Of a stretch of DNA of 64,000 nucleotides, positions 1 through 64,000 are shown piece by piece. The stretch is from Thiosocius teredinicola (GTDB taxonomy: Bacteria > Pseudomonadota > Gammaproteobacteria > Chromatiales > Chromatiaceae), in the NCBI RefSeq assembly GCF_002009425.1, contig NZ_CP019936.1, positions 3,583,297 through 3,647,296 on the forward strand. The letters are read 5' to 3'. The translations under genes and the position numbers were made by a program. The notes beneath the pieces are model-generated. The model made no database searches. It was not told the DNA's origin and worked only from the letters and a program-made list of their open reading frames with translations. The first letter of the stretch is position 1, and the number at the start of each line of letters is the position of its first letter.

Positions 1-483
1 CTCAAAACTCATCGCGCCGATCGCCATGCCGGGGCGCAAAGCCAGCGGCAGTTTTCCGGAGTTGAAAAACTCCAGCACGATGTTGCCGCTCCAGCCCGGA
101 TCGATGCGGTGCGCGGTTACATGCACCATCAGGCCGAGCCGCGCCAGGCTCGAGCGACCATCCAGCCAGCCGACCAGGTCATCCGGCAGGGTAAGCGATT
201 CCAAGGTGATGCCGAGCGCCAGCTCTCCCGGGTGCAGCACGAAGGTGTCCTGCTCGCTGATGTAGATTTCATCGCCCATCACCTTCTCCACCGCTTGGTT
301 GACCTGCTCGCGGCTGCCGGAAAGGTCGATGAAGGGAATGGTGTGCGAACTGAACACGCGAAAGCGATGACCAAGGCGCAGATCGATGCTGACACCACTG
401 ACCGAACGGTCGTCCGGACGCGGTTCGACACTGATCCGACCGGCATTCAGTGCGTCGATAATGTCGCTGTCGCAGAGTCTCAT
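1..483 (-). CDS. dcd: dCTP deaminase, 3' end outside window
   Basis: Dcd deaminates dCTP to dUTP in the cytosol and so feeds dTMP synthesis. The reading frame starts at the ATG at 483 with MRLCDSDI and continues with the family pattern [10 protein letters not shown], then [10 protein letters not shown]. The catalytic-region segments [10 protein letters not shown] and [16 protein letters not shown] are also visible, as is EFFNSG near the edge. About 161 codons lie in the window. Typical Dcd proteins have about 190 residues, so roughly 30 C-terminal residues lie to the left of position 1. The product is recognised from family motifs. No operon partner is visible because the next gene to the right is divergent. 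Confidence 0.93.
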
Positions 484-647
484 GTCGATTTGGCCTCCCA
501 TCGGCGTCGCGGCGCAAAGTGTACACCACGCAGGCGATTTACCGGCCGCAGCCGCGACCGGACGCCGGAAACACCGCAATCCGCGGCTTTTTTCGCGCCT
601 GCGATCGCAGTATTTTTGCTGGCCGGTGGCGTCGCGCCGAGGAGACA

Positions 648-1469
648 ATGACGCCGACACCCCAATATTCGTCAACGCACAGAAGTATCACCGCCATGCC
701 ATCAGCCATCACCAGCGAAATCGTCGCCGACTTCCGCCAAAGACTCGAAAACCACCCGGTGTATGCCGCCGTCGCCACCCTCGAAGACCTGCAGTGCTTC
801 ATGCAGCACCATGTCTATTCCGTCTGGGATTTCATGTCGCTGATCAAGTACCTGCAGTCGGTCGTGGCGCCGACCAACTACCCCTGGGTGCCGGGCGGCG
901 ATGCCGACGTGCAACGCTTCATCAACGAACTGGTACTCGAAGAGGAAACCGACGAGCACCCGGTCGATGGCGGTTTCTCGAGCCATTTCGTTCTCTACCT
1001 GTCGGCCATGGAAGAGATCGGTGCGGACACGGCACCGGTACGCCGTTTTGTCGAACTTGTGGCAACCTCAGGCCTGCCCGCTGCGCTGGCGTCGGATGCG
1101 ATTCCCGAACCATCGCGGCGTTTTACTGCAACTACCTTCAGTTTCATTCGTTCCGGCGAACCGCATATCGCTGCAGCCGCGCTCGCGCTCGGCCGTGAAC
1201 ACATCATTCCCTGCATGTTCCGCGCGATCCTTGAGAACACCGGCGTCGATGAAAAGCAGGCGCCGATCTTCCACGCCTATCTGAATCGCCACATACACCT
1301 GGACGAAGACTTTCACGCGCCTTTGTCGCTACGGTTATTGAACGGTCTTTGTGATAACGATGAACAACGTGTTCACAATGCCGTGGCTGCGGCAGAACAG
1401 GCCGTGCTCGCACGCATCGAGTTTTGGGACGGCGTGCTGGCAGCGCTGGCGAACCGCGACCGACAATGA
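648..1469 (+). CDS. DUF3050 family (haem-oxygenase-like fold) protein
   Basis: This is a 273-residue soluble protein resembling the DUF3050 family, which is predicted to adopt an all-helical haem-oxygenase-like fold of unknown reaction. Visible family features are the N-terminal [14 protein letters not shown] segment, EETDEHPV, and a later [13 protein letters not shown] segment with histidines and acidic residues that could bind metal. The start at 648 is chosen because GAGGAG lies just upstream; an in-frame ATG at 696 is a weaker alternative. No signal peptide or membrane helix is seen. It is divergent from dcd and has no obvious operon partner. The substrate is unknown. Confidence 0.75.
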
Positions 1470-1625
1470 CCGCCGCATCTTGATGTGAAACGGGCGACGC
1501 AAGCGATCCCGGGCGCAAACGGCGTCGGCAGCGGATGACGCTTGGCTCCGTTCGCAGGCGCTAACTTCCTCAATCACTCGAAAGGTGGCGTAAACCTCGC
1601 TGCCCTTGGTTATGATTGGAGGTGT

Positions 1626-2060
1626 ATGCGCCACTCCTTGAGCAAAAGATCCATCTCCACAGGCAACAGCCCTTCGACGACGTTGTTCGTGCTGATCATC
1701 GCCATCAGCGTGGCCATCACCGGATTCGCGTTTTACGTCTCACCGGTGTTTGCGGTGCCGGCGGCGCTGATCACCGGTATTCCAGCGTACCTGATGATCA
1801 AGAACGCGATTGCGTATCGCAAGGCGTGGCGGATCTATGCCGGCGATCAGTCCATCGAAGTCACTGACGATGCGATCATCGAGCACAGCATGGATGGCGT
1901 ACTGACCATTCCGCGCCACTCTGTCGTGCGCATCGATACCGAAGACGACAAGGCCATGGTGGTGCTGCGCAGCGGCCGCGTGATCGACATCGACGGCTAT
2001 GACGACATGGGCACCTTGTTGGACGAACTCAGGCGTTTCGAACAACGCAATACTGCGTGA
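1626..2060 (+). CDS. small two-helix membrane protein of unknown function
   Basis: This is a 144-residue protein not assigned to a known family. Residues about 20-60 form two hydrophobic helices separated by a short proline-containing turn, suggesting an inner-membrane hairpin. The C-terminal half (about residues 75-140) looks like a small beta-rich cytoplasmic domain with alternating hydrophobic strands, similar in layout to bacterial PH-like membrane proteins. That resemblance is an impression only. The start at 1626 has GGAGGT a few bases upstream. The frame is open further upstream, but there it lacks hydrophobic or conserved features. Confidence 0.6.
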   Translation: MRHSLSKRSISTGNSPSTTLFVLIIAISVAITGFAFYVSPVFAVPAALITGIPAYLMIKNAIAYRKAWRIYAGDQSIEVTDDAIIEHSMDGVLTIPRHSVVRIDTEDDKAMVVLRSGRVIDIDGYDDMGTLLDELRRFEQRNTA

Positions 2061-2334
2061 TGGTGACGCACAGCTTTTAGCCGCTGGTTGATTCAACTGC
2101 AGCGGGCAACATCACCGCCCCAAAAGACGCCACTCAAGCACCTTGTCTTCCCCGCATGATCGCTGCCGGCAGCGCTCCGCGCCTGCGCAGACACCAGCAC
2201 CGGCGACAACAGGGATCGAGGACACAGCCAAAGGGGTATGAGCGATGTTGTTGGTCTATCGGCACCAGCGGTGTATCTTGCTTGTTCAAGCCTGTGCCGA
2301 CTCCCGTCGGCTTGGCAAGAAACGGTGAATCCTT

Positions 2335-2949
2335 ATGACACTGCTGACCGCTGCCCTTTTCGCCGGTGCCATGTTCGCATTGGCCCTCACGCCCGGACCC
2401 GGTGTATTCGCCACCGTAGCGACCGCGCTCGCCTCCGGCTTTTCGCGTGCTGCGATGGTGGCGTTGGGCATCGTGACCGGCGACCTGCTGTTTCTGATGG
2501 CGGCCGTCTTCGGCCTCGGCGCTCTCGCCGAATGGATGGGCGGACTGTTCACCATCGTGAAGTGGCTCGGCGCCGTCTATCTGATCTGGCTGGGAATCAA
2601 ACTGTGGCGCAGTGAGCCAAGCGACCCTGAAGCGTCGAATCAGGCGACCGCGTCTGCCAAGGCCAGCTTCACCAATGGGCTGTTCATCACCCTCGGCAAC
2701 CCGAAGGTGATCTTGTTCTATCTCGGCTTTCTGCCTGCCTTCGTCGACCTGTCGTCCTTGACCGCTACCGACGTTACCGTAATCGCGGTGGTCGTATCAC
2801 TGGTGCTCGGCGCAACCATGCTCGGCTATGCCTACGCCGCGTCGAGCGCGCGACGCCTGTTTCAGACACCGCGCGCCAAGACCGTGTTGAATCGCGCATC
2901 GGGCAGCGTGATGATCGCCACCGGCAGCGTGTTGGCCGCCAAGGCCTGA
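2335..2949 (+). CDS. LysE/RhtB family amino-acid exporter
   Basis: This is a 204-residue polytopic inner-membrane protein of the LysE/RhtB superfamily, which exports amino acids or related small metabolites. The family signature near the N terminus is present as ALTPGPGVFATVATALASG, followed by a KWLGAVYLIWLGIKLWRS segment and FTNGLFITLGNPKVILFYLG in the middle. About six hydrophobic helices can be traced. Length matches the family norm of about 205 residues. The gene is convergent with the following minus-strand gene, with only about 20 bases between them. The exported substrate cannot be read from sequence. Confidence 0.88.
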   Translation: MTLLTAALFAGAMFALALTPGPGVFATVATALASGFSRAAMVALGIVTGDLLFLMAAVFGLGALAEWMGGLFTIVKWLGAVYLIWLGIKLWRSEPSDPEASNQATASAKASFTNGLFITLGNPKVILFYLGFLPAFVDLSSLTATDVTVIAVVVSLVLGATMLGYAYAASSARRLFQTPRAKTVLNRASGSVMIATGSVLAAKA

Positions 2950-2969
2950 CACACGACCTGCTCGCCGCT

Positions 2970-3605
2970 TCAAATCACGCCGTCATCTGAGATGTCACGC
3001 GCCTCCGAGTGCGTAAGGTTCGGATGATTGCGTAACACATAGCCCGCGCTATGCAGACCGATAATCGCGTTATGCAGATTGGTGCGTAATGCCGAGTTGG
3101 GCGATTGCAGATGCTCCGCCAGGGCGTGCAGCGAAACATCCACATGGTGGTCGCAAACGGCAACCGGTATCTGCAATCGCTCTGCCAGATTGAGAAACGG
3201 ATCCAGCGACGACACGTCTTGCTGTACCGTTGCATGCGTGCGCCGATCGGCCGCTTCATTTTGGTGTTCGCAGTTGAGCCGGTCGCCGTACTGCTCAAGT
3301 GCCTCGGCATCGATCGACGGATCTTTGCGCTGCACCTTTTCGACAATGCTGATCACGACAGCGGCCGAGGCCTCGTCGGGCGCACAGGACAACACGGCCG
3401 CCAGCAGATCACGTTGCTCGCTACTGAGCCGCGCGGCTTTGTAACCGCTCATCACAAAGCTGTTGTCGTGCACCAGGCTGCGCAAGAACGCCTCGGTGGC
3501 AAAATAATATCGCGACGTATAGTGGAACAGTTCCTCGGCGAAACTGCCCCACCCAGTGTCGAACTGCGGATAGTAGTGACCGTTTACGTTTTTCGATTCG
3601 GTCAT
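2970..3605 (-). CDS. hypothetical protein upstream-coupled to pckA
   Basis: This is a 211-residue protein I do not recognise. It has no signal peptide or membrane helix. The first third is rich in aromatic residues (YYPQFDTGWG, FHYTSRYYFATEAF), the middle is helical and charged, and the C terminus contains a histidine-rich VCDHHVDVSLHALAEHL segment. The ATG at 3605 is chosen because GGAGG lies about 8 bases upstream. A longer frame reaching 3839 overlaps pckA and is unlikely. It follows pckA on the same strand after 26 bases, so the two are probably co-transcribed. Its function is unknown. Confidence 0.6.
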   Translation of the reverse strand: MTESKNVNGHYYPQFDTGWGSFAEELFHYTSRYYFATEAFLRSLVHDNSFVMSGYKAARLSSEQRDLLAAVLSCAPDEASAAVVISIVEKVQRKDPSIDAEALEQYGDRLNCEHQNEAADRRTHATVQQDVSSLDPFLNLAERLQIPVAVCDHHVDVSLHALAEHLQSPNSALRTNLHNAIIGLHSAGYVLRNHPNLTHSEARDISDDGVI

Positions 3606-3631
3606 ATCGACAGCCTCCGGTTCGGTGGCAG

Positions 3632-5236
3632 CTAGCCGGTTTGCGGGCCGGCAGCACGGATGTCTTCGGTGACTTCGTCGCTGAAGGTGCGGAAATTCTC
3701 GGCAAACATTCCGGCGAGCTTCCTGGCCTGCGCGTCGTAAGCTGATGGATCGCTCCAGCTCGACTTGGGGTTCAGGATCTCGTCCGGCACGCCCGGGCAG
3801 CTTTCCGGCACCTCGAAACCGAACACCGGATCGCGCCATGTGGGCAGCTCATCCAGCTTGCCGTCGAGCGCTGCGTTCACCATAGCGCGCGTGTGCGGAA
3901 TCGCAACCCTCTCGCCGACGCCGTAAGGCCCGCCGACCCAACCGGTATTGATCAACCAGACCCGTGCACCGTGCTTGGTGATGCGTTCGCCGAGCAATTC
4001 GGCATAGCGCCGCGGGTGCAGCGGCATGAACGGTGCCCCGTAACAGGCGCTGAACACCGGTGAGGGTTCGGTCACGCCTTTCTCGGTGCCTGCGACTCGC
4101 GCGGTATAACCGGAGATGAAGTGGTACATCGCCTGCTCCGGGGTCAGTTTGGACACCGGCGGCAGCACACCGAAGGCATCGCAGGTCAGGAAGATGATGT
4201 TCTCGGGGTGACCACCGCGGCCATCGAGGGTGGCATTCGGGATCGCACTGATGTGGTAGGCGCCGCGTGTATTCTCGGTCAACGTTCCATCGTCGAGGTC
4301 GAGATGGCGATCATCCGACGACAGGGTGACATTCTCCAGCACCGTGCCGAAACGCTGCGTCGTGCTGTGGATCTCCGGCTCGTTCTCGGGCGACAGCTTG
4401 ATCATCTTGGCATAGCAGCCGCCTTCGAAATTGAAGATGCCGTTGTCACTCCAACCGTGTTCGTCGTCACCGATCAGGGTGCGCGATGCGTCGGCCGACA
4501 AGGTGGTCTTGCCGGTACCGCTGAGACCGAAGAACAGCGCCGTCTTACCATCCTTGCCAATGTTGGCCGAACAGTGCATCGGCAACACCCCTTTACCCGG
4601 CAGCAGATAGTTCATCACTGAGAAGATGGATTTCTTGATCTCGCCCGCGTAGCTGGTGCCGCCGATCAGGACCAGGCGTTGATGGAAGTTGACCAGGATA
4701 AAGGTTTCGCTGCGCGTTTGGTCCTGGCTGGGGATAGCGTGGAAGCGCGGCGAGTTGATCACCGTAAAGTAGGGCTCGTGATGTTTCAGTTCTTCCGGAC
4801 TCGCCTGGATGAACATATTGCGCGCGAACAGGCTGTGCCAGGCGTACTCGGTGATGATCCTGATCGGCATGCGATAGTCGGCATCTGCACCGGCGAAGCA
4901 GTCCTGCACAAAGACGTCCTTCATCTGCAGGTACGAGGCCATACGCTGATGCAGGATGTCGAAGTTGTTTTCCGGAATAGGCTTGTTGATCGTGCCCCAC
5001 CAGATCTGGTCATGGCTCTCGGCTTCGTCGACGATGAACTTGTCGTTGGCCGAACGACCGGTGTGGTGCCCGGTCCGCACCACCAGTGGACCGAGGTGGG
5101 ATAGCGACCCTTCTCGACGCAACAGTGATTGTTCGTACAGCGCAGGCGTTGGAAGATTCCAGAAGATCTCGTTCAAGTTGTACAGACCGTGGGCTTCCAG
5201 GCCGCCGGTGAACTGCGATACGTCGCTTTCGTGCAT
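3632..5236 (-). CDS. pckA: phosphoenolpyruvate carboxykinase (ATP)
   Basis: PckA converts oxaloacetate and ATP to phosphoenolpyruvate, CO2 and ADP, the entry to gluconeogenesis. The 534-residue product matches the usual 530-540 residues. Visible motifs are HTGRSANDKFIVD (about 58-70), the P-loop GLSGTGKT (237-244), LIGDDEHGWSDNGIFNFEGGC downstream of it, the oxaloacetate-side segment FLTCDAFGVLPPVSKLT, and the C-terminal NTGWVGGPYG. The ATG at 5236 has a GGGGAT element 5-6 bases upstream. An upstream frame extension to 5278 overlaps an inverted repeat in the leader and is probably not translated. Confidence 0.97.
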   Translation of the reverse strand: MHESDVSQFTGGLEAHGLYNLNEIFWNLPTPALYEQSLLRREGSLSHLGPLVVRTGHHTGRSANDKFIVDEAESHDQIWWGTINKPIPENNFDILHQRMASYLQMKDVFVQDCFAGADADYRMPIRIITEYAWHSLFARNMFIQASPEELKHHEPYFTVINSPRFHAIPSQDQTRSETFILVNFHQRLVLIGGTSYAGEIKKSIFSVMNYLLPGKGVLPMHCSANIGKDGKTALFFGLSGTGKTTLSADASRTLIGDDEHGWSDNGIFNFEGGCYAKMIKLSPENEPEIHSTTQRFGTVLENVTLSSDDRHLDLDDGTLTENTRGAYHISAIPNATLDGRGGHPENIIFLTCDAFGVLPPVSKLTPEQAMYHFISGYTARVAGTEKGVTEPSPVFSACYGAPFMPLHPRRYAELLGERITKHGARVWLINTGWVGGPYGVGERVAIPHTRAMVNAALDGKLDELPTWRDPVFGFEVPESCPGVPDEILNPKSSWSDPSAYDAQARKLAGMFAENFRTFSDEVTEDIRAAGPQTG

Positions 5237-5265
5237 CGTTATCCCCAAAGATTGAAAAATCTCAG

Positions 5266-5285
5266 CCTGCAATCGCAATTGCAGG
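5266..5285. promoter_or_regulatory. perfect 8-bp inverted repeat upstream of pckA
   Basis: CCTGCAAT and ATTGCAGG flank a 4-base spacer, centred about 40 bases upstream of the pckA start codon. The symmetry and place fit either an operator for a dimeric regulator or a leader hairpin. No regulator is identified. Confidence 0.4.
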
Positions 5286-5509
5286 CGGTAGACCGGTTCC
5301 CTGCTCCAAACCTTACCGGCCGGACGGCTGATCGCACCAATGTGGAGCAGTTCGGCGCACGATGCGAGGCTTGAATCAAGGTTTGGTCATTCGACGCAAG
5401 TACCTTGCCATTGACATGGGAATAAATAAGACACGAATTTTGGCGCAAACCGCCAAGGCATCAACCGATGGCGGCGGGCGATATGGGCGGTGGCGAATCG
5501 CGATGCGGC

Positions 5510-6601
5510 CTACAGACCCGAACCGGTGCGTCCGAACCAGCGTTGATAGATTTCGTCATAGGTGCCGTTCTCGCGCAGACTCAACAGCGCGCGATTCACG
5601 ACTTCGACCCGTCCACTGCCTTGCGGAAACAGGATGCCGTACTTCTCGCGCTTGAACGGTTCACCGACGACACGGGTCGTACCCCTGCCCTCGTCCGCCG
5701 CGTAGTAGCGCAGGATCGGCGCATCGTGCACCACGGCATCGAGCTTGCCGCGTTTAAGACCGTCGAACAGATCGTCGATGTTGTCGTAAGCCTGATAGCG
5801 GATGCCTTTGAGCTGCAGAAACGCCGCTGCCGTCGAGTTGGCCGTGGTGCCGACCTTCTTGCCATACAGATCGGTGTACGACTCGATATCGGCCCGCAGC
5901 TCGTTGACCGTCATCGTCGACGTAATCTTGGCGACAAACGCCGACACCAGGAACAGACTGCCGACCACCAAGGCGATGCCCAGCACGCGCGCCGGCAGGC
6001 TGCGCGGTACATGTTCTTCGAAACCGCCACTGATCATCACGTGCATCGTGTACCAGAACGATGGCCAGAGTCCTTCACGATAACTGCGCTGAAAGTAAGG
6101 GGCCCGTCGACGTTCGAACCACCACATCAGGTTCGCAATGACGAAGATCACGAGTACGGCACCCAGAATCCATGCCGCCATCTCCCAGGTGAACAAGGCA
6201 GAGAGTACGCCGCCACCGGTGCCTTCCTGCGGGATCAGTATCTGCAACCCGGCGTCGAACACCGGGTGAGAGAAATCGAACTGGTTCTCGCGTTCCGCCG
6301 TGATCGAAATATTGCCCACGGCGAGATCCACACCACCGCCGTCGACGCTCTCCAGCATCTTGCCGAACGACGGCACCGCCGATACGTGCGCCTCCCACCC
6401 GAGTTGGGCGGCCAGCGCCTGCAACAGATCGATGCTGAACCCGGTCAGCACGCCATCCACGTTCATCGCAAAGGGCTTGCGCTCGACAGTAACGACCTCG
6501 ACCGTTTCGGCTGCGCTCGCCGACATCGCGAACGGCTGCGTCAACAAGATCCATAACGCGGCCCAAACAATCCGTCGGGCCGAAGAACTAATAAGCTGCA
6601 T
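5510..6601 (-). CDS. GluR0-like ligand-gated channel homologue lacking the K+ filter
   Basis: This 363-residue protein has the layout of prokaryotic ionotropic glutamate receptors. A signal peptide (1-31) is followed by periplasmic SBP_bac_3 lobe 1 (about 34-130). A membrane helix (about 143-161), a pore-loop region (178-200) and a second helix (about 205-222) come next. Lobe 2 follows, containing KKVGTTANSTAAAF and KLDAVVHDAPILRYY. Lobe 1 keeps the amino-acid binding style segments DLAVGNISITAERE and FDFSHPVF. At the place of the selectivity filter it reads MISGGFEEHVPR, with no TVGYGD. It lies 43 bases downstream of an intact homologue on the same strand, likely in one transcript. It may be a non-selective channel, a subunit, or only a sensor. 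Confidence 0.82.
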   Translation of the reverse strand: MQLISSSARRIVWAALWILLTQPFAMSASAAETVEVVTVERKPFAMNVDGVLTGFSIDLLQALAAQLGWEAHVSAVPSFGKMLESVDGGGVDLAVGNISITAERENQFDFSHPVFDAGLQILIPQEGTGGGVLSALFTWEMAAWILGAVLVIFVIANLMWWFERRRAPYFQRSYREGLWPSFWYTMHVMISGGFEEHVPRSLPARVLGIALVVGSLFLVSAFVAKITSTMTVNELRADIESYTDLYGKKVGTTANSTAAAFLQLKGIRYQAYDNIDDLFDGLKRGKLDAVVHDAPILRYYAADEGRGTTRVVGEPFKREKYGILFPQGSGRVEVVNRALLSLRENGTYDEIYQRWFGRTGSGL

Positions 6602-6644
6602 ATTCTTTTTCTCTTAACTAATCGCTATCGCCGGCGGATGCCTT

Positions 6645-7751
6645 TCAACCCCCGAGGTGCCGGCGCAGCAGCTGCTCCCACGCATCTCCACGGGTGAATT
6701 CGAGCAACAGCCGGTTGACCGGTTCGCGCCAGCGGCTGCCGGTGGGTAGCGCTATCGCATAGTCCTGCGGTTCGAAATCCAGCTCGAGCACGTACAGCTT
6801 GCCTGCGTAGCCGGTGCGCACGCGATACAGCAGCAGCGGCTTGTCGTACACGACCGCGTCGACATCGCCGGCGTCGAGCGCAGACAGCGCTGCGCCCAGA
6901 TCGTCGTACGCCTTGGCGGGCACGCCGTTACGTTGCATCCGGCGCTCGCTGGTCGATCCGACCACGGTCGCGGTACGCACGTTGGCCAGATCCGCTTCCG
7001 AAGACACCTTGCCCGACAGTGCGCCGAGGGTCAGCGAGGTCGTCAGGCTTGCGGTTATCGTTGAAATCAACACCACGCTGACGAACATCCAGATCAGTGC
7101 GACGAACCGACCGCCGAAGCTGGTCGGCGCCTTGTCGCCGTATCCCACCGTGGTCATGGTGACACTCGACCACCACAGACCGGCACCGATGCCTTTTACC
7201 GGATCACTCGGAAACTGCGGGTTGCGACGCCGCTCGAGAAACCACACCACCGCACCGACGATCGCCAGCAAGGTCAACAGGCTGCCGACCACGCCGAGGA
7301 ACTGCGGCGATGTCAGGCTACGCAACACAGGCAGCCAACCGGACGACTCTTCCATGGGCACCGCGATGCCCAGACCCGTGTGATAGAAGGGATGAGTGAA
7401 ATCGAACGTGATCTCGCGCTCCGGCGTCACCGACAGCGCGCCGACGGCAACGTCCATCGTCCCGGTCTCGACCGCACCGAGCATGTCCCTGAGGCTCACC
7501 TCGCGGTATTCACTGCGCAGTTTCAGCTCTGCCGCGACCCGTTCCCATAGTTCGATCGCGATGCCCTGCCACTCGCCCGACTCGCCGCGGTAGGCAAACG
7601 GCGGTACCGCGCGTGTGGCGACCGTGACGGTCTGCAGCTCGTCGGCCGCGTACGCCGGCCCCGCCGGAAGCATGCCGATCAGCCACAGGCAGAACCACGG
7701 CAACATGCGCAGATGCCTGAATTGCACTGAGATTCGGAGAGGAAATGACAT
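6645..7751 (-). CDS. GluR0-like potassium-selective ligand-gated channel
   Basis: This is a 368-residue inner-membrane protein with the prokaryotic glutamate-receptor architecture. The signal peptide ends near PAYAA (about 31-36). Lobe 1 of a periplasmic binding domain (about 38-133) includes DVAVGALSVTPERE and FDFTHPFY. A helix spans about 152-172. The pore loop carries the canonical potassium filter TVGYGD (201-206). A second helix (about 215-240) and lobe 2 follow, with DAVVYDKPLLLY. By family knowledge, amino-acid binding gates a potassium flux. The ATG at 7751 gives a plausible signal peptide; an ATG at 7706 and a TTG at 7808 are alternatives. It is transcribed together with the filter-less paralogue downstream. 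Confidence 0.87.
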   Translation of the reverse strand: MSFPLRISVQFRHLRMLPWFCLWLIGMLPAGPAYAADELQTVTVATRAVPPFAYRGESGEWQGIAIELWERVAAELKLRSEYREVSLRDMLGAVETGTMDVAVGALSVTPEREITFDFTHPFYHTGLGIAVPMEESSGWLPVLRSLTSPQFLGVVGSLLTLLAIVGAVVWFLERRRNPQFPSDPVKGIGAGLWWSSVTMTTVGYGDKAPTSFGGRFVALIWMFVSVVLISTITASLTTSLTLGALSGKVSSEADLANVRTATVVGSTSERRMQRNGVPAKAYDDLGAALSALDAGDVDAVVYDKPLLLYRVRTGYAGKLYVLELDFEPQDYAIALPTGSRWREPVNRLLLEFTRGDAWEQLLRRHLGG

Positions 7752-7856
7752 TGCGACAGCTTCGCCCTGTGCGCCAAATGCCGTGAACCTGCCGGATGAC
7801 CGGCCCAAGAGGAGCGATTCTGAACCGCGTAGGCTCGACGTTAGGATTTTAAATCA

Positions 7857-7879
7857 TGCCCCGACGTGCTGCCGGGGCA
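7857..7879 (-). terminator. hairpin downstream of the DUF2853 gene
   Basis: TGCCCCG and CGGGGCA form a 7-bp stem with a 9-base loop, 20 bases beyond the stop codon on the minus strand. It is followed by an A/T-rich stretch. The T tract is weak. Confidence 0.45.
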
Positions 7880-7900
7880 CTGCTACGGCAATTGGCGTCC

Positions 7901-8212
7901 TCAGAGGTCGCCGAGCTTGCCCATTTCCTTGGCGACCAGGTAGTAGAAGGTCACACGTTGTTTCTGGCGGTCGCCCTTCATGGTTTCGCAGACCTTGGCA
8001 ACCACACCGTCAGCCGCGCTGCCGTCGCTTTCACCGAGTTTTTTCATGCACCACTTTTCGCGAACACGATCCAGTTCCGACTTGTCGGAACACGACACCA
8101 GCGAGGCGTCCTTGCTTTGCAAAGCGATACCCAGGTGCTTGACGATCTTCTGCACGACGTCGGCGTCGGCACCTGCGTCATAACGTTGGACGTCGGACAG
8201 GTAGTCACTCAT
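7901..8212 (-). CDS. DUF2853 family protein
   Basis: This is a 103-residue cytosolic protein of the DUF2853 family, whose biochemical role is unknown. Family segments visible are MSDYLSDVQRY at the start, VVQKIVKHLGIALQSKDASL, and the C-terminal KQRVTFYYLVAKEMGKL. It lacks a signal peptide and membrane helices. The ATG at 8212 is preceded by a purine-rich GGGGGAAG at suitable spacing. The frame remains open upstream to 8350, but that part is arginine/cysteine-rich and unlike the family. It is a monocistronic gene bounded by a hairpin downstream and a divergent gene upstream. Confidence 0.85.
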   Translation of the reverse strand: MSDYLSDVQRYDAGADADVVQKIVKHLGIALQSKDASLVSCSDKSELDRVREKWCMKKLGESDGSAADGVVAKVCETMKGDRQKQRVTFYYLVAKEMGKLGDL

Positions 8213-8496
8213 GGTTCTTCCCCCATTACTCTTCTTTGGTAAACAGCGCTCGCGACGAGCGAAAATTTTTTTGCTTATTGCGAACGATTCGCCGCCGGTG
8301 TCACGGCCTGCCAAGTCGCAGCAAGGCGCACAACGGCTGCGCCGTAGCATACCGCAAGTCGGCAGGGGAAGGCTTGTTGCCGGTCAGGAAAGCGCTGCTG
8401 AACCTTCCAGTGCGACCAACATCAAAGAACAACCCCTACAATTAAAGTCGCCAGGGAAGACAGGCGATACGACAGATAACCGGAGAAACTCCGCAG

Positions 8497-10272
8497 ATGG
8501 TGGGCGTCGTGAGAGACGTGGCAACAAAAATCAGGTGCTCTTGGATTGGACTGTGTCTGATCTTGATGATGAGCCCGCTGGCGCTGGGCCAGTCAGTCGA
8601 CGTGACGCCGCTCGAATCCGCCACCCGTGCGCCTGCGCAGATACAGGTCGCACCGGCTCCGCTTCGAAGCAAATTGCGCCTGTATGCCGATCGCACGCGT
8701 ATCACGATGGGCGAGACCGTGATGTTTACCGCCCAACTCGGCAATGTAGGCGACCGCGCGGTGCTGTATTACTTCAGCGTCAACCACAAGCAGGATCCCG
8801 GCGCCCCGCATCCGCGGCGCTACCAGCGTAGGTTCGACCAGCCCGGCAGCTACACCGTCAGCGTACAGGCCAACCTCGGCCCCGATGAGCCGGTGCTGAC
8901 CAGCAACCCCATGGTCATCGAAGTGGCTTCAACCGAAGCCCCGCAGATCGAGATTTCACCGCGCATGGTGTCGGTGTACCCAGGCGCCGGCGCCATATTC
9001 ACCGCAGTCCCCGGCAGCGGTTCGGCATCGATCCGGCGTTACGAATGGCGCGGTGTCGGCGACCAGCGTTCGACGGCTCCGACGTACGAGCCGCGCACCG
9101 ACGAACTCGAACCCGGACTCTACGACATCAACCTGCTTGTGCTGGATGCGCGCGGCAACCAGGTCAAGGCCACCGCCAACCTGGAGATCCTGGCGCGGCG
9201 CACGGCCCCGAGCGTGCGTATCGAACCGGAAACCCGCGCGGTGCGCCAGGGCGAACCGGCCCGATTCATCGGCCAAGCCGAAGAACGCGAACTCCGTTGG
9301 CAGTGGGAAGGGCCGCAGGGTGCACGCAGCAATCGTGCGAGTTTTTACATCGATACGCGCAACCTGCCGCCCGGCGAACACACGGTCGACGTCACCGTCA
9401 CCAATACCAACGGCCTGAGCAGCAGAGCGCAGGCGCGCCTGGAGATATTGCCGCCCAGTCAGGACTTCATGGCGACGATCAACCCGCAACGCCAGACTGT
9501 GCCGTGGGGTGAACCGGCGGTTTTCCGCGATGAATCGCACATACCGCCGGAACACACGGTTTCGTTCAACTGGCAGTCACCCACCGGCCGTGTCTCGACC
9601 GAACCGCAGCTCGCCATCGACACCACTGCCCTCGCCCCCGGCGACCATCTGATCGAACTGAGCGCACGCCTCGACGACGGTCGTCGCGATACGGTCACCG
9701 CACACCTCACCGTTGCACCTCCGCGGCTCGCACTAAACGCCGATCAGCTGCGCGCTTCGCCACAGCAGGTCGTACAGTTCACCGCGGAACTGCCATCACT
9801 GGCGGCCGACCATGAGTACACCCTGTATCTCGGCGACAACGCAATGGCGGCCCTCAACGGGACACAGTCCGTGGTGCAACACAGCTATCTCGACGAAGGT
9901 CTGTACCGTGCGCATCTGGCCACCGTCATCGACGGCCAGACGTTTGAAAGCAACCCGGTCGAAATACGTGTGGCAAGCGACGTCGTGCCGCCGGTTGCAG
10001 ATTTCGATGAGGACGACGGCCAGCCATCCTGGTTGCCGTTCTGGTGGGTACCGCTTGCCCTGTTGGGCAGCGCGGTATTGTTGTATCGCCTGTTGCGCCC
10101 TGCACCCGCACCGGCTGAAATCCATGTCACCGCCGTGCCGCAGGGCGCGCCACCGATCATGACATTGAACCAGACCGAACCGCAGACACCCGACATTCGG
10201 ATCACCGTGGTCAACGACTCGGGTGAGCAAAGCCCACCGCTCGACACGACGAACGAGGACGAGCATGCCTGA
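8497..10272 (+). CDS. secreted multi-domain Ig/PKD-like protein with C-terminal membrane anchor
   Basis: This 591-residue protein has an N-terminal signal sequence ending near LALGQS (about 32). About five beta-sandwich repeats follow, each beginning with a pattern like the segments ISPRMVSVYPGAGAIFTA, IEPETRAVRQGEPARFIG and INPQRQTVPWGEPAVFRD. This is typical of PKD or Ig-like adhesion modules. A single hydrophobic helix (about 505-525, WLPFWWVPLALLGSAVLLY) is followed by a short cytoplasmic tail, so the protein probably displays the repeats in the periplasm. Its 3' end overlaps the next gene by 8 bases, which suggests coupled translation. No ligand is known. Confidence 0.72.
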   Translation: MVGVVRDVATKIRCSWIGLCLILMMSPLALGQSVDVTPLESATRAPAQIQVAPAPLRSKLRLYADRTRITMGETVMFTAQLGNVGDRAVLYYFSVNHKQDPGAPHPRRYQRRFDQPGSYTVSVQANLGPDEPVLTSNPMVIEVASTEAPQIEISPRMVSVYPGAGAIFTAVPGSGSASIRRYEWRGVGDQRSTAPTYEPRTDELEPGLYDINLLVLDARGNQVKATANLEILARRTAPSVRIEPETRAVRQGEPARFIGQAEERELRWQWEGPQGARSNRASFYIDTRNLPPGEHTVDVTVTNTNGLSSRAQARLEILPPSQDFMATINPQRQTVPWGEPAVFRDESHIPPEHTVSFNWQSPTGRVSTEPQLAIDTTALAPGDHLIELSARLDDGRRDTVTAHLTVAPPRLALNADQLRASPQQVVQFTAELPSLAADHEYTLYLGDNAMAALNGTQSVVQHSYLDEGLYRAHLATVIDGQTFESNPVEIRVASDVVPPVADFDEDDGQPSWLPFWWVPLALLGSAVLLYRLLRPAPAPAEIHVTAVPQGAPPIMTLNQTEPQTPDIRITVVNDSGEQSPPLDTTNEDEHA

Positions 10273-11626
10273 ATTCCAAAACACTGATGTTGCAGACCTG
10301 ATGTTCGGCGCGATACGCCTGCCGCCGCCGTTGATGGTCGAACGGGTGCAGCACGTCGGCACCACCCAGGAAACCAGGGACCATATCGAAGAGACGGTCG
10401 GCGGTGCGGAATGGACCGCGGTTTGGGAGAAGGTCGAAGAGAAGCTGCCCGAGTTATTCAGCATCAAGCTCACCGACGTGTTGGCGGGCGCCTTGAACAA
10501 GTGTCGCGAGCTGCACCGCTACACCGACCTGGAAAAATACCCTGCCGACCGGTCGGTGCAGGTACCGCTGGGCGAGTACAAGTTTTCATCGACACACAAA
10601 CCGCGCCTTGAGATCACCGTCGGCGGCGTCGATGCGGGCGCGATCGAACTGGTTCTGCGCCTGGATTTCCGACTGCAGGCGGCGGTCGCCGAACTGCGCG
10701 GCGGCGTGATTCGGGCGCTCGACACCGGTGGCGGCAGTGTCAAAGGCAGTGTTTCCGTTGGCAAGATCCAGGTGTGGGAATCGGACTCGGCGCAAGGCGA
10801 GCTTCCCGGTCGCATCGAGTTTGCCAAGGGTATCGCGCTCGGCAGGCTGGCGATTCGCGACCACGACGACGATGTGCTCGAACAGGTCGCGAGCGTGCCG
10901 CCTGTGGCGGTCGCCGATAACCGGCGCATCAAAGGCGACGCAGCGATCGTGCGCCGGCGCAGCTGGCTGCCGGCACTCGCCCTGCTGGGCGGCTTTGCAC
11001 TGCTTGGTCTGATCCTATTGATCGAACCGACCAAACAGGTTGTCGAGCCTGCGCTGGTACAAGGTGAAACCTACGCGTTGACGATCATCAGCGAGCCAGC
11101 CGATGCCAATGTCAATATCATCGGCCTCGACCGCGCATACACACCCGGTATGCAGTTGCCTCCCGGTCGCTACGAGATCGAGGTATCGAGCCCTGGGTTT
11201 CAACCACAGCAACAAGTGGTTCACCTTGGCGAGGCCGACCTGAAGCTTCCGGTGCAATTGGTCAGAAGCATCCAGATCGATGAACCAGCAGTCGACCCCC
11301 TGCCACTGCCCGAAGTGGAACAACAAGAGACGACACAACGCACGCCGCCTCCGCGGTCGAGCGTCGACACCCGCTCGTCGTTGCCCAGCCCTACCGAGTT
11401 GGAAGAGCAGGTGCCCGGCACCTATGCAGTCAATCTGCGCAGCTCTCCTCCGGGTGCACAGATCTGGATACGCGGCGTGGGCGACTACGAACCGGGCATG
11501 CGCCTGCCGCCGGGTGAATACACCGTCCGGCTCCGGCTCAACGGCTACCAAACCACCTGGGAGTCGTTCACCGTGCGCAACCGTGATGTCAACGAACGTT
11601 TCGAGTTGCCCAAGGGTTTCTTCTGA
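10265..11626 (+). CDS. membrane protein with two PEGA domains
   Basis: This is a 453-residue protein. The N-terminal 220 residues form an unrecognised cytoplasmic domain. One hydrophobic helix follows (about 237-255, LPALALLGGFALLGLILLI), then two extracytoplasmic PEGA-like modules separated by a proline-rich linker. The PEGA signature is visible twice, as SEPADANVNIIG with YTPGMQLPPGRYEIEV and as SSPPGAQIWIRG with YEPGMRLPPGEYTVRL. The start at 10265 lies inside the end of the upstream Ig-like gene, with an 8-base overlap. That makes the two products likely partners in one envelope complex. PEGA domains are associated with surface or cell-wall proteins; the exact role here is unknown. Confidence 0.75.
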   Translation: MPEFQNTDVADLMFGAIRLPPPLMVERVQHVGTTQETRDHIEETVGGAEWTAVWEKVEEKLPELFSIKLTDVLAGALNKCRELHRYTDLEKYPADRSVQVPLGEYKFSSTHKPRLEITVGGVDAGAIELVLRLDFRLQAAVAELRGGVIRALDTGGGSVKGSVSVGKIQVWESDSAQGELPGRIEFAKGIALGRLAIRDHDDDVLEQVASVPPVAVADNRRIKGDAAIVRRRSWLPALALLGGFALLGLILLIEPTKQVVEPALVQGETYALTIISEPADANVNIIGLDRAYTPGMQLPPGRYEIEVSSPGFQPQQQVVHLGEADLKLPVQLVRSIQIDEPAVDPLPLPEVEQQETTQRTPPPRSSVDTRSSLPSPTELEEQVPGTYAVNLRSSPPGAQIWIRGVGDYEPGMRLPPGEYTVRLRLNGYQTTWESFTVRNRDVNERFELPKGFF

Positions 11627-11671
11627 GTTGTCACAAGTGCGCCGTTTGCGCTGACGGAAAAGGTCGCGACC

Positions 11672-12424
11672 TCAATCGGCCGAAGGCGGTTTGCCGAACA
11701 GTCTCGCGTATTCCTGCGGTTCGAGAATCGCGCGGATGTCGACAAAGCTCCCGCTCGGATAGTCGCGCAACGACGATAAAACCGACAACACGCGTTCGGC
11801 CGCCTGCGCCGCATTCGGCATGCGTTCGGTGCCGCGTGCATCGCGCAGCCGCTGCAAGGCCGGAAACTGCTCGGCATCAGCGGTATCACACAGGTAGTCC
11901 ATCATCGCCGTGTCGATGATGCCCGGCGCGAGCGCACAAAGATGGGTTTGCGGAAACTCGTGGGCATAGAGCTTCATGAGCATGTTCAATGCCGCTTTCG
12001 ACAGCGAATATCCGCTCCAGCCACGATTACCCAGTACCGCCGCACCGGAGGAAATGGCGACGATCTGCCCGATCGGTATAGCGATGGCATGCAAGGCATC
12101 GAGCACCACCTTGTTGGCCCATACGTTCACCTCCATGACACGGTTTAAGGCGTCGACAGATGTGGCCGTCATATCGCGGATATCGCCGAGAACGCCGGCA
12201 TTGAGCACCACCAGGTCAAGTCGCTCGGCATTCGACAGCAATTCACCGAGCGCGGACGGTACCTCGTCGAACGCGGTCAGATCGAGTCGGCAATCGATCA
12301 TGTCGGGCGGATGACAGCCGCGCCGACTGCAACCATAGACTTCATGTCCTTCTTCGATCAGACGATTGGCCAGGGCATAGCCGAGACCGGAGCTGGTACC
12401 CGTGATGAAGGCAGTGTTGGGCAT
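11672..12424 (-). CDS. short-chain dehydrogenase/reductase
   Basis: This is a 250-residue classical SDR, an NAD(P)-dependent oxidoreductase. The nucleotide-binding motif TGTSSGLG is at about 10-17. VLNAGVLGD matches the NAG motif, AISSGAAV supplies the catalytic serine, and YSLSK gives the tyrosine-lysine pair. The sequence resembles the YciK/benzil-reductase-like SDRs, but the substrate cannot be inferred. The ATG at 12424 is chosen because it directly precedes the conserved N terminus; a GTG at 12436 would add four residues. It is convergent with the PEGA gene and divergent from the cytochrome genes. Confidence 0.88.
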   Translation of the reverse strand: MPNTAFITGTSSGLGYALANRLIEEGHEVYGCSRRGCHPPDMIDCRLDLTAFDEVPSALGELLSNAERLDLVVLNAGVLGDIRDMTATSVDALNRVMEVNVWANKVVLDALHAIAIPIGQIVAISSGAAVLGNRGWSGYSLSKAALNMLMKLYAHEFPQTHLCALAPGIIDTAMMDYLCDTADAEQFPALQRLRDARGTERMPNAAQAAERVLSVLSSLRDYPSGSFVDIRAILEPQEYARLFGKPPSAD

Positions 12425-12675
12425 AGGGACACTCACGCTGTTTCACGACTGGATCATCGACACTTGGCAATGCAAACCGTACCGCAGCTACATGTGGTTG
12501 TTCCAGGGGGACCTGAACCGAGTACGGAACAAGCCGCAGATCGCGCAGTCGAATACCGGGCGCGCCACTGCATTACAATCGGCGCGGCCTGGCCGGATAC
12601 GTGCCAGGGTTCACAGCCTGCATTGCCCTAAATGTTACGTTTCGATCCGTCGTTCACACCGCCAAAGAGCCAACC

Positions 12676-13125
12676 ATGAAAGCAACCCTGTCGTTAATAC
12701 TCGCTGCCACCCTCGGCGGCGCGACCCTCGCCCACGCCCAAGAACCGGAGGACTTCATCAAGTACCGCGAGGCCATGATGAAAGCAATGGCCGGTCACTC
12801 CGGCGCGATGAGCCAGATCGTGCGCGGCAAGGTTTCGCCCGAAGGGCACCTGCAGATGCACGCCAAGTCGCTTGCTGAACTGAGCAGCGACATCGCCAGT
12901 ATGTTCCCGGAAGGTTCGGATTTCGGCGAGACCGAAGCGAAAGAAGAGATCTGGAAAGAATGGGACAAATTCCAACAGGCAGCGGATAAAGCCAAACAGG
13001 CAACGGCCACGCTGGCGGCGACCGTCGACTCGGGCGACGAAGCCAAGATTGCTGCCGCCTTCAAGGATGTCGGACAAGCGTGCAAGGGCTGTCACGAAGA
13101 CTTCCGTAAGGAGGAAGAACACTAA
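12676..13125 (+). CDS. cytochrome c' family protein
   Basis: This is a 149-residue periplasmic haem protein. A signal peptide ends near AHAQ (about 22). A four-helix-bundle-type sequence follows, and the haem motif CKGCH sits near the C terminus (136-140), the arrangement that defines cytochrome c'. Such proteins bind NO and other small gases, and some take part in redox protection. The MHAKSLAELS segment (about 61-70) fits the second helix of the family. The ATG at 12676 gives a clean signal peptide. Its stop codon abuts the start of a dihaem cytochrome gene, so the two are one operon and may form a donor-acceptor pair. Confidence 0.9.
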   Translation: MKATLSLILAATLGGATLAHAQEPEDFIKYREAMMKAMAGHSGAMSQIVRGKVSPEGHLQMHAKSLAELSSDIASMFPEGSDFGETEAKEEIWKEWDKFQQAADKAKQATATLAATVDSGDEAKIAAAFKDVGQACKGCHEDFRKEEEH

Positions 13126-13953
13126 ATGCGCAACCTGCCGGCGGCCATCGTTGTCAGCAGCCTGATCGGTGTGGCCCATGCCGCAACCGACGGCGAGTAC
13201 CTGTTCAACGCCGCCGGCTGTCTCGCCTGTCACACAAGCGAAGATGGGCCGGAACTCGCCGGGGGGCGCGCGTTCGAAACACCCTACGGCACCTTCTATT
13301 CACCGAACATCTCGCCGGACGAACAGACCGGCATCGGCAACTGGTCGAAAGAGCAGTTCATCGAAGCGCTGAAGCACGGCACTTCGCCACGGGGCGATCC
13401 GTACTTTCCGGTGTTTCCTTACCCGTCTTACCAGTTGATGACCGACGAAGACGCCGGCGCCATCTATGACTACCTGATGCAGCGCGAGCCTCAACAGCGC
13501 GCGAACCGCGAGCACGACACGGCGTGGTGGCTGGGTCGGTGGATGATGACACCCTGGCAATGGTGGTTTGAGGAAGAACCGCCCGCTGCACCCGACGATG
13601 CGCAACTTGCGCGCGGTCGCTACCTGGTCGATGCGCTCGGTCACTGCGGAGAGTGTCATACGTCACGCGATTGGGCCGGTGTCGCCGATCGTTCGTACTA
13701 CCTCGCCGGCAATCCGGACGGACCTGACGGCGAGAAGGTCCCGAACATCACACCGGACCGCAGCAACGGCATCGGCAAATGGGATACCGACGACCTTAAG
13801 TGGTTCCTGCAATCCGGCGAGTTGCCCGATGGCGATTACACCGGCGGTGCGATGTCTGAGGTAATCGACAACACGACCTCCAAACTGACGCCGGACGATC
13901 GCACTGCCATGGCGAAATTCCTCAAGTCGCTACCGGCGCTCGAGACGCCCTGA
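13126..13953 (+). CDS. dihaem c-type cytochrome
   Basis: This is a 275-residue periplasmic cytochrome with a signal peptide ending near AHAA (about 20). It has two class-I haem sites: CLACH (32-36) with a distal YGTFYSPNISPDEQTGIG segment, and CGECH (174-178) with VPNITPDRSNGIGKW. The repeat indicates two fused cytochrome c domains of the type found as electron-transfer subunits of alcohol, aldehyde or sulfite-type dehydrogenases. The ATG follows the upstream TAA with no gap, and a GGAGG lies inside the end of the cytochrome c' gene, indicating coupling. No dehydrogenase subunit is nearby, so the electron donor is unknown. Confidence 0.92.
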   Translation: MRNLPAAIVVSSLIGVAHAATDGEYLFNAAGCLACHTSEDGPELAGGRAFETPYGTFYSPNISPDEQTGIGNWSKEQFIEALKHGTSPRGDPYFPVFPYPSYQLMTDEDAGAIYDYLMQREPQQRANREHDTAWWLGRWMMTPWQWWFEEEPPAAPDDAQLARGRYLVDALGHCGECHTSRDWAGVADRSYYLAGNPDGPDGEKVPNITPDRSNGIGKWDTDDLKWFLQSGELPDGDYTGGAMSEVIDNTTSKLTPDDRTAMAKFLKSLPALETP

Positions 13954-13974
13954 CCCGCAGAACGGGCGAGCCGG

Positions 13975-15600
13975 TCAGCCGGTCTTGAAGCCGCCAATCA
14001 GGTTGTTGATCTCACGTGCCAACGTGTCGAGCTGACTGCTGGCCGCCGAAATGGTCCCGGCGCTCGACGCCGTGTCGCGCGCAAGATCGGCAATCTGCAC
14101 CACGTTGCGGTCCATGTCGCCCGAAACCTGGCTCTGTTCCTGCGCGGCCGCGGCAATGCGGTGCGTCATATTCTGAATGCCGTCGACACCGTCCTGGATC
14201 GATACCAGAACATTCTGTGCGTTCTCGACTTCGCTGACGCTCTCCGTCGCCATATCGCGACTGCCGGCCATCACCTTCACAGACTCGCCGGCGCGTGTCT
14301 GCAGCTTCGTTATCATCGCCTGGATCTCTTCCGTCGACTGCTGAGTACGACTCGCCAGTGTGCGCACTTCGTCGGCAACGACGGCAAAACCCCGGCCCTG
14401 CTCACCGGCGCGCGCCGCTTCGATCGCCGCGTTCAATGCCAGCAGGTTGGTCTGCTCCGAGATCCCGCGGATCACTTCGAGTACCGAGCCGATACTGTTG
14501 CTCTCTTCACCCAGTTCGTTGATCACGCCCTGGGCGCGACCGATCTCCGATTCCAAGGAGCGAATCACGCCGACCGCCCGCTGCACCGACTTGTTGCCGA
14601 CCGAGGTCTGCTCCCCGGCTGACTGCGTGAACCCAGCCGTTTCGCCCGCGGTGTTGGCGATCTCGTCGGCACTGGCGCGCAGTTCGGTCATCGCCGCCGC
14701 AACGGCCTCGGTCTCGGTAAGCTGGTTATTGGCCTTGTGCTCTCCGTCTTTGGCGAACCCGGTCAGATGCCCGGCCGACTCGCTCAGCTGCGACGCCACG
14801 GAACGCATCGACACGACGGCCGTCTGGATCTTTTCGACAAACCGGTTGATACCGCGCGCCACATCCCCCATTTCGTCGCCACGCGACTCGTCGAGGCGAC
14901 GCGTCAGGTCGCCATCACCGGCGCCGAGTTCATGGGCAAGTTCAGCAGCATGCGCGATGGGCTGCAGCACGGCCACGCGCAGGAAGACGCCGGCGACCAG
15001 CGCCAATGCAGCGATCACGATCGAGGTGATCAACACCCAGTTGCTCTCCTGCTGGGCGTGCAACACCGCATCGTCGAGGCTCTCGGTAGACAGGTTGCGG
15101 GCGATCTCGATGACGCTTTCAACATCCGCCTGGATCGCTTCGGCGGCGGCATCGAAGGAAGCCATCAACTGGTTGCCGCCTTGTGGGCCTTCCGCCACGT
15201 AGGCCTCGGCCATCCGCTTGCCGGTCGCATAATAGTCGCCGAACTTGTCGTGCATCCCGCGGAACAGATCGGCCTTGGCAGGATACAGTGCAGCCAGCTC
15301 ATCCATCAGGCGCTCTGCATCCTCTGCGTGCGTGGCAGCTTGGTCGAATCCATCGTTGAGCCCGTCGAGTCCGCGCGTAGCACTGATGTCCGTCAGCCAC
15401 TGCTGAACCTGCACGACGGCCAATTTCAGCTCGTACGACTTGCTGACGATGGCCGAGCTCGTGTCGCGCATGAAGCTGATGTTGCCACTCACCTCGTCCG
15501 CCTTGCTCATCAGGACAACGGCCTGCACCACGGCGACGGCCACGAACAGACCGATGACGACGGCGAGTTTTCCTTTGATTGTTGAAAGAATGCTCAACAT
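13975..15600 (-). CDS. methyl-accepting chemotaxis protein
   Basis: This is a 541-residue transmembrane chemoreceptor. An N-terminal helix (about 10-32), a helical periplasmic sensor region of about 150 residues and a second helix (about 187-207) are followed by HAMP and a long cytoplasmic coiled coil. The signalling tip is intact, with [20 protein letters not shown] and [12 protein letters not shown] visible. It should control a CheA kinase elsewhere in the genome. The ligand is not evident. The ATG at 15600 is chosen for the GGGAT element upstream and because the extra residues of the longer frame are not typical. It is monocistronic and convergent with the cytochrome genes. Confidence 0.95.
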
Positions 15601-15767
15601 GTGACTGATCCCGCTACGAATTTTGACAATTGAACACGCGTGCAGAACCACTCGTGCGCCATGCGTACGGTAGCGACCTAGGGTTTTTGTTCTTTAATTC
15701 TTAAGACGCAGGCAGCAACGACGGCGCGCCAGGAAGTCGCTGAAAGCGTCTGCCACCCGAGAAAAAC

Positions 15768-15795
15768 AAAAAGCCCCGCCGAAGCGGGGCTTTTT
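15768..15795. terminator. bidirectional-looking intrinsic terminator
   Basis: A GCCCCGC/GCGGGGC stem with a CGAA loop is flanked by A and T runs, so a U tract exists in either direction. It lies just after the Mrp/ApbC stop codon, read on the minus strand, and most likely ends that transcript. Confidence 0.88.
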
Positions 15796-15817
15796 CTCGC
15801 CTTGTACCCGACCGGGG

Positions 15818-16909
15818 TCAGTTGTTCTGAATAACGATATTCGGGAACTTGGCGGCGTAGCTTTTTGCCTGGCGCGACAACTTGGCTGCCGCTTTACGCG
15901 CGATCTCGCGGTAGATCTGCGACGGACGCGCCTCGGGCTCGGCCACTACGGTCGGCTTGCCGGCGTCGGTCTCTTCGCGGATGCGGGTCTCCAGCGGCAA
16001 GGCGCCAAGGAAGGTCACGCCGTACTGCTCTGCCATGCGCTGCCCGCCGCCTTCACCGAAGATGTGCTCTTCGTGACCGCACTTCGAGCAGATGTGGATC
16101 GACATGTTTTCGACGATGCCCAACACCGGTACCTCGACCTTCTCGAACATCTTGAAACCCTTGCGGGCGTCGAGCAGCGCGATGTCTTGTGGCGTGGTGA
16201 CCACGATCGCACCGGACACGGGTACCTTCTGCGCCAGCGTCAGCTGGGTGTCACCGGTGCCCGGCGGCAGGTCGATCACCAGGTAGTCCAGCTCGTCCCA
16301 GTTGGTGTCGTTGAGCAGCTGCTCCAGCGCCTGGGTGACCATCGGGCCACGCCAGATCATCGGCGTCTCTTCGTCGATCAGGAAACCGATCGACATCGCC
16401 TGCAGGTGGTAGCTCATCATCGGCTCGAGCGTGTTGCCGTCTTTCGATTCCGGCTTACCGGTAATGCCGAGCATGCGCGGCTGCGACGGGCCATAGATAT
16501 CGGCGTCGAGGATACCGACTCGCGCGCCCTCAGCAGACAGCGCCAGCGCCAGATTGACCGCCGTGGTCGATTTGCCGACGCCGCCTTTGCCGGAGGCCAC
16601 GGCGATGATGTTTTTGACGTTGTCTATCGGCTTGAGCGACTTCTGCACCGAGTGCGCGACCACCTTGGAGGAGATACTCACGTCACAGGCCGCCACGCCG
16701 TCTGCCGATTCAACCGCCGACTTGACCGCCGCGGCGATCTCGTCCTGCACACCTTTAGCCGGGAAGCCCAGCAAGATGTCGACCTTGACCTTGTCGCCGT
16801 CGACCTGAATATCTTTGATCGACTTTGCGGTAACCAGATCGGTTTCCAGGTGGGGTTCGACGTAACTTTTGATGGCCTCTTCGACCTGCTCTCTTGTGAG
16901 TTCTGCCAT
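15818..16909 (-). CDS. apbC: Mrp/ApbC iron-sulfur cluster carrier ATPase
   Basis: This is a 363-residue cytosolic P-loop ATPase of the Mrp/ApbC/NBP35 family that carries and delivers [4Fe-4S] clusters. An N-terminal MIP18-like domain (about 1-90) precedes the deviant Walker A GKGGVGKS (107-114). DADIYGPSQP, VIDLPPGTGD and the cluster-binding CSKCGHEEHIFG follow. The ATG at 16909 is chosen because it gives the usual N terminus and has AGGACAGGA upstream. An ATG at 16936 would add nine residues. The gene is followed by a strong terminator. metG lies beyond the next gene, and the mrp-metG proximity is common in proteobacteria. Confidence 0.95.
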   Translation of the reverse strand: MAELTREQVEEAIKSYVEPHLETDLVTAKSIKDIQVDGDKVKVDILLGFPAKGVQDEIAAAVKSAVESADGVAACDVSISSKVVAHSVQKSLKPIDNVKNIIAVASGKGGVGKSTTAVNLALALSAEGARVGILDADIYGPSQPRMLGITGKPESKDGNTLEPMMSYHLQAMSIGFLIDEETPMIWRGPMVTQALEQLLNDTNWDELDYLVIDLPPGTGDTQLTLAQKVPVSGAIVVTTPQDIALLDARKGFKMFEKVEVPVLGIVENMSIHICSKCGHEEHIFGEGGGQRMAEQYGVTFLGALPLETRIREETDAGKPTVVAEPEARPSQIYREIARKAAAKLSRQAKSYAAKFPNIVIQNN

Positions 16910-17115
16910 GGTCCTGTCCTGCGTAGTGTTTGCCATATCCCCGTCACGCGATGTCGGCTTGAAAGCGGGGCGGGATACGAGAAGTCGGTGGATAATACAC
17001 GAAAGAAAACGGCAAACTCTGATCGAGTTTTTCGGGTTTTCTATACATGGTTGTACCTGTACCCCCAATCTACCTTTCAGAAAGCGGGGTATCACCAAAA
17101 AACGTAGGGCACAAA

Positions 17116-17138
17116 AAAGCCCGCCAGAGGCGGGCTTT
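17116..17138 (-). terminator. intrinsic terminator after the PEP-CTERM-type gene
   Basis: AAAGCCCGCC and GGCGGGCTTT form a 10-bp stem with an AGA loop, 22 bases beyond the stop. An A run on the plus strand gives a U tract for minus-strand transcription. Confidence 0.88.
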
Positions 17139-17159
17139 CAGGGCACTGAAAAACGCGAT

Positions 17160-17741
17160 TCAACCAGCGCGGCGGCGCTGCCAAGCCATGCCGATCGCAC
17201 CTAAGCCGAAGAGCGCCAGAATACCAGGGGCGGGCACTTCTCCTGCAGCCGGGGTGGTGCCGTCGTCGACCGTAACCGTCACGAAATCAGCATTATCGGC
17301 GGCGTTGGAATCCCAGTAGTACAGCAATAGCTCACCCGAGTCCGGTGCGGTACCGGCGTATTCGGTGCCAAGCTCAAAGAAAGTGGGACCAAGCGAGCCG
17401 ACCAATGTGCCAAATGGGGCGGTCAGGCCGTTGCTGGTGTAAGACGAAAATGTCGTCCCGATCTGTGTCCCAGCCGGCTGACCTGACTCATCAAGACCCG
17501 TTGCTAGGAGATCAGCCACCAGGCCATTAGCGTTGGACCAGCGCGGCAGCGCTCCCGCACTCCAAATGTCGTTGGGATCTACGGAAACGTTGAGCGAATC
17601 ACCTGCATTGAAGAACAGCCCCGTGTTCAATCCTGTACCGCCCGTGCTGCTGTTTGCCAGCGCGTAAACGTCGAACTTAAACTCAACAGCGTACGAGGCA
17701 CTGGAAATCAGCGCCAAAGCGACAGCCAAAAGCTGTTTCAT
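17160..17741 (-). CDS. PEP-CTERM-type exported protein
   Basis: This is a 193-residue secreted protein. It has a short signal peptide (about 1-18), a low-charge body rich in Gly, Thr, Ser and Asn, and a C-terminal sorting tail. The tail consists of VPAPGILALF, a hydrophobic helix and the basic end WQRRRAG, which is the tripartite layout of PEP-CTERM proteins. By family knowledge such proteins are processed by exosortase and released to the exopolysaccharide or cell surface. No exosortase gene is in this window. GGGAGG lies upstream of the ATG at 17741. A second protein with a related tail starts at 60793. The function of the body is unknown. Confidence 0.85.
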   Translation of the reverse strand: MKQLLAVALALISSASYAVEFKFDVYALANSSTGGTGLNTGLFFNAGDSLNVSVDPNDIWSAGALPRWSNANGLVADLLATGLDESGQPAGTQIGTTFSSYTSNGLTAPFGTLVGSLGPTFFELGTEYAGTAPDSGELLLYYWDSNAADNADFVTVTVDDGTTPAAGEVPAPGILALFGLGAIGMAWQRRRAG

Positions 17742-18017
17742 ATGGGAACCTCCCTATCATTTCCCTGTTTTGCACGCAGCAAAACGATTTGCCAAATGTT
17801 CATTCAATTAACGTGCCATGAAATATAAGTTGATGATTTAAATATTTAATCCGGAATAGTAATTTGTTTCTCAGCCACAAAATGTAAATGCAACGGACAC
17901 ATTAATCTTTAAGATCCTATGGCCGCACCCAGATAACGTTCTATGTGCTGGAATCCCGCGGATGGACGCAACGTGACATAATTTCTGGTTCTGATCTCCT
18001 CGCAGCAACGGACACAA

Positions 18018-20060
18018 ATGGCCACCCCACGCAAAATCCTGATCACCAGCGCCCTGCCCTACGCCAACGGGTCGATCCACCTCGGTCACCTCGTGGAGTA
18101 CATCCAGACCGATATCTGGAGCCGGTTTCAGAAGATGCGCGGCCACGAGTGCTACTACGTGTGCGCCGACGACGCCCACGGCACGCCGATCATGCTGCGC
18201 GCGCGCGCCGAGGGCATCGAGCCCGAAGCGCTGATCGATCGCGTGTGGCAGGAACACACCGAAGACTTCGCCGGTTTCGCGATCGGTTTCGACAACTACC
18301 ATTCGACGCATTCGGAAGAAAACCGGGTGTGCGCGACGACCATCTACGAGCGCAATCGCGATGCCGGCCATATTGCCCGGCGCACCATCTCGCAGGCCTA
18401 CGACCCCGAGGCCAAGATGTTCCTGCCGGACCGCTTCATCAAGGGCACCTGCCCGAAGTGCGGCGCCGAGGATCAGTACGGCGACAACTGCGAGGTCTGC
18501 GGCGCCACCTATTCGCCGACCGAGTTGAAAAACCCGGTGTCGGCCGTATCGGGTGCCACGCCGATCGAGAAGGACTCCGAGCACCTGTTCTTCAAGCTCG
18601 GTGACTTCGAAAAGATTCTGAAGGACTGGCACAAGGCAGGCCACGTACAGGCCGAGGTCGCCAACAAGCTCAACGAGTGGTTCGAGGCCGGGCTCAACGA
18701 TTGGGACATCTCGCGCGACGCGCCCTACTTCGGTTTCGAGATCCCGGATGCAGAGGGCAAGTACTTCTACGTCTGGCTGGACGCACCGATCGGCTACATG
18801 GCGAGCTTCCGCAATTTCTGCGACAAGACCGGCGTCGACTTCGACGCGTACTGGAACGCCGACTCGACCGCCGAGCTGTACCATTTCATCGGCAAGGACA
18901 TCATCTACTTCCACGCACTGTTCTGGCCGGCGATGTTGCATGGCGCCGGTTTCCGCAAACCCAGCGGCGTGTATGCGCACGGCTTCCTGACGGTCGACGG
19001 CGCAAAGATGTCGAAGTCGCGTGGCACCTTCATCAAGGCGCGCACCTACCTGAAACATCTCAACCCGGAATACCTGCGTTATTACTTCGCCGCGAAGTTG
19101 AGCTCGAAGGTCGATGACCTCGACCTGAACCTCGAAGACTTCGCGGCGCGCGTGAACGCCGATCTGGTCGGCAAGGTCGTCAACATCGCCAGCCGTTGTG
19201 CCGGGTTCATCAAGAAACGCTTCGACGGCAAACTCAACGGCACGCTCGACCAGCCCGAGTTGTACAACACCTTCACCAAGGCCGGTGACGAGATTGCCGA
19301 CCTGTACGAAAAGCGCGAGTTCGGCCGCGCGATCCGCGAGATCATGGCACTCGCCGACCTGGCCAACCAGTACATCGATGAGAAAGCGCCGTGGGTCATC
19401 GCCAAAGAGGAAGGACGCGACGCCGAACTGCACGCCGTCTGTTCGCTCGGCATCAACCTGTTCCGCGTGTTGCTCGGCTATCTGAAACCCGTACTGCCGC
19501 AGATGGCGGAACAGGCCGAGGCCTTTTTGAATGTCGAACCGATGAACTGGCATTCGCAGGCTGAGCCGCTGCTCAACCACGCCATCGACAAGTTCAAACC
19601 GCTGATGACGCGTGTCGAAAAAGACAAGATCGCGGCCATGATCGAAGATTCGAAAGAAGACCTCGCGGCCGAGGCCAAGACCACGGCGGCCAAACCATCG
19701 ACCGACAGCCAGCTGGCCAAAGACCCGATCGCCGAGACGATCGAGTTTGCCGACTTTGCCAAGGTCGACCTGCGCATCGTGCGCATCGCCAAGGCCGAAC
19801 ATGTCGAGGGTGCCGACAAACTGCTGCGCCTGACGCTCGACCTGGGTGGCGAGACGCGCAATGTATTCGCCGGTATCAAGTCGGCCTACAAACCGGAAGA
19901 TCTCGAAGGCAAGCTGACCGTGATGGTCGCCAACCTGGCACCGCGCAAGATGAAATTCGGTGTCTCCGAAGGCATGGTGCTGGCGGCCGGCCCCGGCGGC
20001 AAAGATCTTTTCGTATTGCACCCGGATGACGGCGCGCAGCCGGGCATGAAGGTCAAATAA
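18018..20060 (+). CDS. metG: methionyl-tRNA synthetase
   Basis: MetG charges tRNA-Met with methionine in the cytosol. The 680-residue product has the class-I HIGH-type motif in [11 protein letters not shown] near the N terminus. A zinc knuckle follows with [18 protein letters not shown] (about 145-162). The KMSKS motif is in [10 protein letters not shown] (about 332-340). An anticodon-binding helical domain and a C-terminal tRNA-binding OB domain follow ([14 protein letters not shown] onward, about residue 575-680). Length and domain order match the long dimeric form of MetG. The gene stands alone, with an A/T-rich leader of about 270 bases upstream. Confidence 0.98.
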
Positions 20061-20067
20061 GCTGCAC

Positions 20068-20096
20068 AAAAAAAACGTCCGCACGGAGGCGGACGT
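20068..20096 (-). terminator. intrinsic terminator for the TPR gene, minus strand
   Basis: ACGTCCGC and GCGGACGT form an 8-bp stem with a 6-base loop. The adjacent run of A on the plus strand gives the U tract only for minus-strand transcription, so it most likely ends the TPR protein transcript. It may also stop metG less efficiently. Confidence 0.75.
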
Positions 20097-20172
20097 CAAT
20101 CAGCAGGTCACAGACTGGTGGTCGGCAAACCGTTGTCCGTCACCTACATCCCAGATAGGTATCCCGTCTCCA

Positions 20173-20838
20173 TCAGCCGAGCTTGGCGTTCACCTCGGCG
20201 AGCTTGGCTGTTGCTTCGGCCTTTCGGCCTTGCGAATACACCGGTCGGCCGGCCACATCCGGCAGGGTGAGCACCTTTTCAAAATAGGGTTTGGCCAGTT
20301 CCGGCTTGCCTTGGTCCCGCCAGTAGTCGCCCATGAAGTAATTCGCGTCCATATCGTCGGGTGCGATCTGCAACGCCTTTTCCAGGTAAGCCTGCGCCTT
20401 GTCGTCGTCGCCGTAACCCAAAAGGCCGCCGGGCACCATGTAGTAGAAGCTACCCAGGGTCGTGTACACGGAACCGTTCAGCACGGTCGGGTCGATGCCT
20501 TCTGCCGCCAGCAACAGGTCACGTCCTTGCTCCATCTGCGGCATGGCATTAAACAGCGACGACAGTCCGCCCATCGCTCCGGCCAGCCCTGCGCGAATGA
20601 TCGCTTCCCAAACCTTGGGCTCTGCGCGCAGCGGATTGTCCGTGGTGAGTTTTTCCGCCTGTGCCACGAGCTGCTCGAAAGCAGCCTGCTTGTCAGCATC
20701 GCCTGTCTGGTAGTTGACGATCGCCCACTGACGTTGGAGTTCTTCAATCTGCGTCATCACGGGATCGTTGGCTGCCGACACAACGAACGGTGCAAGCATC
20801 GCCCAGGCACCGAACAACAACACAAAACGCTTTCTCAT
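20173..20838 (-). CDS. exported TPR-repeat protein
   Basis: This is a 221-residue protein with a signal peptide ending near VVSAAN (about 22-24). A helical domain follows, with tetratricopeptide-like repeats in the second half (DDKAQAYLEKALQIAPDD, then MDANYFMGDYWRDQGKPELA). It is therefore likely a periplasmic protein-binding or scaffolding protein. The glycine-rich MVPGGLLGYGDDD loop between helices resembles a group of TRAP-associated or TPR proteins of unknown role. The ATG at 20838 has GGAG upstream, and the longer frame to 20886 is unlikely. No operon partner is present. Confidence 0.75.
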   Translation of the reverse strand: MRKRFVLLFGAWAMLAPFVVSAANDPVMTQIEELQRQWAIVNYQTGDADKQAAFEQLVAQAEKLTTDNPLRAEPKVWEAIIRAGLAGAMGGLSSLFNAMPQMEQGRDLLLAAEGIDPTVLNGSVYTTLGSFYYMVPGGLLGYGDDDKAQAYLEKALQIAPDDMDANYFMGDYWRDQGKPELAKPYFEKVLTLPDVAGRPVYSQGRKAEATAKLAEVNAKLG

Positions 20839-21133
20839 TTCAGGCTCCGCGAGGCCGCACGGCGGTACTGAGCATCCGCCGGACACGGCCGGTGATACAG
20901 GTCATCGTCGGCAAGCCTGACCAGCCAGTCTTAAGCCGACCTTAAGCATCGGGTTGTTGGGTAGGAAATGGTCCGGCTGCCAGAACGCAGGACGAGAAAT
21001 GAGGTCGAGCGCTGTCACGGCCAACGCCGCGGCGCTCGAACACGGACAGGTTACTGCGGGAGGATTTCGATCAAACACCCAGTCAAGCGGCGCTCGGTAG
21101 GGAGCGCCGTTTGCGCAACAATGGCTAAGTCAT
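20839..21133. other. non-coding stretch before the cassette-like element
   Basis: No convincing gene is seen. It holds the TPR gene leader and, near 21087-21112, an inverted repeat of the form GGCGCTC with GAGCGCC. That hairpin lies next to the attC-like site, but I could not assign it a core-site pair of its own. Confidence 0.4.
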
Positions 21134-21193
21134 GCGTAACAAGGCACGGAGTACCGAGCGAGCATAACGAGCGGCTTGAACGTCTTGTTATGC
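21134..21193 (-). repeat. attC-like recombination site
   Basis: Read on the minus strand, the 60-base element begins GCATAACAAG and ends CTTGTTACGC, which are complementary in 9 of 10 positions. TTCAAGCCG follows the first arm, as in many attC sites. The VOC gene stop codon TAA lies inside the first arm, a typical cassette arrangement. The core is GTTACGC rather than strict GTTRRRY. Confidence 0.55.
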
Positions 21194-21604
21194 GCTTTCA
21201 TCGTTTGGGCCAACCCAGAACAATGGATTATGGGCAACCTCCCAAAGATGACCATCGGGATCTTTGAAATACCCACTGTAGCCACCCCAGAACGCTTTCT
21301 GCGGTTGTTTGACCAATGTTGCACCGGCCTCTATCGCTTGCGCCATGACTTCATCGACTTCACTTTCAGACTCAACATTATGCGCGAGAGAAAAGCCCTC
21401 AAAGCCAGTACCCTCCGGTGAGACTTGCGCATCTTCCGCCAATGCCTCTCGACCATACAAACCAAGCCATGTGCCATTCAACGTGAAAAATGCGACTTCA
21501 GGAGGTGAATCCATTCGCGGGAAACCCAAACCTTTCTCATAGAACCGAATTGACTTAGCCAGATCACCAACCCCAAGCGTGATCATGCTGATCCTTGCCT
21601 TCAC
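21188..21604 (-). CDS. VOC (glyoxalase/bleomycin-resistance) family protein
   Basis: This is a 138-residue cytosolic protein of the vicinal oxygen chelate superfamily. Two beta-alpha-beta-beta-beta modules are seen. The first is MITLGVGDLAKSIRFYEKGLG, and the second ends with the typical FKDPDGHLWEVAHNP, supplying the glutamate metal ligand. Members are glyoxalases, dioxygenases or resistance proteins; the substrate here is unknown. Base composition is visibly lower in G+C than the neighbouring genes. The stop codon falls in an attC-like arm, and a GTTATGC core lies just upstream of the gene. This suggests acquisition as an integron cassette. It has no strong promoter of its own that I can see. 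Confidence 0.85.
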   Translation of the reverse strand: MKARISMITLGVGDLAKSIRFYEKGLGFPRMDSPPEVAFFTLNGTWLGLYGREALAEDAQVSPEGTGFEGFSLAHNVESESEVDEVMAQAIEAGATLVKQPQKAFWGGYSGYFKDPDGHLWEVAHNPLFWVGPNDESA

Positions 21605-21626
21605 TTTCTGTAGTTTCCTCTATTAC

Positions 21627-21671
21627 GCATAACGCCGCGGACAGTCATAGTGATGGCCTTCTTTCCGCGGC
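21627..21671 (-). repeat. putative second recombination half-site bounding the VOC cassette
   Basis: On the minus strand GCCGCGGA and TCCGCGGC form a perfect 8-bp inverted repeat with a 22-base spacer, directly followed by GTTATGC. This resembles the 3' half of an attC site. The partner outer arm was not found. Confidence 0.4.
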
Positions 21672-21685
21672 CTGGCGAGTGACAG

Positions 21686-22585
21686 TCAGCGGACCGGCGG
21701 CGACTCCGGGATCGCCTTGGCGGGCGCGTCATCGTGCAGGATGCTTGCCTGCTGCGATTGACGCAGCCACGCCAAAAACTGGCTCGGCAAGGGCGTCACG
21801 CTGCCTTCGGTCGACCAGCCATTGGCCTTGGCGGTGGCGATGATGGCGTCGAGGCGTTCCTGGTCCAGCGGATGGCTGCTGAAAATGGCCGGCAACTCGC
21901 CATCGCCGGTGCGCCGGCGTTCCGCCTGGATCGCGGCGAACAGGTCATTAGCGCCGGCCAGGTGGCCGTAGACCCGGTAGACCGCGGCCAATGCCGTGGC
22001 GTCGGCAGCGCGTTCCATGTCGCGGTTGAAGCTCAACTGGGTATGCAGCCCGGCACTGCCCAGAATAGAGAGATCGGCGCTACCGAACAGCAGGCTCAAC
22101 ATGGTCTGCACCGCGGCCGTCTGCCCAACGCCGGCGATTGGATCACGGTGTTGCACATGCGCGATCTCGTGCGCCAACAACATGGCCAAAGCGTTCTCAT
22201 TCGGCAGCTTCTCAACCAATCCGCGAAACAGCAGGATGTTGCCCCCCAGGGTGGCGAAGGCGTTGAAGGTATCGCTGCCGCTCAGATGTAGTTTGATGGT
22301 CATACCTTTCGGAAGATCCATCTGTGTCTGGAGGCGCTGCGCCAGATCGTCGAGATAACGTTGCAAGGCGGGCGGCGCATCGCTGCTCAACAAACTGTCA
22401 GGCGCCATCGACAGCTCGTGTTCGAACGGCACCAGGCGCGCCAGGCGTCCGCCGAACTCGGCGAGTATCCAACTCAACACGACGACCAATACGAGCGCGC
22501 CGCCAAGCAGAATCAGCAACTCTTTCAGCGGATGGCGATCAGAGACGTTGATGCCCTCCGGAATCTGCGGGTTGCTGTACTTCAT
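21686..22585 (-). CDS. M48 family zinc metallopeptidase
   Basis: This is a 299-residue membrane-anchored protease. One N-terminal helix (about 24-46) is followed by a catalytic domain with the zinc motif HEIAHVQH. The downstream glutamate ligand is likely in MERAADATAL, and SSHPLDQERLDAI is the M48 C-terminal signature. It probably faces the periplasm and takes part in protein quality control. The ATG at 22585 overlaps the TGA of the upstream UPF0145 gene by one base, so translation is coupled. Three genes (23353 to 21686) form an apparent operon. Confidence 0.88.
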   Translation of the reverse strand: MKYSNPQIPEGINVSDRHPLKELLILLGGALVLVVVLSWILAEFGGRLARLVPFEHELSMAPDSLLSSDAPPALQRYLDDLAQRLQTQMDLPKGMTIKLHLSGSDTFNAFATLGGNILLFRGLVEKLPNENALAMLLAHEIAHVQHRDPIAGVGQTAAVQTMLSLLFGSADLSILGSAGLHTQLSFNRDMERAADATALAAVYRVYGHLAGANDLFAAIQAERRRTGDGELPAIFSSHPLDQERLDAIIATAKANGWSTEGSVTPLPSQFLAWLRQSQQASILHDDAPAKAIPESPPVR

Positions 22586-23034
22586 CAATCGCGTGGTTCG
22601 ATCAATGCCGTACCGTAAGCCAACACCTCGACACTGCCGATCGCATTGCCTGCGCCTTTCGATATCGACGCCGTTTCGTACTTCACATTGAACACCATCG
22701 ACGCACCCAAGGCATCGGCATGGGCCTTCATGCGCAGCAGCGATTCGCGTCGCGCGCGGTCGAGCAGCGTTTCGTAGGACGTCACGCGCCCGCCGAACAG
22801 GTTGCGCAATGCGGCGATGAAGCGCTTGAAGTAGTCGACCGAGATAACCGTGTTGCCGGTCACCAATGCCTGGCGGTAATTGACGTCGTCCGGGGGATAG
22901 CGTGACGCGATCGCCGGCAGGGCGTTGTAGCGGGCCTCGCGCTCGATGATCGAGCGGTAGTGGCGCTTCTCGGCACTCTGCCCAAAGAAGTAACCCAGGG
23001 TCAGCAGGATCAAAAAGACAATGAGTTCGATCAT
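22585..23034 (-). CDS. UPF0145/YbjQ-like protein with N-terminal membrane helix
   Basis: This is a 149-residue protein. An N-terminal helix (about 2-18) and a charged linker precede a YbjQ-type domain (about 58-147). That domain is marked by RFIAALRNLFGGRVTSYETL and ADALGASMVFNVKYET. YbjQ-like domains form pentamers and are sometimes called heavy-metal-binding, although the ligand is not settled. It sits four bases downstream of a shorter paralogue and overlaps the M48 gene. This is the membrane-tethered copy of the pair. Confidence 0.82.
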   Translation of the reverse strand: MIELIVFLILLTLGYFFGQSAEKRHYRSIIEREARYNALPAIASRYPPDDVNYRQALVTGNTVISVDYFKRFIAALRNLFGGRVTSYETLLDRARRESLLRMKAHADALGASMVFNVKYETASISKGAGNAIGSVEVLAYGTALIEPRD

Positions 23035-23038
23035 GGCT

Positions 23039-23353
23039 TCACTCCAGGATCACGGCCGTGCCATAGACGTAGATCTCGGAGGCACCCTGGGCGACACTGG
23101 ACGTCGAGAACCGAACGTTCAGAATCGCATTGGCGCCAACTGCCTCGGCCTGTTGCTGCAGACGTTGCATCGCCTCTTCACGCGATTCCTGCAACAGCTC
23201 GGTGTAAGCCTTGAGTTCGCCGCCGAACAGGTTCTTCAGACTGGCCATGATGTCGCGACCGACGTGCTTGGCCCGGACCGAACTCCCCTGCACCAACCCA
23301 AGGTGCTCGACAACCTTGCGCCCCGGTATCAGTTCCATGTTGCTGATTAGCAT
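23039..23353 (-). CDS. UPF0145/YbjQ family protein
   Basis: This is a 104-residue cytosolic protein matching the full length of the YbjQ/UPF0145 family. It contains NMELIPGRKVVEHLGLVQG, the central LKNLFGGELKAYTELL, and AVGANAILNVRF. No membrane helix is present, unlike the adjacent paralogue. It is the first gene of a three-gene run with the membrane-bound copy and an M48 protease. The tight spacing argues for a joint role in envelope or metal-stress homeostasis, but this is inferred from position only. Confidence 0.87.
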   Translation of the reverse strand: MLISNMELIPGRKVVEHLGLVQGSSVRAKHVGRDIMASLKNLFGGELKAYTELLQESREEAMQRLQQQAEAVGANAILNVRFSTSSVAQGASEIYVYGTAVILE

Positions 23354-23429
23354 CCTTCAAACCCTCTCGCTCTCGGTGGATGGTCGGTGCCGATCTTAGC
23401 AGCCGCAGGCGATCGCCCGGCGGTACGTC

Positions 23430-24407
23430 CTACGGGACCACTGCCGCGTCGCCGAACTGCAGCAACTGCACGCTGAACAGATCGTTGTCGTCGCGCCACA
23501 CGGCCTGCTGCCGGAAACCGGCCTCGCCGGCCAGCTCAGCAAACTCCTCGACCGTGTACTTGTACGAGTTCTCGGTGTGGATACCCTCGCCCGGTGCGAA
23601 ACCGAATGAACGACCGGCGACATGCACATCCTGCTCGATCCGGCTGACCAGATGCATCTCGATGCGCCCTTCGTCCGGGTTGTAGAAGGCATAGTGATCG
23701 AACGCGGCCGGGTCGATATCTGCGTCCAACTCATCGCGTATCCGGTGCAACAGATTGCGATTGAACGCCGCAGTGACACCCGCGGCATCGTTGTAGGCCG
23801 CATTCAACACCCCCACCGGCTTTTTCAGATCGACGCCGATTAACAGGTGTCCGCCCGGCCCGACGAGTCGGCCGACGTCGGCCATCAGATGAATCGCATC
23901 GGCCGGATCGAAATTGCCGATGCTCGAGCCGGGAAAGAACGCCACCTTGTGCGCCGACGGGTCGCAGTGTGGGATCTCCAGGCCGCTGCTGAAATCGACA
24001 CAGGCCGCGTGCACCTCCAACCAGGGGTAATCGCGCGCCAGCGTCTCGGTCGACGCCAGTAGAAACTCCTTGGAGATGTCGACGCCCACGTAGCCGCTTG
24101 GTCGCAGTTGTTCGAGCAGCAGGCGCACCTTTTTGCTCGCCCCGCTGCCCAGCTCGATCAGCAGGCATTCGTCGCCAATCAAATCGACCAGCTCCGGCAA
24201 GGCGCGCTGCAGGATCTTCATCTCGGTGCGCGTCTGGTAGTACTCGGGCAGCTCGCAGATCCGGTCGAACAAGGCCGAGCCGCGTTCGTCGTAAAAAAAC
24301 TTTGCGGGAATCGCGCGTGGGTGCTCGCTGAGGCCATCGATCACCTCGCGACGCAGGTCTGCGGTGCCCGGATGGGCATCGAAAAAGTTTACAGCTTGGG
24401 CTTTCAT
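23430..24407 (-). CDS. egtD: L-histidine N-alpha-methyltransferase (EgtD)
   Basis: EgtD transfers three methyl groups from S-adenosylmethionine to histidine to make hercynine, the first step of ergothioneine synthesis. The 325-residue product has the family segments IPAKFFYDERGSALFDRI, LIELGSGASKKVRLLL (SAM binding) and FFPGSSIGNFDP. The histidine-binding C-terminal segment ENSYKYTVEEF is also present. The ATG at 24407 has GGAGGAT upstream and overlaps the egtB stop codon by four bases. The product and the EgtB enzyme therefore form a coupled two-gene operon, the usual proteobacterial arrangement without egtA/C/E. Confidence 0.95.
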   Translation of the reverse strand: MKAQAVNFFDAHPGTADLRREVIDGLSEHPRAIPAKFFYDERGSALFDRICELPEYYQTRTEMKILQRALPELVDLIGDECLLIELGSGASKKVRLLLEQLRPSGYVGVDISKEFLLASTETLARDYPWLEVHAACVDFSSGLEIPHCDPSAHKVAFFPGSSIGNFDPADAIHLMADVGRLVGPGGHLLIGVDLKKPVGVLNAAYNDAAGVTAAFNRNLLHRIRDELDADIDPAAFDHYAFYNPDEGRIEMHLVSRIEQDVHVAGRSFGFAPGEGIHTENSYKYTVEEFAELAGEAGFRQQAVWRDDNDLFSVQLLQFGDAAVVP

Positions 24408-25714
24408 CGATCCTCCGCCAGGCGTATCCCCGAAAACTGCCACCGGTCTTTCGGGTAGAAAAAGTTGCGGTAGGTAGACCGTATATGGTCCGCCGGTGTT
24501 GCACAGGAACCGCCGCGCAAAACCAGTTGCCCGGACATGAACTTGCCGTTGTACTCGCCGACCGGACCATCTGGCACGCGGAACCCCGGGTAAGCGGTGT
24601 ACGGGCTCGCCGTCCATTCCCAGACATCACCGAACAACTGCTGCACACCACCGACGGCTTGCGCCGCCACCGGCTGCAGATAGCCGGCGTCGCGCAGGTT
24701 CGCGCCTTGCAGCAGATCGGCATCCGCCGCCAATGCAGACTCGGCCGCATGTTCCCATTCCGCCTCGGTCGGCAGGCGCTTGCCCGCCCATGCGGCGTAG
24801 GCATCGGCCTCGAAATGACTGACGTGGCACACTGGTGCATCCAGGTCGACCGGGCGCATGCCGGCCAGTGTCATATGCCACCACGCGCCATCTCGCTGCT
24901 CCCAGTAGAGCGGCGCCTGCCAGCCGGCGTTCTGTACGGTCGACCAGCCCTCCGACAGCCACCATCGAGGCTCGCGGTAGCCGCCGTCTTCGATGAACTC
25001 GATGTAGTCGCGGTTGCTTACCGGACGGCTGGCCAACGCAAAGGCCTCCAGCCACACGCGGTGTCGCGGTGCTTCATTGTCGTACGCGAAGCCGCTGCCG
25101 GCGTGGCCGATCTCGTGCACACCGCCGGCGTAATCGTGAAATGTAAGGGGCTGTGCATGTGCCATGCGTGGCGCCTCGGGCAGGTCGCCACGATAGACCG
25201 GACGCAGTGGATTGTGGGCAAACACATGCTTGATGTCGGTCAGCATCAACTCCTGGTGTTGCTGCTCGTGGTTCAGGCCGAGGGTGATCAACGGCTCAAG
25301 CGTCGACCAGGCGTCATCAGACGACATTTCCATCAATCGCAACATCTGTTCATCGACCGCGCGGCGGTACTCGTACACCTCGGCCACCGTCGGGCGCGAC
25401 AACAGGCCGCGCTCAGGACGCAGATAGGGTTTGCCGTGGGTCACATAATAGGAGTTGAACAGATAATCGAATGCCGGATGAAACGGCTTGTAGCCGTCGA
25501 GGTTTGGTACCAGCAGAAAGGTTTCGAAGAACCAACTCGTATGAGCGATGTGCCATTTGACGGGACTGACATCGGGCATCGTCTGGATACCGTAGTCTTC
25601 GATCTGCAGACTGCGGCACAAGGCTTCGGTTGCGGAGCGCACCCGCTCGAAGTGACTGCGCAAGGGTTCACGCGACGACGACAGACGCCGCGCGGCGCTG
25701 TGTGCTCCTGGCAT
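24404..25714 (-). CDS. egtB: ergothioneine biosynthesis sulfoxide synthase (EgtB)
   Basis: EgtB is a non-haem iron enzyme that joins hercynine to a thiol (cysteine or gamma-glutamylcysteine) using oxygen. The 436-residue product has a DinB-like N-terminal domain with HIAHTSWFFE and the iron-binding LNHEQQHQEL. The C-terminal FGE-sulfatase domain follows (about 200-436), with KRLPTEAEWEHAA and LFGDVWEWTASPY, ending in FSGIRLAED. The ATG at 25714 is preceded by GAGGAG. Egt genes give a low-molecular-weight thiol used against oxidative stress. It is divergent from rnfA. Confidence 0.95.
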   Translation of the reverse strand: MPGAHSAARRLSSSREPLRSHFERVRSATEALCRSLQIEDYGIQTMPDVSPVKWHIAHTSWFFETFLLVPNLDGYKPFHPAFDYLFNSYYVTHGKPYLRPERGLLSRPTVAEVYEYRRAVDEQMLRLMEMSSDDAWSTLEPLITLGLNHEQQHQELMLTDIKHVFAHNPLRPVYRGDLPEAPRMAHAQPLTFHDYAGGVHEIGHAGSGFAYDNEAPRHRVWLEAFALASRPVSNRDYIEFIEDGGYREPRWWLSEGWSTVQNAGWQAPLYWEQRDGAWWHMTLAGMRPVDLDAPVCHVSHFEADAYAAWAGKRLPTEAEWEHAAESALAADADLLQGANLRDAGYLQPVAAQAVGGVQQLFGDVWEWTASPYTAYPGFRVPDGPVGEYNGKFMSGQLVLRGGSCATPADHIRSTYRNFFYPKDRWQFSGIRLAEDR

Positions 25715-26044
25715 GTGATTTCTCCTCAATGGTTGTCTTGTACAGGACCGCCGCGCAGCCTTTTTTACTGCAAGCCCTGAGCAACCTGCACCCACCCTGC
25801 ACCAGCCGCCAGGCAGGGTCAAGGTCGAAAAAACCCTGGTAGAACCGGGCTATAGCGCGCATTTCCGCCGACACAAGGGCGCGAGATTGGTAAACTTTAG
25901 GCAAGGTGTGTTGCAGGAACTTTGCGCTTGGATTGCGCTCGCGCAAGGCATCATCACACCCGATGGGGTAAACAATCGCCCGGCACGCCGCCCGCGATGG
26001 GCCGGCAAGACCATTTCCATCGCATTCAATAACGCTGAGGCCAG
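25715..26044. other. divergent intergenic region between egtB and rnfA
   Basis: No convincing gene is present. It must hold the promoters of both the egtBD and rnf operons. A TTGCGC/GCGCAA inverted pair is visible near 25932-25957. No operator with clear symmetry could be assigned to a named regulator. Confidence 0.4.
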
Positions 26045-26626
26045 ATGACCGAATATGCGCTGATACTGGTGAGCACCGTCCTGGTGAACAACTTCGTGTT
26101 GGTCAAGTTCCTGGGCCTGTGTCCGTTCATGGGTGTTTCGCGCAAACTCGAAACGGCCATGGGCATGGGTCTGGCGACCACATTTGTGCTCACCTTGTCT
26201 TCGGTCAGCAGTTACCTGGTCAACGAATACATCCTGGTTCCGCTCGGTGTTGCCTACCTGCGCACCGTCGCGTTCATCCTGGTCATTGCGGTGGTCGTAC
26301 AATTCACCGAGATGGTGATGCACAAAACCAGCCCGCTGCTGTACCAGGTGCTCGGTATCTTCCTGCCGCTGATCACGACCAACTGCGCCGTGCTCGGCGT
26401 GGCGCTGCTCAACATCCAGGAACAGCACAGCTTCGTCGAATCGGCGCTGTACGGCTTCGGCGCGGCGGTCGGTTTCTCGCTGGTGCTGGTGCTGTTCGCC
26501 GCGGTGCGTGAGCGCGTTGCAGTGGCCGATGTGCCCGAACCGTTTCAAGGCAACGCGATCGCCCTGGTCACGGCGGGCCTGATGTCGATGGCGTTCATGG
26601 GGTTCGCCGGCCTGGTGAGCGGATGA
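26045..26626 (+). CDS. rnfA: Rnf complex subunit RnfA
   Basis: RnfA is an integral membrane subunit of the ion-pumping ferredoxin:NAD+ oxidoreductase. The 193-residue product has about six helices and the conserved segments [18 protein letters not shown] and [16 protein letters not shown]. The cysteines in GLCPF and TNCAV sit in the two half-membrane helices, where a membrane iron-sulfur site is known in RnfA/RnfE. It is the first gene of the rnfABCDGE operon. Ten bases separate it from rnfB. Confidence 0.97.
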
Positions 26627-26636
26627 CCTGACGCCG

Positions 26637-27191
26637 ATGTTGACCGCCATCATCACCATCGCCGTGCTGGCCACACTGTTCGGCCTGATACTCGGTTACT
26701 CGGCAATCCGTTTTCGCGTCGAAGGCGACCCGATCGCCGACCAGATCGACGCATTGCTGCCACAGACCCAGTGCGGCCAGTGCAGCTTCGCCGGCTGCCG
26801 GCCCTATGCCGAGGCCATCGCCGCCGGCGAGGCCGAGATCAATCGTTGCCCTCCCGGTGGCGAGACGACGATGATCGCCCTTGCTGAATTGCTCGGTCGC
26901 GACCCGGTGCCGCTGGAAGACGAAGAGGCCGCAGAAAAACCCAAGTCGGTCGCGTATATCGTCGAAGAGGAATGCATCGGCTGCACGCTGTGCATTCAGG
27001 CCTGCCCTGTCGACGCGATCATGGGGGCCGCCAAGCAGATGCATTCGGTGATCATCGAGGAATGCACCGGCTGCGAGTTGTGCATCCCGCCCTGTCCGGT
27101 TGAATGCATCCATATGCACCCGCTCGAAGCGACCCCGCAGACCTGGAAGTGGCCGTTCCCCGTGCCGGCGGTCAGCGAGGCTTCGGCATGA
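26637..27191 (+). CDS. rnfB: Rnf complex subunit RnfB
   Basis: RnfB is the iron-sulfur subunit thought to take electrons from ferredoxin. The 184-residue product has an N-terminal membrane helix (about 2-22). A four-cysteine domain with CGQCSFAGC follows, and two ferredoxin motifs are seen, [12 protein letters not shown] and [12 protein letters not shown]. The C-terminal TWKWPFP is typical of the gammaproteobacterial form. The stop codon overlaps the rnfC start. Confidence 0.97.
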
Positions 27192-28765
27192 GCGAAAGCC
27201 GCACCATCTGGTCATTTAACGGCGGCCTGCATCTCGACGACCACAAATCGGAATCGAACGGCCGGCCGATCGTCGATCTGCCGATTCCGGCAATACTAAC
27301 GGTTCCGCTGCAGCAGCACATCGGGCAGAGCGCGGAGCCCATCGTGCAGGTCGGCGATGGCGTGAAGAAAGGCCAGATGATCGCGCGCGCCATCGATTTC
27401 GTCAGCGCCGCGGTGCATGCGCCGACCTCCGGCACGGTCACCGCGATCGAACACCGCCCCATTCCCCACCCTTCCGGCCTCAGCGATACCTGCATCGTGA
27501 TTACGGCGGACGGCGAAGATCGATGGGACGAGTTGCCCGAACCGATGACCGATTACACGAGCTACAGCACGGCCGATCTGCGCGAGCGTATCCGTTGGGC
27601 CGGTATCGTCGGCATGGGCGGCGCCGCCTTCCCGACTGCGGTCAAGGTCAACACCAGCGGACAACGACCGATCGACACACTGATCATCAACGCCGCCGAG
27701 TGTGAGCCCTACATCACCTGCGACGATCGCCTGATGCGCGACCAGTCGGCCGACATCGTCGACGGCATCGCCATCTTGCAGCACATCACCGGCGCACGCG
27801 AATGCCTGATCGGCATCGAAGACAACAAACCCGAGGCGGCGCAGGCCTTACGTGCGGCGATTGCCGAACGCGGCGCCGCAAACATCGATGTCGTCGTGGT
27901 GCCTACCCTGTATCCGAGCGGCGGCGAGAAACAGTTGATCCAACTGTTGACCGGACAGGAAGTACCGTCGCAGGGCCTGCCATCGTCAATCGGTGTGTTG
28001 TGCCAGAACGTCGCCACCAGCGCCGCTGTCGCGGATGCGGTGTTGCGTGGACGCCCGCTGATCTCACGTATCGTCACGGTGACCGGCCGGGGCGCACAGA
28101 ACCCAGGCAACTACCGCGTTGCGATCGGCACCCCCGCGGCCTTCGTGGTCGAGCAGAGCGGTGGCTACAGCAGCGACGTCGACCGCCTGATCCTTGGCGG
28201 GCCGATGATGGGCTTCGCACTGCACAGCGATGAGGTGCCCGTCACCAAGGCCGCGAACTGTCTGCTTGCCGCTGCCAAAGCCGAGGTGCCCGGTCCGCGA
28301 GATGCAGCGCGACCCTGCATCCGCTGCGGCGAATGCGCGCGCGTCTGTCCGGCGCAATTGCTGCCGCAGCAACTCTATTGGTATGCGCGCTCACGCGATC
28401 TCGACAAGGTACAGGACTACCACCTGTTCGATTGCATCGAGTGCGGTTGCTGCGCCTACGTCTGCCCCTCGCACATTCCCTTGGTGCACTACTACCGCTT
28501 CGCCAAGACCGAGATCTGGACGCAGGAACGCGATCGCGAAAGGTCCGACATCGCGCGGCGTCGCCACGAGGCCCGCCAGGCGCGCCTGGAGCGCCTGGAA
28601 CAGGAGCGCAAGGCACGCCTGCGACAGAAGAAAGAGGCGTTGGAGAAGAAATCCACCGATGCCAAAGACGATCCGAAAAAGGCCGCCATCGCCGCAGCCA
28701 TGAAGCGCGTCGCGGATAAGAAGGCGGCACAGAGCGCAACCGCTGAACAGACCCCCGAAGAATAA
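27188..28765 (+). CDS. rnfC: Rnf complex subunit RnfC
   Basis: RnfC is the peripheral subunit that carries the NADH/FMN site related to complex I NuoF. The 525-residue product has [13 protein letters not shown] (nucleotide-binding) and [17 protein letters not shown]. Two [4Fe-4S] motifs are [12 protein letters not shown] and [13 protein letters not shown] charged, alanine/lysine-rich C-terminal extension of about 70 residues is probably coiled coil, as in other gammaproteobacterial RnfC proteins of variable length. The start at 27188 overlaps the rnfB stop by four bases. Confidence 0.97.
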
Positions 28766-28767
28766 AC

Positions 28768-29811
28768 ATGTTGTTCGAAACCCGAAGCTCTCCCCATTTC
28801 AGCGGCCCACAGAGCGTGACCAAGGTCATGGGCATGGTGCTGTTGGCGCTGATACCGGGTACGGCTGCGCTATTCTGGTACTTCGGCTGGGGCGTGCTGA
28901 TCAATATTGCCATCGCCATCACCACGGCCGTGGTCGCCGAGGCTGCAGTGGTGGGCTTGCGCCGGCGGGACATCGGTTATGCGCTGGGCGATCTGAGCGC
29001 GGTTGTCACCGCCTGGCTGCTGGCGCTGGCGCTGCCGCCGCTGTTGCCCTGGTGGCAGACGGTGATGGGCACCGCCTTCGCGATCGTGATCGTCAAGCAA
29101 TTGTTCGGCGGCCTTGGCTACAACCCTTTCAACCCGGCGATGGCCGGGTATGTGTTGCTGCTGGTGTCGTTCCCGGTGACGATGACGCGCTGGTTGCCAC
29201 CCGACGTGATCAGCAGCCAGGGACTGTCGCTGGCCGACTCGCTGCACATCATCTGGAGCAACTCGCCGCCGGCGGGCCAGACCTGGGATGCACTGACCAG
29301 TGCGACACCGCTCGATCAGATGCGCACCCAGTTGTCGCAGAACCAGATGATCAGCGAGATCCGCGAGAGCCCGCTGTGGGGCGACTTCGGCGGCCGCGGC
29401 TGGGAATGGGTCGGCAACTGGTTTCTGCTTGGTGGCCTGTTCCTGTTGTGGCGTGGTGTCATCAACTGGCGTATTCCGGTCAGCATGCTGGCCTCACTGG
29501 CGCTGGTCGCCGGCGTGTTCTGGGCCATCGATTCACAGACTCACCCCTTCCCCGCATTTCACCTGTTCAGCGGCGGCGCGATGCTCGGCGCCTTCTTCAT
29601 CGCCACCGATCCGGTCACCGCCAGCACGACGCCGCGCGGCCAACTGATCTATGGTGCGCTGATCGGACTGTTCGTGTTCATCATCCGCACCTGGGGCGGC
29701 TATCCCGACGCGGTCGCCTTCTCGGTGTTGCTGATGAACATGGCCGCGCCCACCATCGACTACTACACCCAGCCACGCATCTTCGGTCAGCGGGACGATG
29801 ACGATGCGTAA
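28768..29811 (+). CDS. rnfD: Rnf complex subunit RnfD
   Basis: RnfD is a polytopic membrane subunit with covalently bound FMN. The 347-residue product has about ten helices. The conserved KQLFGGLGYNPFNPAM is present near residue 110-125. The probable flavinylation motif is DALTSAT (about 174-180), with Thr180 as the candidate attachment site. It starts two bases after the rnfC stop and its end overlaps rnfG. The protein is part of the ion-translocation path in characterised Rnf complexes. Confidence 0.97.
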   Translation: MLFETRSSPHFSGPQSVTKVMGMVLLALIPGTAALFWYFGWGVLINIAIAITTAVVAEAAVVGLRRRDIGYALGDLSAVVTAWLLALALPPLLPWWQTVMGTAFAIVIVKQLFGGLGYNPFNPAMAGYVLLLVSFPVTMTRWLPPDVISSQGLSLADSLHIIWSNSPPAGQTWDALTSATPLDQMRTQLSQNQMISEIRESPLWGDFGGRGWEWVGNWFLLGGLFLLWRGVINWRIPVSMLASLALVAGVFWAIDSQTHPFPAFHLFSGGAMLGAFFIATDPVTASTTPRGQLIYGALIGLFVFIIRTWGGYPDAVAFSVLLMNMAAPTIDYYTQPRIFGQRDDDDA

Positions 29812-30445
29812 CCTGCCGATCCTGATGTCCGGCGTGTTGCTCGGCCTGTTCGGCATCCTGGGGGCCGCATTGGTCGGCGTGAGCTACGAAGGCACCGCCG
29901 AGCAGATCGCGCACAACGAACGCGAGGCCCTGCTGCAGCAACTCGAGGTGCTGGTACCGGGCAAATCCATCGACAATGACATTCTCAATGATGTCGTACA
30001 GATTTCGGCGCCGGAAACACTCGGCGCCGAGTCCACCCAGGTGCATCTGGCCCGTCTGGGCGACAAGCCGGTCGCTGCCGTGTTCAGCCCGGTGGTCATG
30101 CAAGGCTACAGCGGCCCCATTCGACTGATCGTTGCCGTGCGCTACGATGGAACAGTGTCGGGCGTACGCGTGTTGTCGCACCGTGAAACACCCGGGCTCG
30201 GCGACAAGATCGAGATCGAACGCACCGACTGGATCACCGGTTTCGACGGCAAGTCGCTGCTCGACACGGCCGCAGAACAATGGCGGGTGAAGCGTGACGG
30301 CGGCGTGTTCGACCAGTTCACGGGCGCGACGGTCACGCCGCGCGCAGTCGTCAAAGGCGTGCGCGAAACGCTCGCCTATTTCAATGAGCACAAGTTGCAG
30401 TTGTTCGGTCTCGAACAGGCTGCTGTGGAGAAAAGCGATGAGTGA
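29798..30445 (+). CDS. rnfG: Rnf complex subunit RnfG
   Basis: RnfG has one membrane helix (about 7-28) and a periplasmic FMN-binding domain. The flavinylation motif DQFTGATVT is at about 172-180, with Thr178 as the expected FMN attachment site. [13 protein letters not shown] is also conserved. The 215-residue length is normal. Two in-frame ATGs at 29798 and 29804 are both possible starts; both lie inside rnfD. The apbE-type flavin transferase needed for modification is not in this window. Confidence 0.96.
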
Positions 30446-31127
30446 CGGTTATCGCAGGATCGTCGTCGACGGTCTTTGGACCAACAACCAGGCGCTGGTC
30501 GCGCTCCTCGGCTTGTGCCCCTTGCTTGCAGTGTCGAATACCCTGATCAACGGGCTCGGTCTTGGGCTGGCTACCACCGCGGTACTTGCCTTGTCGAACG
30601 TATCGGTCTCGATCATTCGCAACTGGGTGCGTCCCGAGATCCGTCTACCGGTATTCGTTCTGATCATCGCGTCGTTCGTCACCACCGTCGAGTTGGTCAT
30701 GAACGCGTATTTTCATGGCTTGTACAAGGTACTGGGCATCTTCATTCCACTGATCGTGACCAACTGCGCCATCATCGGCCGCGCCGAGGCCTTCGCCTCG
30801 CGCAACGCCGTCCCGCGCGCGCTGGTCGATGGCCTGTCGATCGGCATCGGTTTCACACTGGCGCTGGTCGTCCTGGGCGGCAGCCGCGAACTCATCGGGC
30901 AAGGCACCCTGTTCGATGGCGCGCACCTGATGTTCGGCGAGTTCGCGCGTGACTGGCGCTGGACCATCGACGACGAATACCCGGGTATCCTGCTGGCGGT
31001 GTTGCCACCCGGAGCATTCATGGGCCTGGGCATGATGATCGCGTTGAAGAACATCATCGACAAACGGTTCGGCCAGCGCAAAGCGGCGGTCGTCACGACG
31101 ACCGAGCCGGTGGCGACAAGCTCATAG
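30438..31127 (+). CDS. rnfE: Rnf complex subunit RnfE
   Basis: RnfE is the RnfA-related membrane subunit, in inverted topology. The 229-residue product has [19 protein letters not shown] near the N terminus and [19 protein letters not shown] in the middle. It also has [14 protein letters not shown] near the end. The ATG at 30438 overlaps rnfG by eight bases. It closes the rnf operon. In enteric bacteria nth follows directly, but here three other genes come first. Confidence 0.97.
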
Positions 31128-31249
31128 CGACGGCGGCGACGCCGCATCGCTGCCCGTTAGTGCGGGGCCCGTCGCAAATCGCCTGAGCGGTCGTCCCCTG
31201 TGCCGCTCGGTTCGCGCACACTCGAGTCAACGGCTGAAAGGAGATACCC

Positions 31250-31816
31250 GTGTCGCTACGATTCACCCTCTTTTTGACGGTCCTGTCCCTTTGCTTGGCC
31301 TCCTTGGTCGCAACGGCGCAGGATGCGACCCAAACCACGACGCAGCCAACAGCCCAAGACGCAGCGAAAAACGCGCTGGCCGTAGAACTGCTGGAAATCA
31401 CGGAATCGCGCAAGCTGGTCGACCAGATGATTCCGCAAGTGAAAACCCAGATGAAAACAATGTTCCGCCAGATGTTGGGCAACCAGCAACTGGATGAGGA
31501 CCTGTTGGTCGTGTTCGACAAGTACAGCGAACGCATGGTCGATCTCCTCAAACAGGAAATGCGCTGGGAGAAGCTCGAACCGCACTATGTGCAGATCTAC
31601 GTCGACGTGTTCAGCGAAGACGAGCTGCGCGACCTGATCGCGTTCTACCGCACGCCGCTCGGGCAGAAAATGCTGGAGAAGATGCCGCAGATCATGCAGG
31701 CCTCGCTGGCTATCTCACAGCAACAGATGAGGGACATCCTGCCGCAGATTCAGTCACTGGGTGTAGAGATGGCCACCGAGATGCAAGCGGTGAAGGCACA
31801 ACGCAAAAGCGAATGA
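31250..31816 (+). CDS. DUF2059 family exported protein
   Basis: This is a 188-residue protein with a signal peptide ending near ATAQDA (about 21-25). A helical DUF2059 domain follows, with the typical FSEDELRDLIAFYRTPLGQKMLEKMP (split here as DELRDLIAFYRTPLG, then KMLEKMP). The function of DUF2059 proteins is unknown; they are periplasmic or envelope-associated. The start is a GTG at 31250 with GGAG in the right position. Its stop overlaps the next gene by four bases. It lies between rnfE and nth. Confidence 0.85.
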   Translation: MSLRFTLFLTVLSLCLASLVATAQDATQTTTQPTAQDAAKNALAVELLEITESRKLVDQMIPQVKTQMKTMFRQMLGNQQLDEDLLVVFDKYSERMVDLLKQEMRWEKLEPHYVQIYVDVFSEDELRDLIAFYRTPLGQKMLEKMPQIMQASLAISQQQMRDILPQIQSLGVEMATEMQAVKAQRKSE

Positions 31817-32238
31817 CCTCGCTCGACCCACACCAGCCATTCGAGCTCGAGATTGCCGTCTGCCCGGATGACATCGATCTGCTCGACCACGTCAACAACG
31901 TGATCTATCTACGCTGGGTTCAGGACGCCGCAGTTGCACACTGGGTTGCGGCCGCCAACGATGAAGAGAAAGCGGCGTTGCTGTGGGTGGTCGTTCGCCA
32001 TGAGATCGATTACAAGCGACCGGCGACCGCCGCGGATGTGGTCATCGCCCGCACCTGGGTCGGCGAAGCCGATCAGCGTACGTTCGAACGCCACACCGAG
32101 ATCATCCGCAAACGCGACAACAAGCTACTCGCCAGAGCGCGCACCTTGTGGCGGCCGATCGATGCCGTCAGCAGACACCCCATCGCGGTCGACGAACAGG
32201 TCTACCAACGCTTCTCAAGCAACCACGCCTCGAGTTGA
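31813..32238 (+). CDS. acyl-CoA thioesterase, 4HBT hotdog family
   Basis: This is a 141-residue cytosolic hotdog-fold protein. The YbgC/4HBT signature is visible as DIDLLDHVNNVIYLRWVQDA, with the aspartate-histidine-asparagine arrangement, followed by HEIDYKRPATAADVV. Such enzymes hydrolyse acyl-CoA thioesters. Chain-length preference cannot be read here. It overlaps the DUF2059 gene by four bases, so the two are co-translated. It is convergent with the hybrid kinase gene. Confidence 0.9.
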   Translation: MTSLDPHQPFELEIAVCPDDIDLLDHVNNVIYLRWVQDAAVAHWVAAANDEEKAALLWVVVRHEIDYKRPATAADVVIARTWVGEADQRTFERHTEIIRKRDNKLLARARTLWRPIDAVSRHPIAVDEQVYQRFSSNHASS

Positions 32239-32253
32239 GCCCCACTCGGCGGC

Positions 32254-34335
32254 CTAGGAACGGCACGGAATACCGTAACGCAGAATCAGCTCCTGCAGCA
32301 CATGCGGGTCGACCGGCTTGGTCAGAAAGTCGTCCATGCCGGCCAGCATGCATTCCGATCTGGCGTCTTCAGCGGCATTCGCGGTCAGCGCAATGATCGG
32401 CAGGTGGTCGCCCACAGCCTCCTGCTTGCGATAGGCGCGGGTAAAGTCGATACCGTCCATCTTGGGCATGCGCAGATCGATGAATGCCAGATCGAAGTCT
32501 CCGGACTTCGCCGCCTCGAATGCCGCCTTGCCGTCGCGCACCAGCGTCACGTCGCAGCCTACCTTGCGCAACAGGCTGTAGATCAGCTTGGCATTGATGT
32601 CGTCGTCTTCGGCGACCAGCAGGCGCCCGACAACACCGGTGATCTGCGGCATCGGCGCAGTCAGATCGGCGGCAAAATCTTCGACACTCTCGGGCGCCAC
32701 GACGCTGGCCATGGCCTGCCACAACTGCACACTATTGATCGGCTTGAACGCGCGCCCGGACATCATGCCGCCGATCGGCGGCTTACGCCGGGGGTAGTGC
32801 AGGTAAACGATCGGCGCGTCGCTGCCGAGCACCTTGTGTACCAGATTGCCGACCCGATCGAGGTCGACGCCGCGCGGTTCATCGACGACCAGCACCAGGC
32901 GACGCCCCGGACCCTGGCTCTCGCCGGACAAGGCACCCAGTTGATCGATGCTGCCGACAATCTCGGTATGCATGCCGGCGGCTTCGCAGGTCTCGGCGAT
33001 CGCGTCGGCGCTCTCCCGGTTCTGCTCGAAGATCAATACCCGCACACCGCGCAATACGCCGGGCGCCTTGGGTGGCGTCGACGAGGACGACTGCAGGAAC
33101 GGCAGCTTCACCCAGAAGGTACTGCCCTTGCCTTCCTCGCTCTCAACACCGATTGCGCCGTCCATCAGGCGCGCCAGGTCGCGCGCAATCGCCGTGCCCA
33201 GACCGGTGCCGCCATGCCGGCGTGTCGACGACAGATCACCTTGCCAGAAACTGTCGAACACGTGCCGCACACGGTCGGCGGAGATGCCGATACCGGTATC
33301 CCGGATAACCACCTGCAGATAGGGCTTGGCAATGTCGTCGTCGGCAGGCATGACGCGCGCCGAAACGACGATGAAACCTTCATCGGTGAACTTGGCGGCA
33401 TTGCCGACCAGATTGAACAGGATCTGGCGGAAACGCAGTTCGTCACCGTACACATATTCAGGAACGTCGGGGGCAATCTGGCAGATCAGCTCGACGCCTT
33501 TCTCGACCGCCTGATTGCTCAACGCCCAACAGGTCTCGTTGATCGAATCGCGAATCACGAACTTGCCCGGCTTGAGTTCGAGCTTGCCGGCATCGATCTT
33601 GGACAGGTCGAGAATGTCGCCGATCAGTGCCTGCAACACATCGGCCGAGGTGTTGATCGAATCGAGGTACTCGCGTTGCTCGTCGTCGAGCTTGGTGCGC
33701 TTGAGCAGCCCCGCCATACCGATCACACCGGACAGCGGCGTGCGCAGTTCGTGGGTCATGGTGGCGAGAAAATCGCCGCGCGCCCGGTTCGCAGCCTCCG
33801 CCGCCTGCTTGGCAGACTGCAGTTTGCGCAACAGGGTGTACTCGTAGGCCGGCAACACCACCAACACCAGCGACACGAACAGCACCTCGATCGGCTGCAT
33901 TCGCCAGTCACCCAACAAGGCGGCTACGACCGCAAATGAAATCAGGCTGCCGACCGAGGCGACCAGCAGGTTGTTCTTGCCGTAACGCATGCCCTGCGAC
34001 AGGAACGATACCGCGTACAGCAGATAGTAAGGGCCGGTCGCGTCGCCGGTGAGATAGATCGACCCCGTCGTGCCGCTCAGATCAGCCAGAATGCTGGCGT
34101 AGGTACGCCAGCGCAGCGTTTCGGGCCGCAGGATCGTACTGATCAGGATGGTGACGAACCAGACGAAATGGATGCTGAACAACAAGGCATACTGCTGCCA
34201 GGTGAAGTCGTAGCTGCCGATCCACCCAGCGATACCCACCATCGTGACCATGAACACCCAGATCGCCAGCCGCACGAGCGCCGACTGAAACTCCTGCGAC
34301 GAACGTATCTGCGCGGGTATTTGCATGCGAAGCAT
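32254..34335 (-). CDS. membrane hybrid sensor histidine kinase
   Basis: This is a 693-residue protein. Five to six hydrophobic helices (about 20-165) are followed by HisKA with the phosphorylated histidine in MTHELRTPLSG (His195). HATPase follows, with IVFNLVGN-type and DTGIGISADRVRHVF segments and HGGTGLGTAIARDLARLMDG. A degenerate receiver region comes next (about 435-545), then a canonical receiver with LLVAEDDDIN and FIDLRMPKMDG. No extracytoplasmic sensor domain is seen. The layout resembles RpfC-type kinases with a membrane sensor, but without an Hpt domain. The ATG at 34335 is chosen for its GGGAC upstream; the longer frame to 34617 looks non-coding. Confidence 0.92.
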   Translation of the reverse strand: MLRMQIPAQIRSSQEFQSALVRLAIWVFMVTMVGIAGWIGSYDFTWQQYALLFSIHFVWFVTILISTILRPETLRWRTYASILADLSGTTGSIYLTGDATGPYYLLYAVSFLSQGMRYGKNNLLVASVGSLISFAVVAALLGDWRMQPIEVLFVSLVLVVLPAYEYTLLRKLQSAKQAAEAANRARGDFLATMTHELRTPLSGVIGMAGLLKRTKLDDEQREYLDSINTSADVLQALIGDILDLSKIDAGKLELKPGKFVIRDSINETCWALSNQAVEKGVELICQIAPDVPEYVYGDELRFRQILFNLVGNAAKFTDEGFIVVSARVMPADDDIAKPYLQVVIRDTGIGISADRVRHVFDSFWQGDLSSTRRHGGTGLGTAIARDLARLMDGAIGVESEEGKGSTFWVKLPFLQSSSSTPPKAPGVLRGVRVLIFEQNRESADAIAETCEAAGMHTEIVGSIDQLGALSGESQGPGRRLVLVVDEPRGVDLDRVGNLVHKVLGSDAPIVYLHYPRRKPPIGGMMSGRAFKPINSVQLWQAMASVVAPESVEDFAADLTAPMPQITGVVGRLLVAEDDDINAKLIYSLLRKVGCDVTLVRDGKAAFEAAKSGDFDLAFIDLRMPKMDGIDFTRAYRKQEAVGDHLPIIALTANAAEDARSECMLAGMDDFLTKPVDPHVLQELILRYGIPCRS

Positions 34336-34667
34336 CGATTGTCCCTGCCGCAGCCGGCCACCTCCCCATCGTGACCCGACTACCGTTAATTTTTTCTTTG
34401 TCTCTGATCCGGAGACGTCATTGTCAACCAGCCCGGCTGCCCCAGCGGACATGTTGTGATCGGGGCTTGAGCGCCTTGCCGGCAAAAGAGCACAACCTGC
34501 CACGTCGCTCGCCACGCCGCAAGCGGTAGACGCGCGGCGCGCCGAAGCGACCCCGGGAAGGACCGCCATACATGGCATTAGCGCAACAGTTCTAGGATGA
34601 TAGCAACCCGCGGACACCTGATGCGTGACCGCCTTCGTCGACCAGAGCCAGTACCCCGGTAAAGCAC
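34336..34667. other. divergent intergenic region between hybrid kinase and nth
   Basis: No supported gene is present; the frame that covers most of it on the minus strand has atypical composition. It should hold the promoters for both genes. A TTGACA hexamer is present on the minus strand near 34420, but I see no matching -10 box. Confidence 0.35.
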
Positions 34668-35300
34668 ATGAACAAGGCCAAGCGCCAGGAAATTTTCGAA
34701 AGACTTAGAGCCGCCAACCCCGCGCCGACCACCGAGCTGGTTTATTCATCACCGTTTGAGTTGCTGATCGCCGTCATACTCTCTGCCCAGGCGACCGACA
34801 AGGGTGTCAACAAGGCGACCGCCAAATTGTTTCCGGTCGCCAACACGCCTGAGACGATCCATGCGCTCGGTGTCGATGGATTGAAGGAATACATCAAGAC
34901 CATCGGCCTGTACAACAGCAAGGCGGAGAACGTCATCAAGACGTGCCAGGCGCTGATCGAGCAACACGCCGGCGAGGTGCCCGACAACCGCGCCGATCTC
35001 GAAGCCCTGCCGGGTGTCGGCCGCAAAACCGCCAACGTGGTCCTCAATACGGCGTTCGGCGAACCCACCATGGCGGTCGATACGCACATCTTCCGCGTCG
35101 CCAACCGAACCGGTATCGCGCCTGGCAAGACCGTGTTGCAGGTCGAGAAACGCCTGCTGCGACTCATCCCCAAGGAATTCCTGCACGATGCCCACCACTG
35201 GCTGATCCTGCACGGCCGTTACACCTGCCTGGCGCGCAAGCCGCGATGCGGCTCCTGCCTGATCGAGGACCTGTGCGAATACCGTCACAAAACCGCCTGA
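34668..35300 (+). CDS. nth: endonuclease III
   Basis: Nth is a DNA glycosylase/AP lyase that removes oxidised pyrimidines. The 210-residue product has the helix-hairpin-helix LPGVGRKTANVVLNTAFG with the catalytic lysine, and the catalytic aspartate in AVDTHIFRVANRTG. The C-terminal [4Fe-4S] loop is CLARKPRCGSCLIEDLC with spacing C-x6-C-x2-C-x5-C. Length matches the family. In enteric bacteria this gene ends the rnf/rsx operon; here it is separated from it by an inserted block. Confidence 0.97.
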   Translation: MNKAKRQEIFERLRAANPAPTTELVYSSPFELLIAVILSAQATDKGVNKATAKLFPVANTPETIHALGVDGLKEYIKTIGLYNSKAENVIKTCQALIEQHAGEVPDNRADLEALPGVGRKTANVVLNTAFGEPTMAVDTHIFRVANRTGIAPGKTVLQVEKRLLRLIPKEFLHDAHHWLILHGRYTCLARKPRCGSCLIEDLCEYRHKTA

Positions 35301-35433
35301 ACGCTGCACGCCGAAAACGCGCGGGGTGTCATCGCGCACATCTCTGTCTATGCTTGCCCTGACCACTTTGATTTCGCACAGGGACAGTTGCTGTGGCACC
35401 ATGCGGCATCGCCGATAACATACCTTGGTCTCG

Positions 35434-35859
35434 ATGTTCGGACAGAATCGCGACGAGTTGCGTCGCTTCTTTCGCCAAGCCTGGGAGAAACGCACGCAGG
35501 GCCTCCCCCTACAGCCGCTTGAACAGCTCGTGGCCCAGGTGATCGAACTGCATCCCGAATACCACCGGCATCTCGCCGACGAACGCCAGTTGCAGCGTGA
35601 TTTCACCCCCGACGACGGCGAGACCAACCCCTGGCTGCACATGGGCATGCATATCACCCTCGGCGAACAGGTGGCGAGCGATCGACCGCCGGGCATCCGC
35701 ACGCAATATCAGCAATTGGTGAAACAGTTCGCCGACCAGCACGCAGCCGAACACGCCATGATGGACTGTCTCGGCGTGGTGCTGTGGGAGGCACAGCGCG
35801 CCGGCAGCATGCCGGACGAAGCGGCTTATCTCGAATGTCTTAGAAAACTGTCGAAATGA
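35434..35859 (+). CDS. DUF1841 family protein
   Basis: This is a 141-residue cytosolic protein of DUF1841, a family of unknown function conserved in beta- and gammaproteobacteria. The family opening MFGQNRDELRRFFRQAW is followed by NPWLHMGMHITLGEQV. The C-terminal EHAMMDCLGVVLWEAQR is also present. The ATG at 35434 is preferred over the upstream TTG. It follows nth by about 130 bases on the same strand, a common neighbourhood for this family. Confidence 0.88.
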   Translation: MFGQNRDELRRFFRQAWEKRTQGLPLQPLEQLVAQVIELHPEYHRHLADERQLQRDFTPDDGETNPWLHMGMHITLGEQVASDRPPGIRTQYQQLVKQFADQHAAEHAMMDCLGVVLWEAQRAGSMPDEAAYLECLRKLSK

Positions 35860-36069
35860 AATAACTCCGGAGCAAGCCCGGTCTTAGGCGGTGAACCCAG
35901 GGCGCAAAAGCGCGTCGAACAGTGACGACTCGCCCGACGGGTACAAAAAACGAAACTTTTTGCCGGACGCAGCCGGGAGACCAGCAGCGCACGGTTTGGA
36001 AAAACTGGCGACCATCCGGCACAAAAATTTCCGGCGTCCCAGACCACTGCAACTCATTAGGAGAGTGAA

Positions 36070-36459
36070 ATGTCGAAGAAAACCATGAAACCGGTTGTTG
36101 CTGCTATTGGTGCTGCTTTCGCAGGTTCGATGCTGATGGCCGGTGCTGCCAACGCTGCCGCAAACCCGTTCTCGTTGAACGAGCTCAACGGCGGCTACAC
36201 CCAGATCGCCGACAACCACGAAGGCAAGTGTGGCGGCTCGAAGGGCGAAGAAGGCAAGTGTGGTGCCGGTAAGTGCGGCGGCTCCAAGGGCGCCGAAGGC
36301 AAGTGCGGCGGTTCGAAAGACGCTGAAGGCAAGTGCGGCGCTGGCAAGTGCGGCGGCTCGAAAGACGCTGAAGGCAAGTGTGGCGCCGGCAAGTGCGGCG
36401 GCTCGAAGAAGGATGCCGAAGGCAAGTGCGGCGCTGGTAAGTGCGGCGGCTCGAAGTAA
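36070..36459 (+). CDS. bufA: bufferin-like RiPP precursor with Cys-Gly-Lys repeats
   Basis: This is a 129-residue exported precursor. A signal peptide (about 1-30, ending near ANAAANP) and a short linker (FSLNELNGGYTQIADNHEG) precede a low-complexity region of about 80 residues. That region is built of EGKCGGSK, EGKCGAGKCGGSK and DAEGKCG units. I count ten cysteines, all in KCG contexts. In bufferins, MNIO enzymes convert such cysteines to thiooxazole groups that bind copper. The gene is followed by DUF692, DUF2063 and DoxX genes, the known bufferin order. AGGAGAG precedes the ATG. Confidence 0.9.
   Translation: MSKKTMKPVVAAIGAAFAGSMLMAGAANAAANPFSLNELNGGYTQIADNHEGKCGGSKGEEGKCGAGKCGGSKGAEGKCGGSKDAEGKCGAGKCGGSKDAEGKCGAGKCGGSKKDAEGKCGAGKCGGSK
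36230..36459 (+). repeat. tandem coding repeats in the precursor gene
   Basis: Near-identical units of about 27-48 bases encode EGKCGGSK and EGKCGAGKCGGSK with DA, GA or KDA joints. Two or more units match closely at the DNA level. This predicts copy-number change by slippage or recombination. Confidence 0.85.
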
Positions 36460-36520
36460 TCCGACACCAGCCGGCGTGATCGCGGTAGAACTCACTGTTC
36501 GTGCCGCGTGACCGCATCCC

Positions 36521-36546
36521 GACAGACCCCGGCAACGGGGTCTGTC
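36521..36546 (+). terminator. strong GNRA-loop hairpin between precursor and enzyme genes
   Basis: GACAGACCCC and GGGGTCTGTC form a 10-bp stem (11 with the next G-C pair) closed by GCAA. No long U tract follows, so it may be a partial terminator or a 3' stabiliser. It would keep precursor mRNA in excess over enzyme mRNA. Confidence 0.65.
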
Positions 36547-36568
36547 ATTCAATGCGATGGGATCCGCG

Positions 36569-37435
36569 ATGTCCAAGCACAAAAACACCCATGCCCGATA
36601 CCCGGTCACCGGCGCCGGACTGGGCTTGCGCTTTGAGCTGATCGAACAGTTCAGAACCGATCCGCCGAAACAGGTCGACTTTCTCGAAGTCGCGCCGGAG
36701 AACTGGATTCGGGTCGGCGGCTCGCGCGGCAAGGCGCTACGTGAACTGACAGAGCAATACCCGCTCGTTTGTCACGGGCTTTCGTTATCGATCGGAGGTC
36801 CGGCACCGCTTGATGACGGCTTTCTGCACGACCTCAAGCATTTTCTCGACGTGAACCAGGCGCGCGTCTACACCGAACACCTGTCGTATTGCGGCGACAG
36901 CGGCCAGCTCTACGACCTGATGCCGATTCCGTTTTCCGAAGAGGCGGTTCACTACGTTGCTGCGCGCATCCGCCATGTGCAGGACGTGCTCGAGCGACGC
37001 ATCGGCATGGAAAACGTCTCGACCTACGCCGTGCCGACGGGCGAGATGACCGAACTCGATTTCTTGACCGCAGTGCTCGAAGAGGCCGACTGCGGATTGC
37101 ACCTCGACATCAATAATATCTTCGTCAACAGCGTCAACCACGGTTTCGATCCGTATGCCTATCTGGCCGGCATCCCGGCCGAACGCATCATGTACGCGCA
37201 TATTGCCGGGCACTACCAAGAGGCCGACAACCTGCGAGTCGACACCCACGGCGAAGACGTGCTGCCCGAGGTCTGGGACATGCTGGATACGGCGTATGAA
37301 CGCTACGGCGTGTTCCCCACCCTGCTCGAGCGCGATTTCAATATCCCGCCGCTCGACGAACTTCTCGGCGAGGTCGATCAGATCGTCAGCCGCCAGCAAC
37401 GTTGGCAGGAGTCCGCTGATGTCGACGTCGCCTGA
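36569..37435 (+). CDS. bufB: DUF692 multinuclear non-haem iron oxidase (MNIO), bufferin-maturing
   Basis: This is a 288-residue TIM-barrel protein of the DUF692/MNIO family, which uses a di- or tri-iron centre and oxygen to modify cysteines in peptide precursors. Family segments visible are GLGLRFELIEQF, VDFLEVAPENWI, HGLSLSIGGPAPLD, EHLSYCGDSGQLYDLMP, MENVSTYAVP and GLHLDINNIFVNSVNHG, plus AHIAGH. The histidines, glutamate and aspartate in these segments are the expected metal ligands. The ATG at 36569 has GGGAT upstream; another in-frame ATG lies at 36557. The 3' end overlaps the partner gene by 17 bases. Confidence 0.95.
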   Translation: MSKHKNTHARYPVTGAGLGLRFELIEQFRTDPPKQVDFLEVAPENWIRVGGSRGKALRELTEQYPLVCHGLSLSIGGPAPLDDGFLHDLKHFLDVNQARVYTEHLSYCGDSGQLYDLMPIPFSEEAVHYVAARIRHVQDVLERRIGMENVSTYAVPTGEMTELDFLTAVLEEADCGLHLDINNIFVNSVNHGFDPYAYLAGIPAERIMYAHIAGHYQEADNLRVDTHGEDVLPEVWDMLDTAYERYGVFPTLLERDFNIPPLDELLGEVDQIVSRQQRWQESADVDVA

Positions 37436-38198
37436 GTCGCCGATGCACACCTTTCAACGCCAACAGATGGCGTTCACTGCGCACATCCGCGACCCCGAGA
37501 ACAACCCGCTGCCCGACGGCGTTACGTCGCGCCGCATGGGCGTCTATACCGAGTTGTTTTTCAACAACTTCAACGACCAGCTCTCGGGAAACTTCCCGGT
37601 TCTGCGGCGAATCACCGCCGACGAGCGCTGGCATGCCATGGTGCGCGATTTCATGATCCGGCATCGCGCAGCAACCCCGCTGTTCACCGAAGTTGGCCTG
37701 GAATTTATCGAGTACCTGCAGCAGGAACGCGAGCCTCAACCCGGCGACTGGCCGTTCATGGTCGAACTGGCGCACTACGAGTACGTCGAGCTGGCGGTGG
37801 CGATCAGCACCGCCGACGAAGAAGCGGTCGAATACGATCCGAACGGTGACCTCCTGCACGGGCGCCCCCTGGTCGGCCCGACGGCATGGAATCTCAGTTA
37901 CCAATGGCCGGTGCACCAGATCGGCCCGGAATACCTGCCGGAAGAACTCCCGGCCGAACCGACCCACCTGGTCGTCTACCGTGACCGTCTCGACGAGATG
38001 CACTTTCTCGAGATCAACGCGGTGACGCAGCGCCTGCTGCAGCTATTGAAAGAAAACCCGGAGCATACCGGTCTCGATGTACTGAAGACGATTGCTGACG
38101 AGCTTGGCCACCCGCAACCGGATGCCGTGATTGCGGGAGGACTTGAACTCCTCAACGATCTTCACCGCCGCAACGTGATCCTGGGTACCCGCGTCTAG
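37419..38198 (+). CDS. bufC: DUF2063 partner protein of the MNIO enzyme
   Basis: This is a 259-residue protein. Its N-terminal DUF2063 domain (about 10-100, with RRMGVYTELFFNNFNDQLSG and FPVLRRI) is followed by a C-terminal winged-helix-like peptide-recognition domain. By analogy with characterised MNIO systems it binds the precursor and presents it to the oxidase. The ATG at 37419 has AGGAG upstream and lies inside the oxidase gene, so translation is coupled. Its presence, together with the exported Cys-rich precursor, favours bufferin over methanobactin-type chemistry. Confidence 0.92.
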   Translation: MSTSPESPMHTFQRQQMAFTAHIRDPENNPLPDGVTSRRMGVYTELFFNNFNDQLSGNFPVLRRITADERWHAMVRDFMIRHRAATPLFTEVGLEFIEYLQQEREPQPGDWPFMVELAHYEYVELAVAISTADEEAVEYDPNGDLLHGRPLVGPTAWNLSYQWPVHQIGPEYLPEELPAEPTHLVVYRDRLDEMHFLEINAVTQRLLQLLKENPEHTGLDVLKTIADELGHPQPDAVIAGGLELLNDLHRRNVILGTRV

Positions 38199-38270
38199 CG
38201 CGACTCGATCACCGTTCTTGTAAGAGCACATCGTTGCGGCCGAAGTAACAACACCAATTCGGGGACCGCA

Positions 38271-38837
38271 ATGATCGGACTTTTCAACCGCCTGCAAGAC
38301 ATACTCGACAGCCTGCGTGCACTGGATTTTCTCGGCCCGCTGGCGATGCGGCTGTATCTGGTTCCTGTGTTCTGGATGGCCGGCACCAAGAAACTCGACG
38401 ACATGGACAGCATCATCGCCTGGTTCGGCAATCCGGACTGGGGCCTGGGCCTGCCGATGCCGGAATTCATGGCATGGGCCGCCACCTTGACCGAGGTCGG
38501 CGGGGCGATTCTGCTGTTGATCGGTTTGGCGACCCGCTGGGTTGCGATCCCGCTGATGATCACGATGGTCGTCGCCGCCGTCACCGTTCACTGGCAACAC
38601 GGCTGGGCGGCGATCGCGGAAACGCCGGAATCGGCCGAGCGCCTTTCGGCGGCAAACGGCCTGCTGCGAGAGCACGGCAACTACGACTGGCTTACCGGAA
38701 CCGGTGAGTTCGTCGTGCTGAACAATGGCATCGAGTTCGCCACCACCTACTTCATCATGCTGCTGGTGCTGTTCTTCATCGGCGCCGGCAAATACGTCAG
38801 CGTCGACTACTGGATCGCACAGCGTTTTCGTGACTGA
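38271..38837 (+). CDS. bufD: DoxX family membrane protein of the bufferin cluster
   Basis: This is a 188-residue protein of the DoxX/DoxD family with four likely helices. It contains FLGPLAMRLYLVPVFWMAG and ATLTEVGGAILLLIGLATR. DoxX proteins are frequent members of bufferin operons and may move electrons or metals across the membrane. Their exact role is unresolved. A loop of about 45 residues between helices 3 and 4 is longer than in short DoxX proteins. It lies about 70 bases after the partner gene and is probably the last gene of the operon. Confidence 0.88.
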   Translation: MIGLFNRLQDILDSLRALDFLGPLAMRLYLVPVFWMAGTKKLDDMDSIIAWFGNPDWGLGLPMPEFMAWAATLTEVGGAILLLIGLATRWVAIPLMITMVVAAVTVHWQHGWAAIAETPESAERLSAANGLLREHGNYDWLTGTGEFVVLNNGIEFATTYFIMLLVLFFIGAGKYVSVDYWIAQRFRD

Positions 38838-38864
38838 CTGCGGTCCAGACTGATTACGCTTCAG

Positions 38865-38886
38865 GTCGCGCCCGCAAGGGCGCGAC
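38865..38886. terminator. hairpin between bufD and the convergent metA/metX gene
   Basis: GTCGCGCCC and GGGCGCGAC form a 9-bp stem with a GCAA loop. It lies between two convergent genes. The following T-rich stretch is short, so termination efficiency is uncertain. Confidence 0.6.
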
Positions 38887-38898
38887 GCATGTTTGCTA

Positions 38899-39975
38899 TC
38901 AGCGCTGCGTCAGTCCCAGGCACAACGGATCGTTCGGATCGACACCGTCCATGAAGGGTTTGGTGCGATCGCTATGCGTGAGCTGATACACCAGGCCCAT
39001 CCAGTTGCCGATCACGGCATGCGCGGTATCGCGCCAGGTATTGTCGAGATCGGCCATGACCAATTCGTCCGGAAACGCCGGCGCGGCCTCCCCGGTCTTC
39101 TTGGCCGACTGCAGGCGCCAGCGGTATTCATTGAGAACCGCCTTGTTGCGCTCCGAAAAGTAATTGTCGACGAACGGTGGATACACCCGGGTCTCGCCGG
39201 TCGCATATCGTATGACCTCGCGCTTGTATTCCTTCAGCAGCGAGATCGTGTCGTACTCGGGATGCCCCTGGAAGAATATGAAGCGGAAGCCATCGGGGCT
39301 GGTTGCCAGGTGAACGCCAACGTCGCTCTGCGCCAACACATGCAGACCTGCGGCATCGAACTGGGCACGTGAGACATCGTTCCAACGCGAATGCGGCACA
39401 TCGAAACGGGTGTTCACGTCATACACCAGCGGGTGTGTGCGTTCGACAACCTGGTGCGCGAACACGCCCCATGTCTTGTGGGGCCGCGGCACGCGCTTCT
39501 GCTTGTAGCGAAACTCGAGTACCGCATGCGTGGCAAGGCAACTGCAGAGCGTCGAGGTCACGTTGTCGTAGGCCCAATCGATAACGTCGATCAACGGCTT
39601 CCAGAACGCCTGTTCGGCCAGGCTCGGGCCGATAACGTTGGCGCCGGTGATGATCAATGCATCCAGTCCCTGTTCACGCACCTGATCGAAGGTGTCGTAG
39701 TAGAGATCGATATGGGCACGCGCCTCGGGCCCGCGGTCGAGTTCCGGCAAAGTGAACGGATGCACATAGAACTGCGCAATCGGATTACTGTCGCCCACCA
39801 GGCGGAAGAACTGGCGCTCCGTCGCGGCCAACGCCTTGTCGGGCATCATGTTCAACAAACCGATATGCAGCTCGCGGATATCCTGGTGCAGCGCCCGATC
39901 GGGCGGCAGCACGTTCAGCCCTTCCTGGCGCAGGCGCTCGAAAGTCGGCAGTTTGTTGTGGGCGACAATAGGCAT
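38899..39975 (-). CDS. metA: homoserine O-succinyltransferase, MetA family
   Basis: This enzyme activates homoserine with succinyl-CoA (or acetyl-CoA in some members) at the start of methionine synthesis. The 358-residue product has LHIGLLNMMPDKALAATERQF. The catalytic cysteine is in STLCSCLATHAVLEF, and the His-x-Glu pair in FFQGHPEYD. It is longer than E. coli MetA by about 50 residues, mainly at the C terminus. Acyl specificity cannot be decided by eye. It follows an ATPase gene by four bases, suggesting one transcript. Confidence 0.93.
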   Translation of the reverse strand: MPIVAHNKLPTFERLRQEGLNVLPPDRALHQDIRELHIGLLNMMPDKALAATERQFFRLVGDSNPIAQFYVHPFTLPELDRGPEARAHIDLYYDTFDQVREQGLDALIITGANVIGPSLAEQAFWKPLIDVIDWAYDNVTSTLCSCLATHAVLEFRYKQKRVPRPHKTWGVFAHQVVERTHPLVYDVNTRFDVPHSRWNDVSRAQFDAAGLHVLAQSDVGVHLATSPDGFRFIFFQGHPEYDTISLLKEYKREVIRYATGETRVYPPFVDNYFSERNKAVLNEYRWRLQSAKKTGEAAPAFPDELVMADLDNTWRDTAHAVIGNWMGLVYQLTHSDRTKPFMDGVDPNDPLCLGLTQR

Positions 39976-39979
39976 GGGT

Positions 39980-40825
39980 TTAGGTCGTTCTGGCGATAGC
40001 CGTTTCCAATAGGTTCAGAAAATCGTTTTCATCGCGCACTTGTGCGATCTCGCGCGACGTTACCGTGTAGCCGAGCTTGGCGATCTCTTCATAGCGCGGC
40101 ACCCGCGAGTGGAACAGGCGCGGAAACACCCAGCGGGTGAATGCGTCCGGATCCATTTCCGCCGCATACTGCAGGCCGTTCTCTTCAAGATACACCGCCA
40201 GATGCTCGCGCAGGAACTCCGGTCTGTAATAAAGCGGTTTCGGATCACTCTGCGCGCGCGTGATCAGTTTCTGCTCTTCTTCCTGGTCCGTTACCTGGAT
40301 ATAGAGCATCAGGGTGTGTTTCACCAGCAGATCGATCACACCCGGCTCATCCAGTTCACACAGCGAACCGCCCACATCGTTGATGAAATGCGGGTAGCCG
40401 TAGATCGCCTGACCTTTCTCGATGAATGCCGGCACGTCGTACATCGCGGCGATTTCAGCGTCGCGATACTGTGCCTGGCGGCGCTCGAAATCCTCCAGCG
40501 GCACGCCTCCCTGCTCTGGATCACCCAGTTTACCGACGAACGACAGAACCGGACCCAGATCCGAGATCTTGATGTTGTTGCGGATATAGATCCAGTCGTT
40601 GCGCAGCAGCTCGCTGAGGAACGGCACCTGCATCGCCTGCGTCTTGATCATGTCGAGGATGCTTTCGTCGAGATAGCGCGTGCCGATGCGGTAGTCGCCG
40701 GAATAGTGGTACCACTGATGCTTGCGGAGCAGCGCCGAGATGTGCGTTTTACCCACGCCCGACATTCCAAGCAGGGTGATGCGCTTGTGCTTCCAGTTGC
40801 GGAAATCTTCGACACTAAACTTCAC
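39980..40825 (-). CDS. conserved P-loop ATPase upstream of metA
   Basis: This is a 281-residue cytosolic protein with an N-terminal Walker A motif LLGMSGVGKTHI (about 19-30). YHYSGDYRIGTRYLDE follows, then a large helical region rich in acidic and aromatic residues. I cannot name a specific family beyond P-loop NTPase. The GTG at 40825 is chosen because GGAG lies about six bases upstream; the TTG at 40849 is less likely. Four bases separate it from the metA start, so a role linked to methionine or sulfur metabolism is possible, but this is positional inference. Confidence 0.75.
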   Translation of the reverse strand: MKFSVEDFRNWKHKRITLLGMSGVGKTHISALLRKHQWYHYSGDYRIGTRYLDESILDMIKTQAMQVPFLSELLRNDWIYIRNNIKISDLGPVLSFVGKLGDPEQGGVPLEDFERRQAQYRDAEIAAMYDVPAFIEKGQAIYGYPHFINDVGGSLCELDEPGVIDLLVKHTLMLYIQVTDQEEEQKLITRAQSDPKPLYYRPEFLREHLAVYLEENGLQYAAEMDPDAFTRWVFPRLFHSRVPRYEEIAKLGYTVTSREIAQVRDENDFLNLLETAIARTT

Positions 40826-40906
40826 GGCAGGCTCCGTCAGAACGACCAAAGCCGGCTATTATCCGCCAAGCGCGCCGCCGGTGGAAACCGGGCGGGCCGC
40901 GGGCGA

Positions 40907-41680
40907 TCAGGCACTGCGCAATTCGGTCTCGCTACCTTTAGTCCCTGCCGGCAGGTGGTACAGGCTTCCGGGATCGGCCACGTCGTATCCCATGGCGCGC
41001 AAAGTCGCCGCCGCGTCGGCCGATTCGTGGTGATACAGCACGAGTCGCGCGCGCAGTTCGTCCGGGTAATGGATCGACAGGTCATCGACGCCGGTATGCG
41101 ACGGGTTGCTGTGCAGCGCGCAATCGTGAAACACCGTCTCGCCGCCGTTCGCGAACTGCGCCAGCGCCTCGGGAATCGGCCGGGTGTCGCCGGTGTAGAC
41201 GAAGCGGTCGCGCAAACCCAAGCCGTACGCCGCCCGGTAGGCATGGTGGCTCACCGCGAACACGTCGAACAGATACCCGGCGTGCCAGAAATGATCGCCG
41301 ACCGGAATCACCTGGAAGCGGTCCCAGAAATTCAGACCGCCCTCGGCGAGCTTGTAGGGATCTTCTGCCAGTTGCTGTTGCAGGCGCTGGATGATCGCCG
41401 CCGGCAGATACAGCCTCACCGCCGGTGCATTCGGCTGCTCACACGCCAGGCGATAGAACAGGCCTTCCAGTCCGCCAGAATGATCGAGATGCGTGTGGGT
41501 GATGAAGATAGCGGTCGGCAATGCCTGGTAGCGCGCGCAGTAGGCAGGCAACACGGTCGGACCGCAGTCGATCAACAGCAGCGGCGCGCCTTTACCACCC
41601 TCGAGTACCGCAGCAGCGTTCCCCAAGGCATGGGCTGCCGCGTTGCCGACCCCGAGAAAACGCAACCGAAGCGCGGACAT
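40907..41680 (-). CDS. MBL-fold metallo-hydrolase
   Basis: This is a 257-residue protein of the metallo-beta-lactamase superfamily, similar to the RNase Z/arylsulfatase-like group. The metal motif THTHLDH (61-67) is intact. FAVSHHAYRAAYGL supplies further histidine ligands, FVYTGDTRP carries the bridging aspartate, and LVLYHH is near the end. No signal peptide is present, so it is cytosolic. The substrate is unknown; candidates are a nucleic acid or small phosphodiester. It is divergent from the MFS transporter gene. Confidence 0.9.
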   Translation of the reverse strand: MSALRLRFLGVGNAAAHALGNAAAVLEGGKGAPLLLIDCGPTVLPAYCARYQALPTAIFITHTHLDHSGGLEGLFYRLACEQPNAPAVRLYLPAAIIQRLQQQLAEDPYKLAEGGLNFWDRFQVIPVGDHFWHAGYLFDVFAVSHHAYRAAYGLGLRDRFVYTGDTRPIPEALAQFANGGETVFHDCALHSNPSHTGVDDLSIHYPDELRARLVLYHHESADAAATLRAMGYDVADPGSLYHLPAGTKGSETELRSA

Positions 41681-41819
41681 CCACCCTCTCCCATGACAAA
41701 CCAGCGAAGATTATAAGCATGCGCTGATTTCCGGCACATGACGATTGAAATATTTACCCGCCAATGCTGAAGGCTGCCGCCCTATACTCTGGGATTTGCT
41801 GCACTGCTTCGAGAGGCGA

Positions 41820-42971
41820 ATGGGGTTCCGCAATCTGGCGATTGTCATCTACTGCGCCGTGGTGGGTTTTGCGGTGCTGTACGCCACCCAGCCTCTGCTG
41901 CCGCTGCTCGCTGCGCAATGGAACCGGCCGATCGGCGATACCGCGCTACTGACGACGGCGACCATGGTGCCGTTGGCACTCGGCCCTCTGTTGTACGGTT
42001 ATATCCTCGAACACATCTCGACCAAGCACATGTTGACTGCGGGCTTCAGCGTACTGACCCTGGCGCAGTTCGCCATCAGTTTCGGCCCGGACTATCCGGT
42101 GTTCTTCCTGCTGCGCACGATCGAAGGCCTGATGCTGCCGGCGATCTTCACTGCCTTGATGACCTACAGCTCGGCAGCCGGCGGGCCGAGCAAGACGCGA
42201 CGCAACATCACCATCTACATCGCTGCGACCATCATGGGCGGTTACAGCGGGCGGGTGTTCAGCGGATTGCTGACGGATGCCTTCAGTTGGGAGCACGCCT
42301 TCCTGTTCTGGGCAGTGGCCGCGTTGATCGCCACTTTGCTGACGCTGCGTCTCGACTCCGACCCGCGGTTACGACTGGGCAAGATCAAGCTGGCGGAGAT
42401 CCGCGCACTCGCCGCCAGGCCGGTGTATGCGGAAGGATTAATCGGCGCCTTTTTGTTGTTCTTCGTTTTTGCCGCGATGTTGAACTTTCTGCCGTTCCAC
42501 ATGCGTGACAACAACCCGGACATTTCACAGAGCGCCATCGCCCTGGTGTACACCGGCTATCTGGTGGGCGTTGCTATCGCGTTGGCCTCGCTGCACCTGG
42601 TACGTTGGTTCGGCGGTGAACGCCGCACCCTGGTCATCGGCAGCCTGGTCTACCTGGTCGGCACCGCAGCCTTCGCCCTGCCGAGCAACGAACTCGCTTA
42701 CTTCAGCATGCTGATCTTCGCCGCCGGCATGTTCACCTTACACAGCGTGTTGTCGGCCTTCCTCAATCACCTCGAAACGGAACGAAAGGGCCTGATCAAC
42801 GGTCTGTATGTATCAGCGTACTACGCAGGCGGTGCGCTCGGATCCTATCTGCCCGGCTTTCTCTACCAATACGTCGGCTGGACGGCATTCGTCATCCTGT
42901 TGCTCTGCCTGCTGGGAGTGCTGACCATGTTGACAATGATGTTGCGTCAAGCACCTGAGCACAGCGCCTGA
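41820..42971 (+). CDS. MFS transporter
   Basis: This is a 383-residue inner-membrane carrier of the major facilitator superfamily with about twelve helices. The N-terminal part has YATQPLLPLLAAQWN and TATMVPLALGPLLYGYILE, typical of the YnfM-like or sugar/arabinose-efflux type. A cytoplasmic central loop with basic residues (RLRLGKIKLAEIRALAARP) separates the halves. The ATG at 41820 has GAGAGG upstream, while the longer frame to 41745 adds a non-hydrophobic tail. The substrate is unknown. Confidence 0.88.
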   Translation: MGFRNLAIVIYCAVVGFAVLYATQPLLPLLAAQWNRPIGDTALLTTATMVPLALGPLLYGYILEHISTKHMLTAGFSVLTLAQFAISFGPDYPVFFLLRTIEGLMLPAIFTALMTYSSAAGGPSKTRRNITIYIAATIMGGYSGRVFSGLLTDAFSWEHAFLFWAVAALIATLLTLRLDSDPRLRLGKIKLAEIRALAARPVYAEGLIGAFLLFFVFAAMLNFLPFHMRDNNPDISQSAIALVYTGYLVGVAIALASLHLVRWFGGERRTLVIGSLVYLVGTAAFALPSNELAYFSMLIFAAGMFTLHSVLSAFLNHLETERKGLINGLYVSAYYAGGALGSYLPGFLYQYVGWTAFVILLLCLLGVLTMLTMMLRQAPEHSA

Positions 42972-43000
42972 TCGTTAGGATTCACCAGGTAGTCGATGAC

Positions 43001-43564
43001 ATGAGTTGGAACAATTCCGAGTTTGGTTACGGTTGGGTCCACATCGCCCTGCACTGGCTCATGGCAGTGATGATCATGGGGCTGCTGCCGCTCGGCCTAT
43101 GGATGACCAGCCTCGACTACTACGATCCCTGGTACAAGAAAGGACCGGACCTGCATCGGGCGATCGGTGTCTTGCTTGCCATCCTGTTGCTGATCCGGCT
43201 CGCCTGGCGTTCGCTGCAGCCCAGCCCTCGCGCATTGACAACGTCGCGCCGGGAACGGATTGCCGCTCGAACCGCGCACGCATTGCTTTACCTGATACCG
43301 TTGCTGCTGGTAATCAGCGGCTACCTGATCTCGACCGCCGACGGCCGCGCGGTCGACGTGTTCGGCTGGTTCGCGATTCCGGCCACCCTGCAAGGTGTTG
43401 AAGGCCAGGAAGACATCGCCGGAGACATTCATTTCGTCTTGGCGATGGTGTTGATCGCCATCGTCGTTGTGCACGTGGCGGCCGCCCTGTACCACCACTT
43501 CAAACGCGGCGACCGCACCCTGATTCGTATGTTGAAACCCGAAAAACGGAAGGAACAAGCATGA
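43001..43564 (+). CDS. cytochrome b561 family protein
   Basis: This is a 187-residue membrane protein with four helices and haem-ligand histidines in helix 1 ([16 protein letters not shown]), helix 2 ([10 protein letters not shown]) and helix 4 ([10 protein letters not shown] and [13 protein letters not shown]). It is of the CybB type and may pass electrons from quinol. It overlaps the downstream YceI gene by four bases. The b561-YceI pairing is common and suggests a link to isoprenoid quinone handling in the periplasm. Confidence 0.92.
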
Positions 43565-44139
43565 AGAACACCGTCACCTACACCCTCGGAGCCGGCCTGC
43601 TGCTGATGTTGTCGAGCGTTTCGCACGCTGCCGACTACATGATCGACACGAAAGGCGCGCATGCCTTCGTTCAATTTCAGATCAAGCATCTGGGCTATAG
43701 CTGGCTGGTCGGCCGCTTCAACACCTTCAACGGCGAATTCAGCTACGACGAAGCCAAGCCCGAGGCATCCAAGGTTACGGTCACCATCGATACCGCGAGC
43801 ATCGATTCCAATCATGCCGAACGTGACAAACACCTGCGCAATGCCGATTTCCTCGATGTCGAGAAATTTCCGCAGGCCACCTTCGTCAGCACCGGTTACA
43901 AGGACTTAGGCGATGGCAAAGGCGAACTCAAGGGAGACCTGACCTTGCACGGCGTCACGCGCCCAATCACGATCGACGTCACCCACATCGGGGCGGGCGA
44001 CGACCCCTGGGGCGGCTACCGTCGCGGCTTTGAGGGACGCACGACGCTGACGCTGGCCGACTACGGCATCGACTACAACCTCGGGCCGGCGTCGAAAGAG
44101 GTGGAGCTGTGGCTGGGCGTTGAGGGTATCCGCCAGTAG
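43561..44139 (+). CDS. YceI family periplasmic lipocalin-like protein
   Basis: This is a 192-residue protein with a signal peptide ending near SHAADY (about 20-23). A YceI beta-barrel follows, with [28 protein letters not shown] and the C-terminal [15 protein letters not shown]. Members bind long polyisoprenoids such as ubiquinone in the periplasm. GGAAGG-type purines lie upstream of the ATG, which overlaps the cytochrome b561 stop. The two genes are one operon. Confidence 0.93.
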
Positions 44140-44252
44140 CCGAGCAGATGGCGATTGCGGCAGCGCCCGGTCTGCCGCAGTTCCCTTGCGGCTAAAGAAA
44201 TCACTGCGAAAGTCGCCTATACTCAACGACATAGCAACGCTTTCTCGATCCA

Positions 44253-44756
44253 ATGTCAGTTACTTACGCCAAAAAGCGCGCAACCCGGCTCGGCTTGTTG
44301 GTTGCCCTGATCATCCTGCTGGCCGCCTGTTCCAGTGCCCCGCAACGGTATCGTTATGCGCCACCACCATCCGGGCAACAGGTTTCCCAGGAACGCCATG
44401 AGGTCGTGCGCGTTGCCGCCGACCTGATCGGTACCCCGTATCGCTATGGCGGCACGACGCGACGCGGCTTCGACTGCAGCGGCCTGGTGCAATACTCACA
44501 TCGCCAGATCGGCATCAGTGTGCCGCGTACGACCACGTCGCAGTGGCGCAATGGGCGTGAGCTGCAGCGCCAGCACCTGTTGCCGGGCGATCTCTTGTTC
44601 TTCGACCTGGGTAGCCGCAAGGCGCAGCATGTCGGCATCTACGAAGGCGACGGCCTGTTCATCCATGCGCCGTCGTCCGGCAAACGCGTGGGTCGCGCGT
44701 CGCTCGACAATCCCTATTGGCGGGAGCAATTGGTCGGAGCGCGCAGTTACCTCTGA
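44253..44756 (+). CDS. NlpC/P60 family lipoprotein peptidase
   Basis: This is a 167-residue lipoprotein with a lipobox LLAAC (Cys26) after a basic start. The NlpC/P60 catalytic domain (about 47-166) carries the cysteine in GFDCSGLVQY (Cys75) and histidines in AQHVGIYEG (His126) and LFIHAP (His138). It should hydrolyse peptide cross-links of the cell wall, such as DAP-containing stem peptides. Residue after Cys26 is Ser, which favours outer-membrane sorting. It resembles Spr/MepS, although slightly shorter. Confidence 0.92.
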   Translation: MSVTYAKKRATRLGLLVALIILLAACSSAPQRYRYAPPPSGQQVSQERHEVVRVAADLIGTPYRYGGTTRRGFDCSGLVQYSHRQIGISVPRTTTSQWRNGRELQRQHLLPGDLLFFDLGSRKAQHVGIYEGDGLFIHAPSSGKRVGRASLDNPYWREQLVGARSYL

Positions 44757-44820
44757 CGGCATGCGATCGAATCACCGGACAGATGGGTGCCTGCCGATTG
44801 CCGGCTAGGATAGGAACGCC

Positions 44821-46815
44821 CTATAGATTTCGCGTGTCGATCCAGTGTACCTGGCCGGTACGTCGCGATATCTCTTCATAAAGGCGCGCCATGCCACCCG
44901 GCCCGTCGCTCGGCGAACCGTTCCACAGGCAGATGAACTGCACTTTCTGCGGTCCCCATGCCAGCGCGGTGTTCAACAACCATAGGTTGCAGCGCTCGCG
45001 CCGGTAGTCGTCGTCGGTCTCCGCCGGCAGCTCGCCGAGTTCCTGCGGCATCGACAGGATCGGTCGACCCAGTTTCTGCCGCGCCTCCAGGTAGCGCTCG
45101 TGGCAGCTGCTATCGGGATCGGCAGCCATGTGCCTGGTGAAATCCGCTTCCCGCTGCGGCTGTAACCACGAAACCCGAATACCCTGCGCCTGACAGACCT
45201 CGGTGAACAGCAGGTCACCCCCGCAGGCACCCTGCGTCAGCCCCAGGTCGTCTGCGCCGCCACCAAGTTCACTCAGTAGTTCGGTGATCTGTGCCTTGGC
45301 CGTCTCCAGCTTGTCCGCCGGCAGGTGGGCATCATCGGCCACCGCCCCCTCGACGGCAGGATGCCCGACGAACAGAAACACCTGGCGCGGCTGCCAATCA
45401 CGTTGCGGACGGGCAAGGCGTTCCATGGAGCGGTCCAATACCGTCATACCGGTTTCGATACGCTCGTCTTCGATGCCCATAGTGCGCAGCAATTGCAGAC
45501 TCGAGCGGGTCGCGTCCAAGGCATGCCAGTCGCTGTCGCAAATCGCCGCCGCGCCCTCGTAGGCCTTTTGGCTGGCGGATGTGGATCCAGACAACATCTG
45601 TAGCTCGGCCAGGCATGCCCGTGCCTGGTACAGCGCCGCCGCGCCGTTCTCACATTGCGCCGCGAAGCGCACGGCACCCAGCATGTCGTCGAACGTGGTT
45701 CGGTAAAAGGTCGCACCCGTCAGGTGCTCGTACAATCGCATCAGCAACAGGGCGCGTGCGCCTGCGCGATAGTGCTTGTGGTCGCCGCGAAAGGCGGTCT
45801 CATAGCAATTGATGGCCGCGCGCAATACCGTGTCGCCGGCACGCGCCAGCTCACGGCAGCGTTCTGCATTGTCGGTTTCGTTCTGCCATCCAGCGCGCCA
45901 CGCATCTTCCTCGACGCGCCCGAGCAGCCACCAGGTATCGGCGTCGCTCGGCGCCTGCTGCAGCATCGCGCGAAAGTGCGAACGCACCGCGTCGAAATCC
46001 AGAGTCGTATCCGGATCCAGTGCCAGCTGGTGCAGGCAGCGGCCTTTTTCATGCAACCCCTTCGGGTCGTGCGGCGTTATCGCCAAACCCTTTTCCAGTT
46101 GCTCCAAGGCGAAGGAGCAGCACTGCTGGCGACGCAGCACCTCGCCTGCGCGGATCCAGGCAGCGGCACGAAACCCCGCCACCGGTGCTTCATCGGCCAA
46201 CACCAGCAGGTCCCCCACCCGTCCATGTCGACACGCGTGGTCAAGCCGTTGCTGCCAACGTCCGTGCTGTTCCCAGAACTCGCCCGCAGCGTCCACCCGC
46301 AACTCTTCGAGCCCGGATTCAGGCAGATGCGGCATCAGGTGGAAAACCGGGCTGCCTTTGTGACCGTGCCACGATTCCCGGGTGGCCTCGACCATGTCGC
46401 ACAGGCGTTCGCGATCTGCACGCACCCGCATGGCATCGGGCACGGCGTCGCGCAGACGATAGATCAATGTTCGGTCGGTATAGTGCGTGAAGGCATCGAG
46501 CGGGCGACCGCCGCTGACCAGGACAACACCCCGCGGACGCAGGGCATGGCGAATACCCAGCTGGTACCACACGTCAGGATCGTCGGTGCTCAGATCGAAC
46601 AGCACCAAGTCGGCTATCACCAGTGACTGCAGATCGGCACGGCCGCTCTCGCCGCCGGGAAACCCGGCGCTACCGCGCACGATGTGCATACCCGCGTCTT
46701 CCAGGGCCGGTCTGATCAGTTCCCGGTAGATGCGTTCAAAATCGATCGCATCTCCGTCCGGACAGGTGCGCAAACCCGACGGCATGGCCACGAAGGCATG
46801 CGGTTGAATGCTCAA
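44821..46815 (-). CDS. multidomain protein: deoxyribosyltransferase-like, TRAFs-binding/TPR, SLOG-like
   Basis: This protein has about 664 residues if the TTG at 46815 is used, and longer frames to 47031 are open. The N-terminal ~150 residues resemble nucleoside 2-deoxyribosyltransferase or TIR-like folds, with HAFVAMPSG, FERIYRELIRPALEDAG and IADLVLFDLSTDDPDVWYQLG. The middle (about 250-470) is a TPR-like block of the type named TRAFs-binding domain. The C-terminal part, with VFLFVGHPAVEG and LGLTQGACGGDLLFTEVCQ, looks like a SLOG-type nucleotide-binding domain. Such combinations occur in predicted nucleotide-signalling or defence proteins. It is divergent from a secreted protein gene. The function is not known. 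Confidence 0.7.
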   Translation of the reverse strand: MSIQPHAFVAMPSGLRTCPDGDAIDFERIYRELIRPALEDAGMHIVRGSAGFPGGESGRADLQSLVIADLVLFDLSTDDPDVWYQLGIRHALRPRGVVLVSGGRPLDAFTHYTDRTLIYRLRDAVPDAMRVRADRERLCDMVEATRESWHGHKGSPVFHLMPHLPESGLEELRVDAAGEFWEQHGRWQQRLDHACRHGRVGDLLVLADEAPVAGFRAAAWIRAGEVLRRQQCCSFALEQLEKGLAITPHDPKGLHEKGRCLHQLALDPDTTLDFDAVRSHFRAMLQQAPSDADTWWLLGRVEEDAWRAGWQNETDNAERCRELARAGDTVLRAAINCYETAFRGDHKHYRAGARALLLMRLYEHLTGATFYRTTFDDMLGAVRFAAQCENGAAALYQARACLAELQMLSGSTSASQKAYEGAAAICDSDWHALDATRSSLQLLRTMGIEDERIETGMTVLDRSMERLARPQRDWQPRQVFLFVGHPAVEGAVADDAHLPADKLETAKAQITELLSELGGGADDLGLTQGACGGDLLFTEVCQAQGIRVSWLQPQREADFTRHMAADPDSSCHERYLEARQKLGRPILSMPQELGELPAETDDDYRRERCNLWLLNTALAWGPQKVQFICLWNGSPSDGPGGMARLYEEISRRTGQVHWIDTRNL

Positions 46816-47053
46816 AACGTGTGATTCTCCCCTTGGCGCCGAATGCCTTGCCGCGTACCGAGCCGGCTTCGGTCTCAACGCTTGAGCATAGCATTCCCGC
46901 CGACGACGAACCGCCGCGCCATGTGCGACATAACCCGCTTCGGGTAGAGACCGTGCCCGGGCGGCATCGGCGCACATTTTGGGCAGTGCAGTTGCAGCAA
47001 TCGACGCCGAGGCAGGGTAGAATGCCCGCACCCGCTGTTGCGCATTTCATTTC

Positions 47054-48010
47054 ATGTTTCTCGACCCGATCCGAATCCGACACCTCGCCTGCACCCTGAT
47101 ACTGAGTCTGTTCGCGGCAACCTGCCTTGCAGCACCCGAAGAGCCGGTAGTGGACCAGGTCGAACTGGAGCCGCCGCGTATCGCCCAACTGGCGCGCTCG
47201 GTATTGCGCGGGGATGCGACTCAGCAATCTGAGTTCGCTGCGGTCGTACTCGATGCACTGCTGCACATGTACTCTATTGAGCTGCGAGCAGCCAAGGATG
47301 ACCGTGCCGAAACGACTCGCCAAAAGCGCAAGCTGGCGCGTTGGCAGAAGGCCACGGCAAGCCTGATGGAACAGATCGAGGGGCTGCGTACACAACTCAG
47401 CGAGGGCTCGCCGTTTACCTTGTTCGTCGACGGACAGAACCAGGTGCTGTTGGTCGTAGGCGGCGAAACGATCTCGATCTCCGGTCCCCACCCGGATGCC
47501 GAACGCGAACTCGAACGCTATACGCTGAGCCAGTTCTGCGCCTACCACGACTGCAGCTTCCTCAACCAGGGTACGCAAAGCGCGAATGGCTGGGAGACGC
47601 CGGAAGGCGGCAACTGGGTGTTTCGGCAGCACCACCGCCCTGCATACGAAGTCAACAAGCTGGTACGTTGCGAGTTCGAGACCCTGCTCGACCGCTTGAA
47701 AAAGGCACAGACCTGCCACGGCGCAGCGCTTGATCTCGAGCACCTGATCGCCGCACTGCAAAAGACCCGGTCAAGCGGTTATTCGATTGACTGGAACCTG
47801 ATGGCGAACCGGCCGATCTCAGCGGACACCAACAGCAGTGTGCAGATCGACGGCAGCGGCAATTATGTCCAGGTCAGCATGCCGACGCTGTCGCGGTTGT
47901 CGCAGATCGACTGGCAGAATCTCGTATTGTGGTTGCGCCAGGGAGCGACCACTCAGGGCGAACCCCTGATCATCGACAACGCCGACCAGCTGCTGGCCCG
48001 CCAGGAGTAA
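47054..48010 (+). CDS. exported hypothetical protein
   Basis: This is a 318-residue protein not assigned to a family. A signal peptide (about 1-26, ending near CLAAPE) is followed by a helical region with coiled-coil character (RAETTRQKRKLARWQKA). A beta-rich centre then has LFVDGQNQVLLVVGG and GETISISGP. Two cysteines in FCAYHDCSFL and one later, CEFETLLDRLKKAQTC, could form disulfides. It ends nine bases before the convergent sigma-54 regulator gene. No function can be inferred. Confidence 0.65.
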   Translation: MFLDPIRIRHLACTLILSLFAATCLAAPEEPVVDQVELEPPRIAQLARSVLRGDATQQSEFAAVVLDALLHMYSIELRAAKDDRAETTRQKRKLARWQKATASLMEQIEGLRTQLSEGSPFTLFVDGQNQVLLVVGGETISISGPHPDAERELERYTLSQFCAYHDCSFLNQGTQSANGWETPEGGNWVFRQHHRPAYEVNKLVRCEFETLLDRLKKAQTCHGAALDLEHLIAALQKTRSSGYSIDWNLMANRPISADTNSSVQIDGSGNYVQVSMPTLSRLSQIDWQNLVLWLRQGATTQGEPLIIDNADQLLARQE

Positions 48011-48019
48011 TCCCCGGCG

Positions 48020-49951
48020 TCAGCCCGATCTTGGTTTCTTGTCGATACCCCAACGCTTGATGCGCGACGCCAGCGTCGTCGGTTTCACGCCGAGCAGTTC
48101 GGCCGCCCCGCCCGCACCGAATATCTTGCCGCCACTGGCCTCGAGCGCCTGCATGATCATGCGCCGGTCGCGCTCGCGCTTCTGCTGCTCGGTCATCAGG
48201 CCGTCGTTGATCTCCGGCGACGGCGCCATCGGCTTGCTCGCCGGCCGTTCGACATCGGGCAGTTCGAGACGCAGCTGATTGTTGCGCGAGATGATGACGG
48301 CACGTTCGAGCACGTTCTCGAGTTCGCGCACGTTGCCCGGCCAGTCATAAGCCTGTAGGCGCTGTACATCGGCCCCGGAGAGTCGCAGACCCTCGCGACC
48401 GAAGCGTCGGCAGGCGTTGGCCAGAAAGTGCGAGGCCAACAAGGGAATATCTTCAGGGCGTTCGCGCAACGGTGCCGATTCGATCGGGAACACATTCAGT
48501 CGGAAGAACAAGTCTTCACGGAAACGGCCTTCGGCCACCTCCTCGCTCAGATCACGATTGGTCGCGGCAATGATGCGCACATCGACCGTAATCGTTCGAT
48601 CGCTGCCGACCCGTTCGCATTGACCCTCCTGCAGCACGCGCAACAACTTGCTCTGTAACTCGAGCGGGATCTCGCCCACTTCATCAAGAAACAGCGTGCC
48701 ACCATCGGCGAGTTCGAAGCGTCCGGCACGATCGCGCACGGCGCCGGTATAGGCACCTTTCACATGGCCGAAGAATTCGCTCTCGAACAACTCACGCGGT
48801 ACCGCGGCACAGTTCACGCGGATCAGTGGCCGGTCACAACGCGCACTGCTCTGATGGATAGCACGCGCAATCAGCTCCTTGCCGGTACCCGATTCGCCGG
48901 TGATCAACACCGCTGCATCGGTCGGTGCGACCATCTCGATCTTCTGGATCGTCTTGCGCAGCGCGTCGCTGCGACCGACGATCTCCTGATAGTTGTATTC
49001 TTCGCGGATCTCTTCCTGCAGGTAGGCGTTCTCGAGTTCGAGGCGCTGTTTGAGGCGCTCCAGTTCCTCGAGCGCCTGATGTAGCTTCTGTTCGGTTTCC
49101 TTGCGTTCGCTGACGTCACGAAACACCACCACAGCTCCCACCAACCTGCCCTTCTCACGGATCGGCGTGCTGGTGTATTCCACCGGGAACGCACCGCCGT
49201 CCTTACGCCAGAAGACCTCGTCGGTCACCTGGTGTACCGCACCGTCCTTGAAGGCGGCATAGATCGGGCAGTCACATGCGGCATAGTGACTGCCGTCGGG
49301 GTGGGAATGGTGCAACAGGCTATGCATGTTCTTACCGACCAGCTCGTCGGCCGAATAACCAAGCATGCGTTCGGCCGCCGGGTTCACAAAGGTGGTCGCG
49401 CCTTCGGCATTGACGCCATAGATGCCCTCGCCTGCCGCCTGCAGGATGAGCTTGTTCTCTTGCTCGATCTCTTCGAACAGGGTCTCGACCCGCCGCCATT
49501 CAGACAGGCCGCGACGTACGAACTCGTTGGCCTGCGACTCGGCCTCCTGGTTGTGCAAAGCGCGCAGATCGCGGAGGGTCGCCAGCATCGCCGGCGCGTC
49601 TGCGGTGCCGATGCGTACCGCATGGCATTCCATGCGCCGACTGCGTCCATGACAGTCTCGGCAACGCAGGCTGTTCGTCCAGCCGCTGCCCGTTTCGATC
49701 ACCGCCTGGGTGAATACGATGAGATCCGCGATGGCTTCACCGAGCCAGTGACTGGGCACCACCTCGCACACCTCATCGGTGGAGAAACCCATCATCCGGC
49801 GAAACGCGGCGTTCGCCGCCAACAAGCGGTCCGCAAAAGGATCGATCACCACCTGCGCCTCGGGCGCCAGTTCAAATAGATCGTCACCTGCCGGCGCCGC
49901 CGTTGCAAAGCGGTCGACCGAGGCGGCAATCGCATAATCCAGGCGATCCAT
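48020..49951 (-). CDS. sigma-54-dependent transcriptional activator with PAS domains
   Basis: This is a 643-residue enhancer-binding protein. An N-terminal PAS-like region (about 22-130) is followed by a coiled linker and a second PAS domain (about 163-285, with [20 protein letters not shown] and [15 protein letters not shown]). Another coiled segment leads to the AAA+ domain with Walker A GESGTGKE (352-359) and the sigma-54 contact loop GAYTGA (399-404). A C-terminal Fis-type helix-turn-helix ends in [18 protein letters not shown]. There is no receiver domain, so the signal is probably sensed by PAS. It is divergent from the cyanate operon, whose -24/-12 promoter and upstream boxes it likely controls. 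Confidence 0.93.
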
Positions 49952-49976
49952 CAGCAACGCACCGCCATCGACTGGC

Positions 49977-50030
49977 TACGCAACTGCGTAATGGGCACTA
50001 CGCATCTGCGTAAGTTACGCATTTGCGTAA
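49977..50030. promoter_or_regulatory. three palindromic boxes, likely enhancer sites
   Basis: TACGCA-N2-TGCGTA occurs at 49977-49990, 49999-50012 and, extended to TTACGCA-N2-TGCGTAA, at 50015-50030. Centres are 22 and 17 bases apart and lie at about -143, -121 and -104 from the predicted start site of the cyanate operon. The first box is 26 bases from the activator gene start, so autoregulation is also possible. Confidence 0.85.
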
Positions 50031-50098
50031 TGCCACAGTGCGCAGGGGTAAAGGCATTTTCTTTCGACATTTCAGCACGTTATTTCGTTGTCACCGCA

Positions 50099-50115
50099 TT
50101 GGCACGCAGCCTGCT
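50099..50115 (+). promoter_or_regulatory. sigma-54 (-24/-12) promoter of the cyanate operon
   Basis: TTGGCACG-CAGC-CTGCT matches the consensus TTGGCACG-N4-TTGCT with a single mismatch. The invariant GG (50101-50102) and GC (50113-50114) are exactly ten bases apart. Transcription should start near 50126, giving a leader of about 235 bases. Confidence 0.85.
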
Positions 50116-50361
50116 CTATCCCTGGTGACCGGTTGTTGTTCGTTGCAAGCGACGACGCTCTGGTCGCCTGGACGCACCTTCGTGGTGCAGACATCGCAGC
50201 GTGTGGCGCTTCCTTGCGCCGTTATCGATCCGTCGGGGCGCCATACACACGCGGATGTGCACGCCGGAGGGATTACGAGCAGGGGTCGTGCCAATACGGG
50301 GCCGACCGGTGTCGTCACTGGCCGCGATTCACGTCTTGTAACGATCGATTAGGGGAAAGCA

Positions 50362-51870
50362 ATGTCCTTTAAAAGTCTGGGAAATCCCTTCGACGGGGAA
50401 TCGGACCTAACCCATGGCCCGGGTTGTTCGTGTCCCATTTGTGTGTTCGCGCGAGAACAGGCGCAAGCCGAATACGAGTGCTCCGAAACCGAGTTGACCG
50501 CCAAGCTCGAAAAGGCCGTATTCGAGGGCCCGGATCAGCCGCAGGCCGATCTGTCGATGCAGCCAGTCGAGACCAAGCAGACCTCGGTGGAAGATCCGAA
50601 CAGTCTCGACAACTCCGAAGACGTCATGGACCGGGTCATCGAGAGCGCGATCGTGCGTTCGATGTTCGGCCATCACGAACCGAGCCGTCGTCAGTTCATG
50701 CGCATGGTCGGTGGCGGCACCGTAGCCGGCATCCTGGCCACCATGTTCCCGCTGGATGCCGCCAAGGCGGCCATCAAAGACAGCCTCGGTAAACCGGAAA
50801 AAACCAAACTGAAGATCGGCTTCGTACCGATCACCTGTGCCACACCGATCATCATGTCGCACCCGATGGGGTTCTACGACAAGTACGGCCTCGACGTCGA
50901 CGTGATCAAGACGGCCGGTTGGGCCGTGGCACGCGACAAGTCGCTGTCGGGCGAATACGACGCCTCGCACATGCTCACGCCGATGCCGTTGGCAATGTCG
51001 ATGGGCGCCGGGTCAACGGCGATGCCGTTCCGCATGCCACTGGTTGAGAACATCAACGGCCAGGCGATCGTGTTGCACGTCAAGCACAAGGACAAGCGCG
51101 ACCCGAAGATGTGGAAGGGCTTCAAATTCGGTGTGCCATTCGATTACTCGATGCACAACTTCCTGTTGCGCTACTACGTGGCCGAGCATGGGCTCGATCC
51201 GGACAAGGACATCCAGATCCGTGTCGTGCCGCCGCCGGAGATGGTCGCCAACCTGCGTGCCGGCAACCTCGACGGTTACCTGTCGCCCGACCCGTTCAAC
51301 CAACGCGCGGTCTGGGAAAAGGTCGGCTTCTTGCACACTTTGACCAAGGACATCTGGGAAGGTCATCCGTGCTGTGCATTCGCCTGCTCGGAGAAGTTCA
51401 CGACAGAGTTGCCCAACACCTACGGCGCCTTGATGAAGGCCATCGTGGATGCGACGGCCTATTCGCAAAAGGCGGAAAACCGCTTGGAGATCTCCAAGGC
51501 CATCGCGCCGAAGAACTATCTCAACCAACCCGAAGCGGTTATCGCGCAGGTGCTCACCGGCAAGTATGCCGACGGCCTGGGCAATGTCATGAACGATCCG
51601 AAGCGTATCGATTTCGATCCCTTCCCCTGGCACTCGATGGGTGTCTGGATCCTCACGCAGATGAAGCGTTGGGGCTACATCAAGGGCGACATCGATTACA
51701 AGAAGATCGCTGAAGAGGTCTACCTGGCCGCGGATGCCACCAAGATCATGACGGATCTGGGTTACGCCGCACCGGATCACACCTATGAGAAGTACACGAT
51801 CATGGGTAAGGAGTTCGACCCGGACAAGGCCGAGGAATACGTCAACAGCTTCGCGATCAAGCGGACTTAA
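50362..51870 (+). CDS. cynA: ABC transporter substrate-binding protein, NrtA/CynA type, with N-terminal extension
   Basis: This is a 502-residue protein of the nitrate/cyanate/bicarbonate-binding NrtA-CmpA-CynA family, whose usual length is about 440. The N-terminal ~105 residues are an extra, acidic segment with a cysteine cluster GCSCPIC (21-27). A twin-arginine signal follows, with SRRQFMRMVGGG (108-119) and a hydrophobic stretch to about 136. The binding domain starts near LKIGFVPITCATPIIMS. YDASHMLTPMPLAMSMG and DPFNQRAVWEKVGFLH are family-like. AGGGGAAA precedes the ATG. It is the first gene of the sigma-54 operon. Substrate is inferred as cyanate from the linked cyanase. Confidence 0.85.
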   Translation: MSFKSLGNPFDGESDLTHGPGCSCPICVFAREQAQAEYECSETELTAKLEKAVFEGPDQPQADLSMQPVETKQTSVEDPNSLDNSEDVMDRVIESAIVRSMFGHHEPSRRQFMRMVGGGTVAGILATMFPLDAAKAAIKDSLGKPEKTKLKIGFVPITCATPIIMSHPMGFYDKYGLDVDVIKTAGWAVARDKSLSGEYDASHMLTPMPLAMSMGAGSTAMPFRMPLVENINGQAIVLHVKHKDKRDPKMWKGFKFGVPFDYSMHNFLLRYYVAEHGLDPDKDIQIRVVPPPEMVANLRAGNLDGYLSPDPFNQRAVWEKVGFLHTLTKDIWEGHPCCAFACSEKFTTELPNTYGALMKAIVDATAYSQKAENRLEISKAIAPKNYLNQPEAVIAQVLTGKYADGLGNVMNDPKRIDFDPFPWHSMGVWILTQMKRWGYIKGDIDYKKIAEEVYLAADATKIMTDLGYAAPDHTYEKYTIMGKEFDPDKAEEYVNSFAIKRT

Positions 51871-51879
51871 CCCAAGAAG

Positions 51880-51907
51880 GCGGGAGCGGGCTTTGGCCTG
51901 CTCCCGC
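51880..51907 (+). repeat. strong hairpin between cynA and cynB
   Basis: GCGGGAGCGGGC and GCCTGCTCCCGC form a 12-bp stem (one G-U pair) with a TTTG loop, ten bases after the cynA stop. There is no U tract. It is well placed to stabilise the binding-protein mRNA relative to the permease. Confidence 0.8.
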
Positions 51908-51924
51908 AATGGAACACGTTACCG

Positions 51925-52755
51925 ATGTTGCAATCACTCAATCTGCGCGCTGCACTGGTCTCGATCGGGTTACTGGTCGTGTTGCTCGGTGTCTGGGAGT
52001 TGCTCAACCGCCCCCCCGAGACCAGTGAAGCGCTCACCGAGTACGAGATACTGATGGGCGGTGCCGACCAGGAGGCGCGTGTTCCGCCGCCGTCCGACGT
52101 CATCCGCCTCGCTATCGACGAACTGTCGAACCCGTTCTACGACGCCGGGCCCAACGACAAGGGCATCGGCATCCAACTCGCCTACTCCATCTACCGCGTG
52201 CTGACCGGATTCTTCCTGGCCGCGCTGATCGCGATACCGATCGGTTTTCTGATCGGCATGTCGCCGTTGATGTACAAGGCGCTCAATCCCTTCATCCAGG
52301 TGCTGCGACCGATATCGCCGCTCGCCTGGATGCCCTTGGCGCTGTTCATCATCAAGGATTCGGAGACCTCATCGATCTTCGTCATCTTCATCTGTTCGAT
52401 CTGGCCGATGCTGATCAACACCGCCTTCGGCGTCGCCGGCGTGCGCAAAGACTGGGTGAACGTGGCGCGCACACACGAACTCTCTGCACTGCGTACTGCC
52501 ATGACCGTGATCCTGCCGGCGGCCGCACCAACCATTCTGACCGGCATGCGCATCTCCATCGGCATCGCCTGGCTGGTGATCGTCGCGGCCGAGATGCTCG
52601 TCGGCGGTACCGGCATCGGTTACTACGTGTGGAACGAGTGGAACAACCTCGATCTCACCAGCGTGATCTTCTCCATCCTGATGATCGGCGTGGTCGGCAT
52701 GTTGCTCGACCTCGCCCTGTCGGCGGCCACCCGACTCGTGCAGTACGAAGAATAA
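51925..52755 (+). CDS. cynB: ABC transporter permease, NrtB/CynB type
   Basis: This is a 276-residue inner-membrane permease. One N-terminal helix (about 8-25) is followed by a periplasmic loop and then the binding-protein-dependent transport domain with about five more helices. LTGFFLAALIAIPIGFLIG and PISPLAWMPLALFIIKDS are typical of the NitT/TauT group. The coupling EAA-like loop is ELSALRTAMTVILPAAAPTILTG. It lies ten bases before the ATPase gene and belongs to the same transporter as the upstream binding protein. Confidence 0.9.
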   Translation: MLQSLNLRAALVSIGLLVVLLGVWELLNRPPETSEALTEYEILMGGADQEARVPPPSDVIRLAIDELSNPFYDAGPNDKGIGIQLAYSIYRVLTGFFLAALIAIPIGFLIGMSPLMYKALNPFIQVLRPISPLAWMPLALFIIKDSETSSIFVIFICSIWPMLINTAFGVAGVRKDWVNVARTHELSALRTAMTVILPAAAPTILTGMRISIGIAWLVIVAAEMLVGGTGIGYYVWNEWNNLDLTSVIFSILMIGVVGMLLDLALSAATRLVQYEE

Positions 52756-52765
52756 AACCTACGCC

Positions 52766-53674
52766 ATGAAGCAAAATCAATTTCTGCAAATCGAAAACCT
52801 CGCGCGCCGCTTCCCTTCGAAGGAAGGTGAACTGACGGTATTCGAGAACGCCAACTTCGGCATCGAAAAGGGCGAGTTCGTCTGCATCATCGGACACTCG
52901 GGCTGCGGCAAATCGACCATCATGAACGTGCTCGCCGGACTCGATGCACCGACCGACGGCAACGTCTTCATGGACGGCACCGAGGTGTCCGGTCCGAGTC
53001 TCGACCGCGGCGTGGTATTCCAAAACTACTCCCTGCTGCCGTGGCTCAGCGCGCTGCATAACGTCACCTTCGCCGTGCGTTCGCGCTGGCCGGGCTGGAG
53101 CAAAGAACAGGTTCGCGAACACAGCTACAAGTACCTGGAGATGGTCGGCCTGGGCGGCGGTGCCGAACAGCGCAAACCGGCGCAGCTCTCCGGCGGTATG
53201 CGTCAGCGCGTATCCATCGCGCGCGCATTCGCCATTCAACCCAAGTTGCTGCTGCTCGACGAACCGTTCGGTGCCCTCGATGCGCTGACCCGCGGCACCA
53301 TCCAGGACGAGTTGCTGAAGATCTGCGATGCAACGCATCAAACGGTATTCATGATCACCCACGATGTCGACGAGGCGATCCTTCTGGCCGACCGCATCCT
53401 GCTGATGACCAACGGCCCCTATGCGCGTGTCGCCGAGTCGGTGCTGGTCGATATCCCAAAGCCGCGCACGCGCGGTCAGATCATTCACGACCCGGCGTAC
53501 TACCCCATCCGCAACCACCTGGTTGATTTCCTCGTGCGTCGCTCCGAGGAACTCGCCGGCGGACCGAGCGGTGACAACAACCCGGATGATGCCGCGAGCT
53601 ACCCGCGCGAGGTCAACCCCGCCAAGTCATCCGGCGGCAACGAAGAAGCAATGACGTCAGCCAGCGCCGGCTGA
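52766..53674 (+). CDS. cynD: ABC transporter ATP-binding protein, NrtD/CynD type
   Basis: This is a 302-residue ATPase of the NitT/TauT importers. It has Walker A GHSGCGKST (about 43-51), the signature LSGGMRQRVSIARAF and Walker B LLLLDEPFGALD. The switch histidine is in MITHDVDEA. The C-terminal ~40 residues are an extra acidic, low-complexity tail with SGDNNPDD. It energises uptake together with the upstream permease. The next gene starts about 30 bases later. Confidence 0.92.
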   Translation: MKQNQFLQIENLARRFPSKEGELTVFENANFGIEKGEFVCIIGHSGCGKSTIMNVLAGLDAPTDGNVFMDGTEVSGPSLDRGVVFQNYSLLPWLSALHNVTFAVRSRWPGWSKEQVREHSYKYLEMVGLGGGAEQRKPAQLSGGMRQRVSIARAFAIQPKLLLLDEPFGALDALTRGTIQDELLKICDATHQTVFMITHDVDEAILLADRILLMTNGPYARVAESVLVDIPKPRTRGQIIHDPAYYPIRNHLVDFLVRRSEELAGGPSGDNNPDDAASYPREVNPAKSSGGNEEAMTSASAG

Positions 53675-53704
53675 GTGCGCAACCCGACAGTCGAGAGAAA
53701 CGTT

Positions 53705-55102
53705 ATGACAGCCTGTGCCCAAGAAACCAGTCAACTCAAACAAGCACCGCAAAGCAGCAGCACCGACAGTCGCGTGCCGGTCACCGTGCTGACCGGATTT
53801 CTGGGGTCGGGCAAGACGACGCTGCTCAACCGCATCCTGACCGAAGAACACGGCAAGCGCATCGCGGTTATCGAAAACGAGTACGGCGAGATCGGCATCG
53901 ACCACGAACTGGTCGTGCAGTCGGATGAAGAAATCTTCGAGATGAACAACGGCTGCATCTGCTGCACGGTGCGCGGCGACCTGATCCGCATCCTCGGTCG
54001 CCTGATGCGGCGCAAGCACAAGTTCGATCACATCATCATCGAAACGACCGGCATGGCCGATCCCGGCCCGGTCGCGCAGACCTTCTTCATGGACGAGGAG
54101 ATGAAAGAGAAGCTGCGACTGGATGCGATCATCACGCTGGTCGATGCCAAGCACGTCGTTCACCACATGGACAGCGACGAGTGCCATGCGCAGATCGCCT
54201 TTGCCGACATCGTGTTGCTGAACAAGTCCGACCTGGTCGACGACAGCGCGCTTGTGGGCTTGGAAGATCACATCCGCGGCATCAACAAGCTGGCCGGCAT
54301 CCACCGCACCGTACAGGGCGGACTCGACATCGAGCTGTTGCTCGGCGTGAACGCGTTCGACCTCGAATCGCGCGCCGCCGAGATGCCCGAGTTCCTGAAA
54401 GAAGAACTGCCGTTCGAATGGGCCGGCCAGTACGAACTATCGCCCGGCCGTTATCGTCTTGAGCTCAAGCCCGGGCCGGACCCAACGATCGACCTGGTGC
54501 TCGGAGGCCCCGGCCTCGAAGACAATGCAATCTTCGATGCCTGGAAACGCAACAGCATCGTGCTGTATTCGAGTGATCCGACATTCGTCAATGCGGCAAC
54601 GCCGATGACGCCGGGCGACACCTTGTACCGACTCCCTGTCGATGAACAAACCGGCGCCGCAGTCGAGATCGACATCGAGGTCGCCGGACGCTACGTGTTG
54701 TTCACCCAGCATCTTCCCGAGGAATTCGATCTGCAGTTGGTGCGCGAAGGTGATATCGAACAGCCGGTTGAAGCCTTCGAATACGCCAGCCCGCACGAAC
54801 ATGACGACAGCGTCGGCTCGGTCGGTATCAACCTGGCGGGCGACCTCGATCCGAATCGCTTCGAGACCTGGATGGTCGACCTGCTGCGTCGTCGCGGCAC
54901 CGACATCTTCCGCACCAAAGGCGTGTTGAGCCTGGCCGGCGACGCCAAGCGTTTCGTCTTTCAAGGCGTGCATATGCTGTTTGACGGCCAACCGGGACGA
55001 GCGTGGGAAGAAGGCGTCGCGCGAGAGAGCCAGCTGGTGTTCATCGGCCGCGACCTCGACCGAACCGAACTCACCGAAGGACTGCGGGCGTGCCTGGTCT
55101 AG
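53705..55102 (+). CDS. CobW/COG0523 GTPase with an inserted domain
   Basis: This is a 465-residue G3E GTPase of the metallochaperone group. The G1 motif GFLGSGKTT is at 31-39, the metal-binding CICC at 84-87, [10 protein letters not shown] at about 113-122 and NKSD at 173-176. The C-terminal CobW_C domain (about 370-465) follows HEHDD. Between them, residues about 235-362 are an extra beta-rich domain ([31 protein letters not shown]) not found in short CobW proteins. The ATG at 53705 is preferred over a GTG at 53675. It likely inserts a metal into a partner enzyme; which metal is unclear. Confidence 0.88.
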
Positions 55103-56202
55103 CGGCCATCGAAACCCCGATGTTGTTCTCCATGCGCGAACCACGCATGTTGAGCGACGAAGTGACCGATCTCCTGTGGTCACCGCTGAACGACAAACTG
55201 TACGCCGCCAGTGCAGCCGGCGAGATTCAATACCTGGACACTGAAGGCAAGCTGCTGACCCAATGGCAGGCACACCAGGGCGGGGTCACCCGTTTGCGTT
55301 TGCAACCCAACCATCCCGACGTGCTGGCAAGCGCCGGCGAAGATGGCCGCGTGGTGCTGTGGAACAGCACCGACGGCAGTGAACAGTCAACCTTGATCAA
55401 CGAAAGCGACTGGATCGAGCACCTCGACTGGACGCCCGACGGCAACGTGCTGGCTGCGGCCGCGCGTAAGACCATCTCGCTGTGGCGTGGCGCTGAGTCG
55501 CTGGGCATGTGGTACGACGCACGTCGCCAGGTGTTGGCGATGGCCTGGGCACCCGACGGCAAGCGCCTCGCAACTGCCGCCAACAAAGGTCTCTACCTGT
55601 GGCGCATGCAGGATGCCGGCAACGACAGTTCCGAACCGATGCAGCTGCTGAGCTTTCCGGGTGCGCCGGTCTCACTCGCCTGGCAACCCAACAGCAAGGC
55701 GCTGGCCGTCGGTACCCAGGATGGCTTTCTGCAGATTTGGCGTCCGGCCGACAATGCCGGCGGTAAACGCAATGAGTCGGCCAAGCAGCTTACGATGCGG
55801 GGCTATCCCGGCAAGGTGAACTGCCTTGCCTGGCACCCGACAACGACCACGATCGCGACCGCCGGCGGACCTGACGTGGTGCTGTGGCAACTCACCCACA
55901 AGGGCACCAAGGGCAACCCCCTGCGTCACCATCAAAGCACCGTGACCGCAATCACCTGGTCGCCCGACGGCACGCTATTGGCTTCCGGCGACCGCGCCGG
56001 GCGGCTGTGTATCTGGGACAGCGAAGGCGACCCGGTGTTCAGCCAGAAGCTCGACCACGAGATCTCTACCCTGGGATGGCGCAACGACAGCCTCGTGCTG
56101 GCGGTCGGCGATACCGGCGGTGCCCTGCACCTGGTCGATCGCAACCGCGCCAATCCCCCTACTTCCACGACGTCGCCAGACGAGGAGGCACACGTTGACT
56201 AA
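55090..56202 (+). CDS. WD40 repeat protein
   Basis: This is a 370-residue cytosolic beta-propeller. About seven WD-type repeats are visible, for example [43 protein letters not shown] and [15 protein letters not shown], enough for one propeller. The GTG at 55090 is chosen because AAGGA lies nine bases upstream; it overlaps the CobW gene. An ATG at 55120 is an alternative. WD40 proteins act as scaffolds, so it may dock the GTPase to a target. Its stop overlaps the cyanase start. Confidence 0.85.
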
Positions 56203-56635
56203 AGACGATATGACCATGGCCATTCTGGCCGCGCGCAAGAAGCTGGACCTGAGCTGGGAAGGACTGTCTGAGAAGGTCGGCCTGGCACCGGTCTTTCTGA
56301 CCAGCGCCTGTCTCGGTATGAACAGCCTTAAGCCTGAGTTCGCCGACAAGGTCGCCGAGACGTTGGGGCTGGATGGTGACGTGAGCGCTGCCCTGCAGGA
56401 GTTTCCGCACAAGAGCTGGGACAAGCTGGTGCCTACCGACCCGGTGATCTATCGCCTGTACGAGATCGTCGGTGTGTATGGCGACACCATCAAAGAGATC
56501 ATTCACGAGAAGTTCGGTGACGGCATCATGTCGGCCATCGACTTCTCGATGCACATCGACAAGGAAGAGAACCCCGCCGGTGACCGCGTCGTCGTGACGA
56601 TGAACGGGAAGTTCCTCCCGTACAAATCCTGGTAA
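56195..56635 (+). CDS. cynS: cyanase (cyanate hydratase)
   Basis: CynS breaks down cyanate with bicarbonate to ammonia and CO2. The 146-residue product has the DNA-binding-like N-terminal helical domain and the catalytic C-terminal domain. Matches to E. coli active-site residues are Arg87 and Glu90 in YRLYE and Ser113 in IMSAIDF, preceded by HEKFGDGI. The start is a TTG at 56195 with GAGGAGG six bases upstream; it overlaps the WD40 gene by eight bases. The ATG at 56210 would remove five residues. It supports naming the ABC transporter as cyanate type. Confidence 0.96.
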   Translation: MTKDDMTMAILAARKKLDLSWEGLSEKVGLAPVFLTSACLGMNSLKPEFADKVAETLGLDGDVSAALQEFPHKSWDKLVPTDPVIYRLYEIVGVYGDTIKEIIHEKFGDGIMSAIDFSMHIDKEENPAGDRVVVTMNGKFLPYKSW

Positions 56636-56678
56636 GCCCGCAATCACCGAACGCACCTACGACATCGAGGTAATCGAG

Positions 56679-57332
56679 ATGACCCATAATGCCGACCGTA
56701 TTTCCGCAACTACCCGTCGCAACAGCCTGATCGCGCTTGCAGGCATCGCGCTGACAGCACCTGTCGCACAGGCGCACCACGCGATGGATGGCGCCACCCC
56801 CACCAACTTGTTCGAGGGCTTTCTGTCCGGACTCGCCCACCCAGTGATCGGCGTCGACCACTTTGCGTTTCTGGTGGTCGCCGCCTTGATGGCCTTCACG
56901 TTGAACGGCAAGGCCCGTTACCTGGTACCGCTGGCATTTGTCGGCGCCACCGTGGCCGGCACCCTGTACCACCTGACCGCAGCCGACCTGCCCTTGGTCG
57001 AGACCGTCATCGCCCTGTCGGTATTGCTCGGCGGCGTCGCCGTGTTGCTCAAACACAGCGTGTCGGCACTGCTGATGGGGGCCTTGTTCGCCGTAATCGG
57101 CGTGTTCCACGGTTACGCCTACGGCGAATCGATCGTCGGTGCCGAGCAGACGCCGCTGCTGGCGTATCTGGCCGGCTTCGCATTGATCCAGTTCGCCATC
57201 ATCGCTGCCGCCGTCAAGGGCCTGTCGATGATCGCGCAGCATTCGCAGCGCGCCCAGAGACTTACCCGCAGCACCGGCGGCCTGTTCGCCGCTGCCACCG
57301 GCGCCGCCTTCCTGGCGATGAACCTGAGCTGA
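56679..57332 (+). CDS. HupE/UreJ family metal permease
   Basis: This is a 217-residue membrane protein. An N-terminal signal-like segment ends near QAHHAMDG, and about six helices follow. The HupE/UreJ motifs are HPVIGVDHFAFLVVA and the later HGYAYGESI. The family moves nickel or cobalt, and histidines here are well placed for this. It is the last gene before a strong terminator, in the same transcript as cynS and CobW. Cyanase itself needs no metal, so the supplied metal must serve another protein. The ATG at 56679 has GAGG upstream. Confidence 0.88.
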   Translation: MTHNADRISATTRRNSLIALAGIALTAPVAQAHHAMDGATPTNLFEGFLSGLAHPVIGVDHFAFLVVAALMAFTLNGKARYLVPLAFVGATVAGTLYHLTAADLPLVETVIALSVLLGGVAVLLKHSVSALLMGALFAVIGVFHGYAYGESIVGAEQTPLLAYLAGFALIQFAIIAAAVKGLSMIAQHSQRAQRLTRSTGGLFAAATGAAFLAMNLS

Positions 57333-57345
57333 TACGCAATCAACG

Positions 57346-57370
57346 ACAGCCCCGCACGTAGCGGGGCTGT
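57346..57370 (+). terminator. intrinsic terminator after the HupE gene
   Basis: ACAGCCCCGC and GCGGGGCTGT form a 10-bp stem with an ACGTA loop. The U tract is short (TTCAG). It separates the cyanate operon from the rhodanese gene. Confidence 0.75.
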
Positions 57371-57432
57371 TCAGTGCATTACCCTGAGCGCGAGGCCGCA
57401 GATCCTGGTTGGCCTCGGCTGGAGAAACCTCG

Positions 57433-58305
57433 ATGTCTGAGAACGTTCTTATCACACCGACCCAGTTGAAACAGATGGCCGAGTCCTTGCCGACTGTCAT
57501 CATCGATACCCGCTCGCCCGACGCCTATGCCGCCGGACACATCCCTGGCGCCGTCAATATCCACGATATCTTCACGTTTCTGGCCACCTCGTCGAAAGAA
57601 GGCATGCAAGAACTGCGCGGCAAGTTCGCCGAGGCATTCGGCGCTGCCGGCCTGTCGGGCGAAGAAGTTGCCGTGATCTATGAAGACAGCATGAACACCG
57701 GCTTCGGTCAGTCGTGCCGCGGTTACTTTCTGCTGCAATTCCTCGGCTATCCCAAGGCTACGATTCTGCACGGCGGCTACCAAGCATGGCTTGCCGAGTC
57801 TCTGCCTACCACGACCGATGCGACCACGCCGGAACCGAAGACATTCCCGGTTGATGAGGCCAGTGCAAGTGTCATGTTGACCAAGGACGATATGCTCGAG
57901 TCACTTGGAAAAGACGCTATCGTCAAACTCGATGTTCGCGATGTCGACGAATGGGTCGGCACGAGTTCATCGCCCTATGGCGTCGACTTCTGTCCGCGCA
58001 AGGGTCGCATCCCAGGTGCCGTCTGGCTGGAGTGGTATCGCATGATGAAGCCCGGCGAAGAAGTGCCGGTATTCAAGACCAAGGAAGAACTGCAGGCCGA
58101 ATGCGGCACCGTCGGTATCAACCCCGACTCCACCGTCTACATCTACTGCTTCAAGGGCGCACGTGCATCCAATACCTTCGTTGCCTTGAGAGAGGCCGGC
58201 GTCAAGGATGTCCGCCTGTATTTCGGTTCGTGGAACGAATGGTCGCGCGACCCGGAACTGCCGATCGAAACCGGTCATCCGGCGATGGCGTGGGAAGCGG
58301 CCTGA
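57433..58305 (+). CDS. two-domain rhodanese (thiosulfate:cyanide sulfurtransferase type)
   Basis: This is a 290-residue protein of two rhodanese domains, about 1-125 and 140-290. The first has DTRSPDAYAAGHIPGAVN, and its active-site-like position contains SCRG (Cys95). The second has the catalytic cysteine in YCFKGARASNTF (Cys239) with the basic loop of thiosulfate sulfurtransferases. Both domains thus hold a cysteine, whereas classic rhodanese has only one. It can transfer sulfane sulfur to cyanide to make thiocyanate. The ATG at 57433 has GGAG upstream. It is next to the cyanate operon and ten bases before a CopD-like gene. Confidence 0.9.
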   Translation: MSENVLITPTQLKQMAESLPTVIIDTRSPDAYAAGHIPGAVNIHDIFTFLATSSKEGMQELRGKFAEAFGAAGLSGEEVAVIYEDSMNTGFGQSCRGYFLLQFLGYPKATILHGGYQAWLAESLPTTTDATTPEPKTFPVDEASASVMLTKDDMLESLGKDAIVKLDVRDVDEWVGTSSSPYGVDFCPRKGRIPGAVWLEWYRMMKPGEEVPVFKTKEELQAECGTVGINPDSTVYIYCFKGARASNTFVALREAGVKDVRLYFGSWNEWSRDPELPIETGHPAMAWEAA

Positions 58306-58315
58306 GGACTGCGAC

Positions 58316-58777
58316 ATGACGATGACACTGGTCCAGGCGATTCATGGCATGGCGGCTACCGCCTGGATCGGTGGCATCTTCTTCGCGTACATGGCATTGC
58401 GGCCCGCCGCCAACAAGGCACTCGAGCCGCCTCAGCGAGTCAAGTTATGGCAGGCGACGTATGCGCACTTCTTCCCCTGGGTGTGGTTGATGATCGCGCT
58501 GCTGCTGGTCAGCGGTTACCTCGACCTGTTCTCGCGTTTCGCCGGTTTCGCGACCGACGCACTGTATCTGAAGCTCATGCATGGCATCGGTTGGCTGATG
58601 GTGCTGGCCTTTGCCTATCTTTATTTCGGGCTCTACCGGAAACTGAGCCGCGCCTTGCAAACCGGTGACACGCAGACGGCAGCAGCCACCATGATGAAGA
58701 TGCGTCCGGTGATGCTGACCAACCTAACACTCGGCATGCTGATCACGGCCATTGGCATTGCCGGCCCCGCTCTCTAA
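58316..58777 (+). CDS. CopD-like four-helix membrane protein
   Basis: This is a 153-residue membrane protein with four helices. The segments HGMAATAWIGGIFFAYMAL (helix 1), FFPWVWLMIALLLVSGYLDL (helix 2) and LKLMHGIGWLMVLAFAYL (helix 3) carry histidines like those of the CopD domain, which is thought to bind haem or copper. It starts ten bases after the rhodanese stop and is probably co-transcribed. An overlapping longer frame is not membrane-like. The role is uncertain; it may take electrons from sulfane-sulfur oxidation. Confidence 0.8.
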   Translation: MTMTLVQAIHGMAATAWIGGIFFAYMALRPAANKALEPPQRVKLWQATYAHFFPWVWLMIALLLVSGYLDLFSRFAGFATDALYLKLMHGIGWLMVLAFAYLYFGLYRKLSRALQTGDTQTAAATMMKMRPVMLTNLTLGMLITAIGIAGPAL

Positions 58778-58813
58778 CGCAGCCGCATCCCATTCTCTCG
58801 TTCGTACGGCCGT

Positions 58814-59635
58814 TCACGAACCCATAGCAAGAAACTGAGAGATGGCACGCCAGTAGTCGCTATACCCAGAGATGTCATTGTGTCCCGCATTGGGGAGCAG
58901 CGTCAGAGACGCCCGGCCCTGCGGAAAAGCATCCAGCAGTCTTTGCGTATGCGCGGTCGGCACCAAGTTATCGTGTTCGCCAGCTAGCAGCAGTGCATTG
59001 GCCTGCACCTTGGGCGCAAATGAGTCGCTGGGATACTTGTCCTTGAGCATCAAGGACATCGGATAGACCGGGTAATAGCGCTGTGCCAAAGCCAGACTGC
59101 TGTCGAACGGCGTGACCAGTATCAGCTTCGCCACCGGCCTGCGGCTTGCCAGGTAGGTCGCCACACCGCTGCCAAGACTGCGACCGATAACCGCGACGGA
59201 TTCGTGCCGACCAGCGATCGCGTCGAACAGGCTCAACGCATCTTCGAACAAACCTTCCTGTGTCGGCGAACCGGTACTACCCGCATAGCCTCGGTAGTTC
59301 ATCAGATAGACCGTCCGGTCGGGCAAGGCATGGCGCAAATCATAGATATTGGCCGATACATCTTCAGCATTGCCGCCCAGGTAGATGACTGCGTGCGACT
59401 TACCCGGTGAAACCACCCAGAGTTTGAGCGTCTCACCGCCACTGTGTAGCAGCTCGCTTTGCGCCTCAGTAACTTCCCGCTGCGGCGTCGGGAAGTACAT
59501 GAACGAACGTTGGGCGAAATACAGGTAAACCCCGAAACCCGCATAGATCAACAGCGTGATCTTGATAACCCAGATCAACATCACCACCCCGCTCGATTTC
59601 GTTCGCCGCGTTTCATCTTGCTTAGCCGATGCCAT
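58814..59635 (-). CDS. alpha/beta hydrolase, membrane anchored
   Basis: This is a 273-residue protein. One N-terminal helix (about 17-38) anchors it, and an alpha/beta hydrolase domain follows. The oxyanion-hole region is VIYLGGNAEDV and the nucleophile elbow is VIGRSLGSGVA. The acid is in LLLAGEHDNLVP and the histidine in PNAGHNDISGY. The layout resembles the BEM46/YfhR (ABHD13-like) group of serine hydrolases, whose substrates are unknown. The ATG at 59635 is preferred; a GTG at 59647 adds four residues. It is convergent with the CopD-like gene. Confidence 0.88.
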   Translation of the reverse strand: MASAKQDETRRTKSSGVVMLIWVIKITLLIYAGFGVYLYFAQRSFMYFPTPQREVTEAQSELLHSGGETLKLWVVSPGKSHAVIYLGGNAEDVSANIYDLRHALPDRTVYLMNYRGYAGSTGSPTQEGLFEDALSLFDAIAGRHESVAVIGRSLGSGVATYLASRRPVAKLILVTPFDSSLALAQRYYPVYPMSLMLKDKYPSDSFAPKVQANALLLAGEHDNLVPTAHTQRLLDAFPQGRASLTLLPNAGHNDISGYSDYWRAISQFLAMGS

Positions 59636-60792
59636 CCGTCTTCGCACGCCTCATTGCACTTTCGAGCATTTTATCAAGCAGCACCTGCTATGCACCTTGG
59701 TCGGGCCGCCAGCATTGAGAAACGAAGCACATTGCACTTCGCCTGACCGAACCCACCGACACCCTGCGAGTAGCGCGCAACCGACTCACCGCCATACGGA
59801 CTGATTCTCATCTTCGAATGCGCTGCGTTTGCAACTCGCTGTTGTCTACCCAAACAACTGCGCGGACGAAAAAAATCCCATTCGAAAGCAACGCTCGTGA
59901 TGCGTCGCGACTTGCGCACTCGGCACGTTGACTTTGGTCAAGCAAACGGCGCACCGCGGCGACCGAATACTCAACCCTCTTTCTGTCGTATCTGTTTCGT
60001 GAAGTAGATCGCGTCTAGGTCCGGTTCAAGGCTGCGCATTTTGAGCGCCAAATCATTATGTCGTATCGCACTTAGCGACATTGATCCTGCGACGACAGAC
60101 GTCTAAAAAAAAACTCATCGATAGGCAACGTTACACGTTCAAAAAAACTTCATAGGCTTTAACAGGAGTTATAAATCGAACGCAGTTAACGGGTGTAATG
60201 TTCAATCAACAAGAGATCTTGAGAATCTCGCAAAGGCACAAAAAACAAGAAGCAACAATCTGCGTGCCTCGGGTTTCCGAGTAACAGATTTGGAAGACAA
60301 AGACGTCAGGAAGACGACCAACAACTGACTGACAGCGCCCAAGAGCCGGACATGACTCGGCTCGTCAGAGAAAGGCCTGCAGCCTATACAGGGGAAAGAC
60401 AATGCTTCTATACGTGCGTTCGCTTCGTGCCGATCCAGTCCAGTCACGAAACGCCATTCTCTATCGCGTAAGCGCGAACGTATAGCATACCCGGCCGCTC
60501 CGACTGTTGAGTTCGGTTATGCGCACAACGGCAAACCCACAGACCGCCACGGCAGCCGGCAACGATTGTTGTCGGATAGGCGTCGCCGACTATCGGCAAC
60601 TCCACACTAGCAGATGGGTACTCCGTTTCGTATTGCGTTCAGGAGGAACAATCAACGTGCATAAAACGTAACACAAGACTCTCTCAACCGTTCCGTAACT
60701 TTAGTTTTGTCTGGCATTCGGCCTAACGAAAGGGCTTTGTATTGCCTCAAGGAAATGACAAGCAAGACAAGAATCAACTAGGGGATTCAAAT
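59636..60792. other. long non-coding stretch with A/T-rich parts
   Basis: No frame here looks like a real gene. Visible pieces are an interrupted palindrome GAGAT-N7-ATCTC near 60211, a CTCGG/CCGAG hairpin near 60273-60286, and a stretch with GGCAAACCC near 60520 followed by G/C-rich complementary segments. The last 130 bases must contain the promoter of the PEP-CTERM-type gene. An RNA gene or long leader is possible but unproven. Confidence 0.5.
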
Positions 60793-61560
60793 ATGCGTCA
60801 ATCCATCCCACGTTCACCGACCACTCGCGTTCTGTTCGGCCTGATAGCGGCCGCTGCGCTCTTTCCATCATCGGTGCTGGCAATTGCGAGCTACGATGCA
60901 GGTGCGTTCTTCCAATTTACCAGCATTACCGCTGACGACGGCGTCTTCCTCGACATCTCGGTCGAACCGGATGACAACCTCGTCAACACGTCAACGACCA
61001 TCGGCGCCACGGCGACTGCGACCAGTGATCCGGCCGTTGGCCCGGTAAGCGATCCAATACAGGATGTCCGCGTCATCGGCAGTGCCGGACTGGTACCCGG
61101 CGCTTCCATCTCCAGCGCAGATGCCTTCAATCGACTCACCGTTGCCGCCCTGAACACCAATACCAGCGGCGGAACTGTCGATGTCGTGTTCGAGTTCATC
61201 TACGGCGCCGATGTGATGGCCTCGTTGACCGACATGGTGACCGAATCGGCATTCGCCAGCGCAGGCATCTTCATGGACACCGTGTTCGGCGGCGCCGGAC
61301 TGCCGGGCGGCTCCATCGTCGATGTGGTACTCGATCTCTTCGATACCGGCCAAGACTCGATATTCAACTTCGGCAGCTACACGCTGACGCTGCAGCCTGG
61401 TGAATTCAACGGCGTGTACGTCGACCTTTCGGCACTCGGCCAGGCCATCTCCATTTCCGATCCAGACAACGGCGTACCGCTGCCGGCAACGCTCGCACTG
61501 CTGATGGCAGGTCTGATCGGTATGGCGCGCGGCGGTCGGGCTTTCAGTATTCGCGCTTGA
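60793..61560 (+). CDS. PEP-CTERM-type (VPxPA tail) exported protein
   Basis: This is a 255-residue secreted protein. A signal peptide (about 1-33, ending near SSVLAIA) is followed by a beta-rich low-charge body with repeated Thr/Ser/Gly strands. The C-terminal tail has VPLPATLALL, a short hydrophobic run, and basic residues after it. This matches the VPLPA variant of PEP-CTERM sorting tails. The ATG at 60793 has AGGGGA upstream. The body is unrelated to the shorter PEP-CTERM protein at 17160. Exosortase would process it; none is visible here. Confidence 0.82.
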   Translation: MRQSIPRSPTTRVLFGLIAAAALFPSSVLAIASYDAGAFFQFTSITADDGVFLDISVEPDDNLVNTSTTIGATATATSDPAVGPVSDPIQDVRVIGSAGLVPGASISSADAFNRLTVAALNTNTSGGTVDVVFEFIYGADVMASLTDMVTESAFASAGIFMDTVFGGAGLPGGSIVDVVLDLFDTGQDSIFNFGSYTLTLQPGEFNGVYVDLSALGQAISISDPDNGVPLPATLALLMAGLIGMARGGRAFSIRA

Positions 61561-61781
61561 TGGCACAAGCCCGGTGTTCGCTTCAATGAAGACGAGGAGG
61601 TGACAGCATCCAAGGCCATTAATTTCAACGCCAGACAATCAAAGTGGGTATGGCCAGGGCAATCGCCCCGATGGCCATACGATCGGGAGCTCGGGTCCGG
61701 CACCTCTCGCAACTTCTGCCAGACATAACCGAAGCAATATTCAAAGGGAAACAAACCGGATGAAATCCGGTGGGGGGATCA

Positions 61782-64000
61782 ATGAAACTCGCGAACCGTA
61801 AGCCAACGGCGAAGGGCCGTAAGCCAGCGGTAACGACGCTGGCCGTGGCTATCAGCGTGGCGCTCGGACTATCCGCCGCCACAGCACAAGCCTATCAATC
61901 GCCGCTTCACGTGTTCTCTGTCGACGACGTGCTCGGCGGCTTCGATGGACGAACCTACGGCACCTCGGGTGCCTACGAGGACAAATCCATTATCTGCGGC
62001 ATCGACTCGGCCTGTCCGTCGACTGCCGCACAACCTTTCGTCGACAAGTCGGGCGTGGAGCTCTTCCCGATCGACAGTGAATTCGGCTTCTATGTCGTCG
62101 ATTTTGTCGGCGCACAGGAAAAGACCGCGGACGGCGACTACGGCGAAGGCTGGGTTGGCGACCTGCCGGACGGCTCCGGTATTGCCGTATCGAACGCGGC
62201 AACCAATCGCTACAAGGTCAAACCACCGATGGGCACCTGGTGCCAGGGTCTTGGCGGAAACTCGGTGAAATGTTCTACCGAACACTATACGGTCATGGAA
62301 CACGTGCTGAGCTGCCATGAGGTGATCCCGTATTTCTACGCCTTGCCCGATGGTACGCAAGGGAGCCAAACGACGCCTGACGGAAGCCTGTCGCTGGATT
62401 GCTCGACAACCGCTTTGGATGATGACCTGCAGATCCTGGTCGGTGGTGTCGAATCAGGCACCCGCCTGACCGACGCTGAGCCATTCGTCCAGATGGACCC
62501 GAACGACAACACGTCTGTGTTGGATGACATTGCGGTCAGCACTGACTATTCACTGACGTTGAAAGATGACGGTAAGCCCCTGTATCGCTGGGGTGCCCTA
62601 ATCAAGCGGCCCAACGACGTGCGCATGTATGCCCGCCTCGCATTGCCGGAAGTGTGGAAGGCACGCAATGCGGACGGCACACTCACCAACGACTTCAAGG
62701 TCACCAAGGCATGGCTGGTGGTGAATCACACGATCACCAACAACCCGAACGACCAGCTTCGTCCGGAAGACCTGGAAAACGAAGCGGCGATCGGCGTACT
62801 GCCCGACCATACGATCGAAAACCAGGGTACGCCTGACGAGGTGTGGCGCTCGACCAAGCAATGCTACGAGGGTGACGGTGACCTGATCGACACCGAAGAG
62901 GGTACCGGCGACCCGACTTCTATCGGGATTGGCACCTACTTCAAGAATGGACCTTTCGCGCTTGATCCCGCAGCGGCTCCCGGCGACGACGAGTCGGAAC
63001 CGCCCTTTGCATTTTCCGAGGACCTTTCCGAAGGTCTGACGAACGCCTGGTATACGACGATCGATCGTGAACCATTCGAGTGGTCCTACGAGGTGGTTAC
63101 GACGGATACCAATGGTGTGATCACCGTCGATTATCGTGGTTGCCCCGGTCCGGTCGAAGACCCTGCGTATGCCGCCCAGTGCACCAACGTTCCCGCCGGT
63201 GCGCCGCTGTACTCCGGCCCGCGCTGGCGCCTGAAGCCGAACAAGTTCGGTCAGGACCTGCCCGGCCTGGAGATTCCAACCACGGCCGCTCTGGAAGAGC
63301 CTTGCACGCCGCCGCCCTTCTCTCGCGAGCTGATCAAGTACGAGGTCGGTGCGCCGACCACGACCGTGATCAACTTGCTCGACTGGGATGAGGAAGAAGG
63401 TGGCCCGTCTCCGCTGGCAACCAGCAAGGGGTGGATCGACTCCGAGCTGTACAACCCGTTCATCGAGATCGTGGGTACGGTCATCGACGACAACGGCGAA
63501 GAGCGTCAGATCACCTCCATCGGCTCGCCGATGAGTGAAGACTTCGACCTCACCGTGTATGTCAAAGGCGACCGTAAACCGACCTTCGTCTACAACGCGC
63601 AGTTGATTGTCGAGTATGAAGGCGAAGTGCCCGTCGATGACGAAGAAGTCGACATGCGGCTTGCCAACCTGACCGTTCCGCTGAAGGTGTCGGGTCAGAC
63701 GCCGAGCAGCCGGGTCAAGGACCTGTTCGTTACCGCGTGTAACGATGACGACGATACCAATGCGTCGGGCATCATCACCTTGACCGGCACGTCGCTGGTA
63801 CCGGGCATCCAGCCGGTGAACTTCGCACAGAGCTTCACCGATCTGGCACCGGGAGCCTGCGACACAGCTACGTTCACGTGGACTGCGCCAACGGTCGGCA
63901 CGTCCATCTCCTGGGCAGCCGAAGTGACGGTAACCGGCGACCTGGTCGATCCGAATCCGACCAACAACACGGCAACCGGACAGACCCTGGTCTACCCGTT
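61782..64000 (+). CDS. large secreted protein with C-terminal CARDB-like module, 3' end outside window
   Basis: The frame opens at an ATG with GGGGGGAT upstream and has no stop before position 64000 (739 codons visible). A signal peptide (about 1-38, ending near AATAQAYQ) is followed by a 600-residue region that I do not recognise. It is rich in acidic residues and cysteines in TWCQGLGG, KCSTEHY, LSCHEVIPYF and CYEGDGD, suggesting disulfide or haem-like sites. The visible end (about 648-735) resembles a CARDB/DUF11-type adhesion domain with NPTNNTATGQT. It lies about 220 bases after the PEP-CTERM-type gene on the same strand. It is probably extracellular. Confidence 0.82.
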   Translation, partial: MKLANRKPTAKGRKPAVTTLAVAISVALGLSAATAQAYQSPLHVFSVDDVLGGFDGRTYGTSGAYEDKSIICGIDSACPSTAAQPFVDKSGVELFPIDSEFGFYVVDFVGAQEKTADGDYGEGWVGDLPDGSGIAVSNAATNRYKVKPPMGTWCQGLGGNSVKCSTEHYTVMEHVLSCHEVIPYFYALPDGTQGSQTTPDGSLSLDCSTTALDDDLQILVGGVESGTRLTDAEPFVQMDPNDNTSVLDDIAVSTDYSLTLKDDGKPLYRWGALIKRPNDVRMYARLALPEVWKARNADGTLTNDFKVTKAWLVVNHTITNNPNDQLRPEDLENEAAIGVLPDHTIENQGTPDEVWRSTKQCYEGDGDLIDTEEGTGDPTSIGIGTYFKNGPFALDPAAAPGDDESEPPFAFSEDLSEGLTNAWYTTIDREPFEWSYEVVTTDTNGVITVDYRGCPGPVEDPAYAAQCTNVPAGAPLYSGPRWRLKPNKFGQDLPGLEIPTTAALEEPCTPPPFSRELIKYEVGAPTTTVINLLDWDEEEGGPSPLATSKGWIDSELYNPFIEIVGTVIDDNGEERQITSIGSPMSEDFDLTVYVKGDRKPTFVYNAQLIVEYEGEVPVDDEEVDMRLANLTVPLKVSGQTPSSRVKDLFVTACNDDDDTNASGIITLTGTSLVPGIQPVNFAQSFTDLAPGACDTATFTWTAPTVGTSISWAAEVTVTGDLVDPNPTNNTATGQTLVYP

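Follow-up and report, generated by a model that had tools for sequence, protein, structure and literature searches.

In Escherichia coli, cyanate-specific control of the cyanase operon is exerted by CynR, a LysR-type regulator that is not known to act through sigma-54. Control of one sigma-54 activator by another is illustrated by the NtrC-nifLA-NifA system of Klebsiella, in which a pathway-specific sigma-54 activator, NifA, is itself expressed under the control of NtrC. For cyanate, the closest described system is that of Pseudomonas pseudoalcaligenes/oleovorans CECT5344, where cynF, divergent from cynABDS, encodes a putative Fis-type sigma-54 activator that is essential for cynABDS expression and cyanate use (PMC6627978). 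This operon is induced by cyanate and repressed by ammonium, the ammonium repression of cyanate use being attributed to 'probably the Ntr system'; a sigma-54 promoter was predicted before cynA, and a sigma-70 rather than a sigma-54 promoter for cynF (PMC6627978). Sigma-54 control of cyanate lyase (COG1513) has also been predicted in alpha- and gammaproteobacteria (PMC12316311), and cynS is lowered in RpoN-deficient Bradyrhizobium DOA9 (PMC13207237).

The locus described here lies in a 64,000-nucleotide stretch of the Thiosocius teredinicola genome (the window) and comprises the following features.

48020..49951, - strand: cynF-like gene (ATG at 49951), PAS-PAS-AAA+(GAYTGA)-Fis sigma-54 activator of 643 aa, assigned by Pfam and motifs
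49977..49990: CynF dyad 1 (putative operator), TACGCAACTGCGTA, exact TACGCA-N2-TGCGTA
49999..50012: CynF dyad 2 (putative operator), TACGCATCTGCGTA, exact TACGCA-N2-TGCGTA, 22 bp from dyad 1
50016..50029: CynF dyad 3 (putative operator), TACGCATTTGCGTA, exact, 17 bp from dyad 2 and 84 bp from the -24 element
50100..50115, + strand: P+, predicted sigma-54 promoter (-24/-12 type) driving the cyn operon, TGGCACGCAGCCTGCT, start expected at ~50126
50173..50189: candidate NtrC box in the cynA leader, CGCACCTTCGTGGTGCA
50278..50293, - strand: P-, predicted leftward sigma-54 promoter toward cynF, TGGCACGACCCCTGCT, predicted start ~50267
50362..51870, + strand: cynA-like ABC substrate-binding protein (NMT1_2), a long extension preceding the twin-arginine motif
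51925..52755, + strand: cynB-like ABC permease
52766..53674, + strand: cynD-like ABC ATPase
53675..55102, + strand: CobW-family GTPase
55123..56202, + strand: WD40 propeller protein, start codon uncertain
56207..56635, + strand: cynS, cyanase, TIGR00673 and PRK02866 above cut-off, start codon uncertain
56679..57332, + strand: HupE/UreJ membrane protein
57409..58305, + strand: rhodanese-domain protein, matched over two stretches and probably belonging to the cyn operon

The activator, its putative operator and the operon promoter

A first-pass annotation had proposed a PAS-AAA-Fis activator divergent from a transporter-CobW-WD40-cynS-HupE operon, and both elements were borne out. The cynF-like product matches Sigma54_activat (4.7e-74), PAS domains and HTH_8, and carries GESGTGKE at residue 352, an intact GAFTGA-type loop (GAYTGA) at residue 399 and GGTLFLDE at residue 417. 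The cynABD, CobW, WD40 and HupE/UreJ genes were all found on the opposite strand, with CynS above both NCBIfam cut-offs (TIGR00673 173.8 vs 113.3). An activator homologue is divergent from the cyn operon in 77 of 80 related loci, and a single RpoN is encoded in the genome. The annotation had further regarded a sigma-54 route as a departure from CynR control. No LysR-type regulator of the CynR system was detected among the 10 proteins scanned at the locus, but the route itself is not new, CynF being known (PMC6627978); the predicted cyanate-specific half of the switch corresponds to this sigma-54 activator of Pseudomonas. A rhodanese gene likewise lies 3' of HupE in L035-L037. As to the role of CobW, WD40 and HupE, a literature search gave no paper joining cyanate, CobW and WD40.

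All three palindromes reported between the divergent genes are perfect and are centred near -142, -120 and -103 relative to the predicted start, as claimed. The suggested genome search for further sites returned nothing beyond them: the 4.79 Mb genome holds only these three perfect copies. Hence CynF looks like a local regulator, and a regulon of perfect sites beyond the locus was rejected. A pair of TACG-N6-CGTA dyads 6-10 bp apart likewise occurs once in the genome, at this locus (control 0).

We compared 98 sequences, of which four had no cynA (L137, L139, L141, L142) and eight stretches were set aside as duplicates on the basis of identical hits, leaving 86 loci; L091 and L104 lacked a promoter once the GG/GC rule was applied strictly, so that 84 remained. 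Greedy clustering at 85% SBP identity yielded 32 representatives. A TACG-N6-CGTA triple with at most 4 mismatches precedes the promoter in 71/84 loci. One dyad survey placed dyad 3 77-90 bp upstream of the promoter and allowed spacings of 21-23 and 16-18 only, which bounds its tallies. Among the representatives, the TACG triple was found at no more than 4 mismatches of 24 in 24/32, whereas 17 alternative dyad sequences each gave 0/32, and the 22+17 spacing was the best of 289 combinations when spacings of 14-30 were scanned.

The dyad variant also tracks the regulator. A tryptophan in the DNA-binding end of the activator, within SR(I/L)xRW, is found in the window, L029, L030 and L126 plus L078, L081, L102 and L091 (the last counted here though left out of the 84 loci). 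Loci with this residue mostly have dyads with C at position 5, while most others have A, a correspondence seen in two lineages. Exceptions are L082, which combines Trp with A-type dyads, and L108, L035, L036 and the symbiont loci L031, L033 and L138, which show some C without Trp; the dyads of L030, L037 and L084 are poorly placed in this comparison, the L030 sites being taken from a separate promoter scan. The locus thus provides a predicted CynF operator, the TACG dyads, backed by regulator-operator covariation and conservation. The same comparative evidence supports the link between activator, dyads, promoter and cyanate operon, which had originally been offered as inference.

The operon promoter is present as annotated, with a ten-base GG/GC spacing in a TGGCAC-N5-TTGCW-type context. 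It is one of 7 exact TGGCACG-N4-YTGCW matches in the genome, with 4 in the control, so the match alone is weak evidence; the fixed, conserved position of P+ is the stronger evidence.

The operon leader: candidate NtrC box and predicted leftward promoter

The first operon gene begins at 50362, which leaves a leader of ~236 nt. This leader, holding the NtrC box and P-, was absent from the first-pass account. The box is one of 21 GCACC-N5-GGTGC sites in the genome (control 2), and the same motif is located upstream of glnA and urtA, there with -24/-12 sites. A usual target of NtrC is urtA. The same applies to glnA (PMC4987338). Compared with the NtrC-box consensus TGCACCAnnnTGGTGCA (PMC8743547), the GCACC and GGTGC halves are exact and 12/14 fixed positions match, with departures at position 1 (C for T) and position 7 (T for A). 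The genome encodes one NtrC above cut-off (742.6 vs 558.6 bits). NtrC boxes occur in 58/84 leaders; for the representatives the count is 23/32 leaders, against 0/32 between cynF and P+ and 3/32 and 0/32 in two coding stretches.

The leftward P- has the same ten-base GG/GC separation and TGGCAC-N5-TTGCW context, again at a conserved, fixed place. Leftward promoters fall into two mutually exclusive classes: just past the dyads in 51/84 loci, and inside the cynA leader in 11 others, the window's clade, with no locus having both (class A was called at rank p<0.05 and class B at a score of at least 14; L038, at p 0.051, and L084, at p 0.066, are marginal cases of the usual promoter). Neither class was found in 22/84 loci, mainly alphaproteobacteria and Chromatiaceae. 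The leftward promoter lies 122-129 bp left of P+ in 20/23 representatives, a set reduced by choice from the 32 by removing the window and its kin L031, L034, L035 and L038 together with four alphaproteobacteria, the representatives and the offset both deriving from the same first data set. Box and leftward promoter co-occur, the box being found in 21/23 representatives with a leftward promoter of either class and in 2/9 without one. Seven of 38 held-out loci, chosen by eye for an activator and some dyad and scored with alphaproteobacterium-like loci such as L193 and L195 (activator, fewer dyads) left out, comprise three with the usual cynF promoter (L177, L178, L179), one with the leader type (L173) and three with neither (L189, L190 and L191, the last with poor dyads).

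With the cynF promoter at its usual place, the box centre is 169-271 bp upstream of that promoter. In the window's clade, both P+ and P- instead have the box on their downstream side; it lies some 87 bp beyond the predicted P- start, an unusual place for an enhancer. A cynF leader starting from P- would be ~310 nt. Within 49900-50400, a consensus scan gave no sigma-70-like promoter, and no terminator-like site was found. Among 22 first-set representatives, helical phasing between box and P+ was apparent at a 10.5-bp period (R 0.55, p about 0.001), with p 0.011 once the period was searched and p 0.037 for 13 loci with a stricter box, the shuffles preserving base counts only. The effect failed in the held-out loci, where 2/5 were in phase among the five of the seven with a box at no more than 2 mismatches; phasing is hence not claimed.

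A probable two-tier cascade and its alternatives

We consider it probable that the locus is governed by a two-tier sigma-54 cascade, in which NtrC controls cynF and CynF with cyanate controls the operon. Under nitrogen limitation, phosphorylated NtrC would bind 50173-50189 and activate P- (50293-50278), leading to cynF transcription. Cyanate would presumably switch on CynF via its PAS region. CynF would then bind the three dyads and from this upstream enhancer activate P+, which would transcribe cynABD-CobW-WD40-cynS-HupE and probably the rhodanese gene. The route of this second tier is known from the matching layout in Pseudomonas, and conservation supports the predicted DNA sites here.

An unlikely alternative has CynF alone acting through sigma-54 on P+, with cynF read from a sigma-70 promoter, the leader elements inert for cynF, and NtrC acting directly on P+ from the downstream box, so that P+ would need both cyanate and nitrogen limitation. 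It would fit the sigma-70 prediction for cynF in CECT5344 and the blocking of cyanase there by ammonium even with cyanate (PMC6627978), as well as the restriction of the box to the operon side of P+. Against it stand the empty consensus scan for sigma-70, the leftward sigma-54 promoters at a fixed offset or in the leader across the loci, the box tracking those promoters, and the box-to-P+ phasing that the held-out loci did not reproduce. P- could alternatively yield antisense RNA to the operon leader, or serve in transcriptional collision with P+, rather than express cynF. It faces P+ from inside the P+ transcript, with cynF 310 nt away; yet the two leftward classes never occur together and nothing resembling a terminator intervenes, and we judge this quite improbable.

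There is only a slight chance that the leader palindrome and neighbouring hairpins form a cis-acting RNA (attenuator or riboswitch) instead of an NtrC site. The palindrome can form a hairpin whose outermost bases frequently make a T-A or C-G pair, but inner positions are unpaired (in L066 and L074, for example, C faces A) and the motif recurs before glnA and urtA. A structured leader RNA was rejected, with no Rfam family near cut-off and ordinary stability (z -0.61). That dyads and -24/-12 elements are chance or bystander sequence has a negligible probability. Allowing 3 mismatches, -24/-12 matches are common in the window (88, fewer than in shuffles), and a genome-wide search for the dyad at one mismatch shows no enrichment (8 places vs 13 for the reversed control); against this, perfect dyads are confined to the locus, the dyad pair is unique and the triple is conserved with fixed spacing, and chance occurrence of the dyads was rejected.

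In most gammaproteobacterial relatives the predicted cynF promoter lies directly against dyad 1, so that under the preferred two-tier cascade CynF would also repress its own gene. The window's clade lacks this promoter and has a predicted leftward one beyond the NtrC box instead. P+ and P- are thus convergent, and transcription of cynF from P- would pass through P+ and the dyads. Our reading of this clade is tentative: NtrC may fire P- from the downstream box, a single site between the two promoters, the cynF promoter having switched enhancer sides with its input kept, and CynF synthesis would then conflict with operon transcription.

Relation to known systems

The window shares with cynFABDS of CECT5344 the divergent sigma-54 activator layout, the two being likened by layout and description; the CECT5344 operon is cynABDS, without the CobW, WD40 and HupE genes that the window operon carries (PMC6627978). 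The portion of that account cited here names neither a CynF operator nor an NtrC box, both of which are predicted in the window. A general sigma-54-cyanase link is common to two further reports, the cited parts of which describe no operator, activator or NtrC layout (PMC12316311, PMC13207237). A sigma-54 route for cyanate is not new, but the circuit is larger than the first-pass annotation described: the operon leader adds a candidate NtrC box along with a predicted sigma-54 promoter opposed to P+. The NtrC input into cynF, back-to-front in the window's bacterial group, is likely on the sequence evidence and looks new. The layout offers a concrete reason for ammonium repression in many gammaproteobacteria, since NtrC and sigma-54 may act on cynF itself. 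In the window's clade a sigma-54 promoter seems to have moved naturally to the other side of its enhancer, an example that could help to show how sigma-54 activation is constrained by where the enhancer lies.

Compared with CynR of E. coli, cyanate-specific control of cyanase is shared, whereas the regulator families are unrelated. The likeness to Klebsiella NtrC-nifLA-NifA lies in one sigma-54 activator driving the gene of another, as proposed here; unlike in Klebsiella, a single intergenic region serves both the regulator gene and its target operon, and the predicted promoters of the two are convergent in the window's clade.

Parts and conservation of the cyanate circuit

The first-pass annotation had proposed a circuit in which an activator, divergent from a cyanate-type operon, acts on a sigma-54 promoter through three palindromes, and all of its listed elements were found in place. 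The CynS protein exceeds curated cut-offs, while the transporter, CobW, WD40 and HupE genes were assigned by Pfam and NCBIfam. The activator gene is here named cynF after its Pseudomonas pseudoalcaligenes namesake.

Principal features of the circuit
49951 to 48020, - strand: activator gene (cynF); the product combines PAS, AAA+ and Fis domains, its GAYTGA loop falling at residue 399
50100-50115, + strand: operon promoter (P+), TGGCACGCAGCCTGCT, found by sequence match
50173-50189, between P+ and cynA: candidate NtrC box, CGCACCTTCGTGGTGCA

Three perfect TACGCA-N2-TGCGTA dyads are present at the locus (49977-49990, 49999-50012 and 50016-50029). The genome search proposed in that annotation returned perfect copies at this locus only within the 4.79 Mb genome, and the one-mismatch pattern displays no genome-wide enrichment (8 versus 13 for the control). 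A paralogue of the activator (G000:C1:4544668-4546119) is about 49% identical over residues 160-639, and counterparts of it occur in all 8 further genomes of the genus that were searched.

The substrate-binding protein of the window was the query of a single scan, from which the best 80 of 472 served as relatives. Of these 80, 77 carry the activator upstream on the opposite strand; no such activator was found in L039, L053 and L104. Addition of extra stretches from further relatives and removal of duplicates gave 84 loci for scoring. The dyad triple occurs with at most 4 mismatches of 24 in 71/84 loci; its spacing is exactly 22+17 in 51/84, and the distance from the start of dyad 3 to the -24 element is 80-85 bp in 80/84, both within the ranges searched. 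Among 32 representatives (clustered at 85% identity of the substrate-binding protein), the TACG triple was found at this threshold in 24, compared to 0/32 for each of 17 other dyad sequences, and the 22+17 spacing ranks first of 289 combinations tried.

The dyads read TACGAA..TTCGTA in most relatives as opposed to TACGCA..TGCGTA in the window. Two sets of loci pair this C form, in most but not all half-sites, with an activator whose recognition helix is followed by Trp (SR-x-x-R-W): the window with L029, L030 and L126, and a second set made up of L078, L081, L102 and L091. On the tree, the former four make up their own starred group, with L078, L081 and L102 placed with L091 in another. As scored, the starred branches force at least three changes of the Trp label, possibly one gain and two losses; scoring included L082, an exception to the rule, and left out L091, for which the helix motif differs by one residue. 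Some C is seen without Trp in L108, some Chromatiaceae and the symbiont loci. Among the sequence data, this covariation argues most strongly that the dyads are bound by CynF itself.

Gene content varies among the relatives. CobW and WD40 occur together in 10 of the best 80 of 472. The transporter-CobW-WD40-HupE-rhodanese set recurs in three Thiohalocapsa loci (L035, L036, L037), where the stretch examined gave no cynS match; in L132, cynS is reversed. The Lentisphaera locus L104 encodes a substrate-binding protein 69% identical to that of the window, as well as permease, ATPase and cynS. Neither a CynF-like match within the 17-kb stretch nor a dyad-plus-promoter set was found there, which suggests that transfer took place without the regulator. 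At 50362-50760 in the window, the substrate-binding protein gene encodes about 105 residues ahead of the twin-arginine motif (SRRQF); this extension begins M-x-x-K-S-L-G, and its H and C-x-C-x2-C are at least 97% conserved in 86 aligned sequences, window included.

A candidate NtrC box in the cynA leader

The candidate box is located in the leader, the stretch from P+ to cynA; the consensus given in the accessible text of PMC8743547 is TGCACCAnnnTGGTGCA. GCACC-N5-GGTGC has 21 copies in the genome versus 2 for the control. Fifteen of the other 20 lie within a long ORF (cut-offs 150 and 90 aa) and five outside, two of the latter being found upstream of glnA and of urtA and accompanied in both cases by a -24/-12 site (1 or 2 mismatches). 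At no more than 2 mismatches of 10, the box is found in 58/84 leaders. By region, it occurs in 23/32 representative leaders, 0/32 cynF-to-P+ stretches, and 3/32 and 0/32 coding stretches, with about 2/32 in shuffled leaders. Of seven held-out loci, all outside the first data set, the five with a box at no more than 2 mismatches were used to test helical phasing of the box to P+, which failed (2/5 in phase). Within 50160-50270, close relatives have a further conserved inverted stretch in common that follows the box, with TGGCGC..GCGCC in the window and TTGTGC..GCACCA in symbiont loci.

Leftward promoters and a proposed cascade

Of the 23 representatives that belong neither to the window's kin nor to the alphaproteobacteria, 20 have a leftward -24/-12 site 122-129 bp to the left of P+ (rank p<0.05 for each); in the full set, 51/84 loci have one at 120-130 bp. 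In 41 loci this is the best leftward site and its distance to cynF is measurable; the predicted start falls 17-45 nt before a cynF start codon in 33, and 1-16 or 46-150 nt before it in the remaining 8. The promoter edge is 2-3 bp from dyad 1 in four loci inspected by hand (L047, L066, L076, L102). Hence, the usual layout runs from the cynF promoter through the CynF dyads, the operon promoter and the NtrC box to cynA; the centre of the box is 169-271 bp upstream of the promoter for cynF.

The usual site is absent in the window's clade (window rank p 0.54). Instead, 11/84 loci carry TGGCACG-N4-CTGC within the leader, 185-199 bp to the right of P+ (P-, 50293-50278 in the window), as does held-out L173, and P- has the NtrC box on its downstream side. 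The two classes never occur together (51 + 11 + 22 with neither = 84). L030 and L034 keep box and P-, while elsewhere in the leader their match to the window has fallen to, or close to, that of shuffled sequence (highest 0.65 versus 0.60 ± 0.03; L030, box to P-). The box co-occurs with a leftward promoter of either class, being present in 21/23 representatives with the promoter and 2/9 without.

The circuit likely extends to a two-tier sigma-54 cascade, with the cynF promoter side-swapped in the window's clade. Beyond the parts, conservation and covariation observed, we infer that NtrC would drive cynF, that, where the layout is the usual one, CynF bound at dyad 1 would block the promoter of its own gene, and that the cynF transcript would cross P+ and the dyads in the window's clade. 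Weak points for the cascade are the sigma-70 promoter predicted for cynF in the accessible text of PMC6627978, the box downstream of P- in the window's clade, the 22/84 loci with neither leftward promoter, support for a leftward promoter in 4/7 held-out loci, and the failed phasing.

Comparison with known cyanate systems

In a literature search on cynF, cyanate/cyanase, cynS, NtrC and RpoN/sigma-54, judged mostly by titles, none of the titles listed concerned an NtrC site or sigma-54 promoter for cynF. PMC12316311 counts cyanate lyase with the predicted targets of sigma-54 that are enriched in alpha- and gammaproteobacteria, and PMC13207237 has cynS among the genes lowered in Bradyrhizobium without RpoN. 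The circuit holds up as genuine and is well conserved; regulators of this type are already known, and the sigma-54 route, which the first-pass annotation set apart from the CynR route of enteric bacteria, has a precedent in P. pseudoalcaligenes CynF. According to the accessible text of PMC6627978, cynF is a putative sigma-54 activator gene divergent from cynABDS and 268 bp upstream, cyanase is missing from a CynF mutant, and ammonium abolishes it even when cyanate is present. P. pseudoalcaligenes CECT5344 shares the layout with cynF divergent from the cyanate operon; the need for CynF, cyanate induction and ammonium repression are features described for that Pseudomonas system.
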